From contig WHTY01000016.1 of assembly GCA_009377475.1 (NCBI GenBank), positions 1-64,000 on the forward strand: a stretch of DNA of 64,000 nt, read 5' to 3'. Under the pieces are notes generated by a model. That model ran no database searches, was not told the origin of the DNA, and saw nothing but the letters and a program-made list of their open reading frames with translations. The position numbers were made by a program, and so were the translations under genes. This stretch comes from Actinophytocola sp. GTDB taxonomy: Bacteria > Actinomycetota > Actinomycetes > Mycobacteriales > Pseudonocardiaceae. Shown here in pieces: positions 1 to 64,000 of this stretch (its first letter is position 1; each line of letters opens with the position of its first letter).

Positions 1-306
1 CACTCAGCAACCCTCGCCGCGCCGTGACCCTCGACCCCGAGGACCGCAGGTCAAAACCATACGGCGCGGTCCGTGTGGGCCTGCGCGCCAGCAACATGCT
101 TGGGTCAACCACAGTCAACGGCGGTCCATGCCCGGCGTCCTCCGCCGCAGGTCAGGCCCGGTTTCCTGGACGATCACCGTGGTTCCCAAGCTGACAACGC
201 TTGACGACAGTTCTGACGACAACGACGACGACAACCGCACACCACGCGCACCACTCCGAAGCAGTGAAGGCCGAGGGACACGAGGTCACTACTCCCCTGC
301 TCGTTG

Positions 307-349
307 CTGGCAGTGTGGGGGTCACGGGTTCGAGTCCCGTCAGCTCCAC
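307..349 (+). repeat. Attachment-site-like copy of an RNA-gene 3' end (att copy 1)
   Basis: A 43-bp segment contains a T-arm (ACGGG, loop TTCGAGT, CCCGT) followed by an acceptor-like CAGCTCCAC. It recurs at 4139-4181 with two mismatches. No D-arm, anticodon arm or tmRNA tag reading frame precedes it, so it is a 3'-end fragment rather than a whole RNA gene. Such fragments are the usual integration cores of tyrosine-recombinase elements. The acceptor CAGCTCC would pair with a GGGGCTG 5' end as in tmRNA, but a tRNA origin is not excluded. Confidence 0.72.
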
Positions 350-652
350 CCTTGAAGATGCATGGAGAAACCGCCTCCGACCTGCGGAGTCTCGGTCGCG
401 AATTAATCTTGTTTCGACGTCCATAGTGGACCCTGCGGCTGCACATAGAAGCAAATCGGGAGCACCGAACTGCGGGTTTGCAACGGCGTCCCACTCCCCT
501 ACAGCAGCTGCCACGTGGTGGTTGAACTGCGGTTTCGCCTGTTTCGGAGCAGGGTGCGCAGCGGCGCATCCGTGTGGTGCGCATGGCCCGCGCCAGCACC
601 CGAATTGTCACGTTGAGTGCCATGTTCTTCACTTTCCGGTGGCGGGCGTGGG
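350..652. other. Gene-poor flank of att copy 1 with possible arm-type site
   Basis: No convincing gene is seen. The stretch holds GAAGCAAATCGGGAGCA at 448-464, which resembles GGGAGCACATTGGGAGCA (4052-4069) and GGAGCAAAACTGGAGCA (4291-4307). It also holds GAACTGCGGTTTCGCCTG at 524-541, matched by GACCTGCGGTTTCATCTG at 4355-4372. Both features lie at nearly the same distance from their respective att core, so this flank and the flank of att copy 2 look like relatives. Antisense reading through the RNA fragment gives a protein-like frame that I regard as spurious. Confidence 0.45.
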
Positions 653-892
653 CTATGCGAGCAGCGACAGCGCGCTCGACGTCGGCACCCACCTATCGGC
701 CCACTCCGCGACCGGCATCGCCGCCCCGGACGGGTCCAGCCACACGCCGCGGCGACGATCGGTCTCCATGTCCGACGCGAAATCCTCCGCCGCCGTCCGC
801 GACCGAAACCCCGATAACGACAGCGTGGTGCCATCACCGTTGCGGTACCGCACCCGCCACGCTCGTTTACCAATCTGCTCTACCCATGCCAT
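653..892 (-). pseudogene. Truncated phage/ICE tyrosine integrase (N-terminal domain only)
   Basis: The frame opens with MAWVEQIGKRAWRVRYR and continues through a conserved TTLSLSGFRSRTAAEDFA stretch to PVAEWADRWV near residue 69. This is the arm-binding N-terminal domain typical of actinobacterial pSAM2-type tyrosine integrases. About ten unrelated residues follow, then a stop; the core-binding and catalytic domains (R-H-R-Y) are absent. A complete integrase is about 380-450 residues. It points toward att copy 1, the usual position of int next to its att site. The element can no longer excise with this gene. Confidence 0.75.
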
Positions 893-940
893 GACGATCT
901 CCTCGTTCCACGGGATCTTCTTCCTGTTGTATCGGTTCGT

Positions 941-1069
941 CTAATGCGCTTGAGCGGGATTGGTTTGTGGTCGCTCTCTTCGCTCTTCGAGCGTGATCCA
1001 CAGCGCAATGAGCCGTTCCGGGTAACGGTTCGCGACGCTGTGTGATCTTGGGGCCACGCCGGGCAGCAT
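941..1069 (-). CDS. Small ORF upstream of the integrase remnant, possibly a gene remnant
   Basis: A 42-codon frame begins MLPGVAPRSHSVANRYPERL and ends TNPAQAH just before the integrase start. Its composition is protein-like, with a run ERLIALWITLEERRE. In integrative elements an excisionase or replication gene normally sits upstream of int, so this may be the C-terminal end of one. I do not recognise the family and there is no clear ribosome binding site. Confidence 0.25.
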   Translation of the reverse strand: MLPGVAPRSHSVANRYPERLIALWITLEERRERPQTNPAQAH

Positions 1070-1081
1070 CCAGATGAGAGC

Positions 1082-1137
1082 GCGGGACCTCTGCTACGAA
1101 GTGGTCTTCTCACAGATCAACTTCACAGAGGTCCCGC
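1082..1137. repeat. 12-bp inverted repeat, possible insertion-sequence remnant
   Basis: GCGGGACCTCTG (1082-1093) is repeated inverted as CAGAGGTCCCGC (1126-1137), separated by 32 bp. It resembles the end region of an insertion sequence or a strong hairpin. No transposase frame is associated with it, so the IS interpretation is weak. Confidence 0.35.
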
Positions 1138-1704
1138 GTCGAGTTCAGGCTCCGCCGGCGACGAAATGACGGTGGGGGCCGTCGGCCGCGTCGCGGGTGC
1201 GGCGGCGTGGTAGTCCGCCGCCCGGGCCTGCAAGGCGTCGGGCTCCTGGCCGAGCGCCGTCAGAGTCCGGCCACGGAAGTGGGCCAGCTGATCGACCAGG
1301 CGCTCGGGGTCACCGGTGTCCAACGCGAGCCGCAGCCCGCGGGCTAGGTAGACAGCACCAGCGAGACCGGCGCCACCTGACCACCAAAGGGCGCGCGGCA
1401 TTACGCAAGCCACCGGCGGAGAGCATCCGCCACCTGTGGCAGCGCTGGATGACCCACGCGCTGATCGACGAGTTCAGCCGAGTCGAACAGATCAAGGGCC
1501 AGCGCGCCCGCAACCTCCTGTCCGCCGCCAAGAACAGCCGCCCAGACGGTGGGCCGCCCTGGCAGCCCGCCCCCACGACGAGTGGATCAGTATCGACACC
1601 CTGAAAGCGTCATCAGATCTCGGCAAAGCCGCCGGACTACCTCGTCGACGGCAGCGGTACTCGCGGCGCATACGAAGTTGCCTGTTCAGCAACTCGCTTC
1701 CAAC
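1138..1704. other. Gene-poor, probably degenerate element DNA
   Basis: Several short frames overlap on both strands, including one on the minus strand at 1123-1413 with ARGLRLALDTGDPERLVDQL and one on the plus strand with HLWQRWMTHALIDEFSR. Each looks locally protein-like but lacks a recognisable domain, ribosome binding site or plausible length. I read this as decayed cargo of the integrated element. Confidence 0.35.
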
Positions 1705-1750
1705 TATAGTACAGGTTCCTGTACTATAAGCCAGTTATCTGTACTATAGT
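1705..1750 (+). promoter_or_regulatory. Palindromic operator upstream of the HTH-nucleotidyltransferase gene
   Basis: TATAGTACAGG (1705-1715) and CCTGTACTATA (1718-1728) form a perfect 11-bp inverted repeat around TT. A further half-site CTGTACTATAG lies at 1739-1749. The A+T-rich block contrasts with its surroundings and ends about 30 bp before the start codon. It is the natural binding site for the helix-turn-helix protein encoded next door; autoregulation is inferred. Confidence 0.6.
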
Positions 1751-1779
1751 GTGCAGCATGACGGACCGAGGAGGTGACC

Positions 1780-2454
1780 GTGCAGTTCGGCAGGCCACTA
1801 GCGACGGTTACCCCCACCCTTGACGGCGATGTCCTCGCCATACTGGCGAGACACGAGGCCACCTACACGACGGGGCAGCTACACCGGGTGTTGGCGCGAC
1901 ACTCAGAGGAAGGCATTCGCAAGGTACTGCGGCGCCTGACCACGCAGGGCGTGGTGTTGTCCGAGCGAGTAGGCAACGCCTTCGCCTACCGGCTCAATCG
2001 CGACCATCTCGCCGCGCAACACATCATCGGAATCGCGCAACTGCAGGAGACCTTCCTGGAACGCCTCCGAGATCGCCTGGAGTCCTGGGAGAGCCCTCCC
2101 CCATATGCCGCGGTGTTCGGGTCAGCCGCACGCGGCTCGATGTCCCCCGACAGCGACCTCGACCTCCTACTGGTTCGACCGGGGAACGCCGATGACGATC
2201 AGTGGGAAGCGCAAGTCGACGCCCTCACCGCCACAGTGACGCGGTGGACCGGCAACGACATACGGCCCCTAGAGTTCACCGTCGCCGAACTCGCCGATCG
2301 CGGTCGCGACGAACCCGTCCTACGGGACGTCCTCAACGAGGGGTTGACCGTTACCGGGGACCGCACCTGGCTCAGCCGCCAACTGCGCCACAGCGACCCG
2401 CTCCCACCGAGAGGAATCAAAGTTGCGCGGTCGCACAACTCAATAATAACTTGA
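1780..2454 (+). CDS. Winged-helix protein with C-terminal nucleotidyltransferase domain
   Basis: Residues about 15-75 form a winged-helix-like region (AILARHEATYTTGQLHRVL, then IRKVLRRLTTQGVV). The following part carries the polymerase-beta-type motif GSAARGSMSPDSDLDLL near residues 114-130, with the paired aspartates that bind metal. Such MNT-type domains occur in toxin-antitoxin and phage-defence systems. I prefer the GTG at 1780 because GAGGAGG lies about 6 bp before it; a GTG at 1774 overlaps that site. It lies just upstream of the AbiE pair, which has its own nucleotidyltransferase. The target is unknown. Confidence 0.7.
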   Translation: MQFGRPLATVTPTLDGDVLAILARHEATYTTGQLHRVLARHSEEGIRKVLRRLTTQGVVLSERVGNAFAYRLNRDHLAAQHIIGIAQLQETFLERLRDRLESWESPPPYAAVFGSAARGSMSPDSDLDLLLVRPGNADDDQWEAQVDALTATVTRWTGNDIRPLEFTVAELADRGRDEPVLRDVLNEGLTVTGDRTWLSRQLRHSDPLPPRGIKVARSHNSIIT

Positions 2455-2493
2455 GTTCTAGCATCAGTAGAGATATGTAAATCAAGTTATACT
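2448..2493 (+). promoter_or_regulatory. abiE promoter with inverted-repeat operator
   Basis: AACTTGA (2448-2454) and TCAAGTT (2482-2488) are inverted repeats in an A+T-rich block that overlaps the end of the preceding gene. A good -10 box TATACT lies at 2488-2493, putting the transcript start close to the ATG at 2507. AbiEi-type antitoxins are known to bind inverted repeats in their own promoter, so this is the expected autoregulatory site. Confidence 0.55.
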
Positions 2494-2506
2494 GTATGAT
2501 GAACGC

Positions 2507-3103
2507 ATGTCGGTTCAACGCCGCGAACTCCGTCGGCGACTCTTCGAGCTCGCCGCTGAACAGGGCGGCCACTTCACCGCCGCCCAAGCGAAGTCGCTCG
2601 GCTACTCTTACCAGGCCCAGGCCCATCACGTCTCGGCCGGGAACTGGTGGCGTATCGATCGCGGCCTGTTCCGTCTCGTCGAGTGGGTCCCGGGCCTGCA
2701 TGACGAGCTCGCTCGCTGGACCCTGTGGTCACGGGGACGCGCGATCGTGTCGCACGAGTCAGCACTGGGCGTGCACGGCATCGGCGAGTTCGAGTCGCCG
2801 CGGGTGCATCTGACGGTCCCACCAGGGTTCACCATGCGCGACGACGCCGTCACTCTGCACTATGCCGAGCCTCCCGGAGATGACATCTCCGAGCACACCG
2901 GTTTTCGCGCGACCACGCCACTGCGCACGATCATCGACATCGCCGCGAACTCGCCCGACGAGGACCAGCTTGCCCGCGCCATCGAAGACGCCCGGCGCAT
3001 GGGCCTAGTCACCCACCGTCGACTGCGATCACGAGCAGAGGTCGTCGATCCGCGGGCGGCGCTCTACATCGAGCGGACACTTCAGCGAGCGGAGGCATCG
3101 TGA
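2507..3103 (+). CDS. abiEi: Type IV toxin-antitoxin AbiEi-family antitoxin
   Basis: A 198-residue protein with an N-terminal winged-helix segment (HFTAAQAKSLGYSYQAQAHH) and a basic region GNWWRIDRGLFRL, followed by SHESALGVHGI, which matches the AbiEi antitoxin domain layout. In the AbiE system this protein represses the operon and neutralises AbiEii without a direct complex. It overlaps the toxin gene by 4 bp (GTGA), so the two are translationally coupled. The ATG is 14 bp after a -10 box and has no strong ribosome binding site, consistent with a leaderless or very short leader. Confidence 0.8.
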   Translation: MSVQRRELRRRLFELAAEQGGHFTAAQAKSLGYSYQAQAHHVSAGNWWRIDRGLFRLVEWVPGLHDELARWTLWSRGRAIVSHESALGVHGIGEFESPRVHLTVPPGFTMRDDAVTLHYAEPPGDDISEHTGFRATTPLRTIIDIAANSPDEDQLARAIEDARRMGLVTHRRLRSRAEVVDPRAALYIERTLQRAEAS

Positions 3104-3975
3104 TCTACCGGTCGGCGCAGGCGCTGCGCACCGCGTTGGAGCATCGCCTCCTCGCCATGTCCACCAAGAGTGGCACCAGCCTGGATCGGTTGCGTCGGCG
3201 CGTGCTGTTCGAGCGCGTCATCGCTCGCATCCAGGCAGCAGAACCAGGGCGCTGGGTCCTCAAGGGTGGAATGGCGCTCGAGGTTCGCCTACGCGACGAC
3301 GCCCGACTGACCAAAGATGTCGATCTCGGCGTGCGTGACAACGTCGACACCGCGCCGGATCTCCACGAGCGACTGATCGATATCCTCGCGACCGCTCTCG
3401 ATCAAGACTTCTTCGTCTTCACAGTCGGCCCGCCGCAGCGACTACGCGATGACGGCGCCGGATTCCCGACCTGGCGAGCCAAGGTCGACGCGAAGCTGGC
3501 CGACAAGCCCTTCGGGCGCATCCAGCTTGACGTCTCACCCAGAACCCATGAACTCCATACCACCGACACGCTCGCGGTACCCAACTCGCTGGACTTCGCC
3601 GGAATACCCGGCGTCAACGTGGAAGCCATCGACATCCATCGCCATGCGGCAGAGAAATTCCACGGCATGCTTCGCGACTTCGGCGAACGAGAGAACTCCC
3701 GGGTCCGAGACCTCCTAGACCTCGCCATCCTGCTCGACCACGATCTGCTCACACCCGCCAGGACCGCTGCAGCCATCGGAACCGTGTGGCTCGAGCGAGA
3801 CCGATCAGAGCCACGAAAAGAGCTGCCCCCGCTACCGGAGTCGTGGCCGGACCGGTACGAACGCATCGCAATCGACCAAGGCATCGATGTTCAGTCATAC
3901 CCAGCAGCCGCCGCCCGGGTTGCACAACTATGGGCCCAGATGTTCTCCGACGAGGAGTCCGGTAGCCCTCACTAG
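3100..3975 (+). CDS. abiEii: Type IV toxin-antitoxin AbiEii nucleotidyltransferase toxin
   Basis: A 291-residue protein of the AbiEii/MenT-type nucleotidyltransferase family. Motif LKGGMALEVRL (residues 54-64) gives the conserved GG and following loop, and TKDVDL (71-76) supplies the metal-binding D-x-D. Family members transfer nucleotides to tRNA acceptor ends or related targets and cause growth arrest that can abort phage infection. The GTG start overlaps the antitoxin stop. The C-terminal region is helical (ENSRVRDLLDLAILLD). Length and motifs look intact, so the module is probably functional. Confidence 0.82.
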   Translation: MIYRSAQALRTALEHRLLAMSTKSGTSLDRLRRRVLFERVIARIQAAEPGRWVLKGGMALEVRLRDDARLTKDVDLGVRDNVDTAPDLHERLIDILATALDQDFFVFTVGPPQRLRDDGAGFPTWRAKVDAKLADKPFGRIQLDVSPRTHELHTTDTLAVPNSLDFAGIPGVNVEAIDIHRHAAEKFHGMLRDFGERENSRVRDLLDLAILLDHDLLTPARTAAAIGTVWLERDRSEPRKELPPLPESWPDRYERIAIDQGIDVQSYPAAAARVAQLWAQMFSDEESGSPH

Positions 3976-4138
3976 ATCGCCCGGGCGCGCACGACCACGC
4001 CGAGAACACGATCGCCGATATGAATGTTATTCAAAAAAACACGGAACCCCTGGGAGCACATTGGGAGCAACGGTGCGTTCGAAACCGCGCTCAACCGCGT
4101 TCAACGACGACCAACTGGACACCACTCGACAGCCACCC
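3976..4138. other. Right arm region before att copy 2
   Basis: No gene is seen. GGGAGCACATTGGGAGCA at 4052-4069 is a tandem GGGAGCA motif 71 bp before att copy 2 and resembles the motifs at 448-464 and 4291-4307. It is a candidate integrase arm-type or accessory site of the element that ends at att copy 2. Confidence 0.4.
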
Positions 4139-4181
4139 CTGGCAGCGTGGGGGTCACGGGTTCGAGTCCCGTGAGCTCCAC
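4139..4181 (+). repeat. Attachment-site-like copy of an RNA-gene 3' end (att copy 2)
   Basis: This 43-bp segment matches 307-349 except for two positions (C for T at 4145 and G for C at 4173). The second change alters the first base of the acceptor-like GAGCTCC. With the first copy it brackets the integrase remnant, the nucleotidyltransferase gene and the AbiE pair, as attL and attR would. Confidence 0.72.
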
Positions 4182-4194
4182 TCCTTTACAAGAA

Positions 4195-4235
4195 CCCTCT
4201 GACTCAGTGTTGTCGCTGGTCGGAGGGCCTTTCTC
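4195..4235 (+). terminator. Hairpin terminator downstream of att copy 2
   Basis: CCCTCTGAC (4195-4203) pairs with GTCGGAGGG (4219-4227), one G-T wobble included, and is followed by CCTTTCTC. The position just after an RNA 3' end suggests it is the original terminator of the RNA gene used as integration site. Confidence 0.5.
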
Positions 4236-4488
4236 ATGCCCGCGATGATCGTCAGCCACGGCCGGTGTCGATCACCGTGTGCACCATTCTGGAGCAAAAC
4301 TGGAGCAGGTTCCGTCGCGGGAGTCGGCAGCAGAGTTCTACGGCCAACGGCTTTGACCTGCGGTTTCATCTGAGCACGCGTGCGACGGAAAGTTCCTCTG
4401 CGATTAGATCAGCGCCTGCCTGAAAAATCCAACACTAAATGTGATTCCTCCCGCCAGATCGGAGGAAAGCTGCATCACGGCACCTCCA
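4236..4488. other. Second element-like flank without a gene
   Basis: Contains GGAGCAAAACTGGAGCA (4291-4307) and GACCTGCGGTTTCATCTG (4355-4372), the counterparts of sites flanking att copy 1. No coding region is supported. It may be what is left of a second integrated element. Confidence 0.4.
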
Positions 4489-5077
4489 CTACTGTGACAG
4501 CTGCGTTGGGGTCGTTGGCCACGATGCGACGGGCGCCGGCTCGGCGGGGTGCTCGCCATCGAGCACCCCGCCGAGCCGGTCGATACATTCCTGCCGGGAC
4601 GCAGCCACGACTGCGAGCCGATGATCGTGATCGGCCCGGCGCAGCGCGGCCGTGTAGCAGACGTCGGTGAGGGTCAGGGACTCGTCGTCACGCAGCCGGT
4701 CGCGGTATCGCCCTGCCAGCTCCGTGAGCGCGGGCTCGCTGCGCGCGGACACGGTCAGCAGCCGCGCTTCGCCGTCCTCGCTGGGCTCGCGCTCGGTGTG
4801 CGGCGGCTCCTCGAGGACCACGTGCGCGTTGGCGCCACCGAAACCGAACGAGTTCACCCCTGCCCGCGCCGGACCTGCCATCGACGAACCCACCCCACCG
4901 GCTGAACAGCTTCCCCCGTGCGTCGGGATCGGGATCGAACAACTCCTCGACGTCGAAACGCTCCGCTGGAACCTCAGTGACAGCGTCGACGCCGTCACAC
5001 AGCAACCGCCAGAAGGTCGCCGCCGAGTCGACGCCGCCGGGGAACCGGCAGCCGATCCCGACGATCGCGATGTCCAC
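4489..5077 (-). pseudogene. Type I polyketide synthase ketosynthase remnant with a large internal deletion
   Basis: The GTG-initiated frame opens with MDIAIVGIGCRFPGGVDS, the start of a type I PKS ketosynthase, and runs to SRWGGFVDG. It then changes frame and resumes with ARAGVNSFGFGGANAHVV, the extreme end of a ketosynthase, followed by the KS-AT linker (LLTVSARSEPALTELA). Around 300 residues, including the catalytic DTACSSS cysteine and the first active-site histidine, are missing. It stops soon after the linker, before any acyltransferase domain. The junction lies near 4880. It cannot make a working enzyme. Confidence 0.85.
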
Positions 5078-5087
5078 AGTTGGCTAG

Positions 5088-5279
5088 CTACCGGCAGTGG
5101 TACTTGACGTCGTACGTCAGGAACGGGCCATCCTGCACCACGACCCCGGTACCGGTGAAGTCAAGGGCGCCCGGCGGGCCCGAAGCCGCTGCCGGCACGG
5201 CGGCGGTCAACAGCAGCGCGGCCGCACCCGCGGGCGCGCCGGCGAATGTAGTCAGGTTTCGGGTACGCGAAACAGTCAT
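5088..5279 (-). CDS. Small secreted peptide, unknown function
   Basis: A 63-residue product beginning MTVSRTRNLTTFAGAPAG, with a hydrophobic stretch AAALLLTAAVPAAASG that looks like a Sec signal peptide cleaved after AAAS. The mature part is only about 30 residues and ends FLTYDVKYHCR. GAGAG lies 8-10 bp before the ATG. The stop is 10 bp from the PKS remnant, so this gene may have been truncated by the same rearrangements. No family is recognised. Confidence 0.45.
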   Translation of the reverse strand: MTVSRTRNLTTFAGAPAGAAALLLTAAVPAAASGPPGALDFTGTGVVVQDGPFLTYDVKYHCR

Positions 5280-6006
5280 CACAACGTCTCTCTTCTGGGG
5301 TCGATGTGCGTTGGTACCGCCGTCACGCAGGTGGTGCACGGTTCTCCCCATGACATGCGACTTCACTCGAGGGCGTGCGATACCCATTCGTCCGGTATGC
5401 TCTGTTAGTTACGCGGCCATAGGTAGTCACCGAACGTCCGCCGCCGAGCCGGCTTGACGCAGCCTGCCGTCAGGCGCGCCTGCCCGCTTTGAGGTCCCAA
5501 CCCGCTCTAGCGGTCTCATCCGCCGTACAGCATCGGGCTAGGCCAAAAGCCCCACCAGCACGGCTCGTGGGGTAGTGTCGAAAGTGTCGAGAGCACGGCG
5601 CACGGGCTACGAACCCCACGTCGTCCTCGGCGGTCAGGATCTTGCCGGTTCATGTCCGGCGGGCGGAACGGGAGTTCCGGCACATCGTCGGGCCCGGGCA
5701 CGCGTACCTCGTTTCTTCGTCACCGGCCTAGACGGCCCCGAGCAGCTCTTCGCTGAACCGTGACAGCGGCAGAAGCCGAGAGCGCCCACCATGACGACGA
5801 ACGGAATGCCGCGTGCCGGACCCGATGCCGGCTCATCACCGGCCGCGTCGGTGACAGCTCGCTGACCTTTGTGGCGCGAAGCGGTGAAGGCCGAGGAGCG
5901 CGACGCCAACGAGCACCGCCAATGCCACGCGCGGGGCACGTCACCTCGCCGCAGCGAAAATCCGTTCACGGCGCGCCCGGTCCGCACGTATGGTTGCGGT
6001 ACACGG
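5280..6006. other. Long stretch without a supported gene
   Basis: Overlapping short frames on both strands show no recognisable domain. A minus-strand segment around 5850-5940 encodes a hydrophobic run (ALAVLVGVALLGLHRFA) that stops quickly and could be the end of a lost membrane protein. I treat the region as decayed or regulatory DNA. Confidence 0.35.
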
Positions 6007-6065
6007 GAAAGGAGGTGATCCGATAGATGATTGGTTATCGGACGCGTGAGGTGGTCGCCGGCTGA
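6007..6065 (+). CDS. 12-codon ORF behind an extended Shine-Dalgarno sequence
   Basis: GAAAGGAGGTGATCC (6007-6021) is complementary over 15 bases to the canonical bacterial 16S 3' tail. Six bases later ATG (6027-6029) opens a frame coding MIGYRTREVVAG and stopping at 6063-6065. An overlapping upstream frame ends ...TGKEVIR with its stop at 6024-6026, directly against the ATG. The product could be a micropeptide or a leader whose translation controls something downstream. The next gene starts 217 bp later. Function is unknown. Confidence 0.4.
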
Positions 6066-6282
6066 CGCTGGGACCAACGGGAACCACGTCGCCAATTCCA
6101 GGCGGCCACCCGGCCCCCGAGCATCGGTGTACGTCCAGCCGACCCTGCCGTCACGGCGGGAAACGCTCGGGGGCCGCCCCATACCCGCCCAGCCCGACAC
6201 GCGACGTCAGGGTGAGCGCGTCGCCACCAGGCTCCCGTAACGTCGGCACGGTGAGGAGAAGCCTGACGGAAGGAGCCGCCGC

Positions 6283-7083
6283 ATGAGCTTCGACGACTAC
6301 CAGCAGCTGGCGTTCTCCCGCAGGGACAACGGCGTCCTGCTCATCACGCTCGACCGGCCGGACAAGTACAACGCCGCTGACGAGCGGATGCACACCGAGC
6401 TCGCGAACGTGTGGCGCGACGTCGCCGCCGACCCCGAGACCCGCGTCGCGGTCATCACCGGCGCGGGCAAGGCGTTCTCGGCCGGTGGGGACCTGGCCAT
6501 GGTCGAGCGGATGGCGGGCGACTACGACCGCGCCTCCCACATGCTGACCGAGATGAGCGACCTCGTCTACAACATCATCAACTGCGACAAACCGATCGTG
6601 TCGGCCATCAACGGGGTCGCCGTCGGCGCGGGTACCGTCGCCGCGCTACTGGCCGATGTCGCCATCGCCGCCGAGGACGCCAAGATCGGCGACGGACACG
6701 TCAAGCTCGGCGTCGCCGCGGGCGACCACGCCGCCATCATCTGGCCACTGCTGGCAGGTATGGCCAAAGCCCGCTACTACCTACTCACCGGCGAGATGAT
6801 CACCGGCGCCGAGGCCGAGCGCATCGGCATGGTCGCCAAAGCCCTGCCCCGCGACGCGGTCCTCGACGAAGCGCTCCGCATCGCCGACAACCTCGCCACC
6901 GGCGCCCAGCAGGCAATCCGGCTCACCAAACGAACCCTGAACAATTGGCTCCGCAGCGCGGGACCCACGTTCGACCAGTCCGCCGCCTACGAGATGCTGA
7001 CCTTCCTCGGCCCCGACGTCGTTGAGGGCTGCGCCGCACTGCGAGAGAAGCGCGCACCCAAGTTCCCCTCCGCGCACTCCTGA
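6283..7083 (+). CDS. Enoyl-CoA hydratase/isomerase (crotonase) family protein
   Basis: A 266-residue crotonase-fold protein. [16 protein letters not shown] and [14 protein letters not shown] (oxyanion-hole GGDL) are clear, as is [18 protein letters not shown]. The region that in canonical enoyl-CoA hydratases carries the catalytic glutamates reads [20 protein letters not shown], with histidine and aspartate instead. That pattern belongs to a divergent subfamily, so the reaction may not be simple hydration. GGAAGGAG precedes the ATG. No clear operon partner; the neighbour is convergent. Confidence 0.8.
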
Positions 7084-7224
7084 CCGCTCGCTGACCGTGA
7101 CACGTCCCGCATCCCGTGCCCGGCGAGGCACCGGACACGGGCGGGCACTCCCGTGTGCGGGCGGGTTACTCCGCGCAGAGCGCGTAGGCGTCCGGGACCG
7201 CGACATCGATCGCGGCGGACACCG

Positions 7225-8445
7225 TCACCGCCTGATCGGACTACGCACCCGGTGGCCGACGGCGACGACAGCGCGAGCCTTGCCCGCCAGCCTCGGATAC
7301 CGCCGGGCTGCCCGTTTCGCGAGGAGCTTCGTCACTGGCAGCTGGTCGCGTGCCTCTGCCGCCTTCAGCTTGTTTCGCACCGTGTCCAGCCGGTACAGCA
7401 CCCCCGCGAGCGCGTCCATCGACGCGTCGAGCATCTCGACATCGGTCGCGCTGTCCGGGTGGCGGGGACCTGCCTGTTCCGCATCCCACGAGGGAATCAG
7501 CTCATCCAGGTCGCCGACGACGTCGTACTCAGCCTCCCGCAGCTCGTGCACGATCCCCTTGGCCCGCTGGACGACCCAGTCCCTGTCGTCGACCGGCAGC
7601 TGCAGCGGGACCAGATCGGGCCGCGCGGCGAGCACGTCGACGGCCAGGTAGTGCTTGATCATGTTGTGGTAGCTGGGCCCCTGCATCTCGTCGATGATCT
7701 CGGCGTTGAGCCGCCGCAACACGTTCGTCTCGACCAGGCCCATCGACGGGTTGCGGACCGGCACGTCGGCGGGGCACTCCTCGGGGTCGATGCCGACGGT
7801 GCGCGCGAACCGGGTCCACAATGCGTCCTTGCCGACTGCCCCACGCGGGGGCGCGGTCACGATGTGCACCCGCTCCGGCGGGATGTCGGCGGCCCAGGTG
7901 CGCAGCACATCGGGCAGGTTCTGGTACTGCCAGAAGATGTCCGCGAAGAATGGGTTCACCGAGTCGTCGATGCGCTTCAGCGAGTGCGTGTACTCCGAAA
8001 AGGTCAGCAGGCCACGGTTCTTGACGTCCTCCTGCCAGTGGGCCGGGATCTGCCGCGCCAGGTCCCTTGCGGTCATCACGATGTGCACTTCGAGACCATC
8101 GAGGTCGCGCATCGCGCGACGCACCGTGTCCGCGTCCGAGAGCGAGAACATCTCGTGCGAGATGATCGACGGTCCGTCCCATCGCCGCACGTCGGCGACG
8201 ACCTTGCCCCAACTACCCGCGATCTTCGGGCCGGCGACGCCGTAGTAGTCAAGTCCGCGCAGATCGTGTGCCGCGAGGAAATGTGCCTTGCCATTGGACT
8301 CCGGGTACAGCACGCCGAGCTCCCGCAGGGTGGCCCGCTTTCGGCTCATGACGTGTTGCAGGTAGGTGGTACCCGTCTTCGGCGCACCGATGTGCAAGTA
8401 GACCCGCCGCGAGCTCTGCGGTGTTGGCCTGGTGGGTGGTGTCAT
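7225..8445 (-). CDS. PAPS-dependent sulfotransferase family protein
   Basis: A 406-residue protein with the 5'-phosphosulfate loop HIGAPKTGTTYLQ at residues 18-30, typical of sulfotransferases that use PAPS. The 3'-phosphate-binding region fits HIVMTARDLARQIPAHW. The C-terminal 70 residues are basic and helical (KLLAKRAARRYPRLAGKAR). GGGGAG precedes the ATG. Bacterial members sulfate glycolipids, lipooligosaccharides or secondary metabolites. A methyltransferase lies nearby on the same strand, but no glycosyltransferase is present to define the acceptor. Confidence 0.82.
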   Translation of the reverse strand: MTPPTRPTPQSSRRVYLHIGAPKTGTTYLQHVMSRKRATLRELGVLYPESNGKAHFLAAHDLRGLDYYGVAGPKIAGSWGKVVADVRRWDGPSIISHEMFSLSDADTVRRAMRDLDGLEVHIVMTARDLARQIPAHWQEDVKNRGLLTFSEYTHSLKRIDDSVNPFFADIFWQYQNLPDVLRTWAADIPPERVHIVTAPPRGAVGKDALWTRFARTVGIDPEECPADVPVRNPSMGLVETNVLRRLNAEIIDEMQGPSYHNMIKHYLAVDVLAARPDLVPLQLPVDDRDWVVQRAKGIVHELREAEYDVVGDLDELIPSWDAEQAGPRHPDSATDVEMLDASMDALAGVLYRLDTVRNKLKAAEARDQLPVTKLLAKRAARRYPRLAGKARAVVAVGHRVRSPIRR

Positions 8446-8856
8446 GCGTCAGCTCCCCGTATGTCGTGTCGCTCCGATCGGCGGAGTCCGTTGTCGGCCA
8501 TCCGCGCCAGCGCGTGGTCAATTGCGTCCCGTCTTGGCGTTCTGACCTCGGGAGCGGCGGAACCGGTACGCACCCCGCCGGATGCGGGACGCCCTCCGGC
8601 TTGGCGCAAGGGAGCGGCGGCGATCCCGCTGAACGACAGCGTCGATGCGTCGCGCAGGGTCGCGCCGCGCCGTGTGGGCGGCCCCAGCGGCCGGGGTTAC
8701 TCAGCGGCGGATCCGCCGCTACCGAGGCGAGCTTCCTCGTCCATGTCGAACGAAGTGCGCTAGGTCACGAGCTGCTGATTCGGCGTCTTGATCGCTCGCA
8801 GCCCACGCCTTCCGAGGGAAGGCGGGCAGGAGGCGTCGACCAATCCGTCGCCGAAA
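8446..8856. other. Intergenic region holding a decayed copy of a duplicated segment
   Basis: No gene is supported. Sequence near 8719-8765 (ACCGAGGCGAG, then CATGTCGA) and 8830-8856 resembles 10797-10926 downstream of the paralogous gene at 10927-11406. This indicates that the duplication extended past the end of the coding region. Confidence 0.4.
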
Positions 8857-9342
8857 TCAGGCGCGAGCGCGGGGCGGCGCGCGGCCGTCGACGGTGCGAT
8901 ACGCCCGAAACCCGTAGTTGTCCTCAGTGTCCGGTGGGTCGTCGCGGACGGTCGCTACGGGAAGCAGGATGTCGGCGGCCGACGGCTCGGCAACGTCCAC
9001 CTGGTGGTCAACGACCCGACGACTTGTCGCGCGCTCCTGGTTCTGCGGCGTCCTGAACTTATGGTCGTCGGGGCCATCCGTTCGGGTCGCGCGCTTCGCA
9101 CAGCCCTGATGACTTATCCCGGATTTACCATCCACCGCGACGGAGTACGCGGACAGGGACGCAGCCGCGTCATGTGGCTGCCCGACCGGCGCGGTCGCCA
9201 ACGCCGTGGTGCCGAGTGCCCCGGGCAGCGCGCCGAACACGGCCAGCAGCATCCCCAGCGCGGCAAGCAGCGACCGCTGCCTCAGGTCACCGCGCGAAAG
9301 GACACTTCGTGCCCTCGCAGGCCCTGCGACGGGATTCCGCAA
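8857..9342 (-). CDS. Small membrane-anchored protein, paralog of the gene at 10927-11406
   Basis: A 161-residue protein with one N-terminal membrane segment (SLLAALGMLLAVFGALPGAL) and a hydrophilic remainder ending YGFRAYRTVDGRAPPR. I chose TTG at 9342 because GGGAG lies just before it and the upstream sequence (GTTGGGAG, then TTGCGGAAT) aligns with that of the paralog (GTTGGGAG, then GTGCGGAAA). A longer frame starts at 9390. The shared C-terminal YRTVDGRAPP and spacing suggest a common ancestor. Family unknown. Confidence 0.5.
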   Translation of the reverse strand: MRNPVAGPARARSVLSRGDLRQRSLLAALGMLLAVFGALPGALGTTALATAPVGQPHDAAASLSAYSVAVDGKSGISHQGCAKRATRTDGPDDHKFRTPQNQERATSRRVVDHQVDVAEPSAADILLPVATVRDDPPDTEDNYGFRAYRTVDGRAPPRARA

Positions 9343-9689
9343 GACAGGTGCTCCCAACGCTGGTGTAAGGGTGCTCCGGCTGCGCAACACCGTACCTGCC
9401 CGTGCGTGGTCGGCGGTATGCCGGTAGCGGTAGTCGGCAACGCCCGGTTACCGCCCAGCCAGGTTGGATATTCTTGTTGTGCTGAAAGGCGTTTTCGGGG
9501 TGGTACTTCGCTTCGCCGTTCCACCAAAGCAGGCTGACCTGGTGGCTCCCGCGAGACCCGTGAGCCGCGTCCACACGGCATCCGGGGCCGGTCGAGCCGT
9601 GGTGACGGCGTGACCATGCCCGTCATGGCGACATGGCCACGCCGACCGACGGCCGTGCACCCGTGTGCCGCACGGCGCATGCCTCGTCC
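9343..9689. other. Intergenic region, no gene seen
   Basis: Only overlapping shadow frames are present. The part next to 9343-9400 resembles the region upstream of the paralogous gene at 10927-11406 and is probably its counterpart promoter region. Confidence 0.4.
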
Positions 9690-10589
9690 CTATCGCGGCG
9701 AGCGCCGCAGCTCATACCCAGTCGTGCGCGCCAGCCCACGGTTGATCAAGTCGCGCCACTGCTTGGACGTTGTCTCCTGCGCGACCTCCTGCGCGACCTC
9801 CTGGTCACTCCCGTTCACGGTCGTCGTGGCATGCGACGAGGGCAGGGCATCGGCCACTACATCGTCATGCTTGGTGCTGTCCGGCACTCCGGTCCGGCAG
9901 CGCATCGTGACCCGCTTGCCGTCGGCATAGTCACCGATGCGGCTGGCGCCAGGGTGCTCGTCGATGAGCGCGCCCCAGTCGTAGGTGTGCTCGACGTCGA
10001 AGTCGTAAGCACGAAGCATCATCCGCAGCGCGGGCACCGTGGGGCGACCAACAAGCGTCGACGTGCCGTGCGCGAACACGTCAAGCGTCGCCTCGCCGGG
10101 CTTCTGGGGACGGTCCTCGTACAGCTTGACGAATGGTTGTGTCTCATCGGGAACGACCGTGCTGTCAACAAGAAGGTACTTCGGATCAATCTGCCGAATC
10201 CGGTGGAGCAGTTCGGTATGGCGGTAGGTGTGGTACATGAAGCCGAGGCAGAGGACGACGTCGACGTCGAACTCCTCACTCCGCAGCGCATCGAATACGT
10301 CACCGTGGACGAACCGGTACTTTTCCGATTCCACCCCGTAATGGGAAAGGTTCGCCGTTGCGTTGTCCACGGCCTCCTGGCGGGACTCAATGCCGGTGAC
10401 GTGGGCCGCGCCGGTGTGCAGCGCGGCGAAGGACCACCTGCCGTCATGGGAGGCCAGATCGAGAACGCGGGCGCCGTCGAAGACGTCTTCGTTCGCCGCG
10501 AATATGGCCTCGTATCGCAGATTCAGACGATCACGCTCAGACCACACGGTGCTGGTCTTGAGGAACCGTGAGTAATCGTCGAAGAACAT
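9690..10589 (-). CDS. Class I SAM-dependent methyltransferase
   Basis: Starting at the ATG at 10589 (AAAGGAAA upstream) it gives 299 residues. The SAM-binding motif I is ARVLDLASHDGRWSFAA, motif II HVTGIESRQEAV, and acidic motif HGDVFDAL follows. The middle carries a LCLGFMYHT segment. The C-terminus has a duplicated QEVAQEVAQE. The acceptor is unknown; the nearby sulfotransferase on the same strand suggests decoration of the same surface glycan or lipid, which is inference. Confidence 0.7.
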   Translation of the reverse strand: MFFDDYSRFLKTSTVWSERDRLNLRYEAIFAANEDVFDGARVLDLASHDGRWSFAALHTGAAHVTGIESRQEAVDNATANLSHYGVESEKYRFVHGDVFDALRSEEFDVDVVLCLGFMYHTYRHTELLHRIRQIDPKYLLVDSTVVPDETQPFVKLYEDRPQKPGEATLDVFAHGTSTLVGRPTVPALRMMLRAYDFDVEHTYDWGALIDEHPGASRIGDYADGKRVTMRCRTGVPDSTKHDDVVADALPSSHATTTVNGSDQEVAQEVAQETTSKQWRDLINRGLARTTGYELRRSPR

Positions 10590-10926
10590 GAGGGTTTCCT
10601 TTCTTGGGCGCCTGAGCCAGCCAGGGGACGGCAATGGGCATGGCGCCATCGTTCGCTTGGCACGCCGGGGCGCGGGCGTACGCCGCGGTGCGTGAACCTC
10701 GGTGATGCGGCAGGCCGCGAGCAGGCCGGGCGGCCCCGCACAGGCGGCCAGCAGGATCTCCCAGGAACGTGGATCTCCCAGGAACGTGGCCGTCTACCGA
10801 GGCGAGTTGCCGTTCATGTCGAGCGACGCGAACTCATCCGCGTACTGCCAGTTCGGCATCGGGATGGCACACCCACCTGCCCGGTCACTGGCAGCGGGAG
10901 TGGCGTCGTCCAGTCCGTTTCCGGAG
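10590..10926. other. Intergenic region with an open frame of doubtful coding status
   Basis: A minus-strand frame ending at 10794 reads DSGNGLDDATPAASDRAG and then MPNWQYADEFASLDMNGNSP before its stop. It has no start codon near its 5' end and overlaps the end of the upstream gene out of frame. A decayed counterpart lies at 8719-8856. It may be a frameshifted extension of the upstream membrane protein. Confidence 0.3.
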
Positions 10927-11406
10927 TCAGTCCGTGACGCGGGGCGGCGCTCGGCCGTCGACCGTGCGGTACGGCCGATAGCAGTACCTGTCCTCAACCG
11001 GCTGTGGCGCATCGCCGACGGCGTGTGACGGGGGCGCGATGCCGCCGACCTCGGGGGCCGCCCCGGCCACCTGATGGTCGAGGGCCCTTCTCGTCGTCGC
11101 GCGTTCGTGTTCCTGCGCGGACTTGACCTGGTGGTCATTGGGACCACGCACGCGGCCAGCTCGCGTCGTGCACCGGATGCGCTCCGCCTTGGACTCCTCG
11201 TCGGCCGCCACGGCGTGCCTCGCGGCGGGAGACGCGGCCAGCTGACTGGTTGCGGCAGCCCAGACCGCTGTCGCCCCCACAACGGCGCTCAGCAGGCTCA
11301 GCACGGCGATCAGCACGCCAAGGACGGTCAGGCGCGACCGTGCTCCCCCGGTACCTCGGGCGAGCACGCGGCGGAACGGCGCAGGTCCTACGGCGGATTT
11401 CCGCAC
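10927..11406 (-). CDS. Small membrane-anchored protein, paralog of the gene at 8857-9342
   Basis: A 159-residue protein with one N-terminal membrane segment (LTVLGVLIAVLSLLSAVVGA) and a hydrophilic outer part with ATTRRALDHQVAGAAPE and YCYRPYRTVDGRAPPR. The GTG start follows GGGAG. It aligns with 8857-9342 over its length, most closely at both ends. The methyltransferase gene lies between the two copies. No domain is recognised. Confidence 0.5.
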   Translation of the reverse strand: MRKSAVGPAPFRRVLARGTGGARSRLTVLGVLIAVLSLLSAVVGATAVWAAATSQLAASPAARHAVAADEESKAERIRCTTRAGRVRGPNDHQVKSAQEHERATTRRALDHQVAGAAPEVGGIAPPSHAVGDAPQPVEDRYCYRPYRTVDGRAPPRVTD

Positions 11407-11682
11407 GAGGGACTCCCAACGCCGGGTTCAGGTGCTGCGACTACACACGGGACCCTACCCACCCGCACACTCGCGGTCACCAATCGGGCGGGTCACTCAC
11501 GAAGTACCCCTGGCGCTCGAGCTGGCCCCGCCCGGTTGGTCGAGTACCACCGGGCCGCTCGGCCGGACGATCCGAGCGCTGACCAAAAAATTCGGCGCCG
11601 GTGTCGATTTCGACCCCCGCCGTTCGTGTAGCGAGCGACGGCCGGGACGAAGTCGGCCGACGGATCGTGAGGAGAACAAGTC

Positions 11683-12261
11683 ATGCGCAAGATCGTCGCG
11701 GTAGAGAACGTCTCCCTGGACGGCGTCATGCAGGCGCCGGGCGGGCCGGACGAAGACACCCGAGGCGGGTTCACGCTTGGTGGTTGGGCGGCCTCGTATC
11801 ACGACGACGTGATGATGCGGGAGATGTCGCGCGGGTTCGGTCAGGACCTGCTGTTCGGCCGCCGCACCTATGAGCAGTTCTACGAGTTCTGGCCGAAGCA
11901 GGAGGGCAACCCGTTCACCGAGGTGCTGAACAACGCCGCCAAGTACGTCGTGTCCAACTCACTGCACGCTGAGCTGCCGTGGGTCAACTCGACGCTGCTC
12001 TCGGGCGATATCGCGACCGCCGTGGCCACGCTGCGGAACCAGCCAGGCAGCGACCTGACCATCATCGGCAGCGGTGAGCTGGTGCGCTGCCTCACCGAGC
12101 ACGCATTGATCGACGAATACCAACTGCTGATCCACCCCGTGCTGCTGAACTCGGGCCGTCGGCTCTTCCCCGACACCGGGTCGTTCGCCGAGCTGGAGCT
12201 GGTCAACTCAGTGACGACCACGACGGGCGTCATCATCGCCACCTACCGGCCGCGCGACTAA
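11683..12261 (+). CDS. Dihydrofolate reductase-family (RibD C-terminal-like) protein
   Basis: A 192-residue protein with the fold of the RibD C-terminal/DHFR superfamily: start MRKIVAVENVSLDGVMQAPG, cofactor-site DLLFGRRTYEQFYEFWP and IIGSGELVRCLTEHALIDEY. Members are usually NADPH-dependent reductases of unknown substrate rather than folate enzymes. GGAGAA precedes the ATG. It stands alone on the plus strand, so no partner helps define the substrate. Confidence 0.8.
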   Translation: MRKIVAVENVSLDGVMQAPGGPDEDTRGGFTLGGWAASYHDDVMMREMSRGFGQDLLFGRRTYEQFYEFWPKQEGNPFTEVLNNAAKYVVSNSLHAELPWVNSTLLSGDIATAVATLRNQPGSDLTIIGSGELVRCLTEHALIDEYQLLIHPVLLNSGRRLFPDTGSFAELELVNSVTTTTGVIIATYRPRD

Positions 12262-12477
12262 CAGCGCTGAGGGCGTCCGCTCAGCCGGAGTGTCCTGCCA
12301 CTAGCCCGGACGCCGTCTCAGGCCACCGTCAGGGACACGTCAGGGTCAATCCCGGATGTGACGACGTGCCTGTCGTGCTGGACTGGGCCCAGTGAGCATC
12401 CACACGGCGCCCAGGACGCTCGAATGACCAGCGCCGACGCCTGACTCGAACAGCCACGACCTGCGAAGGGACCAGAC

Positions 12478-13110
12478 GTGACGACGACCGATCGCACCGA
12501 CCGGTGGCACCGCTACTGGGACAAGCAATCCAGCCACTACGACCCGGCGATGCGGTTCATGGACCGCGTACTGTTCGCCGACTCCCGCTCGTGGACCTGT
12601 TCGCAGGCCACCGGCGACACGCTGGAGGTCGCGGTCGGCACGGGACTCAACTTCCCCGTCTACCCCGCCGACGTCACGCTCACCGGGATCGACCTCAGCG
12701 AGCCGATGCTCGACATCGCCCGCGACCGCGCCGCCGAGCTGGAACGGCCGGTGACGCTGCTGCAAGGCAACGCCCACAACCTGCCGTTCGACGACGCCTC
12801 CTTCGACACCGTGGTCTGCACGTTCGGCCTCTGCGCGATCCCCGACGAACACGCCGCCATCGCGGAGATGCGCCGCGTGCTGCGCCCTGGTGGACGACTC
12901 ATCCTGGTCGACCACATTCGCAGCAGCTCGGCCATCGCACGCGGGGTGCAACGACTCCTCGAAGCGGTGCTGGTGCCGATTGGCGGCGAGCACTTCCTGC
13001 GCAGGCCACTGGTCATCGTCCGCGACCAGGGCTTCGACGTCGAGCAGGTGCAGCGGTTCAAGATCGGGCTCGTCGAACGCCTCGTCGCCCGCAAACCCGC
13101 CGCGAGCTGA
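12478..13110 (+). CDS. Class I SAM-dependent methyltransferase (UbiE/COQ5-like), paralog of the gene at 57901-58530
   Basis: A 210-residue protein opening with DRWHRYWDKQSSHYD. Motif I is GDTLEVAVGTGLNFP, then LTGIDLSEPMLDIARDRA, LQGNAHNLPFDDASFDTVVC and RRVLRPGGRLILVDH. A very similar gene lies at 57901-58530, sharing HRYWDKxS at the start and FKxGLVERLVAxKP at the end. GAAGGGACC precedes the GTG. The methyl acceptor is unknown. Confidence 0.75.
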   Translation: MTTTDRTDRWHRYWDKQSSHYDPAMRFMDRVLFADSRSWTCSQATGDTLEVAVGTGLNFPVYPADVTLTGIDLSEPMLDIARDRAAELERPVTLLQGNAHNLPFDDASFDTVVCTFGLCAIPDEHAAIAEMRRVLRPGGRLILVDHIRSSSAIARGVQRLLEAVLVPIGGEHFLRRPLVIVRDQGFDVEQVQRFKIGLVERLVARKPAAS

Positions 13111-13183
13111 GCGGCAAGCGCCGCGTGAGGAGAAGGCGTCTCGGGCCGACAGTCCGCTGGACTAGCGACGTATCCTGACCGCT

Positions 13184-13675
13184 GTGAGCCACCACATCCT
13201 CATCGTCGGATCCGGCGACGTCGCGACGGCACTGGAGTCGATCAGCCTGGCCCTCGACTGGAAACCAGCCGTCGTCACCACGCTCGACGACGTCACGTCG
13301 CGGCTGCCGGACGCCGAGTCCGTCGTCGTGCTGAGTCACGACGAGCAGCTCGACGGCCCCGCCCTTGCCGCCGCGCTGACGTCGCACGCGTCCTACCTCA
13401 GCGCCATGGGCTCGCGCCGCACCCAGGCGCGGCGGCGCGAGTGGCTGCTCGCCAACGGCGTCAGCGCCGAGGCCATGACTGCGATCCGGGGCCCGGCCGG
13501 GCTCGACATCGGCGCGATCACGCCTGCCGAGATCGCCGTGTCGATCATCGCCGAGATCGTCGCCCACCGCCGAGGCGCCACGGACACGGACGCCCTCTCG
13601 GCCCGCTCGGGGCCAATCCACCCGGACGCCGTCCCCGGCTCAATCGCGTGCCCCGGCGACACCACCACGCCGTAG
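13184..13675 (+). CDS. XdhC-family Rossmann-domain protein
   Basis: A 163-residue protein equal to the C-terminal Rossmann domain of XdhC/CoxF proteins, which insert or sulfurate the molybdenum cofactor in xanthine dehydrogenase-type enzymes. Typical features are HILIVGSGDVATAL and YLSAMGSRRTQARRREWL. The N-terminal XdhC domain is absent. A -10 box TATCCT (13171-13176) is 7-8 bp before the GTG, suggesting a leaderless transcript. Its client may be the IorBA-type hydroxylase at 38278-41121. Confidence 0.72.
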   Translation: MSHHILIVGSGDVATALESISLALDWKPAVVTTLDDVTSRLPDAESVVVLSHDEQLDGPALAAALTSHASYLSAMGSRRTQARRREWLLANGVSAEAMTAIRGPAGLDIGAITPAEIAVSIIAEIVAHRRGATDTDALSARSGPIHPDAVPGSIACPGDTTTP

Positions 13676-13723
13676 CCCGCCGGATCACGGCGAACCAACC
13701 GCGCGGCGAGTTTCCGCCACGAC

Positions 13724-13753
13724 GCGGATGTCCCGTTGCAGTAGGACATCCGC
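13724..13753 (+). terminator. Hairpin terminator after the xdhC-like gene
   Basis: GCGGATGTCC (13724-13733) and GGACATCCGC (13744-13753) form a perfect 10-bp stem with a 10-base loop. There is no T-run, as is common for actinobacterial terminators. Confidence 0.6.
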
Positions 13754-13797
13754 TCCCCCACGCTCGACGTCAGGCACCCGACGTCGAGAGGATCGCG

Positions 13798-14409
13798 ATG
13801 AGCACCCGCCAGATCGGCCCCGTTGGCACGACACTGCGCGTGATCGGCGCCGTTGGGTTGCTCGTCATCGCCGTCATCGACTTCCAGCGCGACGTCCCGC
13901 CAGGCGGCGCGGGCTGGTGGGACGTCGCTGCCGTCGTCCTCGCCTTCCCCCTCGTCGCCATCGCCAGCTCACTGGCGGTGGACGCGCTGTTCCAGCGACT
14001 CGGCACCGACAAGGTCCGCCGCGTGCGTACAACGTGGTCGAGCGAGCAGGCGGCGGCAACGGCGCTCGTGATGCTGCTCGTCCTTGGCGGGGCGACCGCG
14101 CTGGTGCTGCTCACGCCGATGAACCGGTTCGCCATCTTCGTGTTCGTTGGCCTGTCCATGCTCTTCGCCGCCGTCAGCTGCACGATTCGACCGAGCAGAC
14201 CGCGGACCACGCCAGCGCTTAGCTTTCGCAGCCGCGCCCGTAGTAGTCCGAGCTTGCCGCGCGTTACGGCCATCCCAACCGGGCAAACCAGACGAATTCT
14301 TGTCACAGCCCGCAGGAAGTTGATCGACTTCGGGCAGACGACGGGCAGCGGACCCCACCCCTTCACACCGATGGGCGATATCGTCCAACACGCCACTTTC
14401 CATTCTTGA
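13798..14409 (+). CDS. Small multi-span membrane protein, possible frameshift near the end
   Basis: The ATG follows GAGAGGA. Hydrophobic segments are VIGAVGLLVIAVIDF, DVAAVVLAFPLVAIASSLAV, ALVMLLVLGGATALVLL and FAIFVFVGLSMLFAAVS. After about residue 130 the sequence becomes arginine- and serine-rich and reads like noncoding DNA as far as the stop. In the next frame the same DNA gives STEQTADHASA and a stop at 14220-14222, which looks like a more natural end. The family is not recognised. It reads into the furA promoter. Confidence 0.5.
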   Translation: MSTRQIGPVGTTLRVIGAVGLLVIAVIDFQRDVPPGGAGWWDVAAVVLAFPLVAIASSLAVDALFQRLGTDKVRRVRTTWSSEQAAATALVMLLVLGGATALVLLTPMNRFAIFVFVGLSMLFAAVSCTIRPSRPRTTPALSFRSRARSSPSLPRVTAIPTGQTRRILVTARRKLIDFGQTTGSGPHPFTPMGDIVQHATFHS

Positions 14410-14434
14410 CTGGTTCAAGAAAACGGTGCATACT
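14403..14434 (+). promoter_or_regulatory. furA promoter with Fur-type operator
   Basis: -35 TTGACT (14406-14411) and -10 CATACT (14429-14434) are separated by 17 bp, and the expected transcript start coincides with the GTG start codon. A perfect 7-bp inverted repeat TTCTTGA-CTGGT-TCAAGAA (14403-14421) overlaps the -35 box. Streptomyces and mycobacterial furA-katG promoters are autorepressed by FurA/FurS at such a site and transcribed without a leader. Confidence 0.8.
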
Positions 14435-14441
14435 CCGTGGT

Positions 14442-17121
<2,680 letters not shown>

Positions 17122-17137
17122 GTTCCCGCCTGATCAC

Positions 17138-17177
17138 GACGTCCGGGCCGGTCGCCGCTGCGGCCGGCCCGGACGTC
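17138..17177 (+). terminator. katG terminator hairpin
   Basis: GACGTCCGGGCCGG (17138-17151) and CCGGCCCGGACGTC (17164-17177) form a perfect 14-bp stem with a 12-base loop, 16 bp after the katG stop. Confidence 0.8.
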
Positions 17178-17236
17178 GTTGCGTGGGCGCCGCGCGTGTG
17201 GCTGTCACGGCTCGCCGCGACCGCCACCCCACCAGT

Positions 17237-17285
17237 GGATCTTGAGGCCGTATGGCGATACGTGTCGCCAGAACGCCTCAAGATC
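17237..17285. repeat. Palindromic repeat family A, copy 1
   Basis: GATCTTGAGGC (17238-17248) pairs with GCCTCAAGATC (17275-17285), and inside it TGGCGA (17253-17258) pairs with TCGCCA (17265-17270). Near-identical elements lie at 36010-36063 and, as one arm, at 25022-25042. The right arm overlaps the stop codon of the convergent gene, so it can also act as a bidirectional terminator. Confidence 0.75.
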
Positions 17286-18249
17286 GCGGCTGCGCCGGGG
17301 TGCGTACCGCCGCATTGCCGTAGCGTTCGCGCGCCTCGGCAGGCGTGACGACCACCTCGCGCAGCGGCGGACGACGTCGCAGCGCGTTCACCCACACCGC
17401 GCGGATCGACGGGGCGACGATGTCGGCCAAGCGCAGCCGGATCGGCAGCGGCCGCGCGAAAGCCATGGCCGCCTTCGTGGCCGGGACGACCGCCGCGTCG
17501 GTCACCCGCCACTGGTCCAGGCCGCTCAGGCGGCGCATCCAACTCGGCAGCGTGGCGATGACCGCTGGCGTCAACCCGCGCGCCGCCAAGGCCACCCTCC
17601 GGCTCGTGGTGTCGGACGGCGGGTACAGGATCTGGCGCGCGACGCGGTCGGCGTTCTCCGACCAGCACAGCCGAGGCCGCTGCTCGGCGAAGTACTGCCG
17701 GACGCCGTCGCGGCTGGTCGGCACCGTGGCGGGATCGCACGTCTGGAGCTCGGCGGCGATCGCGCAGTCCGCCCAGTAACGCTCCTCGTCGGCGGGGCTG
17801 AGCGGCCCCGGTCCGTACGCCTCGTAGCACTTCAACACCGAATGCCACCCCGTCATGTGGATCCAGAGCTGGCTGGCCGGGTCGTTGGCGCTGTACCGCT
17901 CGCCGCTGATGGGCTCGACGCCGGTCGCGCGGGCGTGCACCTTCTGGAGCAGTTCGGACGACTCGATCGCGGCACGGCTGTCACCGACAGCGACGATCGT
18001 GAAGTACGTCAGCGTGCTGTCCAGCCGCCCCATCGGATCGGTGTAGATGCCCTGGGTGTCGGTGACGGACGCCGTCAGGAACGGGTCGAACGCCTCGACC
18101 GCGATCGAGCGCTGGAAGCCGAGCAGCGCCGTCGGGCTGGTCCACACGCGCCAGGTGGGTGAGTCCGGGCCGAAGAACCCGTGGTCCTCGCGCCTGCGGT
18201 CGCCGTCGAACGGCCAGCCCCGGTGCGCGAGCATTCGTCGTTCCGTCAT
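17278..18249 (-). CDS. Oxygenase MpaB family protein (DUF2236)
   Basis: Starting at ATG 18249 it gives a 323-residue protein. The family signature includes DSPTWRVWTSPTALLGFQRS, followed by TDTQGIYTDPMGRLDSTLTYF and GERYSANDPASQLWIHMTGWHSVLKCYEAYG, where the HMTGWHS histidines match the haem- or cofactor-binding region of MpaB/latex-clearing relatives. AGGGA precedes the start, 12 bp after the tetR stop, so it is in an operon with the regulator. Its C-terminal end overlaps repeat family A. Substrate unknown. Confidence 0.75.
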   Translation of the reverse strand: MTERRMLAHRGWPFDGDRRREDHGFFGPDSPTWRVWTSPTALLGFQRSIAVEAFDPFLTASVTDTQGIYTDPMGRLDSTLTYFTIVAVGDSRAAIESSELLQKVHARATGVEPISGERYSANDPASQLWIHMTGWHSVLKCYEAYGPGPLSPADEERYWADCAIAAELQTCDPATVPTSRDGVRQYFAEQRPRLCWSENADRVARQILYPPSDTTSRRVALAARGLTPAVIATLPSWMRRLSGLDQWRVTDAAVVPATKAAMAFARPLPIRLRLADIVAPSIRAVWVNALRRRPPLREVVVTPAEARERYGNAAVRTPAQPRS

Positions 18250-18260
18250 CTGTCGTCCCT

Positions 18261-18890
18261 TCACGCCGCGCTGAAAGCGCGGCACATCATCCGGCCGTAG
18301 AGCTCGCCGAGCTCCTGAGTCCGCCAGCCATCCGGGTGATCCACCAGCGAGCGAGCCGCCGCCTCACAGGAGGACATGAACAGCTCGACCAGCGCCGGAA
18401 GTTTGCGATCCAGCTCGGCGACGTCCCACCACGCGGTGAGCGCGGGGCGCAGCCAGCGGGTCGCGTTGTCGGCCATCACCAGCCGCGCCTCCCGGAACTT
18501 GTCCGCGCCGGCCGGATCGGGGGCCGTGCTGAACAGCAGTCGCCACGCGTCGGGGCAGTCGGCCACGACGTCGAGAAACGCCCGGTAGCCCCGCACGAAC
18601 ACGGCCTCGGGGTCGTCGCCGCGTGCGCTGTGCAGCGCGGCGAGCGCGTTGGCGAGCAGCCGCTCCCCCTCGCGCTCGACCAGCGCCTCGATCAGCGCGG
18701 CCCGATCCCGGAAGCACGCGTAGACGACCGGACGGGTGACGCCGAGGTTGTCGGCGACGGCACCGATCGTCACCGCGCCAACGCCGGAGTGGACGGCAAG
18801 GGCCAGCGCGGCGTCGAGCACCTGAGGACGTCGACGCTCCGGCCCAAGGTGGGCGGCGCGCTCCCGCTCCGAACGCACGGCATCAGCCAT
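18261..18890 (-). CDS. TetR-family transcriptional regulator
   Basis: A 209-residue TetR protein: helix-turn-helix VTIGAVADNLGVTRPVVYACF around residues 40-60 and a ligand-binding domain with VRGYRAFLDVVADCPDAW. The ATG at 18890 lies 10 bp from a 43-bp palindrome, which argues against the longer upstream frame that would translate through the operator. It precedes the MpaB-type gene and faces the lipase, and probably represses both. Confidence 0.85.
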   Translation of the reverse strand: MADAVRSERERAAHLGPERRRPQVLDAALALAVHSGVGAVTIGAVADNLGVTRPVVYACFRDRAALIEALVEREGERLLANALAALHSARGDDPEAVFVRGYRAFLDVVADCPDAWRLLFSTAPDPAGADKFREARLVMADNATRWLRPALTAWWDVAELDRKLPALVELFMSSCEAAARSLVDHPDGWRTQELGELYGRMMCRAFSAA

Positions 18891-18899
18891 ATCGGCGAC

Positions 18900-18942
18900 G
18901 TTACTACAGCAATGTAGGAATTTCCTACACGGTTGTAGTAAC
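18900..18942. promoter_or_regulatory. 43-bp palindromic operator between tetR and lipase genes
   Basis: Two nested inverted repeats share one centre at 18921: outer arms GTTACTACA / TGTAGTAAC and inner arms TGTAGGAA / TTCCTACA, separated by 4-bp linkers. All pairs are perfect. The layout suits a pair of TetR dimers and lies between divergent genes, so it should control both directions. Confidence 0.8.
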
Positions 18943-18985
18943 ATTCCGCACACCCCGGCACCACCGCAGCTGACCAGGAGTTTTC

Positions 18986-19828
18986 ATGCGCCGCATCGTC
19001 CTTGCCGTCCTCACGCTCGCCTTGCTCGGTGGCGTCGCCACCCCCGCGACGGCGGCGCCGTCCGCCGGCTACAACGACTGGTCCTGCCAGCCGTCCGCGG
19101 CGCATCCCAGGCCCGTGGTCCTGATCCACGGCCTTGGCGGCAACGGGCCCGGCAACTGGGCCTTCCACGGCCCGAGGCTGGCGGACGCCGGATACTGCGC
19201 GTTCTCTTTCACCTACGGCCAGCAGTTCTCCGGCGCACCAGGCGGCACCCGGCCGGTGAAGGAGTCCGCGCAGGAGGTCGGCGCGTTCATCGACAAGGTG
19301 CAGGCCGCGACCGGCACCGCCAACGTTGACCTCGTCGGGCACTCCGAGGGCGGTTTCCTGTCGCTGTACGTGCTGAAGGTCGCGGGCTACGCCGCCGAGG
19401 TCGGCTCCGTGGTCGCCCTGGCGCCGCCCACCCACGGGACGACGTTCAGCGGGCTGGTCACCGTCGGCCAGCTGCTCGGCGGCCAGGAGTTCATCGAGCT
19501 GCTCACCGACGGCGTGATGTGCTACGCCTGCGGCGACCTCGTCGTCGGCGGCGACGCGGTCGACGAGCTCACCGCTGGCCCGATCGCGCAGGAGCGCGTC
19601 GACTACACCGTCGTCGCGACCCGCTACGACGTCATCGTCACGCCGCCATCGACGTCGTTCATCGGCGAGCCCGGGGTGGACAACCAGTACGTCCAGGACA
19701 CCTGCGCCGCCGACCCGGTCGGGCACGTCGGCATCGCCTTCGACCCCACCGTCACCCAGCTGATCACGAACGCGCTCGACCCGAACACCGCGGTCGACGT
19801 CCAGTGCGGCTTCGGCCCGCCGGTGTAA
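18986..19828 (+). CDS. Secreted alpha/beta-hydrolase lipase
   Basis: A 280-residue protein with a Sec signal peptide (RRIVLAVLTLALLGGVATPA, cleavage after ATAA). The oxyanion-hole segment is LIHGLGG (46-52), the nucleophile S120 in GHSEG, and the likely acid and base are D215 (TRYDVIV) and H247 (GHVGIAF). This matches the actinobacterial EstA/lipase class 2 family acting on extracellular esters or triacylglycerols. CAGGAG precedes the ATG. It is divergent from tetR and probably repressed through the shared palindrome. Confidence 0.88.
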   Translation: MRRIVLAVLTLALLGGVATPATAAPSAGYNDWSCQPSAAHPRPVVLIHGLGGNGPGNWAFHGPRLADAGYCAFSFTYGQQFSGAPGGTRPVKESAQEVGAFIDKVQAATGTANVDLVGHSEGGFLSLYVLKVAGYAAEVGSVVALAPPTHGTTFSGLVTVGQLLGGQEFIELLTDGVMCYACGDLVVGGDAVDELTAGPIAQERVDYTVVATRYDVIVTPPSTSFIGEPGVDNQYVQDTCAADPVGHVGIAFDPTVTQLITNALDPNTAVDVQCGFGPPV

Positions 19829-19831
19829 TCA

Positions 19832-19889
19832 GTGTTGATCTGAAGACGTTGTACTCGCTATGACGACGACGATGTCTTCAGATCAACAC
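19832..19889 (+). terminator. Lipase terminator, 16-bp perfect hairpin related to repeat families
   Basis: GTGTTGATCTGAAGAC (19832-19847) and GTCTTCAGATCAACAC (19874-19889) pair perfectly around a 26-base loop. The loop, read on the other strand, contains GTCGTCATAGCGA, which also occurs in the repeat at 25022-25060, so the hairpin is probably a diverged member of the same repeat group. Confidence 0.65.
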
Positions 19890-19987
19890 CGCGCCAGACC
19901 GCGGGCGATACCCAAGTTCCGGAAATTGCGGTATTCCGTTGCCAGCGGAACTCGGGTATTTCCCGGTCAAACCGGCCGATCCGTCGG

Positions 19988-20785
19988 TCACGCCGCCCGC
20001 GTCGCGCGGATCACCACCGCCGTCGCCACCGACCCGTGCTGTTCGGCGGGGATGAGCTCGCGCATCAACGCGATCACCTCGTCGGAGAACAGCGGGTACA
20101 ACGCGCAGTCGTCGATGCTCAACGGCTGGTGGTCGCGGACGTCGATGTCCACGAAACCCACCCGCGCCAGCTTGCGGACGAAGTCCTCCTCGGCCAGCGC
20201 CCCCGCCACGCACCCCGCCCACGCGGCGGGCTGGGTCAGGATCTCCGGCGGCAGGCCCTCCTGCTCCACGGTCAGGTCGGACACGCAGAACTGCCCACCC
20301 GGCCGCAACACGCGAGCGGACTCGGCCATCACGCGCGTCTTGCGCGGCGACAGGTTGACGACGCCGTTGGAGATGATGACGTCCACGCTGTCGTCGGGCA
20401 GCGGGATCGCCTCCAGCTCACCATCCAGCGGCTCGACGTTGTCCAGCCCGGCCTCGCGTGCCGCCTTGGCGGTGCGTTCCAGCATCTCCGGCAGGAAGTC
20501 GAGCGCGATCACCCGCCCGGTCGGCCCGGTCCGCCGCGCCGCGAGGATGCTGTCGATCCCGCCGCCGCAACCGAGGTCGAGGACGACGTCGCCGGGCCGG
20601 ATCCCGGCGTGTCGCAGGTGGTTCGCCACGCCGAGCGCGCGCCGCATCGCCGACTCCGGCACCAGCGGCAGCTCGTCGTCGCTGTACAGCTTGCGCGCCA
20701 CCGCCTCGGTCGTCGGCGGCACATCGCGGTACGCCGCCCGCACCAGGTCCTTCACCTCGGCGGTGTGCATCAGGTCGCGGGTCAT
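19988..20785 (-). CDS. SAM-dependent methyltransferase, arsenite methyltransferase-like
   Basis: A 265-residue protein with VVLDLGCGGGIDSILAARR (motif I), RVIALDFLPEMLER, and DVIISNGVVNLSPRKTRVMAE, the pattern of ArsM-type and related thiol or metalloid methyltransferases. The usual substrate-binding cysteine pairs are not obvious, so arsenite need not be the substrate. It overlaps the anti-sigma gene by 4 bp (ATGA) and closes a sigma/anti-sigma/methyltransferase operon. A truncated relative lies divergently at 21370-21781. Confidence 0.75.
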   Translation of the reverse strand: MTRDLMHTAEVKDLVRAAYRDVPPTTEAVARKLYSDDELPLVPESAMRRALGVANHLRHAGIRPGDVVLDLGCGGGIDSILAARRTGPTGRVIALDFLPEMLERTAKAAREAGLDNVEPLDGELEAIPLPDDSVDVIISNGVVNLSPRKTRVMAESARVLRPGGQFCVSDLTVEQEGLPPEILTQPAAWAGCVAGALAEEDFVRKLARVGFVDIDVRDHQPLSIDDCALYPLFSDEVIALMRELIPAEQHGSVATAVVIRATRAA

Positions 20786-21012
20786 CGCTCCAACTCCTCC
20801 AACGTGTGCCGCAGCCGTCGCAGCACGTCATCCGGGACGTCCTCGTCCGCGGCCACGGCCAGAGTGCGGCGCAGCTCCTGCGCGAACTCCAACTCGCCGC
20901 AGCACCGGCGACACCGCGCGAGATGGCTCTCGATCGCGGCCCGCTCGGTCACGTCGACGACGTCGTCGATGTACTCCCAGAGCTGGCGCACCGCCTCCGC
21001 ACAACTGATCAT
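20782..21012 (-). CDS. Zinc-finger anti-sigma factor
   Basis: A 76-residue protein starting MISCAEAVRQLWEYIDDVVD with the zf-HC2 signature H-x3-C-x2-C in SHLARCRRCCGEL. Such small ZAS domains bind the cognate ECF sigma factor. The start overlaps the sigma stop (ATGA) and its stop overlaps the methyltransferase start, so all three are translationally coupled. Because the sigma gene is broken, this protein probably has no partner now. Confidence 0.8.
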   Translation of the reverse strand: MISCAEAVRQLWEYIDDVVDVTERAAIESHLARCRRCCGELEFAQELRRTLAVAADEDVPDDVLRRLRHTLEELER

Positions 21013-21391
21013 CGGGCCCCCTCCCGCAGGAGACCGTGTTCCGTGGCGTAGCGCCACATCTGCTGCTCAAACGCCTTCCTGCCCCGGTGCAGCCGCGCCA
21101 GGACCGTGCCAGCGGCGTGTCCAGCATCGCCGCGACCTCGCGCGCCAGGAACCCATGCATGTACACCAGCACCACGGGGATGCGGTACAACTCGGGCAGG
21201 CGCAGCAGCACCTGCCGAACGTCGTCCACGCTGAACTCGGCGAGGAAGTCCAGGTGCAGCGAGTCCGAGTACGGGAACGGGTCCTCGTACGCGATCGTGC
21301 GGTACAGCGAGAACTCCTCCAGCGCGTCGAGGTCGACGTCGTCGTGGCTGCGGGCGCGCAATCGGTCCCGGCAGCAGGCGTCGACGACCAC
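21009..21391 (-). pseudogene. ECF sigma factor lacking its N-terminus and carrying a frameshift
   Basis: The minus strand encodes DDVDLDALEEFSLYRTIAYE, then RQVLLRLPELYRIPVVLVYM and HGFLAREVAAMLDTPL, a sigma region 4. There the frame is lost and resumes one base away as TVLARLHRGRKAFEQQMW to the stop, consistent with one missing G near 21113. Region 2 is absent: upstream sequence switches to the divergent methyltransferase around 21370-21390. The remaining piece cannot bind the -10 element or core polymerase normally. Confidence 0.8.
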
Positions 21392-21781
21392 GTGCAGTTC
21401 CGCAACGGCCGCGTCGAGGCGCTGCCCGCACCGGACGGCGCCGTGGACTGCGTCATCTCCAACGGCGTCATCAACCTGATCCCCGACAAGACGGCGGTGT
21501 TCCGCGAGGTCGCCAGGGTGCTGCGGCCCGGCGGCAGGCTCGCGATCGCCGACATCGTCACCGAGCGACAGCTCGCGTCGTCCATCGTCTGCAACGTCGA
21601 CCTGTGGGCGTCCTGTATCGGCGGCGCGGCGCAGGAGTCGGCGTACCGGCAGGCGATCGAGGACGCCGGCCTGCGAGTGGAGCAGGTGCGCGCCAACCCG
21701 TACGAGTTCCTTTCCGACGGCGCCCGCGGCGCCACCACGACCTATGGCGTCAAGAGCATCTCCCTGCTCGCGACCAAGTAA
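21370..21781 (+). pseudogene. ArsM-like methyltransferase lacking its N-terminal half
   Basis: From about AAGVDDHVQFRNGRVEALP the plus strand codes for the C-terminal part of an ArsM-like methyltransferase: DCVISNGVINLIPDKTAVF, REVARVLRPGGRLAIADIV, then WASCIGGAAQESAYRQAIED and a natural stop. The SAM-binding motif I and everything before it are missing. The break coincides with the break in the divergent sigma gene, so a single deletion appears to have removed both 5' ends and their shared promoter region. An intact relative is at 19988-20785. Confidence 0.8.
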
Positions 21782-21802
21782 TCACCACCCGAAGGAGGCA
21801 CC

Positions 21803-22162
21803 ATGTCCACCACCGAAGCGCGCCCCAACGGCGTCGACGTCACGCAGCTCGTGCAGACCGTCGAGGCGATCCTGCACGCGCTCGGGTCCTGCCTCGCCGT
21901 GGGCATCTCGTACAACGCGGCGGCGCTGGGGATCGAGCTGCGCGGGCTGACGTTCGACCTCGAAGGCTCGCTTGACCTGCACGGTTTCCTCGGCCTGTCG
22001 GACGACGTCCGTCCCGGCTACAGCAACGTGCGGGTGACCTGCCACATCGACTCGGACGCGCCCGCCGAGAAGGTCGATGAGCTGTGCGCCTACACGCAGC
22101 GGACGTCGCCCGTGCTCGACATCCTGCGCAACCCGGTCAACGTCACGGTGACCAGGGTATAG
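21803..22162 (+). CDS. OsmC-family protein with probable in-frame internal deletion
   Basis: A 119-residue product. The end is typical OsmC/YhfA: HALGSCLAVGISYNAAALGI and HIDSDAPAEKVDELCAYTQR with VLDILRNPVNV. From memory, relatives have about 60-70 residues between the opening VTQLVQTVEAI and the LHALGSC block, containing the first cysteine region and several strands; here the two blocks are directly joined. The peroxidatic cysteine of CAYTQ-type or GSC-type motifs remains, but half of the fold is gone. GAAGGAGG precedes the ATG. Probably not functional as a peroxidase. Confidence 0.65.
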   Translation: MSTTEARPNGVDVTQLVQTVEAILHALGSCLAVGISYNAAALGIELRGLTFDLEGSLDLHGFLGLSDDVRPGYSNVRVTCHIDSDAPAEKVDELCAYTQRTSPVLDILRNPVNVTVTRV

Positions 22163-22213
22163 ATCTGGCGGTCGTGGCGGCCGCCGGCGGCCGCCACGAC
22201 GTCTCAGGCGGAG

Positions 22214-22232
22214 TAGCGCTAAAATAGCGCTA
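22214..22232 (+). promoter_or_regulatory. vapBC promoter with tandem palindromic operators
   Basis: The self-complementary 8-mer TAGCGCTA occurs twice (22214-22221 and 22225-22232), separated by AAA; the second copy ends on the A of the ATG. A -10 box TAAAAT (22220-22225) lies between them and puts the transcript start at the start codon. This suits a leaderless, autoregulated antitoxin-toxin operon. Confidence 0.7.
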
Positions 22233-22507
22233 TGGCGACGATCCAGATCCGCAACGTCTCCCCGGACGACTACGAGGCGCTGCGCGACGCGGCCAAGGCC
22301 GCTGGCATGTCCTTGCAGACCTACATGCAGGAGCAGGCGAGCACACTAGCCCGTCGCGCCAGGAAGCGCGCCGCGTTCGACGCGGCCCGCGATGCGGTGG
22401 CGCGGGACGACGCGAGCGGCGTGACCACGGAAAGCCTGCTCGCTGAACTGGACGCGATCCGAGGACCGTGGCCGGAGCAGAAGGAGCGCGGAGCGGCGCG
22501 CACGTGA
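22232..22507 (+). CDS. vapB: VapB/FitA-type ribbon-helix-helix antitoxin
   Basis: A 91-residue protein. The first 50 residues (MATIQIRNVSPDDYEALRDA, then AAGMSLQTYMQEQ) form a FitA-like ribbon-helix-helix domain, and the C-terminal tail is charged and probably disordered, as expected for toxin binding. It overlaps the toxin gene by 4 bp (GTGA). Operators of matching symmetry lie at its start. Confidence 0.85.
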   Translation: MATIQIRNVSPDDYEALRDAAKAAGMSLQTYMQEQASTLARRARKRAAFDAARDAVARDDASGVTTESLLAELDAIRGPWPEQKERGAART

Positions 22508-22905
22508 CCGACGAACTCGTCATCGATGCGTCGGCGTTGGTGAAGGCGCTGGTCCAGCGGGACGACGACGCCATCGACCTCGGCATGCGGCTTCGGGACG
22601 CCGACCTCCACGCACCGCATCTGGTTGACGCCGAGCTCGGCGACGTCCTTCGTCGGCTGGTCGTCGCCGACCGACTTCACGCCGAGACCGCGACAACGGC
22701 GTTGCTCTCCATGGACAGCCTCATCGACGAGCGATATCCGCACGCCGGTCCGCTCACGCGGGGCGCGTGGGGCCTCCGGGACCGGGTGCGTTTCTACGAC
22801 GCGCTGTACGTCGCGCTGGCCGCCCGCCTCGACCTTCCGCTGGTGACCGCCGATACCCGGCTGTCCCGCGCCCATGACCTGCCGTGCGAGGTGCAGGTCG
22901 TCTAG
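22504..22905 (+). CDS. vapC: VapC PIN-domain ribonuclease toxin
   Basis: A 133-residue PIN protein. Acidic residues of the metal site are visible: D in VIDASALVKAL (N-terminus), E in VDAELGDVLRR, D in FYDALYVALAARL and D in TADTRLSRAHD. VapC toxins cleave tRNA or rRNA. GTG at 22504 was chosen because it gives the standard N-terminus and the 4-bp overlap with vapB. All catalytic positions are present, so it looks functional. Confidence 0.88.
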   Translation: MTDELVIDASALVKALVQRDDDAIDLGMRLRDADLHAPHLVDAELGDVLRRLVVADRLHAETATTALLSMDSLIDERYPHAGPLTRGAWGLRDRVRFYDALYVALAARLDLPLVTADTRLSRAHDLPCEVQVV

Positions 22906-22920
22906 ACAGCGCTCGACGGC

Positions 22921-23337
22921 TCAGGGCGTCTCACTGTGGCGGCCCGCTCGCCGCGCGAACCGCCGCAGCTGGAAGACCCGGGCGACGCCGATCAGCGCGA
23001 CAAGCAGCGCGCCGCCCACCGACGCGAACAGCAGCGCGATGCCCAGCGGGAGCGTGCCGGACGCGCCGAAGTAGTGCACCGTCACCGACGCCGAGTTCTG
23101 CAAGATGAAGATGAGCAGAAACACCAGCACGATGACGGCGACGATCACCGCGACCCAGGCGCCACTGATGCGGGTGGGCTTGAGCTTCGCGGCATCCTCC
23201 GAGCGGCCAGGGCGTTCGGTCTTCTCGGTCGGCGCCGTTGGCCCCGTCGGTGCCGCTGGCTCGGTTGCACGCGGTTCGGTGCCCTTGTCCGCGCCCGCTC
23301 CGGGCGCGTCGGCACGGGTGTCGTTGTCTTTGCTCAC
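22921..23337 (-). CDS. LapA-domain (DUF1049) membrane protein
   Basis: A 138-residue protein. The first 50 residues are a proline/threonine-rich cytoplasmic tail (APTGPTAPTEKTERPGRSED). Two membrane spans follow, VAVIVAVIVLVFLLIFILQN and LPLGIALLFASVGGALLVAL, joined by the NSASVTVHYFG loop typical of LapA-domain proteins. The end is basic (FQLRRFARRAGRH). Function in actinobacteria is not established. It converges with vapC. Confidence 0.75.
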   Translation of the reverse strand: MSKDNDTRADAPGAGADKGTEPRATEPAAPTGPTAPTEKTERPGRSEDAAKLKPTRISGAWVAVIVAVIVLVFLLIFILQNSASVTVHYFGASGTLPLGIALLFASVGGALLVALIGVARVFQLRRFARRAGRHSETP

Positions 23338-23452
23338 GCCTCGATTGTCGCGCCATCGGGCGGTTTCCGCAGGACGCGCCGTGGTACGCGCGCGGGTTCA
23401 CCTCACTGGGGGTATGTCGGGGCGCCGTCACGGTGGCCACAGCGTGCGGCGA

Positions 23453-23533
23453 GTTGATCACGTCTACTCGCGGTGTTGTTCGACAAACCGGACAGCGCGG
23501 ACTCTCGCAACAACGCGAGTAGATGTGATCAAC
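23453..23533. repeat. Palindromic repeat with GTTGATCA ends, copy 1 of a tandem pair
   Basis: GTTGATCACGTCTACTCGCG (23453-23472) pairs with CGCGAGTAGATGTGATCAAC (23514-23533) with one or two mismatches. The centre contains TGTTGTTCGACAAACCGG, matched by TGTTGTTCGCCGAACCGG in the neighbouring element at 23587-23658. Confidence 0.7.
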
Positions 23534-23586
23534 ATGTTCCATCGCGAAGGACTACCAGCGCCGATCGCTGGGGTGAGGCCCGGGTA

Positions 23587-23658
23587 CCGCGCGGTGTTGT
23601 TCGCCGAACCGGGCACACCGGACATTCTCGCGCAACACCGCGCGGGTGGTTGATCAAC
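23587..23658. repeat. Palindromic repeat with GTTGATCAAC end, copy 2 of a tandem pair
   Basis: CCGCGCGGTGTTG (23587-23599) pairs perfectly with CAACACCGCGCGG (23633-23645), followed by GTTGATCAAC (23649-23658). Shared central sequence with 23453-23533 shows that the two elements are related. Confidence 0.65.
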
Positions 23659-23672
23659 AACGATGCGACGGC

Positions 23673-23708
23673 ATAACGCGTGGCGTTATTAACGCGTGGC
23701 GTTATACT
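23673..23708 (+). promoter_or_regulatory. higBA-type promoter and operators
   Basis: Two overlapping inverted repeats, ATAACGC-GTG-GCGTTAT (23673-23689) and TAACGC-GTG-GCGTTA (23690-23704), are followed by a -10 box TATACT (23703-23708). This is the usual autoregulatory arrangement for a HigA antitoxin. Confidence 0.65.
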
Positions 23709-23723
23709 TGTGCGGGTGCTGAG

Positions 23724-23791
23724 CCGCCCAGAAACGGGCTCGAAAGCTGCGCGGCAACCGAGCCGGACAGTACAGCGTGCGGGTGAACTGA
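23724..23791 (+). pseudogene. HigB toxin remnant
   Basis: A short stretch encodes PPRNGLE and, after a one-base frameshift, KLRGNRAGQYSVRVN followed by a stop. This is the central PPGNRLEKLRGDRAGQYSIRVN-like core of HigB/RelE-type toxins. The N-terminal two thirds and the C-terminal catalytic strand are missing, so no toxin can be made. Confidence 0.7.
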
Positions 23792-23804
23792 AAGGAGGGA
23801 GCAC

Positions 23805-24107
23805 ATGCCGACACCCGAGATGGCACCAATACATCCCGGCGAAATCCTCGTCGAGGAGTTCCTCATCCCGTTGGAAATCACCCAGCACCGGCTGGCGGTC
23901 GAGATCGGCGTGCCGCCCCGCCGGATCAACGAAATCGTGCACGGCAAGCGGCGCATCAGCGCCGACACCGCGCTCAGGCTCGCCCGCTACTTCGGGACGT
24001 CGGAGCGGTTCTGGATCAACGTCCAAAGCCGCTACGACATCGAAGTGGAGCGCGATCGGCTCGGACCGACTTTGGACGCCATCCGCCCGCTGCAGAACGC
24101 CTCGTGA
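23805..24107 (+). CDS. higA: HigA-family antitoxin, orphaned
   Basis: A 100-residue XRE-type antitoxin: IHPGEILVEEFLIPLEITQ, the HTH RLAVEIGVPPRRINEIVHGK and RISADTALRLARYFGTSERF are characteristic of the HigA/VapI family. AAAGGAGGG precedes the ATG. The toxin gene upstream is only a remnant, so the protein probably acts purely as a repressor of its promoter. Its stop overlaps the start of the aldose epimerase gene (GTGA), putting that metabolic gene under HigA control. Confidence 0.85.
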   Translation: MPTPEMAPIHPGEILVEEFLIPLEITQHRLAVEIGVPPRRINEIVHGKRRISADTALRLARYFGTSERFWINVQSRYDIEVERDRLGPTLDAIRPLQNAS

Positions 24108-25015
24108 CACAGCCGCAGACTGACGACGAGCTGGCCCTGCGCCACGGCCGTTTCCGCGCGACCGTCGATCCTGTCGGCGCTTCGCTGTGCTCGTTCCGCA
24201 TCGACGACGTGCCGCTGATCCGCGAGTTCCCCACGGCGACGCGACGTGCACTGTACGGCGGCGCGGTCCTCGCGCCGTGGGTCGGACGCCTCGCCGCAGG
24301 CACCTACACCTTCCAGGGCCGAACCCACCACGTCCCCGTCGACGAGCCCGAGCGCGGCACCGCCCTGCATGGCCTGGTCGCCCAGCGCGCATGGGACGTC
24401 GTCCAGCACACGGACACCTTGCTCACGCTGCGCATCCGGCTGGCGCTGCCGACGGGCTACCCGTTCGACCTCGACCTCACGGCGACGTACCTGCTCGATG
24501 ACACCGGCCTGCGCATCGAACTGGCGACGTCGAACCTCGGCTCCGACCCCGCCCCCTACGGCTGCGCGATCCATCCCTACCTGACCGCGGGCGGCGTCGT
24601 TGACGACTGGTCGCTGCACCTCCCCGCCGACACCTACCTCGGCACGGATCCCGAGACGCTGATCCCCACGCACGAGGCGCCGACCAACGACTCGCCGTTC
24701 GATTTCCGCCAGCCGACGTCGCTCGCCGGGCTGGAGATCGACAACACCTTCACCGGCCTCGACCATGACACCGACGATGACAGCACCGCAACGGTGCGCG
24801 ACGCCGACGGCCGGGGTGTCACGCTCACCTGGGACCGCACCTTGCCGTGGGTCCAGGTCTACACGAGCGACCATCCCAGCCCGGACGTGCACCGCACCGG
24901 GCTCGCGATCGAACCCGCGATCTGCCCGCCGAACGCCTTCGTCACCGGCCGCGACCTCATCGTCCTCGACCCCGGCGAGCGGCACGTCGCGCAGTGGCAC
25001 CTCGCGCCGAGCTGA
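24104..25015 (+). CDS. Aldose 1-epimerase family protein
   Basis: A 303-residue galactose-mutarotase-like protein. Landmarks are LYGGAVLAPWVGRLAAGTYT, GTALHGLVAQRAWDV (catalytic-region histidine), CAIHPYLTAGG (second histidine) and GLAIEPAICPPNAF (catalytic glutamate). It interconverts sugar anomers. It begins within the higA stop, so it shares the higA promoter. The nearby fructose PTS operon is convergent and not co-transcribed. Confidence 0.85.
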   Translation: MTQPQTDDELALRHGRFRATVDPVGASLCSFRIDDVPLIREFPTATRRALYGGAVLAPWVGRLAAGTYTFQGRTHHVPVDEPERGTALHGLVAQRAWDVVQHTDTLLTLRIRLALPTGYPFDLDLTATYLLDDTGLRIELATSNLGSDPAPYGCAIHPYLTAGGVVDDWSLHLPADTYLGTDPETLIPTHEAPTNDSPFDFRQPTSLAGLEIDNTFTGLDHDTDDDSTATVRDADGRGVTLTWDRTLPWVQVYTSDHPSPDVHRTGLAIEPAICPPNAFVTGRDLIVLDPGERHVAQWHLAPS

Positions 25016-25021
25016 GCGCGA

Positions 25022-25042
25022 GTGGATCTTGAGGCGTTCTGG
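25022..25042. repeat. Repeat family A, single left arm
   Basis: GTGGATCTTGAGGCGTTCTGG matches one arm of the elements at 17237-17285 and 36010-36063. The following bases diverge (GTCGTCATAGCGACC) and the second arm is not recognisable, so this is a partial or decayed copy. Confidence 0.6.
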
Positions 25043-25076
25043 TCGTCATAGCGACCGAAACGTCGACAGCTGGTAA

Positions 25077-25116
25077 GAGGCCGTCCGGACGGGGCGGGGG
25101 ACGTCCGGACGGCCTC
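25077..25116 (-). terminator. Terminator of the fructose PTS operon
   Basis: GAGGCCGTCCGGAC (25077-25090) and GTCCGGACGGCCTC (25103-25116) form a perfect 14-bp stem with a 12-base G-rich loop, immediately after the ptsI stop. It can serve both convergent transcripts. Confidence 0.8.
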
Positions 25117-25119
25117 CGG

Positions 25120-26766
25120 TCACTCAGCCGCGACCGCCGCCCGCGCCTCGGCCGCGTCGGACGCCGCCAGGGCGACGTCCGCCAGGCGGGCGCAGTCGGC
25201 GTCGGTGCGGGCGGCCAGCGCCGCGCGCACTTCGGGGAGCGCCCCAGGCGCCATGGACAAACTCGTCACGCCGAGGCCGACCAGCACCGGGGCCAGCAGC
25301 GGATCGCTCGCCGCCTCCCCGCACACGCCGACCGGCTTGCCAAGCTCACGCCCGGCCTGCGCCGTCGTCCGGACCAACTCCAGCAACGCGGGCTGCCACG
25401 GGTCCAGCAGGTCGGCCAGCTCCCCCGCCATGCGGTCCGCCGCCAGGGTGTACTGGCCAAGGTCGTTGGTGCCGATGCTGGCGAAGTCGCACCCGGCCAG
25501 CACCTGCCGCGCGCGGATCGCGGCGGCGGGCACCTCGACCATCGTCCCCGCGACCGGCAGCCCGAGCGCGTGCGCCTGCTCGGCGAACGTCGCCGCCTCG
25601 GCCGGGGTGGAGATCATCGGCGCCATCACCCAGACGTCGGCGTCGTGGCGGCTGCGCGCCTCGGCGATCGCGGCGAGCTGGTCGGCGAGCATGTCCGGGG
25701 TACGGCGGGCGAGCCGCCAGCCCCGCACCCCCAGCGCGGGGTTGGGCTCCTCCCCGTGGTCGACGAACTCGAGCGGCTTGTCCGCGCCCGCGTCCAGCGT
25801 CCGCACCACGACCTTGCGCCCGGCGAACGCGGCGAACACCGCGCCGTAGCTCTCGGCCTGCTCCGCGACGCTCGGCGCGGTCGTCCGGCTGAGGTACAGG
25901 AACTCCGTGCGCAGCAGCCCGACGCCCTCGCTGTCCACTTCGGACGCCACCGCCAGCTCGGCGGACGACCCCAGGTTGACCAGCAGCTTCACCGGCGTCC
26001 CGTCGGCGGTACGACCCGGACCCGAGCTCGCGGCGACGGCTTGCGCCCGCTCCTGTTCGACCAGCACCGCGCGCTTCGCCTCGCCGGGGTCCGGCTCGTC
26101 GTCGACGGTGCCCGCACGCCCATCGACCAGCACCTCGACGTCGTCAGCCAGCTCGCGCGCGGCGGCGCACGCCACGATCGCCGCGATGCCCAACGACTTC
26201 GCCAGGATCGCGGTGTGGCTGGTCGGGCCACCCTGCTCGGTGACGATCGCCAACACCTGCTTCGGGTCCAACGTCGCCGTGTCGGCGGGCGCGAGGTCCC
26301 TCGCCAACAGCACGTACGGGTGGCCGGGGTCGGGCAGGCCCGGCATCGGCAGGCCGAGCAGTTCCGCGATGGTGCGGGAGCACAGGTCGTCCAGGTCAGC
26401 GGCGCGCTCGGCGAGGTAGCCGCCCGCCGCCTCCAGCGCCGCGCGGAACACGCCGAACGCCTCGTGGACGGCGTGCGGGAGCGACCGTCCGCCCGCGATC
26501 GCCTTGCCGACCTGGTCCGCCAACGCCGGGTCGCGCGGCATCATCGACTGCGCGAGCAGGACGTCGGCGGCGGGGCCGCTCGCCTTCGCGGCCCTGGCGT
26601 CCAGGTCGGCCGCGACGGCTTCCAGCGCCTCGCGCGCCCGCGCGGTGGCGGCGTCCGGGTCCGGCTCAGCGCCGGTGTCCGGCGGCAGCTCGGGCGGGCT
26701 CGCCAGCCGCGCCACCGGGCCCGCCGCGACGCCCGCGCTCACTCCGATGCCGGTCAACCTGCTCAT
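25120..26766 (-). CDS. ptsI: PTS enzyme I (phosphoenolpyruvate-protein phosphotransferase)
   Basis: A 548-residue enzyme I. GGPTSHTAILAKSLGIAAIV carries the histidine phosphorylated by PEP. The C-terminal PEP-binding half shows EGVGLLRTEFLYL, DAGADKPLEF, ASIGTNDLGQYTLAADR and the active-site cysteine in GVCGEAASDP. It transfers phosphate to HPr. The ATG is a few bases after the HPr gene, and it is the last gene of the fructose operon, so general PTS proteins here are co-expressed with fructose uptake. Confidence 0.95.
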   Translation of the reverse strand: MSRLTGIGVSAGVAAGPVARLASPPELPPDTGAEPDPDAATARAREALEAVAADLDARAAKASGPAADVLLAQSMMPRDPALADQVGKAIAGGRSLPHAVHEAFGVFRAALEAAGGYLAERAADLDDLCSRTIAELLGLPMPGLPDPGHPYVLLARDLAPADTATLDPKQVLAIVTEQGGPTSHTAILAKSLGIAAIVACAAARELADDVEVLVDGRAGTVDDEPDPGEAKRAVLVEQERAQAVAASSGPGRTADGTPVKLLVNLGSSAELAVASEVDSEGVGLLRTEFLYLSRTTAPSVAEQAESYGAVFAAFAGRKVVVRTLDAGADKPLEFVDHGEEPNPALGVRGWRLARRTPDMLADQLAAIAEARSRHDADVWVMAPMISTPAEAATFAEQAHALGLPVAGTMVEVPAAAIRARQVLAGCDFASIGTNDLGQYTLAADRMAGELADLLDPWQPALLELVRTTAQAGRELGKPVGVCGEAASDPLLAPVLVGLGVTSLSMAPGALPEVRAALAARTDADCARLADVALAASDAAEARAAVAAE

Positions 26767-26771
26767 CAGCC

Positions 26772-27044
26772 TCAGCCCTGCGCGTCGTGGTCCGTGGCGA
26801 CCATGGTGGCCAGCTCGTCCAGCGCGGCGTCGGCGTTCTCGCCGTCGGCGCGCAGGATGATCTCCTCGCCGCCCTTGGCGTCAAGGCCGATGACGGACAG
26901 GATGCTGCGGGCGTCGACGAACTCACCGCCGTCCTTCCCGATCAGCACCTCGACCGACTGCTTGGCCGCTGCCTGCACGAACAGCGCCGCTGGCCTGGCG
27001 TGCAGGCCGACAGACGACCCCACGACGACTCGACGTTCTGGCAT
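26772..27044 (-). CDS. ptsH: HPr phosphocarrier protein
   Basis: A 90-residue HPr. The phosphorylated histidine is H15 in GLHARPAA. The region corresponding to the regulatory serine is S47 in DARSILSVIGLDAKGG, although actinobacteria usually lack HPr kinase. AAAGGAG precedes the ATG. It relays phosphate from enzyme I to the fructose EIIA. It lies between the EIIBC gene and ptsI. Confidence 0.95.
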   Translation of the reverse strand: MPERRVVVGSSVGLHARPAALFVQAAAKQSVEVLIGKDGGEFVDARSILSVIGLDAKGGEEIILRADGENADAALDELATMVATDHDAQG

Positions 27045-27067
27045 GGTTCTGCTCCTTTTCGGACTTC

Positions 27068-28561
27068 TCAGGCGGCGATGGCCTGCGTGGCGGTGGTGGG
27101 CTCGGCCTGCGCGGCCGGTTCGCCGGTGTCGCGGCGGACGTACTTGGCCGCGACGACGACGCCGCAGGTCACGGCGGTGCCGACGACGATCGCCAGCAGG
27201 TAGCCGAGCGGGCTGCCGATCAGCCCGATCACCCAGATACCGCCGTGCGGGGCCATGAGTGTCGAGCCGACCGCCATCGACGTCGCACCAGCGGCGGCGC
27301 CACCGACCACAGTGGACGGAATGACGCGCAGCGGGTCGGCGGCGGCGAACGGGATCGCGCCCTCGGTGATGAACGACAGCCCGAGCAGCCACGCGGCCTC
27401 GCCCGCCTGGCGTTCCGGCTGGGTGAACAGCTTGCGGCGGATCACGGTGGCCAGGGCGAGCCCGAGCGGCGGCACCATCCCGGCTGCCATGACGGCGGCC
27501 ATCACGGTGAGGTTGTCCGAGGCCAGCGCGGCGGTGCCGAACAGGTACGCGACCTTGTTCACCGGGCCACCGAGGTCGAAGCCCATCATCGCGCCGAGCA
27601 CCGCGCCGAGGACGACGGCATTGGCGCCGGCGAGACCGTCGAGCCAGTCGGTGAGTCCGGACTGGACCGTCGCGATCGGACCACCGACCACCACGAGCAT
27701 CAGGAACCCGACGGCGAACACCGACAGCAGCGGGATCACGACCACCGGCATGATGCCCGCGACACCTCGTGGCACCTTGATCTGCTTGAGGCCCAGCGTG
27801 ACCGCGCCCGCGAGCAGACCGGCGACGAGACCGCCGAGGAAGCCAGCGCCGATGGCGACGGCGATCAGACCACCGACGACGCCGGGCGCGATGCCCATCC
27901 GGTCGGCCATGCCGAACGCGATGAACCCGGCCAGGATCGGCACCAGCATTTCGAAGGCCGTCGCGCCGAGCTTGAACATGACGCCCGCGAAGCCCGCCTC
28001 GCTGAACAACTTGGACAGGTCGCTGACGCCGGGATACTCGGTGCTCTGGAACGTGCCGCCGTCCACGATCGCGGCGATCTCCGCGCCACCGAGCACAAAG
28101 GACAGTGCGATGAGGATGCCGCCAGCCGCGACGAACGGGATCATGTACGACACACCGGTCATCAGCCACTGCCGCAGCTGCGAGCCGAAGCTCAGCGCGG
28201 CGTGGTGGGTACGTGGCGGCGGCGTGGGCGCAGCGGGCTTTGGCGCGGCGTCCGAGGAACCGGCTGCGTCGACGGCCTCGCTGATCAGCCCGGCGGCGTC
28301 GTTGATGGCGCGCTTGACGCTGCCGGTGACGGTCGGCTTGCCCGCGAACCGCTCCTTGTCCCGGACGTCGACGTCGGCGGCGAACACCACGGCGTCCGCC
28401 TCGGCGATCTGCGCCTCGGTCAGCGGGGTGGCGCCTGCCGCGCCCTGGGTCTCCACGCTGATCTCGTGGCCCGCCGCTTCGGCCGCCTGCTCCAGCGCCT
28501 CCGCGGCCATGTAGGTGTGTGCGATGCCGGTGGGGCACGACGTGACTGCGATGAGTTTCAT
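27068..28561 (-). CDS. fruA: Fructose PTS permease, EIIB-EIIC
   Basis: A 497-residue protein. The N-terminal EIIB domain has the phosphorylated cysteine C9 in AVTSCPTGIAHTYMAAEAL. A proline-rich linker (APKPAAPTPPPRTHH) leads into the EIIC membrane domain with many spans (SYMIPFVAAGGILIALSFVL and others) and the family motif GGPVNKVAYLFG. It imports fructose as fructose 1-phosphate. The ATG overlaps the EIIA stop by 4 bp. Naming of fruA/fruB varies between organisms. Confidence 0.93.
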   Translation of the reverse strand: MKLIAVTSCPTGIAHTYMAAEALEQAAEAAGHEISVETQGAAGATPLTEAQIAEADAVVFAADVDVRDKERFAGKPTVTGSVKRAINDAAGLISEAVDAAGSSDAAPKPAAPTPPPRTHHAALSFGSQLRQWLMTGVSYMIPFVAAGGILIALSFVLGGAEIAAIVDGGTFQSTEYPGVSDLSKLFSEAGFAGVMFKLGATAFEMLVPILAGFIAFGMADRMGIAPGVVGGLIAVAIGAGFLGGLVAGLLAGAVTLGLKQIKVPRGVAGIMPVVVIPLLSVFAVGFLMLVVVGGPIATVQSGLTDWLDGLAGANAVVLGAVLGAMMGFDLGGPVNKVAYLFGTAALASDNLTVMAAVMAAGMVPPLGLALATVIRRKLFTQPERQAGEAAWLLGLSFITEGAIPFAAADPLRVIPSTVVGGAAAGATSMAVGSTLMAPHGGIWVIGLIGSPLGYLLAIVVGTAVTCGVVVAAKYVRRDTGEPAAQAEPTTATQAIAA

Positions 28562-29004
28562 CGCCCCAGCACCTCCTTCTCGATGAGGGTGACGACGGCG
28601 TCGGCGTCCGGCGCTGTCCTGAGCGCGTTCTTGAAGCTCTCGTGGACGAGCCTGCGCGCGAGCGAGGCGAGGATCGTCATGTGCTCGTCGCCGTTCGGCG
28701 CGGCGATGAGAAACACCAGGTCGGCGGGGCCGTCGGCGGCACCGAAGTCCACCCCGCCCGCGCAGCGGCCGAACGCGAGGCTGGGCGCGGTGACGTGGGC
28801 GGATCGGGCGTGCGGGATGCCGATGCCGCCTTCGATACCGGTCGGCATCTGCTCCTCGCGGGCGCGGACGTCGCTGAGGAAGCCGTCGACGTCGGTGACG
28901 CGGCCCTGCTTGGCGAGTCGGTTCGCGAGTGCTGCGGTGGCCTGGTGGCAATCCTCGCCGGTGAGGTCAAGGTCAACCAGATCCGTGGTGATCAGGTCAG
29001 ACAT
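28558..29004 (-). CDS. fruB: Fructose PTS EIIA component
   Basis: A 148-residue EIIA-Fru/Mtl domain. The phosphorylated histidine lies in GGIGIPHARSAHV. Its stop overlaps the EIIBC start (ATGA). It takes phosphate from HPr and passes it to C9 of EIIB. In some bacteria EIIA is fused to FruA; here it is a separate gene. Confidence 0.93.
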   Translation of the reverse strand: MSDLITTDLVDLDLTGEDCHQATAALANRLAKQGRVTDVDGFLSDVRAREEQMPTGIEGGIGIPHARSAHVTAPSLAFGRCAGGVDFGAADGPADLVFLIAAPNGDEHMTILASLARRLVHESFKNALRTAPDADAVVTLIEKEVLGR

Positions 29005-29017
29005 GTGCTGCTCCGTA

Positions 29018-29962
29018 CTACTTCGTCAGGACCCGGTCCGGGTCGATGGATCGCTGCACCTCGGCCGTGACGCGACCGAGGTCGTTCGGGGTGGGCATGC
29101 TGCTGCCCGGCAGGGTGACGGCGGCCGCGCCCCAGGTGACGGCGTTGCGCAGGGCGTGCTCGCCCGTGCCGCCCGCCGCCAGGAACCCGGCCAGCGTCGC
29201 GTCGCCCGCACCGACGGTGCTGACGACCGGTGCGTCGAGGCGCGCGGTGACGTGCCGCGCGCCGGAGTCGTCCAGCAGGATCGCGCCGTCCGCGCCGAGG
29301 CTGGCGAGCACCGCGCCAGCGCCCCGATCGCGCAGCACCTGGGCGGCCTTGACGGCGTCGCCCAGCGTGCGGACCTCAGCGCCAGCGCACTCGACCAGCT
29401 CCTCGGCGTTGGGTTTGACCAGGTCGGGACCGGCGGCGAGGCAGGCGTCCAACGCGCCGCCGCTGGTGTCGACGGCCACCTGCGCGCCGAGCGCGTGCGC
29501 CCGCTCGGTCAACCGCGCGTAGACGTCGACCGGCATCCCAGGCGGGAGCGAGCCGCAGCCCGCCACCCAGTCGGCCTCCCCGATGATCGCCTCGGTGGCG
29601 GCGTCCAGCACAGCGTCCACTTCGGACGTCGAAAGCCGCGGGCCTGGCTCGTTCAGCTTGGTGACCGTGCCATCCGGCTCGGCCAGCGTGAGATTGCTGC
29701 GGACGCCGCCGGTCACCGGGACCTCCCGCAGCGGCACGCCGGTCTCGCGCAGCAGCGCGAGCAGTTCCAGCCCCGCGAATCCGCCGCTGCACAGCACGGC
29801 GCGGGTCGGACGGCCGTGCGCGACGAGCGCGCGGGAGACGTTGACGCCCTTGCCGCCCGCGTCGACCGACGTCGTCAGCGCCCGCTGCACCTCGCCCCGA
29901 CGCAGCCGGTCGACCTCGACGGTGCGGTCGAGGCTGGGGTTGGCGGTGACGGTGACGATCAC
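29018..29962 (-). CDS. fruK: 1-phosphofructokinase
   Basis: A 314-residue PfkB-family kinase. TANPSLDRTVEVDRL begins the fold; the glycine-rich GGKGVNVSRALVAHG and the C-terminal VGAGDATLAGFLA with catalytic aspartate are diagnostic. It converts the fructose 1-phosphate made by the PTS to fructose 1,6-bisphosphate. Its start overlaps the fruR stop by 4 bp, and EIIA follows after 13 bp. Confidence 0.95.
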   Translation of the reverse strand: MIVTVTANPSLDRTVEVDRLRRGEVQRALTTSVDAGGKGVNVSRALVAHGRPTRAVLCSGGFAGLELLALLRETGVPLREVPVTGGVRSNLTLAEPDGTVTKLNEPGPRLSTSEVDAVLDAATEAIIGEADWVAGCGSLPPGMPVDVYARLTERAHALGAQVAVDTSGGALDACLAAGPDLVKPNAEELVECAGAEVRTLGDAVKAAQVLRDRGAGAVLASLGADGAILLDDSGARHVTARLDAPVVSTVGAGDATLAGFLAAGGTGEHALRNAVTWGAAAVTLPGSSMPTPNDLGRVTAEVQRSIDPDRVLTK

Positions 29963-30720
29963 GCCCGCACCACCCTCGGACCAGCGGCGGACAGTTCCTC
30001 GGCGGCGTCGGCGTCCAGGCCGATGTCGGTGATGAGGACGTCGACGTCGGCGAGCGAGCCGAAGCGGGCGAGGCAGTCGTTGCCGACCTTGGTGTGGTCG
30101 GCGAGCACGACGACGCGGCGGGCGGCGGCGATCATGGCGCGCTTGACGGCGGCCTCCCCGGTGTCCGGGGTGGTGAGCCCGCGCTCGACGGACAGCCCGT
30201 TGGCGCCGATGAACGCGACGTCGACGTAGGTGTCGGCCAGCGCGCGCAGCGCCCAGTCGTCGACCGTGGCCATGGTGCGGCCCCGAATCTTGCCGCCGAC
30301 CATGAGCACGGTGGTCATCGCGTGACCGGCCAGTGTGGTCGCGATCAGCGGGGCGTTGGTGACGACGGTCAGCTCGCGGTCGCCGGGCAGGATCTCGGCG
30401 AGCCGGGCGGTGGTGGTGCCCGCGTCGATCAGCACCGCGCCCTCGTCGGGCAGTTCGGCGAGCGCCGCCTTGCCGATGCGTTCCTTCTCGGTGGTCATCA
30501 CGGCATCGCGGGTGGCGACGCCCGGCTCGAAGCCGATCCGCTCCACCGGGATCGCGCCGCCGTGCACCTTGCGCACCACACCCTGCCGCTCCAGCGCGGT
30601 GAGGTCGCGGCGGATGGTTTCGGTGGTGACGTCGAAGTCGGCGGCCAGGGCCGTGACGTCGACCCGGCCCTGCGACCGGGCGCGTTCAGCGATCCGCTGC
30701 TGTCGCTCCTCCGCGAACAT
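29959..30720 (-). CDS. fruR: DeoR-family regulator of the fructose operon
   Basis: A 253-residue DeoR protein starting MFAEERQQRIAERARSQGRV. The HTH is VDVTALAADFDVTTETIRRDL, followed by the LERQGVVRKVHGGAI hinge and a phosphosugar-binding domain with LIDAGTTTARLAEIL. As first gene of the operon it probably represses itself and the downstream genes until fructose 1-phosphate binds, as in corynebacterial FruR. Confidence 0.9.
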   Translation of the reverse strand: MFAEERQQRIAERARSQGRVDVTALAADFDVTTETIRRDLTALERQGVVRKVHGGAIPVERIGFEPGVATRDAVMTTEKERIGKAALAELPDEGAVLIDAGTTTARLAEILPGDRELTVVTNAPLIATTLAGHAMTTVLMVGGKIRGRTMATVDDWALRALADTYVDVAFIGANGLSVERGLTTPDTGEAAVKRAMIAAARRVVVLADHTKVGNDCLARFGSLADVDVLITDIGLDADAAEELSAAGPRVVRA

Positions 30721-30754
30721 GTTGTTTCACCACCGTTTCGTGTTGGTTTACTTG

Positions 30755-30783
30755 GTTATACGTGGCACTGTGTGGCATGTCAA
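30755..30783 (-). promoter_or_regulatory. Fructose operon promoter
   Basis: On the minus strand a consensus -35 TTGACA (30778-30783) and -10 TATAAC (30755-30760) are separated by exactly 17 bp. The predicted leader of about 28 bases contains AAACCAACACGAAAC and GTGAAACAAC repeats close to the ATG, which are candidate FruR sites. Confidence 0.75.
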
Positions 30784-30884
30784 GGGTCACAACGTGTTGG
30801 TTTGTGTCAGATCTGTGCTGGCGACACGACGAGGCGCGGCCACCCCGGATGGGTGACCGCGCCTCGGTGGTGTCTCGCGCCCGC

Positions 30885-30953
30885 GCCTCCACCCGCTGAG
30901 CGTCATGCAAGCCCGGCAAACCGGGCAAAAAACGGCGCTGAGCGGGTGGAGGC
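30885..30953. repeat. Palindromic repeat family C, copy 1
   Basis: A 69-bp element: GCCTCCACCCGCTGAGCG (30885-30902) pairs with CGCTGAGCGGGTGGAGGC at 30936-30953 (the ends are perfectly complementary) and a central hairpin GCCCGGcaaaCCGGGC lies at 30911-30926. A second 69-bp copy is at 38202-38270. It lies in the 500-bp gap between fruR and the symporter gene, which otherwise holds no supported gene. Confidence 0.75.
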
Positions 30954-31226
30954 GACCGAGCCCGAACGCCCGCGCTCAGCGCGCTGGGTCGCTGAACACG
31001 CCGAGGAGATCGTGCCCGGCGCGGAGAGCTGACCGGACGCAGCGAAGCGCACGAGCCGCACATCTTCGGGCGAACGTGGCAAGCACTCCACAATGGACAT
31101 ACGTCCGTTGGCCCTGTTGTGCCTCCTACCTGCGAAGGCATCGTGCGGCATTGACACCGCGGAATGATCCCTTCTACGTTGCCTCGCTTGACGAGTCCGC
31201 GACGATGAGGACCTGGGGAGCTGAGC

Positions 31227-32826
31227 GTGCTGCTCGCACAAGAATCCGGCCTGCGCCTCGATGCCGATGTTGTCGACTACGCGATCATCGCGTTGTACTT
31301 CGTGTTCGTGCTCGGCATCGGCTATCTGGCCCGCAGAGCCATTTCCAACAGCCTGGACTTCTTCCTGTCCGGACGCTCGCTGCCCGCGTGGATCACCGGG
31401 CTGGCGTTCATCTCCGCGAACCTCGGCGCGATCGAGATCATGGGCATGAGCGCCAACGGCGCGGAGTACGGCATGCCCACCATGCACTACTTCTGGATCG
31501 GCGTTGCGCCGTTTCGGCCCCGGCGCCCACCTGGTCAACGCGATCAGCTTCGCCGTGGCGCAGGTGCTCATCGCCGGCATCAACCTGTTCCTGCTCGCCA
31601 AGATCGTTGAGGTGCTGCTCGGCTGGCCGCTGGTGGTCGCGCTGCTCGTGGCGGGCGTGATCGTGCTGGCCTACATCACCCTCGGCGGCCTGTCCGCCGC
31701 GATCTACAACGAGGTGCTGCAGTTCTTCGTGATCGTCGCGGCGCTGACGCCGCTGACCATCATCGCGTTGAACCAGGCCGGTGGCTGGAGCGGTCTGTCG
31801 AACCGGATCAGCGACCCCGAGCAGATGACGGCGTGGCCGGGCAACGAGCTGGTTGGCTTCGACTCGTCCGTCCTGACGGCGATCGGGCTGGTGTTCGGCC
31901 TCGGCTTCGTGCTGTCGTTCGGCTACTGGACGACGAACTTCGTCGAGGTGCAGCGGGCGATGGCGTCCAAGAGCATGAACAACGCCCGGCGGACACCGAT
32001 CGTCGGCGCGTTCCCGAAGATGTTCATCCCGTTCATCGTGATCGTCCCTGGGATGCTCGCCGCCGTGCTCGTGCCCGAGGTCCGGCAGGGCAAGGCGTCC
32101 GGGGACGTCGACTTCAACAACTCGCTGCTGTACCTGATGCGGGACCTGCTCCCCAACGGCATGCTCGGGCTGGCGATCGCGGGCCTGCTGGCGTCGTTCA
32201 TGGCTGGCATGGCGGCCAACATCAGCTCGTTCAACACGGTGTTCAGCTACGACATCTGGCAGGACTACGTCGTCAAGAACCGCGAAGACGGCTACTACCT
32301 GCGGGTCGGCCGCATCGTCACGGTCATCGCCACCGTCGCGGCGATGGGGACCGCGCTCATCGCGTCGCAGTACTCCAACCTGATGGACTACCTGCAACTG
32401 CTGTTCTCGTTCTTCAACGCGCCGCTGTTCGCCACGTTCATCCTCGGCATGTTCTGGAAGCGAATGACGGCGACGGCAGGCTGGGTCGGACTGGTCTCCG
32501 GCACGCTCACCGCCGTCGTGATCGCGGTACTGAGCGAGGACGCGTTCGGCGAGTTCTCGCTGGGCGTCCTCCCGCTCACCGGGCAGGGCGCGAGCTTCGT
32601 CGCCGCCGGTGTCGCGTTCCTCGTCGACGTCGTCATCTCCTACGTCGTGACCATGGCCGGTCGGCCGAAGCCAGAGGGCGAACTGGTCGGCCTGGTGTAC
32701 TCGCTGACGCCCAAGGAGAACTTCCACGACCCGCGCGACGCCCACGACGCCTGGTACCAGCGGCCCGGCGTGCTGGCGAGCATCGCGCTTGTGCTGGTGA
32801 TCGGCCTCAACATCGTCTTCGGCTGA
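31227..32826 (+). pseudogene. Sodium:solute symporter (SSS) family gene with internal deletion and frameshift
   Basis: GTG at 31227 after GGGGAG starts a typical SSS N-terminus (DYAIIALYFVFVLGIGYLAR, LDFFLSGRSLPAWITGLAFI) up to PTMHYFWIG. The frame then fails at about 31500 and resumes in another frame with RRFGPGAHLVNAISFAVAQV and a normal remainder to the stop. Relatives have about 25-30 more residues at this point (a membrane span plus the SVPEYxxxRFG segment). Conserved later parts such as TLGGLSAAIYNEVLQFF are intact. As written it is not a working transporter. Confidence 0.75.
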
Positions 32827-32842
32827 GCGAAGGAGTCCACGC

Positions 32843-33106
32843 ATGTCCATGGAACAGGAAGCCGCGCGTTCTGGCGGGCGGCGAGCAGGTGTGTTCGACA
32901 TCCGCGCCGTCATCGGCCTGCTGCTGGGGATCTACGGCGCCGTGCTCACCGTCACCGGCCTCGTCGGCACCAGCGAGCAGGACCTCGCAAAAGCCGGGGA
33001 CGTCAACCTCAACCTCTGGACCGGGATCGCGCTCATCGCGGCCTCGGCGGTGTTCTTCGCCTGGGTGCGGCTACGGCCCATCCGGGTGCCAACGGAGGAG
33101 GAGTGA
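32843..33106 (+). CDS. Small two-span membrane protein downstream of the symporter
   Basis: An 87-residue protein with two hydrophobic segments, IRAVIGLLLGIYGAVLTVTG and LWTGIALIAASAVFFAWVRL, and an acidic tail PTEEE. GAAGGAG precedes the ATG, 16 bp after the symporter stop, so the two form an operon. Small membrane proteins commonly accompany SSS transporters in actinobacteria; the exact role is not known. Confidence 0.7.
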   Translation: MSMEQEAARSGGRRAGVFDIRAVIGLLLGIYGAVLTVTGLVGTSEQDLAKAGDVNLNLWTGIALIAASAVFFAWVRLRPIRVPTEEE

Positions 33107-33141
33107 CCACGTCCGGGCGCCGAACCGGGACCGGACGCGTA

Positions 33142-33226
33142 GTTGATCAACCTCGCCCCCTGGATGACGACATTTTGTCCGCTTTGAACGGTATTTTTCG
33201 CCACCCAGGGAGTAACGTTGATCAAC
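33142..33226. repeat. 85-bp palindromic repeat family B, copy 1
   Basis: Both ends are the self-complementary GTTGATCAAC (33142-33151 and 33217-33226). Inside, CCCTGGATGACGA is opposed by TCGCCACCCAGGG, so the element folds into a long imperfect hairpin. The centre reads TTTTGTCCGCTTTGAACGG. A second 85-bp copy lies at 49563-49647. Confidence 0.8.
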
Positions 33227-33290
33227 TGCGCGCGGGTAGATCGCCAGCCATGGCCCTTGTCGGCGGATGGCAGCCGCCTCGGCCAGGCTA

Positions 33291-33318
33291 TTGACAGTTT
33301 GCCAACAAGCGCTAATCA
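33291..33318 (+). promoter_or_regulatory. Promoter of the acyl-CoA ligase gene
   Basis: -35 TTGACA (33291-33296) and -10 TAATCA (33313-33318) are separated by 16 bp, about 40 bp upstream of the start codon of the broken ligase gene and the acyl-CoA dehydrogenase behind it. Confidence 0.55.
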
Positions 33319-33359
33319 TGGGAGCGCACGCTCGTCGTAGCCGACTCGACAGGAGCCCC

Positions 33360-34822
33360 ATGGTGAACGCGCAACCCGGCACGTTGGTGGACGCTTTCCA
33401 GTGCACCGCGGGCCGCGATCCGGGCGCCGTCGCGCTGCGCACTCCTGGCGGCGGCACGACATTCGCCTGGCGGCAGTACGCCGACGAGGTGCGGCGCATC
33501 GCCAGCGGGCTGTCCGCGCTCGGCGTCCGCAAGGGCGACACCGTCGCGATCATGCTGACCAACCGCCCCGAGTTTCACCTCGTCGACACCGGCGCGCTCC
33601 ACGCGGGCGCGACGCCGTTCTCCATCTACAACACGCTCGCGCCCGAGCAGATCAACTACGTGCTGAGCGACGCCGGGAGCCGCGTCGTGGTGTGCGAGCA
33701 GCAGTTCGTGGAGAAGCTCCGCAAGGCCATCGTCGGCACCGCCGTGGAGCACGTCGTGTGCGTCGATGACACGTCGGAGGGCACCATCGGGCTCGGTGAG
33801 CTGCCCACGGAAACGGCGTTCGACTTCACGGCCACCTGGCGTTCGGTCGCCCCGGACGACGTGCTCACCATCATCTACACCTCGGGCACGACCGGTCCGC
33901 CGAAGGGCGTCGAACTGACCCACTCCAACATGATCGCGTCGGTGGACGCCACGCTCGACACGCTGCCGATCAACGCGAACGACCGCGTGGTGTCCTACCT
34001 GCCGGACGCGCACGTGGCCAACCGCTGGGGCGCGCACTACACCAGCATGGTCACCGGCATGCAGATCACCACGGTCGCCGATTCGCCGCCTCCGGCGCGG
34101 CGCCGATCGCACCGGAGGCGCTGGAGTTCGTGCTGGCGCTCGGCATTCCGGTGTGTGAACTGTGGGGTATGTCGGAGACGTCGGGCGCGGCGACCATGAA
34201 CCCACCCGGCGGCATCCGGATCGGCACGGTCGGCCCGCCGGTCAAGAGCATGGCGGCGAAGCTCGCCGACGACGGCGAACTGCTGGTGCGCGGCGCACTG
34301 GTGATGAAGGGCTACCGCAACAACCCGGAGAAGACGTCGGACACCATCGACGCCGACGGCTGGCTGCACACCGGCGACATCGCGACGATCGACAGCGACG
34401 GCTACGTGTCCATTGTGGATCGCAAGAAGGAACTGATCATCAACGCTGCGGGCAAGAACATGTCGCCAGCCAACATCGAGAACGCCATGAAGGTGGCGAG
34501 CCCACTGGTCGGCTCGGTCGCCGCGATCGGCGACAACCGGCCTTACGTCGTCGCGTTGGTCACCCTCGACCCGGACGCCTGCGCCGCGTACGGGGACGTC
34601 GACCCGGCGACGTTGGCCGCCGATCCGGGCATCAACGCGGCCGTCGCGAGCGCGGTCGAGACCGCCAACAGCACGCTGGCCAGGGTCGAGCAGATCAAGA
34701 AGTTCGCCATCCTGCCGACGTTCTGGGAGCCGGGCAGCGATGAGCTCACTCCGACGATGAAGCTCAAACGCAAGCCCATCGCGCAGAAGTACGCGACCGA
34801 GATCGACGCCCTCTACACCTGA
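33360..34822 (+). pseudogene. Long-chain acyl-CoA synthetase (AMP-binding) with internal deletion
   Basis: The ATG at 33360 follows AGGAG. The N-terminal part is a normal adenylate-forming enzyme with the P-loop-like TIIYTSGTTGPPKGVELTHSN. After TSMVTGMQITTVAD, near 34082, the frame breaks and resumes as RFAASGAAPIAPEALEFVLA with ELWGMSETSG, DGWLHTGDIATIDSDGY and DRKKELIINAAGKNMSP. Full-length relatives are about 600 residues; here the two parts total about 485, so roughly 110 residues are lost at the junction. It precedes an intact acyl-CoA dehydrogenase. Confidence 0.82.
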
Positions 34823-34838
34823 CGCCAGGGAGACGACC

Positions 34839-35981
34839 ATGCCCGCCGTGTTCACCGACGAGCAGCGCGCGTTCGCTGCTGCCATCGACGAGCTGTGCCA
34901 GCGCGAGTGCGGCACTCGCGAGCAACGCGACGCGCTGACCGACCACGGGAAGGAGGCGCACAACGCCGAGTTCTACGCCAGGCTCGCGGAACTGGGCTGG
35001 CTCGGGGTCGGGCTGCCGGAGGAGGACGGCGGATCCGGTGGCGGCATCACGGAGCAGTGCCTCTTCCTGGAGCGCATGGGCTACGGGCTCGCCCCGATGG
35101 GCGGGTGGGTCACCACCGTCGTCGTCGCGGGCCCGTACCTGAAGTTCGGCACGGACGACCAGCGCAAACGCGCCGTCACGTCGATCGCGTCCGGCGGCGT
35201 GCACTCGATCTCGATGTCCGAGCCCGAGGCGGGGTCGGACGTCGGCGCGCTGACGTGCCGCGCGGAGCCGGTGGACGGCGGGTTCGTCGTCAACGGCCAG
35301 AAAACCTGGTGCTCCAACGCCCACATCGCGGACAACATCCTGCTCGTCGCCCGCACCGACGCCACCGGCAAGAAGCATGATGGTCTGACCATGTTCGAGG
35401 TGCCCGCCGATGCAGCTGGTCTGACCATCTCCCAGATCGAAACCATGGGCAGCAACGAGGTCAACGACCTGTACTTCACCGACTGCTTCGTCCCCGCCGA
35501 GGCCGTGATCGGCCGCGTGAACCAGGCGTGGTCACAGCTCATGGCGGGTCTCAATGGCGAACGCCTGTACCTGGCGTCGGCGATGCTCGGCAGGGCGAAG
35601 CGGGCGTTCAACGACACCGTGGCTTACGTGAAGGAGCGGACCCAGTTCGGCAAGCCGGTCGGCAGCTTCCAGGCGTTGTCCCAGCGCATCGCCGACCTGG
35701 CGACCGAACTGGAGTGCGCCGAGTTGCTGGTGTACTCGGTCGCGGCGGCGGTGGACGCCAACCCGGAGAAGCTGCTGCCGCGCGAGGCATCGATGGCCAA
35801 GCTGAAGGCGACCGAGACCGCCAAGAAGGTCGCCCTCGAAGGCATGCAGATGATGGGCGGCTACGGCTACGCGACCGAGTACGACATGGAAGCGCACCTG
35901 CGGGCGACCGTTGTGTCGACGGTGTACGGCGGGACCAGCGAAATCCAGCGCGACATCATCGCCACGACGTACGGGCTGTAA
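34839..35981 (+). CDS. Acyl-CoA dehydrogenase
   Basis: A 380-residue full-length flavoprotein. ISMSEPEAGSDVGALTCRAE is the substrate/FAD-binding signature, and GGYGYATEYDMEAHLRATVV plus GGTSEIQRDIIATTYGL form the C-terminal signature. The catalytic base is probably within the helix near TTEYD-like sequence but its exact position is unclear. It starts 16 bp after the ligase frame, so both formed one fatty or branched acid activation and oxidation unit. GGGAGA precedes the ATG. Confidence 0.9.
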   Translation: MPAVFTDEQRAFAAAIDELCQRECGTREQRDALTDHGKEAHNAEFYARLAELGWLGVGLPEEDGGSGGGITEQCLFLERMGYGLAPMGGWVTTVVVAGPYLKFGTDDQRKRAVTSIASGGVHSISMSEPEAGSDVGALTCRAEPVDGGFVVNGQKTWCSNAHIADNILLVARTDATGKKHDGLTMFEVPADAAGLTISQIETMGSNEVNDLYFTDCFVPAEAVIGRVNQAWSQLMAGLNGERLYLASAMLGRAKRAFNDTVAYVKERTQFGKPVGSFQALSQRIADLATELECAELLVYSVAAAVDANPEKLLPREASMAKLKATETAKKVALEGMQMMGGYGYATEYDMEAHLRATVVSTVYGGTSEIQRDIIATTYGL

Positions 35982-36009
35982 CGACGTCCCTGGGCACGCC
36001 CTGTCGCGA

Positions 36010-36063
36010 GTGGATCTTGAGGCGGTGTGGCGATACATGTCGCCAGAACGCCTCAAGATCCAC
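36010..36063. repeat. Palindromic repeat family A, copy 3
   Basis: GTGGATCTTGAGGC (36010-36023) pairs perfectly with GCCTCAAGATCCAC (36050-36063), with an inner TGGCGA/TCGCCA hairpin. It matches the element at 17237-17285 almost base for base. It lies between convergent genes and can terminate both. Confidence 0.78.
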
Positions 36064-36108
36064 GCAGGAACGCGATCTCGGCGGCGGACATCGCGGACCT
36101 GATCTCAG

Positions 36109-36489
36109 TCAACCGCGGTTGTCGTCCTGCTTCGCGGCTGGGTCGGCCTTGCTGGCGGCAGCCTGCTTCTCCTCCGCGACGCGCCGCTCAGCGTCTGCCT
36201 GTGCGGACTGCTCACTGGCGGCTGTCCGGTCACGGTCCGCCTTGGCCCGCAGCGAGTCCGCGTCCGCCTCGCGGCGAACCGCCCGTGCCTCCATCTCGGC
36301 CGCATCGGCATCGCGTTGCTGCGCGAACGCTTCCCGCTCCGCGGCCTGATTCTGCTGCTCTATCGCTTCGTCACGGTGCTGTTTCTGCTTCCGTTTGCTG
36401 ATCTTCTTGGCAACCACGATCGCGAGCGCCACCAGCGCGACCACGACCAGAGCCGCCACGACGATCCACACGATTGTCGCAGTGTCCAT
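36109..36489 (-). CDS. Single-span membrane protein with charged coiled coil
   Basis: Starting at ATG 36489 (AAGGAGG upstream) it gives 126 residues: one membrane span ATIVWIVVAALVVVALVALA, then a basic stop-transfer KKISKRKQKQ, then a long alanine-, glutamate- and arginine-rich helix (AEREAFAQQRDADAAEMEAR and onwards) predicted to be coiled coil. Such proteins are common in actinobacteria but have no assigned function. Confidence 0.65.
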   Translation of the reverse strand: MDTATIVWIVVAALVVVALVALAIVVAKKISKRKQKQHRDEAIEQQNQAAEREAFAQQRDADAAEMEARAVRREADADSLRAKADRDRTAASEQSAQADAERRVAEEKQAAASKADPAAKQDDNRG

Positions 36490-36699
36490 GAGTTCCTCCT
36501 TTACTGGAGACGCCCATGGACTTACCCCGCCGCTCGCCGCCGAAACCCCGAGGGCCCGAGATGGCGGCTGGGAGCGGCGGGCACAGCTGCCGGCGAAACC
36601 TCGCAAATACGTCACGCCGAATCCGTAGGCTTTTCGCCTTATCCCGCGTACTCTTTCTCGCGCCACACAATGGCGTTGGCGGATGGAGAGGTGATCGAC

Positions 36700-38172
36700 A
36701 TGGGCTCGATGGATCGACGTTCAGTGTTGCGCGGGGCGGCCGTAGCGGCGGGCGGCGCGGTGTTGGGAGGCCCCTTCGCCGGGTTCCTTGCGCGCGAGGC
36801 GGCGGCGCAACCGGCGCATCGGGACCTGCACCCGGTGCCGGACCTGCGGGATGACACGGTTCGACTGTGGCTGCCGGACGGCTTCCGGTACCGCTCGTTC
36901 CACGACAAGGACGGCCCGGCCATCACACTGGACGACGGCACGGCGTTGCCCGGCCGCCACGACGGCATGGCCGCGTTCCCCGGCCCGGACGGCAACGTCT
37001 GGCTGGTGCGCAACCACGAGGTCAACGGCAACAGCCCCGGCGGCGCGTTCGGGCCAGGCGACCCGTACGACGGCGCGGCACTCGGCGGCACGACGTCCGT
37101 GCTCGTGACGCCGTTCGGCGAGGTCATCGAGGCGCACACCAGTCTCAACGGCACCATGATGAACTGCTCCGGCGGGCCGATGCCGTGGGGCAGTTGGGTC
37201 ACGTGCGAGGAGACCATCAACGGCCCCGACGTCGGCCCCGACTTCACCGGAACGCCCAACGTCGACCTGGAGCAGCCGCACGGGTACATCTTCGAGGTGC
37301 CAGCTGGCGGGCAGTCGGATCGACGTCCGATCCGCAAGGCGGGCCGGTTCGCGCACGAGGCCGTCGCGTTCGACCCGCACGAGGGCATCGTCTATCTGAC
37401 CGAGGACAACTTCGCCTTCCCGTCCGGGCTCTACCGCTACATCCCGCCGGAGCACCCGATGGACGCGGGACGGCTGCTCGACGGCGGCAGGCTCCAGATG
37501 CTCGCGGTGACCGGCACGCCGAACGCCGACCTGGCGATGTCACAGCGCAAGCACGCGCGGTTCGACGTCACCTGGGTGGACATCGACGACCCCGACCCCG
37601 ACTTCCCGTACACGCCCGGCGAGACCGCGCCGACCAGCAACGACGAGGCGATCACCTACGTCGGCGACCAGGGCAGGGCGCGGGGCGCGGCGTGGTTCTC
37701 CCGGCTGGAGGGCTGCGTGTACGACCACGGGATGGTCTACTTCTGCTCCACCCAGGGCGGCGGCGAGTCCGAGGGCGGGCCGGAGCCGTCCGGTGACGGC
37801 TACGGCAACGGTCGCGGCCAGATCTGGGCGTACCACACCCACGCCAGCACGCTCACGATGATCTACGAGTCCCCCGGCGAGGACACCCTCGACTTCCCGG
37901 ACAACGTCACGACCTCCGCGCGCGGCACCCTCGTGCTCTGCGAGGACGGCGGCGGGGACAACTACCTGCGCGGCCTGAACCGGGGCGGGCAGATCTTCGA
38001 CATCGCGCTCAACCGGCTGCGCGGGAACGAGCCGCCCCACGAGCCGCGCTTCGGCGAGGAGTTCGCAGGAACGACGTTCAGCCCGGACGGCCGCACGCTG
38101 TACGTCAACGTCCAGTCCTCCGACGGCGTCTCGTTCGCCATCTGGGGGCCGTGGCACCGGATCCGGGTGTAG
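36700..38172 (+). CDS. PhoX-family (DUF839) secreted protein, Tat exported
   Basis: A 490-residue protein. The twin-arginine signal DRRSVLRGAAVAAGGAVLGG is followed by cleavage near AAAQP. PhoX-type features are VRNHEVN, SWVTCEETIN, GRFAHEAVAFDPHEGIVYLT, GRARGAAWFSRLEG and NVTTSARGTLVLCEDGGGDN, which in PhoX bind calcium and iron at the phosphatase centre. It probably acts on phosphate esters outside the membrane. GGAGAGG precedes the ATG at 36700. An upstream in-frame extension lacks a ribosome binding site. Confidence 0.8.
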   Translation: MGSMDRRSVLRGAAVAAGGAVLGGPFAGFLAREAAAQPAHRDLHPVPDLRDDTVRLWLPDGFRYRSFHDKDGPAITLDDGTALPGRHDGMAAFPGPDGNVWLVRNHEVNGNSPGGAFGPGDPYDGAALGGTTSVLVTPFGEVIEAHTSLNGTMMNCSGGPMPWGSWVTCEETINGPDVGPDFTGTPNVDLEQPHGYIFEVPAGGQSDRRPIRKAGRFAHEAVAFDPHEGIVYLTEDNFAFPSGLYRYIPPEHPMDAGRLLDGGRLQMLAVTGTPNADLAMSQRKHARFDVTWVDIDDPDPDFPYTPGETAPTSNDEAITYVGDQGRARGAAWFSRLEGCVYDHGMVYFCSTQGGGESEGGPEPSGDGYGNGRGQIWAYHTHASTLTMIYESPGEDTLDFPDNVTTSARGTLVLCEDGGGDNYLRGLNRGGQIFDIALNRLRGNEPPHEPRFGEEFAGTTFSPDGRTLYVNVQSSDGVSFAIWGPWHRIRV

Positions 38173-38201
38173 GCACGCCCAGCCGCCGCCCGCCCAGCGC
38201 T

Positions 38202-38270
38202 GCCTCCACCCGCCCAGCGCGATATGACGTCCGGTTTGCCGGGCTCCCAGCGCGCTCAGCGGGTGGAGGC
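38202..38270. repeat. Palindromic repeat family C, copy 2
   Basis: A 69-bp element: GCCTCCACCCGC (38202-38213) pairs with the end of GCTCAGCGGGTGGAGGC (38254-38270), with a central CCGGTTTGCCGGG hairpin. It is the same length as the copy at 30885-30953 and lies between convergent genes. Confidence 0.72.
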
Positions 38271-38277
38271 GTGCCGC

Positions 38278-38754
38278 TCACATCTTCTTCGCGCCTTCCT
38301 TGATCGCCTCGCGGATGCGGGCGTAGGTGCCGCAGCGGCAGATATTGCGGATCTCGTCGATGTCGGCGTCGCTGATCTCGTGGCCCTCATCGCGGGCCTG
38401 CCGCACCTTCGCGACAGCGGCCATGATCTGGCCAGGCTGGCAGTAGCCGCACTGGGGGACGTCGCGCTCCAGCCAGGCTTCCTGCATCGGGTGCAGGTCC
38501 GCGCCGACGGTGTCCGGCAGCCCCTCGATGGTGGTGATCTCGTCGCCGCCCTTGATGTCGCGGACCCGGACCGAGCACGGGTTGAACGCCTTGCCGTTGA
38601 TGTGGCTGGTGCAGGCCTTGCAGACGTTGATGCCGCAGCCGTACTTGGGTCCGGTGATGCCGAGGACGTCACGCAGCACCCAGAGCAGGCGCACGTCGGC
38701 CTCGATCCTCACGTGGACGCGCTCGCCATTGACGATGAAAGTGTGTGTACGCAC
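38278..38754 (-). CDS. iorA: [2Fe-2S] subunit of an IorAB-type molybdenum hydroxylase
   Basis: A 158-residue two-cluster protein. The plant-ferredoxin-type cluster uses C40, C45, C48 and C60; the second cluster uses C102, C105, C139 and C141 (CGYCQPG, then ICRCGTY). It matches the small subunit of isoquinoline 1-oxidoreductase and aldehyde oxidases. The GTG start follows AAGGAG. It lies 9 bp downstream of the large subunit and is co-transcribed with it. The enzyme oxidises N-heterocycles or aldehydes; the substrate is not inferable. Confidence 0.9.
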   Translation of the reverse strand: MRTHTFIVNGERVHVRIEADVRLLWVLRDVLGITGPKYGCGINVCKACTSHINGKAFNPCSVRVRDIKGGDEITTIEGLPDTVGADLHPMQEAWLERDVPQCGYCQPGQIMAAVAKVRQARDEGHEISDADIDEIRNICRCGTYARIREAIKEGAKKM

Positions 38755-38763
38755 GGATGCTCC

Positions 38764-41121
38764 TTAGTACGTGAACTCGAGGCCGTTGGTCGGTGACGGC
38801 GGCAGCGGCGGCACGGTCGGTTTGGGAGTGAAGCTGAGGGTGCCGTGGTTGATCGGGAAGGTGGTCGGGACGGTGCCGGTCGCGCGGGCGTAGGCGCAGG
38901 CGACGGCGGCCATCGCCGCCGGAACGCCGAGCTCGCCAGCGCCACCCGGTTCGCCCGTTGTCGGCGGCATCACGATGACCCGCGTCTCGAACGGCGCGTT
39001 CCAGAGCCGGGTGTAGAAGTAGTCGTCCCAGCTGCCTTCAAGCAGCACGCCGTCCCGCAGGTGCAGGCTGGACGTCAGCGCCTGGGCGATGCCGTCCATG
39101 ATGCCACCCTGCATCTGGGCTTCCAGTCCACGCGGGTTGATCGCGAGTCCGGCGTCGACCGCCATGATGGCCTTGGTGACGCGCGGACCGGTGACAGCGG
39201 CGCGGATCTCGCGGTTGACCGTCTCATCGCGACAGTCGATTTCGATCAGACACGCGGTGGCGCCCTTGTATTCCTTGTGGACAGTGATGCCCTGCGCTGT
39301 CCCGGGTGCCATCTCGCGTCCCCAGTCGCCTTCCTTGGCGACCGTGTCCAGCACCGCGCGCAGCCGGTCGTCGTCGATGAACTCGCGCCGGAACTCGTAC
39401 GGGTCCTTGCCCATCGTCGCGGCGAGCTGGTCGACGATCAGCTCCTGCGCGGTACGGACGTCGGGATTGACCAGGTTGCGGACGCTGCCGGTCGGGAACG
39501 TGTCGTAGGTGTAGGTCTCCTCGAGAGCGTGCGAGACCTTCCCGAAGTGGTACGGCACGTTGACCGTCGCGTTGAACACCGGCTTCGCAAAGTTCTCTTC
39601 GTTGGACATGCCATTCGGCGGCAGCTGGCCCGCCTTCGCGGTGATGATCTCGCCGAAGCCCTGGGTGTAGTCGGTGGCGACGCTGGTGTGGAGCTGCTCG
39701 AAGCTGAGCACGTTGTCGCCGGAGTACGTGGCGCGGATGCGGGAGGTGCACATCGGGTGCGTGCGGCCCTGACGGCACTCGTCGGTGCGGTGCCACATCA
39801 GCTTCACCGGCCGGCCCATCTTCCGCGACGCCTCGGTCGCTTCCAGGACGACGTCGTTGAACATGCGCCGCCCGAACGCGCCGCCCGCCTGCTCGACGTG
39901 GACGGTGACGGCGTCAAGCGGCAGCCCCAGCTGCTCGGCGACCTGCTCCTTGCAGAGGATCGGTGCCTGCAACGGCGCCCAGATCTCGGCGCGGTCGGGC
40001 CGGACGTCGGCGACGGCGGTGTTGGGCTCCAACGCGGCGTTGTTGCGGAAGTGAAAGACGAAGTCACCCTCGATCACCTCGCCCCCGGGCGCCAGGCCGA
40101 AGTCCGCCTCGGCCTCGCGGAGCTTGGCGAGCACCGTGTCGTCCGACTCGGTGTCGACGGTGCCTGGGTTCCAGGTGACGTCGAGCGCGTTGACGGCGTC
40201 GATGCACTGGCCGAACGTCTTGGCGCGCACCGCGATGCCGGTGGCGAGCTGGGCGACGTGGGTGACGCCGGGCATCTGCCGCACCTCGTCGGCGTTCGCG
40301 AACGACCGCGGTGCGCCCTTGATCGTCGGCGGGCGGCAGATCATCGTCGGCAGCGCGTCGGGGACGCCGCGGTCCATGGCGAACGTCTTGCGCCCGGTGA
40401 CGGCGTCCCGCGCGTCGATCCGGTTGCGGGGCGTGCCGATGACGGTGAACTCGGAGGAGTCCTTGAGCGTGACGTCGACTTCTCTGGTCCGCCGACTCGC
40501 GGCGCGCACGGCCAGCTCGCCGTACCTGGTCGTGCGTCCGTCGGGCGCGTAGACGACGCCGCCGCGCACGCTCAGGCGGTCGACCGTGACGCTGAACCGG
40601 ACCGCGGCGGCGCCCAGCAACTGCTCGCGCGCGATCGCGGCGGCGGTCCGAATCGGCTCGTACATGGCGATCGTCGTGTTCGACGCTCCGGTGAACTGGT
40701 TGAACAGCAGCTCGGGGCGCGCGTCGGCCAGCGTCACGTTGATCTTGTCGAGCGGCAGGTCCAGCTCCTCGGCGATCAGCATGGCCGCCATGGTGGTGAC
40801 GCCCTGGCCGCTCTCGGCGCGCGGCATGTCGAACGACGCCGTGCCGTCGGAGTTGATCACGACGGCGATCAGATTGGACGTCGGTTTCGCCGCCAGCGTC
40901 AGGAGGTCGTTGAGGTCGTAGATCTCCTGCTGCTCCGGCGCTGACGGGATCACGGCGCTCGCCGCGCTCGGCGCGGTGGCGGAGTCGCCGAGCTGCGCGG
41001 CGACCGCCAGGGTCGGCGCAGCGACCAGGTACCCGAGGAACCGGCGGCGACCGACGTTCCGGCCAGGTTCGTGGGGTGTGTTCTCCGAGCTTGGTTTCTC
41101 GGACGAACCACGGTGTTCCAT
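38764..41121 (-). CDS. iorB: Molybdopterin-binding large subunit of an IorAB-type hydroxylase
   Basis: A 785-residue subunit starting MEHRGSSEKPSSENTPHEPG. A twin-arginine motif RRRFLGYLVAAPTLAVAAQL indicates export with its partner through Tat. Molybdopterin-site features include VVINSDGTASFDMPRAESGQ, EQAGGAFGRRMFNDVV and the C-terminal GEPGGAGELGVPA containing the conserved catalytic glutamate. GAGAGGAC precedes the ATG at 41121; the longer frame lacks support. An XdhC-like helper is at 13184-13675, not adjacent. Confidence 0.9.
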   Translation of the reverse strand: MEHRGSSEKPSSENTPHEPGRNVGRRRFLGYLVAAPTLAVAAQLGDSATAPSAASAVIPSAPEQQEIYDLNDLLTLAAKPTSNLIAVVINSDGTASFDMPRAESGQGVTTMAAMLIAEELDLPLDKINVTLADARPELLFNQFTGASNTTIAMYEPIRTAAAIAREQLLGAAAVRFSVTVDRLSVRGGVVYAPDGRTTRYGELAVRAASRRTREVDVTLKDSSEFTVIGTPRNRIDARDAVTGRKTFAMDRGVPDALPTMICRPPTIKGAPRSFANADEVRQMPGVTHVAQLATGIAVRAKTFGQCIDAVNALDVTWNPGTVDTESDDTVLAKLREAEADFGLAPGGEVIEGDFVFHFRNNAALEPNTAVADVRPDRAEIWAPLQAPILCKEQVAEQLGLPLDAVTVHVEQAGGAFGRRMFNDVVLEATEASRKMGRPVKLMWHRTDECRQGRTHPMCTSRIRATYSGDNVLSFEQLHTSVATDYTQGFGEIITAKAGQLPPNGMSNEENFAKPVFNATVNVPYHFGKVSHALEETYTYDTFPTGSVRNLVNPDVRTAQELIVDQLAATMGKDPYEFRREFIDDDRLRAVLDTVAKEGDWGREMAPGTAQGITVHKEYKGATACLIEIDCRDETVNREIRAAVTGPRVTKAIMAVDAGLAINPRGLEAQMQGGIMDGIAQALTSSLHLRDGVLLEGSWDDYFYTRLWNAPFETRVIVMPPTTGEPGGAGELGVPAAMAAVACAYARATGTVPTTFPINHGTLSFTPKPTVPPLPPSPTNGLEFTY

Positions 41122-41333
41122 CAACTGTCCTCTCGAACGACCCGGGCGGAGTCGCCCGGACATGGTGATCGACTTCCGCGATCGGGGGTGCGATGTGATA
41201 ACGACTCAGGTCCCGCCAAGATGACGATCTTGAGCAAGACAGTGGGCCATTTTGCTCTTGTGAGACGTATTCGCATCCGCCATTCGGCGGAGGCAAAGGC
41301 GGGTGAGAACGTATGGCTGTATGGCTCAAGTGG

Positions 41334-41339
41334 TATAGT
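41334..41339 (+). promoter_or_regulatory. -10 box of the second vapBC operon
   Basis: TATAGT ends 7 bp before the ATG at 41347, predicting a leaderless transcript. Flanking TATGGC and GGCCATA form a loose inverted repeat that may be the antitoxin operator. Confidence 0.5.
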
Positions 41340-41346
41340 TGGCCAT

Positions 41347-41589
41347 ATGAAGACCACCGTGAACCTCTCGGACGAGTTGCTGCGCCAAGCGCAGGAGCTC
41401 GCTCGACGTGAGCAGACCACGTTGAAGGAGCTGATCGAAACCGGTCTGCGTACGGTGGTCGCGCAGCGCACCAGTGACACTCACTTCGTTCTCCCGGATG
41501 CCAGCGTCGACGGAAACGGCTTACAGCCCGAGTTCCGGGGCGCTCATTGGGACCAGGTGCGCGACGCGATCTACCCTCAGCAGGCATGA
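41347..41589 (+). CDS. vapB: VapB-type ribbon-helix-helix antitoxin
   Basis: An 80-residue protein. MKTTVNLSDELLRQAQELAR and TTLKELIETGLRTVV form an antitoxin of the MazE/VapB ribbon-helix-helix kind (DUF2191-like). The C-terminal 35 residues would wrap the toxin. Its stop overlaps the toxin start (ATGA). It lies directly after a -10 box. Confidence 0.82.
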   Translation: MKTTVNLSDELLRQAQELARREQTTLKELIETGLRTVVAQRTSDTHFVLPDASVDGNGLQPEFRGAHWDQVRDAIYPQQA

Positions 41590-42020
41590 TCGCCGTCGAC
41601 ACGAACATCTTGGTTTACGCGCATCGTCGTGACTGCGAGTTCCACGAACGCGCCGCGCAACGCGTCAAACAGCTCGCCGAAGGGCGCGTCGCATGGGCTA
41701 TCCCATGGCCGTGCGTGCACGAGTTTTACGCGATCGCCACCCATCCGAAGATCTATGGCCCGCCCAGCACACCAGAGCAGGCGCTTGAGCAGATCGAGGT
41801 GTGGCTCGCTGCGCCCACGTTGTCCGTACTTGGCGAGTCTGGTGGGTATTGGAGCGAGTTGAAGCCCCTGCTCGCAAAGGCGAAAGTCGCCGGTCCGATG
41901 GTGCACGATGCCCGCATCGCCGCGCTTTGTCTGACGCACGGAGTACACGAGTTGTGGTCAGCTGACCGCGACTTCGGCCGATTCACCGCCCTTCAAGTGC
42001 ACAACCCAATGATTGACTGA
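41586..42020 (+). CDS. vapC: VapC PIN-domain ribonuclease toxin
   Basis: A 144-residue PIN toxin with the acidic centre visible: D5 in AVDTNILVYAH, E in VHEFYAIATHP, D in MVHDARIAALCL and D in SADRDFGRF. It overlaps the antitoxin gene by 4 bp. It is only distantly similar to the VapC at 22504-22905, so the two modules arrived independently. Confidence 0.87.
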   Translation: MIAVDTNILVYAHRRDCEFHERAAQRVKQLAEGRVAWAIPWPCVHEFYAIATHPKIYGPPSTPEQALEQIEVWLAAPTLSVLGESGGYWSELKPLLAKAKVAGPMVHDARIAALCLTHGVHELWSADRDFGRFTALQVHNPMID

Positions 42021-42154
42021 CCGCACCTGATCTTCCCCAACTTGAGTGATTCGTTGCCCGGAATGCCGGGTACCAACAGGGTGTTGTCCCAGTCGACGGT
42101 GCTCGCGACATGCGCACCGTCCGGCAAGGACCCACGCTTCGATCGGAGGACGCC

Positions 42155-43561
42155 ATGGCGGAACAGCGGCAGTACGACGTGATCGTGATCGGCGGCGGCT
42201 CGACCGGCGAGAACGCGGCGGGCTACGCGAGGGAGAACGGCCTGACCGCTGTGGTCGTCGAGGCCGAGCTGATCGGTGGCGAGTGCTCGTACTGGGCGTG
42301 CATGCCGAGCAAGGCGCTGCTCCGTCCCGGCGAGGTCCTCGAATCCGCACGCCGTGTCCCGGCAGCCGCTCCGGCCGTCACCGGATCGGTCGACGTCGCC
42401 AAGGCGCTCCGCAGCAGGGACAAACTCGTCAGCGAATGGAACGACGAGGGCCAGGCGCAGTGGCTGGCCAGTGTGGACGTCGATCTCGTGCGCGGCACGG
42501 GGCGACTCACCGGCGAGCGCACCGTCGAGGTCGACACCGGCGACGGCGAGCCGATCACGCTCACCGCACGGAAGGCTGTCGTCGTCGCCACCGGAACGAG
42601 TGCTGCGGTGCCACCCATCGAGGGTTTCCGTGACATCGCCACCTGGGACAACCGCGACGTCACCGCAGCGAAGGAGATCCCCCGCCGACTGCTCATCCTT
42701 GGCGGCGGGGTCGTCGGCGTCGAGATGGCGCAGGCGTTCCGCAGGCTGGGCGCCGAAGACGTGACCATCGTCGAGATGGGTGACCGCCTGCTCGCCAACG
42801 AGGAACCGTTCGTCGGGGAAGAACTCGCGAAGGCGTTCGAGGCCGAGGGCATCCGGGTGCTGACCGGTGCCAAGGCGACCCGCGCCGCGCGGGAGTCGGC
42901 CGACGCGCCGGTGACGATCACCCTGGACGACGGGCGCGAACTGGTCGGGGACGAGATCGTGGTCGCCGTCGGCCGCAAGCCACGCACCGCCGACATCGGA
43001 CTCGACACCGTGGGCCTCGAACCCGGCCGCAATCTCGACGTCGACGACTCATTGCGCGTGCAAGGCGTCAACGGCGGCTGGCTGTACGCGGCGGGCGACG
43101 TCAACGGCCGCGCGTTGCTCACCCATCAGGGCAAGTACCAGGCACGCCTGGTCGGCGACATCATCGCTGGCCGCGACGTCCAGGCGTGGGCGGACAACCG
43201 CGCCGTGCCGAGGGTCGTGTTCACCGACCCGCAGGTCGCGGCCGTCGGCAAGACCGAACAGCAGGCACGCGACGCGGGCATCGACGTCCGCACCGTCCGC
43301 TACGACATCGGCAGCGTCGCGGCGGGCGCGCTGCACGGCAAAGGCGTCAGCGGCACCACGCAGCTCGTGATCGACCAGTCCCGCCGCATCATCGTGGGCG
43401 CGACATTCGTCGGACCTGGCGTCGGCGAACTGCTGCACGCCGCCACCATCGCGATCGTCGGCGAGGTGCCGCTGGACACGCTGTGGCACGCCGTCCCGGC
43501 GTTTCCCACGCTCAGCGAGGTGTGGTTGCGGCTACTGGAGGCCGACCGCAGCCTCGGCTAG
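42155..43561 (+). CDS. Pyridine nucleotide-disulfide oxidoreductase, mercuric reductase/lipoamide dehydrogenase-like
   Basis: A 468-residue flavoprotein. FAD-binding DVIVIGGGSTGENAAGYA, redox-active disulfide GGECSYWACMPSKALL (C-x4-C), NAD(P)-binding RLLILGGGVVGVEMAQAF, and a second FAD site GWLYAAGDVNG are present. The dimerisation domain lacks the HP pair of classic lipoamide dehydrogenases and reads WHAVPAFPTLSEV, so histidine is retained. No C-terminal cysteine pair for mercury is visible. The ATG at 42155 follows CGGAGGA. Confidence 0.85.
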   Translation: MAEQRQYDVIVIGGGSTGENAAGYARENGLTAVVVEAELIGGECSYWACMPSKALLRPGEVLESARRVPAAAPAVTGSVDVAKALRSRDKLVSEWNDEGQAQWLASVDVDLVRGTGRLTGERTVEVDTGDGEPITLTARKAVVVATGTSAAVPPIEGFRDIATWDNRDVTAAKEIPRRLLILGGGVVGVEMAQAFRRLGAEDVTIVEMGDRLLANEEPFVGEELAKAFEAEGIRVLTGAKATRAARESADAPVTITLDDGRELVGDEIVVAVGRKPRTADIGLDTVGLEPGRNLDVDDSLRVQGVNGGWLYAAGDVNGRALLTHQGKYQARLVGDIIAGRDVQAWADNRAVPRVVFTDPQVAAVGKTEQQARDAGIDVRTVRYDIGSVAAGALHGKGVSGTTQLVIDQSRRIIVGATFVGPGVGELLHAATIAIVGEVPLDTLWHAVPAFPTLSEVWLRLLEADRSLG

Positions 43562-43620
43562 CGGCAACACGCCGGGCCGGAGCCAGCAGCGACTCCGGCC
43601 CGTTGCCCGGTCAGCGGTCC

Positions 43621-44244
43621 TTAACCACCGGCGCCCGGCATGGCTGGCGCCTGCGGCAACACCGGATCGGCGCCGAACAGATCGAGGTACATGCCGCCCG
43701 CGATACCGAGGCCGATCACGCCAAGCAGCGCGCCGCCAAGGGCGACGGCCTTGATCCAGCCCTTGCTGTCGGCGTTGGTCGCCTGCACCGCGAGCAGCCC
43801 GCCACCCACGAGCAGCGCGAGCAGCGCGAACGCGCCGTTGACCATCGCGATGGTGTCCCACGGCGCGCCGTACGCGACCTCGACCTGGTCGCCACCACCA
43901 CCGGATTGCATCTCGATCTGGCCGACGATCTCTTGGCGGGTGCGCAACATCTCGCCCAGCGAGCTGCCGGTGAGCGACACCAGCCCGAGCCCGGCACTCA
44001 CGATGGCCACCGCGCCAGCGGCGACCCCGCTGTTGGACCTCTTGCCGTCGGAGGCTTGCGCGGCGACCGGGGCCTGACCAGCGGTGTCGGCGGATGCGTC
44101 GGCGTCCGTCTCGGGCGCGTCGGCTGCGGTCTCGGCCTGCGGAGCGTCAGTCGTGGCGGTCGCGCCGTCGGCCTGCGTTGTCGTCTGTTCGGACTCCGTC
44201 GTTGCGTCGTCCGGCGTAATCGAGGTTTTACTGTCTGAAGTCAT
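43621..44244 (-). CDS. Membrane protein with long threonine/alanine-rich N-terminal tail
   Basis: Starting at MTSDSKTSITPDD it has 207 residues. The first 70 are acidic, Thr/Ala-rich and probably disordered. Three hydrophobic segments follow: AAGAVAIVSAGLGLVSL, MVNGAFALLALLVGGGLLAV and KAVALGGALLGVIGLGIAGG, and the end is PAMPGAGG. No family is recognised. Confidence 0.6.
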   Translation of the reverse strand: MTSDSKTSITPDDATTESEQTTTQADGATATTDAPQAETAADAPETDADASADTAGQAPVAAQASDGKRSNSGVAAGAVAIVSAGLGLVSLTGSSLGEMLRTRQEIVGQIEMQSGGGGDQVEVAYGAPWDTIAMVNGAFALLALLVGGGLLAVQATNADSKGWIKAVALGGALLGVIGLGIAGGMYLDLFGADPVLPQAPAMPGAGG

Positions 44245-44377
44245 CGCACCGACCCTAGACACAACCAACTAAGAACCCCGTGAAGGCGCGGCATTCTGCC
44301 CGATGACGACCGAAATTCACCCATATGGGTGCCGCGAGGCCCGGCGAGTACGGCCCGAGCGGCGTGCACGGTGCCAC

Positions 44378-44426
44378 GCCGAAGGTGGCCTTCGGCACGA
44401 AATATGTACCCAAGGTCACCTTGGGC
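44378..44426 (-). terminator. Tandem hairpins downstream of tetR
   Basis: GCCGAAGG-TGG-CCTTCGGC (44378-44396) and CCCAAGG-TCA-CCTTGGG (44410-44426) are two short-loop hairpins in series after the end of the tetR gene. A separate 12-bp palindrome ACCCATATGGGT lies at 44319-44330. Confidence 0.5.
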
Positions 44427-44449
44427 TCGCCGACGCGGCCAACACTGAG

Positions 44450-44489
44450 TGAAACTCGCGGCGAATAAGGTGCGACTCGCGGCGATGGC
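44450..44489. repeat. Repeat family D, two 21-bp units
   Basis: GTGAAACTCGCGGCGAATAAG (44450-44470) is followed directly by GTGCGACTCGCGGCGATGG. The unit is the reverse complement of the 21-bp tandem repeat at 63176-63252. Confidence 0.65.
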
Positions 44490-44496
44490 TCGACGG

Positions 44497-45171
44497 CTAC
44501 GCGGCGAGTGCCGTGGCCAACGACGCCTCGATGTTCGCTCGGGTGTCGCCGAGTCCGACCAGCAGGTTGATGATCAGCGGCTGCAGCGTGTGCACCAGGC
44601 CGTGGCCCTCGTGACCGAACACGCCCGCGATCTCCAGCAGCACGTAACCGTGGATGACACTCCAGATCTGCCCCGCCACCGCGACCGGGTCCTCGGCCAC
44701 GATGCGGCCCGACTCGGCCGCGCGCGCCACCGCGTCAAGAAGGTGGTTGAACGCGCTGACGCCCTCGCTGACCGACGTCGGACTGCCTTCGGTGGTGAGG
44801 TCGCGTTCCTTCGCCCGCCGCGTGCCCGGCGTCGTCAGCCCGAACATCAGCCGGTAGAGCTGCGGGTTGCCCAGCGCGAACTGGCGGTAGGCGATGCCGC
44901 GCGCGAGCAGGTCCGCCACGGGATCGTCGCTGCGCTCGACCCGCGCGAGCTCGGCGTCGAACCGCGCGAAGCCCTCGCGGGTGACCTCGTCGAGCAGCTG
45001 CGGCATGCCGCCGAAGTGGGTGTAGACGGCCATCGTGGACGCGCCGATCGCGGCGGCGAGCGGGCGCGCTTGCACCGCCTCCGGCCCGCTGGTCGCCAGC
45101 TTCTCGATCGCCGCTGCGAGCAGGCGGTCCCGCACACTCTCCTGCCGCGTTGCCTTGCTCACGACGTCCAT
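44497..45171 (-). CDS. TetR-family regulator of the carotenoid oxygenase gene
   Basis: A 224-residue TetR protein. The HTH lies in VQARPLAAAIGASTMAVYTHF; the C-terminal ligand domain includes AVAGQIWSVIHGYVLLEIAG. Three matching palindromes fill the intergenic region with the divergent carotenoid oxygenase gene, one of them only 7 bp from its own ATG. It probably represses both genes until a carotenoid- or apocarotenoid-like ligand binds; the ligand is inference. Confidence 0.85.
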   Translation of the reverse strand: MDVVSKATRQESVRDRLLAAAIEKLATSGPEAVQARPLAAAIGASTMAVYTHFGGMPQLLDEVTREGFARFDAELARVERSDDPVADLLARGIAYRQFALGNPQLYRLMFGLTTPGTRRAKERDLTTEGSPTSVSEGVSAFNHLLDAVARAAESGRIVAEDPVAVAGQIWSVIHGYVLLEIAGVFGHEGHGLVHTLQPLIINLLVGLGDTRANIEASLATALAA

Positions 45172-45177
45172 CGTGCC

Positions 45178-45257
45178 ATAACGGCGTTATCGAATCGTGC
45201 GCCATCCCGTTGACCGGCTCCCATAACTCTGTTATACCTGGTTCATAACAGCGTTAT
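45178..45257. promoter_or_regulatory. Triple TetR operator and carotenoid oxygenase promoter
   Basis: ATAAC-N3-GTTAT occurs three times: 45178-45190, 45223-45235 and 45245-45257. A plus-strand promoter with -35 TTGACC (45210-45215) and -10 TATACC (45233-45238, 17-bp spacing) runs into the second operator. The third lies downstream of the expected start, so repression would block both initiation and elongation. Confidence 0.75.
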
Positions 45258-45268
45258 GGGAGGACGTC

Positions 45269-46708
45269 ATGGCCAATCCGTATCTCGAGGGCAACTACGC
45301 CCCGATCAGCACTGAGCACACCGTCACCGACCTGCCGGTCACCGGCGCCATCCCGGCGCACCTCGACGGCAGACACCTGCGCAACGGGCCGAACCCCATC
45401 GGCGAGATCGACCCGCGCACCTACAACTGGTTCGTCGGCGACGGCATGGTGCACGGCATCCGCATCCGCGACGGCAAGGCGGAGTGGTACCGCAACCGGT
45501 GGGTCCGCAACGGCCCCGTCGCGGACGCCCTCGGCGAGCCGCGCCTCGGCCGGACCGTCACCGGCATGGACCTGGCGACCAACACCAACGTCATCGGCCA
45601 CGCCGGGAAGACGTTCGCACTGGTCGAGGGCGGCGCGCCGGTGTTCGAGCTGACCGACGAGCTGGAGAGCGTCGGCCCGTGCGACTTCGACGGCACGCTG
45701 CCCGGCGCCTACACCGCGCACCCGCAGCGCGACCCGGCCACCGGCGAACTGCACGCGGTGTCGTATTACTTCGGCTGGGGCAACCGGGTGCAGTACACCG
45801 TCCTGGACCGCGACGCGCGGGTACGGCGCGCGGTCGACATCGAGGTTTCCGGCAGCCCGATGATGCACAACTTCTCGCTGACCGAGAAGCACGTGCTGAT
45901 CTACGACCTGCCGGTCACGTTCGACACCGACATCGCGGCGACGGCGTCGGTGCCCCGGTTCCTGCGCGGGGCGGCGCGGCTGACGATGTCCGCGCTCATC
46001 GGCAACGTCCGCATCCCCGACCCGATGGCGGCCGCGGCATCGCGGCAGCTCAAGCCGAACGCGCCGCTGCCCTACAGCTGGGACCCGCGCTACCCGGCGC
46101 GCATCGGCGTGCTCCCCCGCGACGGCGCATCCCGCGACGTCCGGTGGTTCGACGTCGATCCGTGCTACGTCTTCCATCCGGTCAACGCCTACGACGACGG
46201 CGACACCATCGTCGTTGAGGCGCCGCGTTTTGACCGCGTTTTCGACCGCGACCGGCAGGGACCGGGCGACGCTGACCCGCTGCTCGATCGGTGGGAGATC
46301 GACCTGACGGCGGGCAAGGTCCGCACCGAGCGCATCGACGACGTCGTGCAGGAGTTCCCGCGCATCGACGAACGACTGCTCGGCCGCAGGCACCGCTACG
46401 CCTACACCAGCGCGGCGCGGGAGGAGGGCTGGTTCGACAGCATCGTCAAGCACGACGTCGAGCGCGCGACGTCCACCGCGCACACGTTCGGCCCTGGCAC
46501 GCAGGTCGGGGAGTTCGTGTTCGTCCCGTCCGCCGAGGATGCCGCCGAGGACGACGGCGTGCTGATGGGGTTCGTGTACGACAAGACGTCCGACCGCAGC
46601 GACCTCGCGCTGGTCGACGCCGCGACGTTGGAGACAGTGGCGCGCATCCACCTGCCGACGCGGGTGCCCGCCGGGTTCCACGGCAACTGGGTGCCTGCGG
46701 GTGCGTAA
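45269..46708 (+). CDS. Carotenoid cleavage oxygenase family protein
   Basis: A 479-residue seven-bladed-propeller enzyme. The four iron-binding histidines are H151 (TAHPQRDP), H200 or neighbouring H208 (MMHNFSLTEKH), H303 (VFHPVNAYDD) and H471 (GFHGNWVP). It cleaves carotenoids, stilbenes or related conjugated olefins with O2. GGGAGG precedes the ATG. It is divergent from its probable TetR repressor. No carotenoid biosynthesis gene is nearby, so the substrate may be imported or aromatic. Confidence 0.9.
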   Translation: MANPYLEGNYAPISTEHTVTDLPVTGAIPAHLDGRHLRNGPNPIGEIDPRTYNWFVGDGMVHGIRIRDGKAEWYRNRWVRNGPVADALGEPRLGRTVTGMDLATNTNVIGHAGKTFALVEGGAPVFELTDELESVGPCDFDGTLPGAYTAHPQRDPATGELHAVSYYFGWGNRVQYTVLDRDARVRRAVDIEVSGSPMMHNFSLTEKHVLIYDLPVTFDTDIAATASVPRFLRGAARLTMSALIGNVRIPDPMAAAASRQLKPNAPLPYSWDPRYPARIGVLPRDGASRDVRWFDVDPCYVFHPVNAYDDGDTIVVEAPRFDRVFDRDRQGPGDADPLLDRWEIDLTAGKVRTERIDDVVQEFPRIDERLLGRRHRYAYTSAAREEGWFDSIVKHDVERATSTAHTFGPGTQVGEFVFVPSAEDAAEDDGVLMGFVYDKTSDRSDLALVDAATLETVARIHLPTRVPAGFHGNWVPAGA

Positions 46709-46758
46709 CGGCGCGCTTGGCTACCCTGCTGCGAAAGCACGCAGGAGGTCGAGTCGTC

Positions 46759-47289
46759 ATGCGCTCCGTTTCGAGCGTCACGCTGCCCGCCGAGCTGGTG
46801 CAGGAGCCGGGCAACCTGCCGGACCACTGCTCGCGCCACGGACGTCCCGCCGCCAAGCAGGCCGACTTCCCCCTTCCGGTGAAGAAGCGGCCCGCGAGCA
46901 GCGCGTCACTGACCAACAACGCCTTCAGCGCCGCCAGCAAGGCGACAGATCGCGCGAAACGACCGCGCGCCCTGCTGATGAAAGGCTGGCCGCTGTGCCA
47001 GGCGTGCGTACACAGCAGGACGATGTGGCTCACGACGACGTTCGTGCTGTTCTTCGGCGGGTTGGTGGCGTTCTTCGGCGCGCTCGGCGTGCAGATCGCG
47101 CTGGACGACCCGCCGGTGAACACGCTCGCGCTGCTCGCCATGATCGGGTTCGTCGCGATGGTGGCGGCAGCGCTGCCGTCGTACCTGGCCAGCCACGCCA
47201 GGCTGACCAAGGCAACCCCCACGCCAGACGGCGATTCGGTGATCGTGATCGACCCGAGCGACGAGTTCCGATCCGGTCTTCCGGTGTAG
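46759..47289 (+). CDS. Two-span membrane protein with N-terminal cysteine/histidine motifs
   Basis: A 176-residue protein. The cytoplasmic N-terminus carries CSRHG and, about 60 residues later, CQAC, which could form one zinc site. Two membrane spans follow: TTTFVLFFGGLVAFFGALGV and TLALLAMIGFVAMVAAALPS. The C-terminus DSVIVIDPSDEF is acidic. GCAGGAGG precedes the ATG at 46759. The family is not recognised. Confidence 0.6.
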   Translation: MRSVSSVTLPAELVQEPGNLPDHCSRHGRPAAKQADFPLPVKKRPASSASLTNNAFSAASKATDRAKRPRALLMKGWPLCQACVHSRTMWLTTTFVLFFGGLVAFFGALGVQIALDDPPVNTLALLAMIGFVAMVAAALPSYLASHARLTKATPTPDGDSVIVIDPSDEFRSGLPV

Positions 47290-47330
47290 TACCGCGTGTG
47301 ACCTGAACCCGCGCCGGGTAGTACCTGGTC

Positions 47331-48293
47331 ATGGAGCACCGCACGAAGCGACACGCGAAGAACCAGAACCGCCTGCCGGGGAGCCAGGCGGAGACGCCGT
47401 CGGACATCCCGGCACCGGGCTGGTGGCAGATCCTCCGCCGGGGCATGAAGGACGCCAAAGCCGACAACGTGCCGCTCCTCGCGGCAGGCACGGCGTTCTA
47501 CGCATTCCTCGCGGTCTTCCCCGGGCTGATCGCGACCCTCACGGTGTACGGGCTGGTCGCCGACCCGGCTCAGGTGACGGCGCAGCTCTCCAGCGCGCTG
47601 CCTGACGGGGCGCGGCAGCTGATCGCCCAGGTCAGCACCACTGGCGGCGCCACCCTGACGGTCGGTCTCGTCGTCTCCGTGCTGGTGGCGCTCTGGAGCG
47701 CGTCGAGCGGGACGACCAAGCTGGTCGCCGCGGTCAACGTCGCCTACGACGAGCAGGAGTCGCGTGGGGCCATCAAGCTGCGCGCGATCGGGCTGGCGCT
47801 CACGGTGGGGGCCATCGTGTTCCTGCTGACGACGGTGGCCCTTGTCGCCGTGGTGCCTGGCATCATCAACGCGCTGGGACTCGGCGTCGTCGCCCAGGTG
47901 GTGGCAGGCGTGATCCGGTTGGTGCTGCTGGCCGGACTCATCATCGCGGCGCTGGCGCTGCTGTACCGGTTGGCGCCGGATCGCGACGCCCCCCGCTTCC
48001 GCTGGGTCACCCCGGGCGCGGTCATCGCGACGACGCTGTGGCTGGTCGGTAGCGTGGCGTTCAGCCTCTACGTCAACCTGTTCGGCAGCTACAGCAACAC
48101 CTACGGAGCGCTGGCGGGCGTGATCGTGTTCCTGCTGTGGCTGCTGCTGACGTCGTACGTCGTGCTGCTCGGGGCCGAGATCAACGCGGAGTCCGAGCAC
48201 CAGACCGTCGTCGACACCACCACCGGTGAGCCGAGGCCGATGGGCCAGCGTGGCGCGTTCGCGGCCGACACCCGGCCCAGCGCCAGCGCCTAA
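47331..48293 (+). CDS. YihY/BrkB-family membrane protein
   Basis: A 320-residue polytopic protein. ADNVPLLAAGTAFYAFLAVFP is the family signature at the first span, with LWSASSGTTKLVAAVNVAYD, YRLAPDRDAPRFRWVTPGAV and SYSNTYGALAGVIVFLLWLL following. Six spans are visible. YihY members are inner-membrane proteins of uncertain transport role, despite the old RNase BN label. It converges on the DUF4235 gene with a 4-bp overlap. Confidence 0.87.
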   Translation: MEHRTKRHAKNQNRLPGSQAETPSDIPAPGWWQILRRGMKDAKADNVPLLAAGTAFYAFLAVFPGLIATLTVYGLVADPAQVTAQLSSALPDGARQLIAQVSTTGGATLTVGLVVSVLVALWSASSGTTKLVAAVNVAYDEQESRGAIKLRAIGLALTVGAIVFLLTTVALVAVVPGIINALGLGVVAQVVAGVIRLVLLAGLIIAALALLYRLAPDRDAPRFRWVTPGAVIATTLWLVGSVAFSLYVNLFGSYSNTYGALAGVIVFLLWLLLTSYVVLLGAEINAESEHQTVVDTTTGEPRPMGQRGAFAADTRPSASA

Positions 48294-48594
48294 CCGCGCT
48301 CGCTCTCGTCGTCTTCCGGGCCTTCCGGGCCGTCGTCGCCGGGCCAGGTGCCGGTCAGCTTGCTGAAGCCCGCGGCACCACTCCGGTCGGCGAGCGCCTT
48401 GACGAAGCCGAAGACCGCGCCCTGGATCGCGGCAGCCGTCAGCACCTCGCCCCAGCCTCGGTTTCGCTCTGTCGCCTCTGGCGCTTCGTCCTGGCCGGTG
48501 AGCATCTTCCACACCTGGTTGAACGCGGCCGTGGCCGCAACGCCGCCGAGCACACCGAAGGTCATGCCGAGGGTTTGTACAGCAACTTGCTCAT
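48290..48594 (-). pseudogene. DUF4235 membrane protein gene with one-base frameshift near its start
   Basis: The natural start appears to be ATG at 48594 (MSKLLYKPS), but one base is missing before the second methionine, so MTFGVLGGVAATAAFNQVW is read in another frame starting at 48565. DUF4235 proteins begin MSKLLYKP and run directly into GVLGGxxA...VWK, and ATERNRGWGEVLTAAAIQGA is the next landmark. The missing base falls in a C run, so a sequencing error is possible. A shorter protein from 48565 remains possible. Confidence 0.65.
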
Positions 48595-48702
48595 GTCATC
48601 GCTCCTGCTGATCGGTTGGGCACTGCAGAGCTACCCATTCGTCCCCTGCGCCAATCACCACTGACCACCCGGCGCGCAGGTGTTGGTGCAGTAGTCTCCG
48701 CC

Positions 48703-49527
48703 ATGCGGACCATGACCCCGGCGAAAGCGAGCCAGACCGTGTCAGACCAGGACGTCGAGGCTTTCTACGTCCCGCGCGGCGAGGGCGTGTTCCTGTCCAC
48801 CCGGCACACGGCGGGGCCGTGGACGACGGAGGCGCAGCACCTCGGCCCGCCGTCTGCGTTGCTGGTGCGCGCGTTGGAACAGCTCGACGCCGACCGGGAG
48901 ACGCAGCTCGCCAGGGTGACCGTCGAGATCCTCGGCGCGGTGTCGATCGACGAACTGACGGTCCGTGCCGAACTGGTCCGGCCCGGTCGCTCGGTGGAAC
49001 TGCTCAGCGCCGAGATGTCCGCAGGCGGCAGGGTGGTCGCCACGGCGTCCGGGTGGCGGATCACGAAAGCGGACTCGACGCCGGTCGAGGCTGGGCAGGC
49101 AGAGCCGCTGCCGACGTGGGATGGGATCGAGCCGATGGGCAGGCCCGAGGGCTGGTGCCCCGGCTACATCGACGCGATGGAATGGCGGCCGGTGCACGGC
49201 GGCCTGCACGTACCGGGGCCGTCGACCGCGTGGGTACGGCAACGCATCCCGCTGGTCGACGGCGAGAAGCCGTCCGGCCTGCAGCGGTTGTTCACCGTCG
49301 CCGACTCCGGCAACGGCTTGTCGAACCGGCTCAACCCGTCGCAGTGGTGGTTCATCAACACCGACCTGACCGTGCACATCCAGCGTGAGCCGATCGGCGA
49401 GTGGATCGGGCTGGACGCGAACACGGTCATCGGCCCGTCCGGCATCGGCACGGCGTCGAGCGTGCTGCACGACGCCGAGGGGCAGGTGGCGATCGGCGCG
49501 CAGGCGCTGATGGTCCGGCCACGTTAA
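48703..49527 (+). CDS. Acyl-CoA thioesterase family protein
   Basis: A 274-residue double-hotdog protein. TAGPWTTEAQHLGPPSALLV opens the first hotdog, and the second ends LTVHIQREPIGEWIGLDANT, GIGTASSVLHDAEGQVAIGA, which is typical of the TesB/4HBT_3 type. It hydrolyses acyl-CoA. The ATG at 48703 has no ribosome binding site; TAGTCT at 48692-48697 could be the -10 of a leaderless transcript. GTG at 48739 is an alternative start. Confidence 0.78.
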   Translation: MRTMTPAKASQTVSDQDVEAFYVPRGEGVFLSTRHTAGPWTTEAQHLGPPSALLVRALEQLDADRETQLARVTVEILGAVSIDELTVRAELVRPGRSVELLSAEMSAGGRVVATASGWRITKADSTPVEAGQAEPLPTWDGIEPMGRPEGWCPGYIDAMEWRPVHGGLHVPGPSTAWVRQRIPLVDGEKPSGLQRLFTVADSGNGLSNRLNPSQWWFINTDLTVHIQREPIGEWIGLDANTVIGPSGIGTASSVLHDAEGQVAIGAQALMVRPR

Positions 49528-49562
49528 GGCTTGGCGCGCCGGACGTCTCGAGCCCAGCAGAC

Positions 49563-49647
49563 GTTGATCAACCTCACTCCCTCAGTGACGAAACTTTGTC
49601 CGCTTTGACGGGTATTCTTCGTCACCCACGGAGCAAGGCTGATCAAA
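49563..49647. repeat. 85-bp palindromic repeat family B, copy 2
   Basis: It starts GTTGATCAAC (49563-49572) and ends GCTGATCAAA (49638-49647), with central ACTTTGTCCGCTTTGACGGG and arm segments CTCAGTGACGAA and TTCGTCACCCACGG. It has the same length and order as 33142-33226 and differs at scattered positions. Confidence 0.78.
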
Positions 49648-49727
49648 AACTCGCGAGCGTCCTCGGCGTGCCCGCGCCTCACGCCGAGGACGACGTCATG
49701 CCGGGAGCGGCGACACCGCTGCCGACG

Positions 49728-50837
49728 TCATGCCGGGAGGTCGACCAGCCCCGCCAGGGTCGCCCGGTGCCCCTCGGCGGCGCCGAACGCGAGCTGGTCC
49801 GCCTTGGCGCGCTTCAGGTACAGGTGCGCCGGGTGCTCCCACGTCATGCCGATGCCGCCGTGCAACTGGACGCAGTCCTCCGCCGCGCGCACCGCGGCGC
49901 CCGAGCAGTACGCCTGCGCCAGCGCCACCGCCACCTGCCGGTCGGGGTCACCCTCGGCGGCGGTCGCCGCCGCGTACCGGGCCGCCGCACGGGCGGACTC
50001 CAGCTCGACCCACAGGTCGGCCAGCCGGTGCTTGATCGCCTGGAACCCGCCGACGATCCGGCCGAACTGCCGCCGCTCCTTCAGGTACGCCACCGTCGAC
50101 TCAAGGCACCACTCCGCGACGCCCACCTGCTCGGACGCCAGCAACGCCGCGCCAAGCTCCAGCGCGTCCCGCACGGCGGCGGTGCCGTCGGTCGCGTCGA
50201 TCAGCAGCGTGCACTCAGCGTCGGTGAAGTCGATGTCCGCGAGTGGCCGCGACATGTCCAGCGACACCACGGGCGTCATCTGGACCTCGCTGACGGCCAC
50301 GAGGTGCACCTCGAACCCGTCCTCGGTGGGCACCGGGACCAGCAGGACGTCGGCGTCGAGCGCGCCGGCCACGCTGGACACGCTGCCGCGCAGCAGGTCC
50401 TCCTCGGTGCGCAGCACGTCGGAGCCGAACGTCGCGGGCCCGGCGCTGAACGGCACCGCCAACGCCGCCGTCGCCGTCCCATCGACCAGCCCGCGCACCG
50501 CCTCGGTGTGCTGCGCTCGCAGTGCGATCGACGTCGCGATGACGGCGCTGGTCAGGAACGGCACCGGCGCGGCGAACCGCCCCAGTTCCTCCAGCACGAC
50601 CGCCGCCTCGCGCGCGCTCGCGCCCTGGCCGCCCATCGATTCCGGCACCAACAGCCCGGCCAACCCGAGGTCGTTCGCCAGCGTCGGCCACAGCTCGCGG
50701 CCGAGGCTGTCGTCACCGTCGTAGGCGCCGATCACCCGCTCGGCGGGGCACCGGTCGGTGAGCAGCGACCGCACGCTGTCCCGCAGCGAGTCCTCGACGT
50801 CGGTGTAGAGCAGGTTCAGGTCGCGTGTCTCGCTCAT
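49728..50837 (-). CDS. Acyl-CoA dehydrogenase, short divergent type
   Basis: Starting at MSETRDLNLLYTDVED it has 369 residues. The first half is divergent (PESMGGQGASAREAAVVLEE recognisable; the usual EPxAGSD loop is replaced by PFSAGPATFGSD). The C-terminal half is typical: YLKERRQFGRIVGGFQAIKH and DCVQLHGGIGMTWEHPAHLY. In actinobacteria such subunits often form heteromeric FadE pairs with a neighbouring full-type dehydrogenase. It overlaps the upstream gene by 4 bp (ATGA). Last gene of the operon. Confidence 0.85.
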   Translation of the reverse strand: MSETRDLNLLYTDVEDSLRDSVRSLLTDRCPAERVIGAYDGDDSLGRELWPTLANDLGLAGLLVPESMGGQGASAREAAVVLEELGRFAAPVPFLTSAVIATSIALRAQHTEAVRGLVDGTATAALAVPFSAGPATFGSDVLRTEEDLLRGSVSSVAGALDADVLLVPVPTEDGFEVHLVAVSEVQMTPVVSLDMSRPLADIDFTDAECTLLIDATDGTAAVRDALELGAALLASEQVGVAEWCLESTVAYLKERRQFGRIVGGFQAIKHRLADLWVELESARAAARYAAATAAEGDPDRQVAVALAQAYCSGAAVRAAEDCVQLHGGIGMTWEHPAHLYLKRAKADQLAFGAAEGHRATLAGLVDLPA

Positions 50838-52024
50838 CGCGGCAGGTCCTTCCACGGGACGTCCTTGTCGTCACGGCGTTCAGACGGCAGGCCGAGCACC
50901 CGCTCGGCGATGATGTTGCGCAGCACCTCGGAGGTGCCGCCCTCGATCGAGTTGCCCTTGGCGCGCAGGTAGCGGTATCCGGCATCGCGGCCGGTGAACT
51001 CCACGATCTCCGGGCGCACCATGGTCCAGTCCGAGTAGCGCAGACCGTCCTCGCCGAGCAGTTCCAGCTCCAGCCCGGACAGTTCCTGCGCGAGCCGCGC
51101 GAACGTCAGCTTCATCGCGGAACCCTCCGGTCCCGGCTCGCCGCTGGCCAGCTTCTGCTGCAACCGCTTGCCAGTCAGCCGCGCCACCTCGGCCTCGACC
51201 CACAGCCGCAGCAGCCGGTCGTGCGTACCGGGCGTGCGCACCTCGGGACGTTTGCGCCAGGTGTCGGCGACGACGCCGATCATGCCGCTCTCCCGGGGCG
51301 CGGACCCGCCGCCGATGGCGACCCGCTCGTTCATCAGCGTGCCCATCGCGACGCGCCAGCCGTCGCCGACCGCGCCGAGCCGGTTCTCGTCCGAGATACG
51401 GACGTCGGTCAGGAAGACCTCGTTGAACTCCGCCTCGCCGGTGATCTGCCGCAGCGGGCGGACGTCGACGCCGGGGTCGGTCATGTCGCACACGAAGTAC
51501 GTCAGCCCGGCGTGTTTTGGCTGGTCAGGGTCGCTGCGGGCGACCAGGATCGCCCAGCGCGCCTTGTGGGCGACCGACGTCCACACCTTCTGGCCGTTGA
51601 CGACCCAGGTGTCACCGTCACGCACCGCGCGGGTGGCCAGCGCCGCGAGGTCCGAGCCAGCGCCCGGCTCGGAGAACAGCTGACACCAGACCTCCTCGCC
51701 GGTCCACAATGGACGCAGGAAGCGCTGCTGCTGTTCCTTGGTGCCGAACGCCAGGATCGTCGGCGCCGCCATGCCGAGCCCGATGCCGATGCGGCGCGGA
51801 TCGTTGTCCGGCGCGCCAGCCTTCTCCAGCTCGGCGTCCACAACGGACTGCATCGCGCGCGGCAGCCCGAGCCCGCCGAGCCCTTCCGGGTAGTGCACCC
51901 ACGCCAGCCCGGCGTCGAACCGCCCGCGCAGGAACTCCAGCCGGTCCGTGGTGGCCGGGTCGTGCTGCCGCAGCAGCTCGGCCACCCGTCGCCGCAGGTC
52001 GGCGGCGACCTCGTCGTCACTCAT
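50834..52024 (-). CDS. Acyl-CoA dehydrogenase
   Basis: A 396-residue enzyme from ATG 52024. QLFSEPGAGSDLAALATRAV is the FAD/substrate signature, WVVNGQKVWTSVAHKARWAI follows, and the end carries YLRAKGNSIEGGTSEVLRNI. It overlaps both neighbours: its ATG overlaps the stop of the upstream dehydrogenase (TGATG) and its stop overlaps the downstream start. It probably pairs with one of them as an alpha2beta2 dehydrogenase for a branched or cyclic acyl-CoA. Confidence 0.9.
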   Translation of the reverse strand: MSDDEVAADLRRRVAELLRQHDPATTDRLEFLRGRFDAGLAWVHYPEGLGGLGLPRAMQSVVDAELEKAGAPDNDPRRIGIGLGMAAPTILAFGTKEQQQRFLRPLWTGEEVWCQLFSEPGAGSDLAALATRAVRDGDTWVVNGQKVWTSVAHKARWAILVARSDPDQPKHAGLTYFVCDMTDPGVDVRPLRQITGEAEFNEVFLTDVRISDENRLGAVGDGWRVAMGTLMNERVAIGGGSAPRESGMIGVVADTWRKRPEVRTPGTHDRLLRLWVEAEVARLTGKRLQQKLASGEPGPEGSAMKLTFARLAQELSGLELELLGEDGLRYSDWTMVRPEIVEFTGRDAGYRYLRAKGNSIEGGTSEVLRNIIAERVLGLPSERRDDKDVPWKDLPR

Positions 52025-53250
52025 CAGTGCGTATCCCTTCCTGCCTGCCGCTTCAGTTCGGCTTTGGCGAGCGCGTTCTTGTGCACCTCGTCGGGTCCGT
52101 CGGCGAAGCGCAGCGTGCGGATGCCCGCGAACAGCCCCGCGAGCGGGAAGTCCTGGCTCAGTCCGCCAGCGCCGTGCACCTGGATGGCCTTGTCCAGGAT
52201 CCACTCCACGGTCTGCGGCGTGGCGATCTTGATCGACTGGATCTCGGTGTGCGCGCCCTTGTTGCCCACGGTGTCCATCAGCCACGCCGTCTTGAGCACC
52301 AGCAGCCGCAGTTGCTCCACTCGCACGCGCGCCTCGGCGATCCAGTCGCGAACGACGCCCTGGTCCGCGATCGGCTTGCCGAACGCCACCCGCTCGGCGG
52401 CGCGGTCGCACATCAGCTCGATCGCGCGCTCCGCGACGCCGATGGAACGCATGCAGTGGTGGATGCGACCCGGCCCGAGCCGCGCCTGCGCGATGGCGAA
52501 GCCGTCGCCCTCGTTGCCGATCAGGTTCTCGGCGGGCACCCTGACGTCGTGGAACGCCATCTCGGCGTGGCCGCCGTGGTCGTTGTCGTCGTAGCCGAAC
52601 ACCGTCATGCCGCGCTTGATCTCGACACCTGGCGTGTCGCGCGGCACCAGGATCATCGACTGCTGCCGGTGCCGGTCGGCGGACGGATCGGTCTTGCCCA
52701 TCACGATGAAGATCGCCGCGTCCGGGTCCATCGCCCCGGTGATCCACCACTTCCGTCCATTGAGGACGTAGTGGTCTCCGTCGCGATCGATGCGGGTGCC
52801 GATGTTGGTGGCATCCGACGACGCGACGTCCGGCTCCGTCATCGCGAACGACGACCGGATCTCGCCGTTCAGCAGCGGCTCCAGCCACTCCTTGCGCTGC
52901 TTCTCGGTGCCGAACATCGACAACACTTCCATGTTGCCGGTGTCCGGCGCGGAGCAGTTCAACGCGGGCGGGGCGAGACGGCTGCGCCCGGTGATCTCCG
53001 CGAGCGGCGCGTACTGCAGGTTCGTCAGCCCGCCGCCGTGCTGGCCCGGCAGGAAGAGGTTCCACAGCCCCTGCGCGCGGGCCTCCTGCCGCAGCTCCTG
53101 CAACACCGGCAACCGCGACCACGCCCAGCGGTCGTCGGCGACCTCCAGTTGTTCGGTGAACACCGGCTCGGCCGGGTACACCTTCTCGTGCAGGAAGGTG
53201 AGCAGCCTCTCCCGCAGCTCTTCCGTGGTGGCGTCCAACGCGAAGTCCAT
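52024..53250 (-). CDS. Acyl-CoA dehydrogenase, ACAD10/11-like
   Basis: A 408-residue enzyme. SSFAMTEPDVASSDATNIGT is the family form of the substrate loop, and MTVFGYDDNDHGGHAEMAFH with LGPGRIHHCMRSIGVAERAI marks the ACAD10/11-type group, which ends VHGAGGLSQDFPLAG. It lies directly downstream of an aminoglycoside-phosphotransferase-like kinase. In eukaryotic ACAD10/11 these two domains are fused and degrade 4-hydroxy fatty acids by phosphorylation and elimination, suggesting the same chemistry here. Confidence 0.88.
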   Translation of the reverse strand: MDFALDATTEELRERLLTFLHEKVYPAEPVFTEQLEVADDRWAWSRLPVLQELRQEARAQGLWNLFLPGQHGGGLTNLQYAPLAEITGRSRLAPPALNCSAPDTGNMEVLSMFGTEKQRKEWLEPLLNGEIRSSFAMTEPDVASSDATNIGTRIDRDGDHYVLNGRKWWITGAMDPDAAIFIVMGKTDPSADRHRQQSMILVPRDTPGVEIKRGMTVFGYDDNDHGGHAEMAFHDVRVPAENLIGNEGDGFAIAQARLGPGRIHHCMRSIGVAERAIELMCDRAAERVAFGKPIADQGVVRDWIAEARVRVEQLRLLVLKTAWLMDTVGNKGAHTEIQSIKIATPQTVEWILDKAIQVHGAGGLSQDFPLAGLFAGIRTLRFADGPDEVHKNALAKAELKRQAGRDTH

Positions 53251-53253
53251 CGG

Positions 53254-54279
53254 CTACTCCTTCAGTGCGGCCAGTCCGGCGTCGATCAGGGGCACGACGA
53301 GGTCGCCGACGGCGTCGAAGCCCTCGCCAACGGTCTGCCCATGGGTGTGTCGGTAGTGGATTCCTTCAAGGATCGCGGCGAGCTTGAAGTACGCCAGCCC
53401 CAGATAGAAGCCCATCGCGGCGAGGTCCCTGCCGCTGTGGGCTGCGTAGCGGACCAGCATCTCGTCGGCGTCCGCGAAACCGGGCGCGGTGGCGACGTCC
53501 GCGACCGCGTCCCCGGCGTCCAGCTCTGCCATCCGCTGGTAGACCAGCAGCAGCGCGACGTCGGTGAGCGGATCGCCCAGCGTGGCCATCTCCCAGTCGA
53601 GCACCGCCGTGACCTGGTCGTCCTCGACGAGCAGGTTGTCCAGCCGGAAGTCGCCGTGCACGATCCCCGGTGCGGACTCGGCGGGCACCGACGCCGCCAG
53701 CGCGTCGTGTAGTTGTTCGGCCCCCGGCAGGTCCCGCATGTGGGAGGCGTCCAGTTGCTTCTTCCAGCGCCGCACCTGCCTGGCGAGGAAGCCCTCCGGC
53801 CGCCCGAAGTCGCCGAGGCCCACGGCGTGCGGGTCGACGTCGTGCAGCGTGGCAAGGGTGTCGATCATGCGAAGCGAGATCTCGTGCGTGCGCTCGGCCC
53901 CGAGCGGCGCCAGCTCGGCGGCGTGCCGGTACGGCGTGCCCGTGACCTTGGACATCACGTAGAACGGCGCGCCGATGACGTCGTCGTCCGCGCAGTGGGC
54001 GTACGTCTCCGGCACCGGGACGTCGGTGGGCCACAGCGCGGTGATCACCCGGTACTCGCGGCCCATGTCGTGCGCGGTGGCGAGCACGTGCCCGAGCGGC
54101 GGGCGACGCACGATCCACGTCGACGTCCCGTCGGTGACCTCGTAGGTCAGGTTCGACTTGCCGCCCGCGATCAGGCTCGCGCGCAGCGGGCCGGTGATCG
54201 CGCCGGGACGGACACCGTCGAAGAACTCCTGGAACCGTGCGAGATCCAAGCCTGGTGGCTCGGTGTCCGTCCCCGGCAT
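53254..54279 (-). CDS. APH-family kinase, ACAD10/11-type 4-hydroxyacyl-CoA kinase-like
   Basis: A 341-residue protein from ATG 54279. SLIAGGKSNLTYEVTDGTST is the glycine-rich ATP loop region, APGIVHGDFRLDNLLVEDD contains the catalytic aspartate, and AVLDWEMATLGDPLTDVALL the metal-binding aspartate. It is followed, 3 bp later, by an ACAD10/11-like dehydrogenase. By analogy with the fused animal enzymes it probably phosphorylates a hydroxyacyl-CoA; drug resistance is unlikely. Confidence 0.85.
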   Translation of the reverse strand: MPGTDTEPPGLDLARFQEFFDGVRPGAITGPLRASLIAGGKSNLTYEVTDGTSTWIVRRPPLGHVLATAHDMGREYRVITALWPTDVPVPETYAHCADDDVIGAPFYVMSKVTGTPYRHAAELAPLGAERTHEISLRMIDTLATLHDVDPHAVGLGDFGRPEGFLARQVRRWKKQLDASHMRDLPGAEQLHDALAASVPAESAPGIVHGDFRLDNLLVEDDQVTAVLDWEMATLGDPLTDVALLLVYQRMAELDAGDAVADVATAPGFADADEMLVRYAAHSGRDLAAMGFYLGLAYFKLAAILEGIHYRHTHGQTVGEGFDAVGDLVVPLIDAGLAALKE

Positions 54280-54281
54280 GC

Positions 54282-54734
54282 TCACTCCACCAATACCGAG
54301 ACGACGTCGGCCACGCACGCGGGTTTCCCGACGCCGTCGATCTCGATGGTCACCCGCACCGTGGCCTGCGCCCCGTCGTCGTTCCGCTTGAGCTCGACCA
54401 GCTCAGCCCCTGCGCGGACCCGAGAGTCGACCGGCACCGGGGCGGGGAACCGCACCTTGTTGGAGCCGTAGTTGACGCCCATCTTCAGGCCGTCGACCTT
54501 GTAGATCTGCCAGACCAGCATCGGCACCAGCGACAGCGTGAGATAGCCGTGCGCGATCGTGCCGCCGAACGGGCCATGCGCGGCCTTTTCCGGGTCGGTG
54601 TGGATCCACTGGTGGTCCCCGGTGGCCTCGGCGAAGAGGTTGATGCGCTCCTGGGTGATGGGGTGCCAGTCGCTGTAGCCGAGGTGGGTGCCCACCGCGT
54701 TTTCGAGCTCGTCGAGCCCGTTGAACACCTGCAT
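54282..54734 (-). CDS. MaoC-family (R)-specific enoyl-CoA hydratase, NodN-like
   Basis: A 150-residue single-hotdog protein from ATG 54734. FAEATGDHQWIHTDPEKAAH holds the hydratase 2 motif (D and H catalytic), and GTIAHGYLTLSLVPML completes it. It hydrates enoyl-CoA to the (R)-3-hydroxyacyl-CoA. It lies between the SDR at 54751-55512 and the kinase with gaps of only a few bases, so it is part of the operon. Confidence 0.9.
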   Translation of the reverse strand: MQVFNGLDELENAVGTHLGYSDWHPITQERINLFAEATGDHQWIHTDPEKAAHGPFGGTIAHGYLTLSLVPMLVWQIYKVDGLKMGVNYGSNKVRFPAPVPVDSRVRAGAELVELKRNDDGAQATVRVTIEIDGVGKPACVADVVSVLVE

Positions 54735-54750
54735 GACGCTCTCCTTGAGA

Positions 54751-55512
54751 TCAGTCGCGGGGGCCGCCTGCGACGTAGATGATCTGGCCCGACACGAACC
54801 CGGCTTCCTCGCTGACCAGGAACGACGCCGTCGCGGCGATGTCGGCGGGCTGGCCGACACGCTGCACCGGGATCTGCGCGGCGGCGCCCTGCTTGAACTC
54901 CTCGAACGGCACGCCGACCCGCTCTGCGGTCGCGGCGGTCATCTCGGTCTCGATGAAGCCGGGCGCGATCGCGTTCGCGGTGACGCCGAACTTGCCCAGC
55001 TCGATCGCGAGGGTCTTGGTGAAGCCCTGCAACCCGGCCTTGGCGGACGAGTAGTTGACCTGGCCCCGGTTGCCGAGGGCCGACACGCTGGACAGGTTGA
55101 CGACGCGGCCGTACTTCGCCTCGGTCATGTGCTTCTGCACCGCGCGGGTCATCAGGAACGAGCCGCGCAGGTGGACGTTCATCACCGCGTCCCACTCGTC
55201 CACACTCATCTTGAACAGCAGGTTGTCACGGGTGATCCCGGCGTTGTTGATCAGCACCGTTGGCGCGCCAAGCTCGCTCGCGACCCGCTCGACGGCCGCC
55301 TCGACCGCCTGCTCGTCCGAGACGTCGACGCCAACCGCGATGGCCTTCCCGCCCGCGCGTTCGATGTCGGCGACGGTCTGCTTGCAGGCCGCCTCGTCAA
55401 GGTCGAGCACACCGACATTGAAGCCGTCGGCGGCGAGCCGCTGCGCCACGGCGGCGCCGATGCCGCGCGCTGCTCCGGTGACGATGGCGGTGCGCTTGGT
55501 CTGATCGCTCAC
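54751..55512 (-). CDS. FabG-type short-chain dehydrogenase, 3-oxoacyl reductase-like
   Basis: A 253-residue SDR. TAIVTGAARGIGAAVAQRLA binds the nucleotide, LINNAGITRDNLLFKMSVDE and VNLSSVSALGNRGQVNYSSA with YSSAK hold the catalytic Ser, Tyr and Lys. It is of the FabG/PhaB kind and probably oxidises or reduces a 3-hydroxyacyl-CoA. GTG at 55512 follows GAAGGAG. Operon member. Confidence 0.9.
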   Translation of the reverse strand: MSDQTKRTAIVTGAARGIGAAVAQRLAADGFNVGVLDLDEAACKQTVADIERAGGKAIAVGVDVSDEQAVEAAVERVASELGAPTVLINNAGITRDNLLFKMSVDEWDAVMNVHLRGSFLMTRAVQKHMTEAKYGRVVNLSSVSALGNRGQVNYSSAKAGLQGFTKTLAIELGKFGVTANAIAPGFIETEMTAATAERVGVPFEEFKQGAAAQIPVQRVGQPADIAATASFLVSEEAGFVSGQIIYVAGGPRD

Positions 55513-55544
55513 GTGTGTCTCCTTCTCTCGTGCTATCCCTGGTT

Positions 55545-56342
55545 TCAGCGTCCCGGTGCGGCGGCTGAGTCGCCAGCCTCGTCGACGCGTCGTTGCAGCT
55601 TGCGCATCGACGCCTGCCACTTGTCCGGCTTCGCGGCCCGGTAGGCGTAGTACTCGCCTGCCTCCGGGTGCGGCAGGATGAGGAACGACCCGTCCGCCAT
55701 GCCCTTTAGCACCGACTCCGCCACCTGTTCCGGGGTGAGCGCGGTGTCGTGGCTGAGCATCTCCTTGAACACGCCCGAGTTGTCCAACATCCGGGTCCGC
55801 ACCCCTTGTGGACAAACACAGTGGACGGTGACGCCGCGATCGCCGTACGTGATGGACAGCCACTCCGCGAACGCCACCGCACCGTGCTTGGTGACCGAGT
55901 ACGTCGGACTGCCGAGCATGGTGAGCAGGCCCGCCGCCGACGCGGTGACGACGAACGTGCCGCCGCCTGACTCCAGCCAGTCCGGCACCAGCCGCCGGGC
56001 AGCGCGGACGTGCGCCATGGTGTTGACCTCGATGGCGGTGGCCCAGTCCTGTTCGGACGCGGCCAGCCCAGCGCCGACGTCGACGCCCGCGTTCGCGCAG
56101 TAGACGTCGATCGCGCCGAGGTGACGGCGGGCGGCGTCGATGAGCGCCCGTACGCCGTCGTCGCTTGCGGCGTCGCCCGGTACGGCGTGACCATCCACTT
56201 CGGACGCCACAGCGCGTGCGGCGTTGGCGTCGAGGTCGTTGACGACGACCCGCGCGCCCTCGGCGGCGAACCGGTGCGCGAGCGCGCGTCCGATGCCGTG
56301 TCCCGCGCCGGTGATGACGACGCCCTTGCCCTTGATGTCCAT
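55545..56342 (-). CDS. Short-chain dehydrogenase/reductase
   Basis: A 265-residue SDR. VVITGAGHGIGRALAHRFAA and the catalytic TASAAGLLTMLGSPTYSVTK (Ser, Tyr, Lys) are present. The C-terminal extension (HPEAGEYYAYRAAKPDKWQA, then SMRKLQRRVDEA) is typical of actinobacterial SDRs of lipid and sterol degradation. It starts 1 bp after the stop of the upstream SDR gene. Substrate not known. Confidence 0.87.
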   Translation of the reverse strand: MDIKGKGVVITGAGHGIGRALAHRFAAEGARVVVNDLDANAARAVASEVDGHAVPGDAASDDGVRALIDAARRHLGAIDVYCANAGVDVGAGLAASEQDWATAIEVNTMAHVRAARRLVPDWLESGGGTFVVTASAAGLLTMLGSPTYSVTKHGAVAFAEWLSITYGDRGVTVHCVCPQGVRTRMLDNSGVFKEMLSHDTALTPEQVAESVLKGMADGSFLILPHPEAGEYYAYRAAKPDKWQASMRKLQRRVDEAGDSAAAPGR

Positions 56343-56343
56343 G

Positions 56344-57108
56344 TCAGACGCCGCCGGTGAGGGTGACGCCGCCGTCGATCACGATCGTCTGGCCGGTCAG
56401 CCAGCCCGCGTCGTCGGAGAGCAGGAACGCCACCACGCTGCCGATGTCCTCCGGGACGCCCAGGCGCTTCAACGGATACGCCGCGGCGACCTCGCTCTCG
56501 CGGCCCTCGTAGAGCGCGGTGGCGAACCGGGTCTTGACGACGGCGGGCGCGACGCCGTTGACGCGGATGCTCGGGCCGAGCTCGACGGCCAGTTCCTCGG
56601 TGATGTGGGTGAGCATCGCCTTGCTCGCGCCGTAGAAGCCGATGCCGGGCGCGGGCTTCCGCCCGGCCGCCGACGAGACGTTGACGATCGCGCCGCCGTG
56701 CTCGCCAAGCCACTCCTTGTGCGCCTGCTGCGTCCAGCCAAGGGCGGAGAGGCAGTTGACCTCGACGATCTTGCGTGCCGCGTCGAGGTCCAGCTCGATC
56801 ATCGGGCCGTAGACCGGGTTGATGCCCGCGTTGTTGACCAGCAGGTCCAGGCTCCCGAACGTCTCGATGGTGCGGCTGATCGCCTCGGCTTGGTGGTCGG
56901 GGTCGTGTGCCTTGCCCGCGACCGCGATGGCGTTGTCCGCGCCGAGCTGCTTGACGGCCTCGTCAAGGGCCTCCTGCTTGCGCGCGGTGATGCAGACCTT
57001 GGCACCCTCGGCGACCAGCCGTTCTGCGATGCCGAGCCCGATACCCCTGCTCGCTCCGGTCACCACCGCGACCTTGTCGCGGAACCTGTCGCTGACGGCG
57101 TTCGGCAT
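56344..57108 (-). CDS. Short-chain dehydrogenase/reductase, first gene of the acyl catabolic operon
   Basis: A 254-residue SDR from ATG 57108. AVVTGASRGIGLGIAERLVA, LVNNAGINPVYGPMIELD and VNVSSAAGRKPAPGIGFYGA with YGASK form the active site. It resembles actinobacterial SDRs of cholesterol side-chain or ring degradation, but the similarity is not specific. Two TetR-type palindromes lie about 50-80 bp upstream. Confidence 0.87.
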   Translation of the reverse strand: MPNAVSDRFRDKVAVVTGASRGIGLGIAERLVAEGAKVCITARKQEALDEAVKQLGADNAIAVAGKAHDPDHQAEAISRTIETFGSLDLLVNNAGINPVYGPMIELDLDAARKIVEVNCLSALGWTQQAHKEWLGEHGGAIVNVSSAAGRKPAPGIGFYGASKAMLTHITEELAVELGPSIRVNGVAPAVVKTRFATALYEGRESEVAAAYPLKRLGVPEDIGSVVAFLLSDDAGWLTGQTIVIDGGVTLTGGV

Positions 57109-57158
57109 GGGCTGATCGTCCTTCCGTACGGTACTGGGGGTCCACCTGAGCTGCGCAG

Positions 57159-57191
57159 CTAAGCGCTTGCTTAGTGGTAAGCGTTCGCTTA
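57159..57191. promoter_or_regulatory. Paired TetR operators between the acyl catabolic operon and its regulator
   Basis: CTAAGC-GCTT-GCTTAG (57159-57174) and TAAGCG-TT-CGCTTA (57178-57191) are adjacent inverted repeats built from the same TAAGCG half-site. They lie between the leftward operon and the rightward tetR gene. Confidence 0.75.
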
Positions 57192-57259
57192 GCATGCCGT
57201 AGGCACAGCACGGCCGTCAACACCTCATCCCGGGACGACCATGAAAGGGGCTCCCGCCC

Positions 57260-57877
57260 ATGCCCCCAGCCGCGCGGAACGAGGCGCAGCCCATGCCGGA
57301 CGCACCGCCCAATGCACGAAGCCGCTTGCTCGGCGCCGCGATCGAGTCGTTCGCGGCGAAGGGTTTCCACGGCACGACGACGCGCGACATCGCGTCGACC
57401 GCCGGAATGAGCCCCGCCGCGGTGTACGTGCACCACAAGTCCAAAGAGGAACTGCTGTACCTGATCTCGAAAGAGGGGCACGAACGGACGTTGCGGCTGG
57501 TCGACGAGGGCATAGCCAGCTCGCCCGGCCCGGTCGCGCAGCTGCGCACGGTCATGCGCGCCTTCGCCGCGCACCACGCGCGCGGCCACACCGGTGCGCG
57601 GATCGTGAACTACGAACTCGCCGCGCTCAACGCCGACCACCTCGCGGAGATCACCGAGTACCGGCGCGCGATCGAGCAGCGGATGCGGGACCTGGTGACG
57701 GCCGGGGTCGCGGCGGGCGTGTTCACGACGTCGAATCCCCGCATGACGGCGTTGGCGCTGTTGTCGCTGGGCATCGACGTCGCGCGCTGGTACCGCGACG
57801 AGGGCGACTGGACGCCGGAGGACATCGCCGACCACTACTGCGAGCTGGCGCTGCGGATGGTCGGCGCCACCCAATAG
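57260..57877 (+). CDS. TetR-family regulator of the acyl catabolic operon
   Basis: A 205-residue protein (194 if ATG 57293 is used). The HTH is TTTRDIASTAGMSPAAVYVH, followed by HHKSKEELLYLISKEGHERT. The C-terminal domain is KstR2/FadR-like in layout. It faces the SDR-led operon across two palindromes and probably represses it until an acyl-CoA intermediate binds. The hexameric GAAAGGGG lies before the first ATG with long spacing. Confidence 0.83.
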   Translation: MPPAARNEAQPMPDAPPNARSRLLGAAIESFAAKGFHGTTTRDIASTAGMSPAAVYVHHKSKEELLYLISKEGHERTLRLVDEGIASSPGPVAQLRTVMRAFAAHHARGHTGARIVNYELAALNADHLAEITEYRRAIEQRMRDLVTAGVAAGVFTTSNPRMTALALLSLGIDVARWYRDEGDWTPEDIADHYCELALRMVGATQ

Positions 57878-57900
57878 CGCCGTGTCCCCCGCTCACGCCG

Positions 57901-58530
57901 CTATTCCGGCTTGCCAGCCACCAGCCGCTCGACGAGGCCGAGTTTGAACCGCTGCACCCGCTCCACCAGGAGGCCGTGTGCCCGCACCTTGTGCAACGGG
58001 CGCCGCAGGAAGTGCTCGCCTCCCAGCTGCACCGTGATCAGTTCGACAAGCCGCTGCGCACCGCGCACGATCCGCGAGCCACCTTCGATGTGGTCGACCA
58101 GGATAAGCCTGCCGCCGGGCCGCAGCACCCTGACCATCTCGGCAACGGCGGCGTCGAGGTCAGGAATCGCGCACAGCCCGAGGGTGCAGACCACGGTGTC
58201 GAACGCGGCGTCGTCGAACGGCAGGTGATGCGCGTTCGCCTGCCGCAAGTTGATCTCGCGCCCGAGTTCGTCGGCCCTGGCGCGGGCGATGTCGAGCATC
58301 CGCTCGCTCAGGTCGATGCCGGTCAGCGCGACGTCGTCCGAGTAGTGCGGGACGTTCAGGCCGGTGCCGACGGCGACTTCGAGCACATCACCTTGCGCCT
58401 GTGAGCACGCCCATGCGCGGGAGTCACCGAACAGCCGCTGCTCCCACGCGGTCATCTCCTTGTCGTAAGTGCGCGACTTCTTGTCCCAGTACCGGTGCCA
58501 CCGGACGGTACGTTCCGGCGCGTGCGTCAT
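57901..58530 (-). CDS. Class I SAM-dependent methyltransferase, paralog of the gene at 12478-13110
   Basis: About 209 residues from the ATG at 58530; an ATG at 58536 is closer to AGGGA than normal. Motifs are GDVLEVAVGTGLNVP, LTGIDLSERMLDIARARA, RQANAHHLPFDDAAFDTVVC and VRVLRPGGRLILVDH. It closely resembles 12478-13110 throughout, including the RWHRYWDKKSRTYD start. The duplication over 45 kb distance suggests two substrates or two conditions. Confidence 0.77.
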   Translation of the reverse strand: MTHAPERTVRWHRYWDKKSRTYDKEMTAWEQRLFGDSRAWACSQAQGDVLEVAVGTGLNVPHYSDDVALTGIDLSERMLDIARARADELGREINLRQANAHHLPFDDAAFDTVVCTLGLCAIPDLDAAVAEMVRVLRPGGRLILVDHIEGGSRIVRGAQRLVELITVQLGGEHFLRRPLHKVRAHGLLVERVQRFKLGLVERLVAGKPE

Positions 58531-58716
58531 GGGCATTCGTCCCTTCTCGTGCTTTCCGGGCTACCAACTCAACATCCGGCACGTCCAGCCCACATCAGGA
58601 CACCACCCCGACTTCCCCTGACGTCGTGTGACCCCCGCCCCGTCGACGCGTTCCGCGTTCCGCCCTGGCGCGACCGATGTCACCCACATGTCGGTTGCTT
58701 TCGCCTATCCACACGG

Positions 58717-58735
58717 TTAAGTTCGGCCTGACGAA
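58717..58735 (+). promoter_or_regulatory. Possible iron-box-like site upstream of the multicopper oxidase gene
   Basis: The 19 bp TTAAGTTCGGCCTGACGAA match the actinobacterial IdeR/DtxR consensus at about 12 positions, mainly in the left half. It lies 31 bp before the ATG. The match is weak and is offered only because the operon looks metal-related. Confidence 0.25.
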
Positions 58736-58765
58736 ATTCAATCTCCGTCGCAAGGAATTATCGCC

Positions 58766-59851
58766 ATGACCACGCCAGAGTCGCCCGAACCCGAACGTAC
58801 CGGACCATCCCGGCGGCGGTTCCTGCTCGGCGGCGCGCTCGCGGGTACCGCCGGAGCGGCGGCGCTCGGTATCGGCGGCGCGCTCTCGGCATCGGCCGAC
58901 GGCGGCAGAACACCCGGCGGCCCTGGCCACGGCGGCCACGGAAGCGCCCACGGCGGCGGCGTGCACGGTCCCATGTTCCGCGCCGGAAGCACTGTCGACC
59001 ACGAAGCCAACGGCTTCCACCCCACCGAACTGCTGCGGGACTTCGACTACGGCACGACGTCCCGCATGGCCGACGGCCGGATTTTGCGCGAATGGGACGT
59101 CTACGCCACCGACGAGGAGATCGAGATCGCGCCCGGCGCGACGTTCCCTGCGTGGACGTTCAACTCCCGGGTACCGGGACCCACGCTGCGCTGCACGGAG
59201 GGCGACCTGCTGCGGGTGCGGTTCCACAACGGCTCCGAGCACCCGCACACCATGCATTTCCACGGTATCCACCCCGCCGAGATGGACGGCATCCCCGGCG
59301 TCGGCGCGGGCGTCATCGAGCCGGGCGCTTCCACCGTGTACGAGTTCGACGCCGAACCGTTCGGGCTGCATCTGTACCACTGCCACGTCGGGCCGCTGGC
59401 CGAACACATCGCGCGCGGGATGTACGGCACGTTCATCGTCGACCCGAAACAGGGCCGCGCCGACGCCGACGAGCTGGTGATGGTCATGCACGGCTACAAC
59501 ACCACGTTCGACGGCGAAGGCAACCAGCTCTACGCCGTCAACGGCATCCCGTTCCACTACATGCACGAACCGGTCAAGGTGAGGCGCAACGAGCTGGTGC
59601 GGATCTACCTGGTCAACACGCTGGAGTTCGACCCGATCAACAGCTTCCACCTGCACGGCAACTTCTTCGAGTACTACCCCACCGGCACCCGGCTCGAGCC
59701 GACAGAGTTCACCGACACCATCGTCCAGGGGCAGGGTCAGCGTGGCATCTGCGAGGTGCGATTCAAACATCCGGGCCAGTACATGTTCCACGCGCACAAG
59801 ACCGAGTTCGCCGAGCTGGGCTGGATGGGCATGTTCGAGGTGACCGAATGA
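58766..59851 (+). CDS. Tat-exported two-domain multicopper oxidase
   Basis: A 361-residue cupredoxin protein. The twin-arginine signal is SRRRFLLGGALAGTAGAAAL, followed by a glycine/histidine-rich linker (PGHGGHGSAHGGGVHG). Copper motifs are HPHTMHFHGIHP, HLYHCHVGPLAEH, NSFHLHGNFFEY and MFHAHKTEFAELGW. It has two cupredoxin domains, like small laccases or nitrite-reductase-type oxidases, so it would work as a trimer. Its stop overlaps the start of a ZIP transporter (ATGA). AAGGAA precedes the ATG. Confidence 0.87.
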   Translation: MTTPESPEPERTGPSRRRFLLGGALAGTAGAAALGIGGALSASADGGRTPGGPGHGGHGSAHGGGVHGPMFRAGSTVDHEANGFHPTELLRDFDYGTTSRMADGRILREWDVYATDEEIEIAPGATFPAWTFNSRVPGPTLRCTEGDLLRVRFHNGSEHPHTMHFHGIHPAEMDGIPGVGAGVIEPGASTVYEFDAEPFGLHLYHCHVGPLAEHIARGMYGTFIVDPKQGRADADELVMVMHGYNTTFDGEGNQLYAVNGIPFHYMHEPVKVRRNELVRIYLVNTLEFDPINSFHLHGNFFEYYPTGTRLEPTEFTDTIVQGQGQRGICEVRFKHPGQYMFHAHKTEFAELGWMGMFEVTE

Positions 59852-61017
59852 CCACCACGTCGAACACGCTGCGGACCTGGGCACCGGCGCTCGGGGTCGT
59901 CGCACTGATCGCGCTGACGCTGACGGCACTCGCGGTGCTCGGTGGCCGCACGCTGCCCGACCGCACCGGCCCGCCGGTCGAGGAACTGGCCGTCGAGCGC
60001 ACCCACTTGACCCAGGGCGAGATCACGCTGACGGTACGCAACACCGGTGCCGACCCGGTGCGGGTAGCGCAGGTGTTCGTCAACGACGCCTACGTCGACT
60101 TCGCCGGCGGTGACGCCGCGATCGACCGGCTCGACACCGAGACGCTGCGGCTGAACTACCCGTGGCAGGCGGAACAGCCGTACCACGTCTCGATCCTGAC
60201 CGCGACCGGCGCGGTGATCGAGCACGAAATCGACGCAGCGGTGACCACACCACAGGCAGACGGCGGGTTCTTCGCGCTGATGATACTGCTGGGCACGTAT
60301 GTCGGCATCATCCCCGTGGTGCTGGGGATGCTGTTCCTGCCGACCCTCCGGCGAATCGGCACCCGTGGCGTGCGGGTGCTGCTCGCCGTCACGGTTGGCC
60401 TGCTGGCGTTCCTGGCCATCGACGCCACCCTCGAGGGCTTCGAACTCGCGGAGAAAGCGGGCGGAGCGTTCGGCGGCACGGCACTGGTTGTGCTTGGCGC
60501 GCTGCTGGCGTTCCTGGCGCTTAGTGCGCTGGACCACCGGCTCAGCAGAGGCCGCACCGAGAAGAACGGCCTCCGGCTCGCGTTGCTGATCTCCATCGGC
60601 GTCGGCCTGCACAACCTCGGCGAGGGGCTGGCCATCGGCGCCGCCTACGCGGTCGGGGAACTCGCGCTCGGCGTCACGCTTGTCGTCGGGTTCGCCATCC
60701 ACAACACCACCGAGGGCCTGGCGATCGTGTCGCCACTGACGCAGCGACGACGTCCCGGCATTGGCACGTTGCTCGGGCTCGGCGTGATCGCGGGCGCTCC
60801 CGCGATCCTCGGCGCGGTCATCGGCGGCACCGTCACCAACACCGAACTGTCAAGCTTCCTGCTCGGGATCGGCGTCGGCGCCATCGCGCAGGTGATCGTG
60901 CAGCTCGTGCCAGCCGTGCGGGACAAGGCGGGACGGCTGCTCGACCCGGCGACGGTCGGCGGTGCGACGGCGGGCCTGCTGGCGATGTACCTTACTGGGC
61001 TGCTGGTCACGGCCTGA
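59848..61017 (+). CDS. ZIP-family metal transporter with N-terminal extracytoplasmic domain
   Basis: A 389-residue protein. One membrane anchor (LGVVALIALTLTALAVLGG) is followed by an Ig-like soluble domain (ITLTVRNTGADPVRVAQVFV). The ZIP core has the metal motifs VGLHNLGEGLAIGAAYA (span 4) and FAIHNTTEGLAIV (span 5). It should import Zn, Fe or Mn into the cytoplasm. Translational coupling to the multicopper oxidase suggests oxidation and uptake of the same metal. Confidence 0.88.
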   Translation: MTTTSNTLRTWAPALGVVALIALTLTALAVLGGRTLPDRTGPPVEELAVERTHLTQGEITLTVRNTGADPVRVAQVFVNDAYVDFAGGDAAIDRLDTETLRLNYPWQAEQPYHVSILTATGAVIEHEIDAAVTTPQADGGFFALMILLGTYVGIIPVVLGMLFLPTLRRIGTRGVRVLLAVTVGLLAFLAIDATLEGFELAEKAGGAFGGTALVVLGALLAFLALSALDHRLSRGRTEKNGLRLALLISIGVGLHNLGEGLAIGAAYAVGELALGVTLVVGFAIHNTTEGLAIVSPLTQRRRPGIGTLLGLGVIAGAPAILGAVIGGTVTNTELSSFLLGIGVGAIAQVIVQLVPAVRDKAGRLLDPATVGGATAGLLAMYLTGLLVTA

Positions 61018-61023
61018 TCCACG

Positions 61024-61842
61024 TCACCACTCCGCTGGCAGCGGCGTCCGCAGGCCGTCTGGGGCGGGTGGGCGCATCGCGACGTCGATGGCGGGGTGCC
61101 GCGTGGCGGCGCCGACCGCCTCCGCGACAAACGCGCAGACCATCGCCGTCCAGTCGGCGGAGCGGCGCAGCATGGTGTGGCCGACCCCGCGCACCTCGAA
61201 CCGGCCCACTTCGTCGGCGATCCGCCGGGCACGGTCGGCGTAATCGAACGACGCGCTTGGCATGGTCCAGCGGTCCCGGTCGCCGTGCGCGATCAGCACG
61301 GACCGTCCGGCGAGCTGACGCACCGGCTCGCGCGGCTCGATCCACGGCGCGAGAGCGCAGATCGCCGCGACGCCGTATGTGCCAGCCACCCGCAGCGCGG
61401 CGCGGGCGCCCATCGAGTGCCCGACCAGCACGATCGGCACGCCGGGATGGGCGCGGCGCGCCTCGGCGAGCGCCCAGCGGACGTCGACAACGGCGTCCTG
61501 CACGGGCTCGTTCCAGCCGCGCAACCGGTTGCGCAGCAGCCACACGGCGGCACCGCTGTCGCCAACGGCGTCATGCAGCGACTCTGCGATCGAGGCCATC
61601 CGCCAGTACGACAGCTGGCGCTCGGACGTCGGGCGACGGCTCACGGCCTTGCCGCCATGCAACACGAGGACAACAGCGGTGGTGGCAGGGGCGTCCGAGG
61701 CAGTGGGCAGCACCCGCAGTGACGGCCGGGCGATGACAGGCGGGCCGCCCGCGGGGACAGGATGTATCGGCACGTTCCTGATTCGGAACCGCCTGCCGTC
61801 CGGTTGGGTGCACAGTGGTGCTATGACGGGAATGTGCGCCAC
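61024..61842 (-). CDS. Alpha/beta hydrolase
   Basis: The fold is clear from VVLVLHGGKAVSRRP onwards: nucleophile elbow VLVGHSMGARAALRVAG, SVLIAHGDRDRWTMP (acid) and RGVGHTML (histidine). GTG at 61842 gives about 272 residues; the start is uncertain because no ribosome binding site is visible, and GTG at 61773 is an alternative. It converges with the ZIP gene and is divergent from the MFS gene. Substrate unknown. Confidence 0.75.
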   Translation of the reverse strand: MAHIPVIAPLCTQPDGRRFRIRNVPIHPVPAGGPPVIARPSLRVLPTASDAPATTAVVLVLHGGKAVSRRPTSERQLSYWRMASIAESLHDAVGDSGAAVWLLRNRLRGWNEPVQDAVVDVRWALAEARRAHPGVPIVLVGHSMGARAALRVAGTYGVAAICALAPWIEPREPVRQLAGRSVLIAHGDRDRWTMPSASFDYADRARRIADEVGRFEVRGVGHTMLRRSADWTAMVCAFVAEAVGAATRHPAIDVAMRPPAPDGLRTPLPAEW

Positions 61843-61896
61843 GGCGTTGGCGTTGGCCAGGAGCGTGACTACCCCCGCTGAACTCTGGCTTTCGTC

Positions 61897-63174
61897 GTGA
61901 CAGTCCCCGAGGTCACGACGCCCACGACCGCGGCGGTGCAGCGCAACACGATCCGCACGCTGGTCGCAGGCCAAGCGCTCGGCGGGCTCGCCGTGACGTC
62001 GGGTGCTGCGGTGGCGGTGCTGCTGGCCGAGCAGATCCTCGGCTCGCCTGCGCTGGCAGGTCTCGCACAAACGGCGCAGGTCGTCGGGGCGGCAGCCGGT
62101 GCGTTCGTGCTCGCGCGGCTGATGAGCGCGCGGGGCAGGCGCGTCGGGCTCGTCGCTGGCTACGGCATCGGAGCGCTAGGCACTGGGTTGTGTGTGCTCG
62201 CCGGGGTGGTGTCGTCGTTCACCGCGCTGCTCGTGGGCACGTTCGCGATCGGCTGGGCGACGGCGGCCAACAGCCAAGCCCGCTACGCCGCCACGGACCT
62301 CGCCGAACCCGGCGGCCGGGCGCGCGCACTCGCCGTCGTCGTCTGGGCGACGACGCTGGGCGCCGTCGTCGGACCGAACCTCACAGGTCCCGGCGCGGTA
62401 GTGGCGCGCTGGTTCGGCTTCCCGGAGATCACCGGCATCTTCGTGCTGGCGTTCGTCGCCGTTGCGGTAGGCACCGGTTTGCTGTGGCTGTTCCTGCGAC
62501 CGGACCCGCTGTTGCTGGCGCGGGAGCACGCGGCGGCGCGGGGCGAGGACACCACGACGCGGATCGGCCTGCGGCGGGTGTGGGCGGTGGTGTCCGAACG
62601 TCCCCAGGCCATCGCGGCGATCGTCGCGATCGCGGTGTCACACGGCGTGATGCTGTCGGTGATGGTGATGACACCGGTGCACATGAACAACGGTGGCGCG
62701 GAGCTGACCGTGATCGGGTTCGTCATCAGCGTGCACGTGCTTGGGATGTTCGCGTTCTCACCGCTCGTCGGCTGGCTGACGGACCGGCTGGGCCGCGCGC
62801 CGATGCTCGCGGCGGGATCGGTGCTGCTGCTGGCGGCGGTGGCGCTGTCCGGCACCGCGCCGGAGGGACATTCGGTCGCCTTGACCGTGGGTCTGTTTCT
62901 GCTCGGGCTGGGGTGGTCGTGCAGCCTGATCGGGGGTTCTGCGTTGCTGGTGGACGTCGTGCCGTTCGCGGAGCGACCCGCCACCCAGGGTGCGTCCGAC
63001 CTGGTCATGGGCCTGTTCGCCGCCGTGGCCGGCGCGGCGGGCGGTGCGGTCGTGGCGTTCTGGGGCTTCGCCGTGCTCAACATCGCGGCGGGCGTGCTGG
63101 CGCTCGTCGTCTTCGGCGCCGCCGTTGTCGCGCGAGTCCCCCGCTCCGGTGCCGCGAGTCCCCAGATCCAGTAG
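61897..63174 (+). CDS. MFS transporter, drug-efflux-like
   Basis: A 425-residue 12-span major facilitator. Regions such as LVAGQALGGLAVTSGAAVAV, FVLARLMSARGRRVGLVAGY (loop 2-3 motif), ARYAATDLAEPGGRARALAV and PLVGWLTDRLGRAPMLAAGS (loop 8-9) define the family. The GTG start has no clear ribosome binding site. The C-terminal codons run into repeat family D. The exported compound is not inferable. Confidence 0.85.
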   Translation: MTVPEVTTPTTAAVQRNTIRTLVAGQALGGLAVTSGAAVAVLLAEQILGSPALAGLAQTAQVVGAAAGAFVLARLMSARGRRVGLVAGYGIGALGTGLCVLAGVVSSFTALLVGTFAIGWATAANSQARYAATDLAEPGGRARALAVVVWATTLGAVVGPNLTGPGAVVARWFGFPEITGIFVLAFVAVAVGTGLLWLFLRPDPLLLAREHAAARGEDTTTRIGLRRVWAVVSERPQAIAAIVAIAVSHGVMLSVMVMTPVHMNNGGAELTVIGFVISVHVLGMFAFSPLVGWLTDRLGRAPMLAAGSVLLLAAVALSGTAPEGHSVALTVGLFLLGLGWSCSLIGGSALLVDVVPFAERPATQGASDLVMGLFAAVAGAAGGAVVAFWGFAVLNIAAGVLALVVFGAAVVARVPRSGAASPQIQ

Positions 63175-63175
63175 C

Positions 63176-63252
63176 GCGAGTCGCACCTTAATCGCCGCGA
63201 GTCGCACCGTGTTGGCCGCGAGTCGCACCGTAATCTGTGCGAGTTGCACTGG
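63176..63252. repeat. Repeat family D, about four 21-bp tandem units
   Basis: GCGAGTCGCACCTTAATCGC(C) at 63176, GCGAGTCGCACCGTGTTGGC(C) at 63197, GCGAGTCGCACCGTAATCTG(T) at 63218 and a partial GCGAGTTGCACTGG at 63239. A diverged unit GCGAGTCCCCAGATCCAGTA overlaps the end of the MFS gene. There are no spacers, so this is a tandem repeat, not CRISPR. The reverse complement occurs at 44450-44489. Confidence 0.78.
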
Positions 63253-63292
63253 ACGCCGCCCGGAACGCGAGACACGCCGCGCAGGGGCGGCG

Positions 63293-64000
63293 TTAACCCA
63301 CGGTGCGGAAGAAGCGCGTCAACTCCTCGGCCGCCGTGGCGGGTATCTCTGCCTGGAAGAAGTGACCCGCGTTGGGCAGCAACGTGGGCCGGTCGTCGGC
63401 GCTGCCGACGGTGTGGGCCAGCCGGACCGCCCACGACGGCGGCAGGAACTGGTCGTCGGTAGCCCAGAAGACGTGCGCCGGTTTGGTCCAGTTCTTCAGC
63501 GTGGGTACCGCGTCCATGGTCCACCGCGCGCTCTGCGACCGCACGTAGCGGCACCAGTCATCGAGGCCGTCACCGGTGTCGAGCGCGAAGAACCAGTCGT
63601 CGATCATGCTGTCGGGCAGCCTGCCGCGCGCCACGGTCTGCGGCAGCGGGAAGACCTTCCGCATCGGCATCTTGAGCACGCCGGAACGCCACCGCCCGAA
63701 TCCGTTCCGGCGAGCGCACCATGAACTGCTGCCCGTGCGAGCCGCCCTGGTCGTGCAGCACGAGCAGGGTCTCGTCGATGCCGAGCGCGTCGAGCAACTC
63801 GGCGAACATCGCCGCCTGACCGGGGCTGGACAGGTCGGCGTGCGGTGCCGGGCGGGAGCGTCCCATGCCGAGCAGGTCCGGCACGATGCAGTCGAAGTGC
63901 CGACCGAGCGTGCCGAGCAGCGGTTCCCAGAGCCTTGCCGAGGTCGGGATGCCGTGCACAAGCAACAACGGTGGACCAGCACCGTGGCGCAGGTACGACA
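63293..64000 (-). pseudogene. Alpha/beta hydrolase (haloalkane dehalogenase-like), frameshifted, cut by the window edge
   Basis: The upstream part reads LLLVHGIPTSARLWEPLL, VPDLLGMGRSRPA and LVLHDQGGSHGQQFMVRSPE (nucleophile D in HDQGG, as in haloalkane dehalogenases). After RIRAVAF, near 63680, the frame is lost and resumes as SGVLKMPMRKVFPLPQTVAR. The end has FWATDDQFLPPSWAVRL (acid) and NAGHFFQAEIP (histidine). Relatives have more sequence at the break, so a deletion is likely. The 5' end lies beyond the window. Confidence 0.72.

Follow-up and report, generated by a model that had tools for sequence, protein, structure and literature searches.

A conserved, in part plasmid-borne multicopper oxidase–ZIP gene pair often linked to MntR-type regulators, a putative manganese or iron importer

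In the 64,000 nucleotides of Actinophytocola sp. contig WHTY01000016.1 analysed here (this whole stretch is called the window below), the gene of a multicopper oxidase (MCO) runs directly into that of a ZIP-fold metal transporter, an arrangement that recurs beyond chance and is often accompanied in relatives by a DtxR-family regulator that appears to be of MntR type. We lean, with slightly better than even confidence, towards reading the pair as an MntR-repressed importer of Mn(II) (or Fe(II)) whose oxidase would condition the metal at the mouth of the transporter; this confidence covers the importer module, and the substrate of the oxidase is a guess.

The two genes share the four bases ATGA (Table 1), and the 4-bp overlap described in an earlier note on this DNA is thus real. 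The genes flanking the pair both lie on the opposite strand and resemble, judged from their translations, a methyltransferase and an alpha/beta hydrolase. In the window itself, neither a regulator nor an electron carrier gene is linked to the pair. Its closest relative among the loci listed comes from Haloechinothrix halophila, with a ZIP protein 89% identical. Elsewhere in the window, ARAGORN placed a tRNA-Ala(GGC) of 91 bases at positions 50406-50496, which is long for a tRNA-Ala.

Table 1. Features of the MCO–ZIP gene pair and its upstream region, in window coordinates.
Feature	Position	Strand	Basis or detail
-35 box TTGCTT	58695..58700	+	read from sequence; 17 bp from the -10 box
-10 box TAAGTT	58718..58723	+	read from sequence
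Operator-like inverted repeat AGTTCGGCCTGACGAAAT, DtxR/MntR-like	58720..58737	+	matrix scan; overlaps the -10 box
Candidate ribosome-binding site of MCO, AAGGA	58752..58756	+	read from sequence; probable
MCO gene (P0001), two-domain multicopper oxidase with Tat motif	58766..59851	+	361 aa
MCO domain 1, Cu-oxidase_3, residues 117-229	59114..59452	+	carries the T1 site (H161, C206, H214, M219) plus one half of the trinuclear ligands
MCO domain 2, Cu-oxidase_2, residues 252-360	59519..59845	+	trinuclear ligands HLH and HAH; this domain has no Cys
ATGA, overlap of MCO stop and ZIP start	59848..59851	+	read from sequence
ZIP gene (P0002), metal transporter of ZIP fold bearing an anchored Ig-like domain at its N-terminus	59848..61017	+	389 aa
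Ig-like domain, residues 40-135, predicted outside	59965..60252	+	AlphaFold2 model and structure matches
ZIP membrane core, residues 139-388	60262..61011	+	AlphaFold2 model and structure matches
First metal motif HNLGEG (H255, N256, E259)	60610..60627	+	canonical HNxPEG with Pro replaced by Gly
Second metal motif HNTTEG (H285, N286, E289)	60700..60717	+	Pro replaced by Thr

Both oxidase domains exceed their Pfam cut-offs (Cu-oxidase_3 and Cu-oxidase_2), and all eight trinuclear histidine ligands were found (H164, H166, H205, H207, H295, H297, H342 and H344). The T1 ligands are confined to domain 1; domain 2 reads HAH and lacks a cysteine, and therefore has no T1 site. These His, Cys and Met residues presumably play the ligand roles given here, and we take "type C" to be the class name for such a two-domain MCO with its T1 copper in domain 1. 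Across 112 paired MCOs (108 distinct sequences), each of the 11 His/Cys ligands is retained in 111 or 112, the T1 axial residue is Leu in 66 and Met in 46, and a Tat motif is present in 104. Tat motif, Pfam domains and copper ligands together bear out, at the level of sequence, the Tat-exported two-domain oxidase that had been claimed. The nearest solved structure is PDB 3gdc (E 1e-131), which we take to be a protein of Arthrobacter sp. FB24; on plasmid 1 of this strain, an MCO gene adjoins a ZIP gene and a DtxR-family regulator. The open-licence literature searched yielded no functional paper on the 3gdc/FB24 protein and no relevant one on 7RAB.

The sole Pfam match of the second protein, to Zip, stays below threshold (21.1 bits vs a gathering cut-off of 35.1), a score that marks a detection limit and not a property of the protein. 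Searches against solved structures retrieved five sequences (E 3e-8 to 6e-7), one of them named BbZIP and the others "putative membrane protein". An AlphaFold2 model built from 48 sequences (pLDDT 86.8, pTM 0.77) predicts a helix at residues 7-32, a beta-sandwich at 47-128 and then the ZIP helices. The modelled core matches BbZIP entries (Z 16.4-19.9, rmsd 3.3-4.7 Å, 219-260 residues), and for residues 40-131 the best counterparts are soluble domains of archaellum FlaF/FlaG (VIA-align Z 11.4-11.8 and rmsd 1.8-2.0 Å in the top rows), a likeness of common fold only that gives no pointer to function. From known ZIP topology, the N-domain and the C-terminus would lie outside; the extra extracytoplasmic Ig-like domain suspected earlier is accordingly present in the model, with its membrane side deduced from that topology. 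H255, N256, E259, N286 and E289 are present in 30/30 and 48/48 aligned rows, and H285 in 28/30 and 45/48. The position aligned with the helix-6 Glu of BbZIP is Ala, Thr or Val in all 30 and all 48 sequences, never acidic. By modelled fold and residues, and not by the Pfam cut-off, we class the protein as a diverged branch of the ZIP family.

The check for conserved MCO–ZIP pairs that the earlier note had proposed shows them to be conserved. In 198 genomes of the phylum, ZIP matches with E below 1e-60 occurred at 22 places in 21 genomes, each covering at least 335 of the 389 residues, and an MCO gene lies directly upstream on the same strand at 21 of them; the sole exception starts 124 bases from a contig end. 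All four genomes of the genus carry the ZIP, and none of the five other genomes of the order or the 11 of the class in this sample has a match with E below 1e-60, so that the spread of the pair is patchy. Among the best 80 of 587 genome loci, a sample leaning to Actinomycetota, an MCO gene precedes the ZIP gene in 76. Two of the four loci without it end at contig edges (L113, L118), and the two others are real (L104, L105; Smaragdicoccus and a Nocardiaceae MAG): around positions 6500-9500 they hold the ZIP and a downstream Rieske gene, with no MCO in the locus and an amidase-like ORF upstream. The 75 pairs that could be measured overlap by 4 bp in 33 cases and by 1 bp in 26, a measure biased toward small gaps since it used the in-frame start codon closest to the MCO stop. 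The distance matrices of the two proteins correlate across 106 pairs with r = 0.868 (500 shuffles reached 0.181 at most), much of which arises from shared descent alone; MCO and ZIP have the same nearest neighbour in only 63 of the 106. Six genomes (G012, G066, G111, G165, G180 and G197) encode a related MCO lineage, 42-44% identical, without a ZIP match, and pairing is therefore tied to one MCO lineage.

The pair is also found on plasmids. We counted 150 plasmid records with a match, 140 covering 80% or more of the query and 74 predicted conjugative, many of the 150 being near copies (e.g., 37 from Pseudosulfitobacter). Fifteen of the 16 plasmid regions read hold the MCO and then the ZIP gene, and span Actinomycetota, Alphaproteobacteria, Cyanobacteriota, Deinococcota, Bacillota and Halobacteria. 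The remaining region, from Deinococcus sp. KNUC1210 (L049:6713-8524), has a single ORF of 603 aa in which a ZIP without the Ig-like domain is followed by an MCO. This MCO reads HSH in place of the HCH of domain 1 of the window MCO and has a Cys in QCH of domain 2, and is thus of another MCO type. A wider plasmid sweep for ZIP–MCO fusions returned one record with one place covering at least 80% of the query. The fusion suggests, from this single record, that the same oxidase–ZIP partnership arose a second time.

Searching the neighbourhood of the pair, we found that 44 of the 80 genome loci (best 80 of 587) have a DtxR-family gene no more than 3.5 kb away, as do 8 of 15 full-length loci among the plasmid regions read. 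The 45 genome-locus regulators occur in three arrangements, 19 co-directional upstream, 18 co-directional downstream and 8 on the other strand, and linkage vs its absence requires 13 changes on a tree of ZIP sequences with 84 rows. A regulator may be hidden in 4 of the 22 loci that show no regulator and no Rieske gene, as these 4 have under 3.5 kb before the MCO. At the position of Cys102 of IdeR, the 45 carry Glu (38) or Asp (7) and never Cys; at that of Met10 they carry Asp (36), Asn (4) or Arg (1), with 4 unaligned, and never Met. Both positions align in 52 of 65 regulators from genome, plasmid and further genome loci (a few of them near copies); 46 of these combine Asp with Asp/Glu, as in MntR, 6 differ, and none has the Met and Cys of IdeR. 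For these positions we adopt the meaning they have in published work on MntR and DtxR. In all 7 regulators tested, an MntR model scores best among NCBIfam models, above its curated cut-off in 2. Among PDB sequences, 5zr4 ("metal-dependent transcriptional regulator") is closest to the FB24 regulator, then 8pvt and SloR, after which come, with similar scores, the iron repressor IdeR (E 8e-24) and, slightly behind it, ScaR (3e-23); for this regulator, comparison with PDB sequences alone does not settle iron- vs manganese-type. The new element here is the DtxR-family linkage of the pair, with MntR-type rather than IdeR-type ligands, as read from alignment, in most readable regulators.

The Actinophytocola genome itself has one MntR-type and one IdeR-type regulator, both unlinked to the pair. 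It also encodes two ZnuA-like binding proteins and one over-cut-off Nramp-family match, which rules out the pair as the only manganese route of this genome. The Nramp-family protein (G000:C16:14466-15506, L130) has a first helix, GPGLILGASIVGSGE, that apparently lacks DPGN, which we take to be the usual Nramp motif there.

An operator-like site accompanies many of the pairs as well. In 8 Micrococcaceae loci, a conserved inverted repeat lies between the regulator and the MCO gene; with the matrix built from these 8 sites, the repeat at 58720-58737 ranks 11th in the 64 kb of the window. It is the top site of the window (20.8 vs 11.4 for the next) with a Nocardiaceae matrix, which was trained on 8 loci with Rieske-type operons and no linked regulator and was chosen by eye after the upstream regions and the result of the Micrococcaceae matrix had been viewed. 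In 59 other MCO-first loci, from which the 8 training loci were left out and in which near copies and the 8 Micrococcaceae loci of the first sighting are included, the best site of the locus lies at most 200 bp upstream in 31, with about 0.8 expected, and a site within 200 bp upstream is among the top three in 38, with 2.5 expected. Nocardiaceae are named in 9 of the 59, with rank 1 in 7; in the remaining 50, rank 1 was reached in 24. Where dtxR comes first in the operon, the best site precedes the MCO gene in 0 of 21 operons and dtxR in 7 of 19, two having been dropped from the latter count for too short an upstream sequence. No DtxR-family gene is linked to the cyanobacterial and Bacillota copies read, whose best site takes rank 4 to 38 within its locus. 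The -35 and -10 boxes recur upstream of the MCO gene in the near relatives aligned.

Around the MntR-type, IdeR, ZnuA and Nramp-like genes of the own genome, no operator site scored above 7.4. A relaxed operator pattern matched this genome 7 times, vs 2 for a reversed control pattern, and none of the 7 precedes an obvious metal gene, judged from translations only. DtxR-family operators alone do not separate Mn from Fe. Together, the linkage to MntR-type regulators and the shared operator-like site argue for the assignment to iron or manganese made in the earlier note, whose conserved oxidase–importer unit is strongly supported.

Riboswitch control was considered and rejected: 8 loci lacking a linked regulator yielded no Rfam hit at gathering scores, and 3 of 8 further loci had cobalamin riboswitches only, none directly before the pair. 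Cobalamin riboswitches lie within a few kb of cyanobacterial plasmid copies (L040:3540-3685, L045:692-842 and L037:4952-5100), and that of L040 precedes a CbtB gene.

Third genes join the pair in some clades. A Rieske gene was found within 3.5 kb in 17 of the 80 genome loci (best 80 of 587), 3 of which have both a Rieske and a DtxR-family gene. A carrier gene on the same strand lies at the 3′ end of the ZIP gene in 24 loci (16 Rieske, of which one sits 1.3 kb from the ZIP, and 8 plastocyanin-like), and a loose lipobox pattern occurs in all 24 carrier segments, some of them chance matches, as the segments extend past the start codon. On two Bacillota plasmids, a TatA gene follows the pair. Carriers are a minority feature limited to some clades; these third genes point to a putative extramembrane electron-transfer partner for the pair.

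Several systems resemble the pair. Yeast Fet3/Ftr1 likewise combines a secreted MCO with a permease, there an anchored MCO of three domains alongside an unrelated Fe3+ permease, whereas the window pairs a two-domain Tat-type MCO with a ZIP-fold permease outside the Ftr1 family. BbZIP/ZupT share the membrane fold and both HN..E metal motifs with the window ZIP, which differs in its extra anchored Ig-like domain, the replaced motif prolines and the Ala/Thr/Val at the helix-6 Glu position. Closest in layout are ammonia-oxidising archaea (N. viennensis NVIE_000600/NVIE_000590; Ca. Nitrosocaldaceae), in which a two-domain MCO1 gene beside a ZIP permease gene is proposed for copper uptake and compared with Fet3 (PMC7785015, PMC7819960); the likeness is to the published description, not to sequences, and with it the earlier impression that no such system had been described falls. 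For Pseudomonas putida GB-1, the text consulted links Mn oxidation to higher internal Mn, with no mention there of a ZIP pair (PMC3798386), and a copper survey of Haloferax mediterranei tabulates MCO genes apart from ZIP genes (PMC9240420). We found no description of an MntR-linked MCO–ZIP pair in the open-licence literature searched. These results suggest an as yet undescribed route of manganese or iron uptake in which an oxidase assists.

The archaeal model provides the rival reading to which we give most weight, although we still think it unlikely: the MCO would oxidise Cu(I) to Cu(II) and the ZIP would import Cu(II), as proposed for Nitrososphaera viennensis. MCO1 and the adjoining permease of that archaeon are reported to be up under copper limitation (log2 FC 0.81 and 1.33; PMC7785015), the T1 axial Leu reported for its MCO1 is that of 66 of the 112 MCOs here, and PCuAC, SCO or CopD genes lie near some plasmid copies; yet the linked regulators appear to be MntR-type, and the operator-like site moves with them, although a CopY-type repressor and metal-sensing repressors are present in some annotated regions. 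Ranking next, and hardly probable, is heavy-metal defence, in which the oxidase would detoxify extracellular Mn(II), Cu(I) or Fe(II) and, on resistance islands, the ZIP would stand in as an importer or act as a sensor. The many plasmid records, about half predicted conjugative, would fit this, and many plasmid copies have Cd, Zn and Cu resistance genes around them. In the regions read, genes for CadC, CDF exporters, P-type ATPases and YnfA are among the neighbours. At least one of six metal-resistance queries was matched in 25 of the 80 genome loci; however, 55, with the near relative of the window pair (L050) among them, match none within the stretch analysed, and an MntR-type repressor normally switches importers off rather than defence on.

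Iron uptake in the strict manner of Fet3/Ftr1, with a ferroxidase handing its product to the ZIP, follows in our ranking as an improbable reading. It has the same domain logic of secreted oxidase and permease in its favour, and the single-protein fusion of KNUC1210. However, divalent ions are what ZIP proteins are known to handle, and the site here is an H/N/E set of that kind, the usual divalent-metal site of ZIPs, which makes the analogy drawn in the earlier note less likely in its strict form of M3+ import. The Cys and Met of IdeR occur in 0 of the 45 genome-locus regulators. That MCO and ZIP have a common operon and no common function we regard as very improbable: adjacency alone is no proof of function, and L104 and L105 keep the ZIP alone in the locus, but pairing in 76 of 80 loci with short overlaps, its occurrence in several phyla and a fusion that involves another MCO type all speak against it.

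For the MntR-repressed importer, sequence analysis shows the conserved pair, its copper ligands and Tat motif, the predicted folds, the transport-site residues, the regulator type and the operator-like site; the metal, the direction of transport, repression and contact between MCO and ZIP are what we infer. The two-gene operon would import a divalent metal, most likely Mn(II) with Fe(II) as the alternative, and a DtxR-family regulator of MntR type would repress it under ample metal supply. Outside, the Tat-exported MCO would act beside the mouth of the permease and probably dock on the anchored Ig-like domain of the ZIP. The transport site of the ZIP seems made for divalent ions; for that reason we consider it more probable that the oxidase conditions the ions available at the mouth than that it supplies the ZIP with M3+. 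It may remove competing Fe(II) or Cu(I), or liberate ligand-bound Mn(II)/Fe(II). In several clades, the Rieske or plastocyanin-like third gene would encode a probably lipid-anchored one-electron carrier that exchanges electrons with the oxidase. Only tentatively do we go further and suppose that the secreted oxidase, with the lipid-anchored carrier of some clades, redox-gates the ZIP: oxidation of competing Fe(II)/Cu(I) at its mouth would narrow this broad divalent transporter down to a selective importer of Mn(II), which manganese starvation would switch on through MntR. That this redox-gated reading concerns a widespread, mobile class of importers is proposed just as tentatively.

If the importer reading is right, oxidase-assisted ZIP import would be a common and mobile prokaryotic route for manganese (or iron), and a re-reading would be due for many genes that currently carry the annotation multicopper oxidase, "metal transporter" or "zinc transporter ZupT". 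Removal of a competing ion by oxidation could then be a general trick of metal selectivity. The pair also offers the copper-uptake model of the ammonia-oxidising archaea a bacterial test bed, together with a regulator to test it against.
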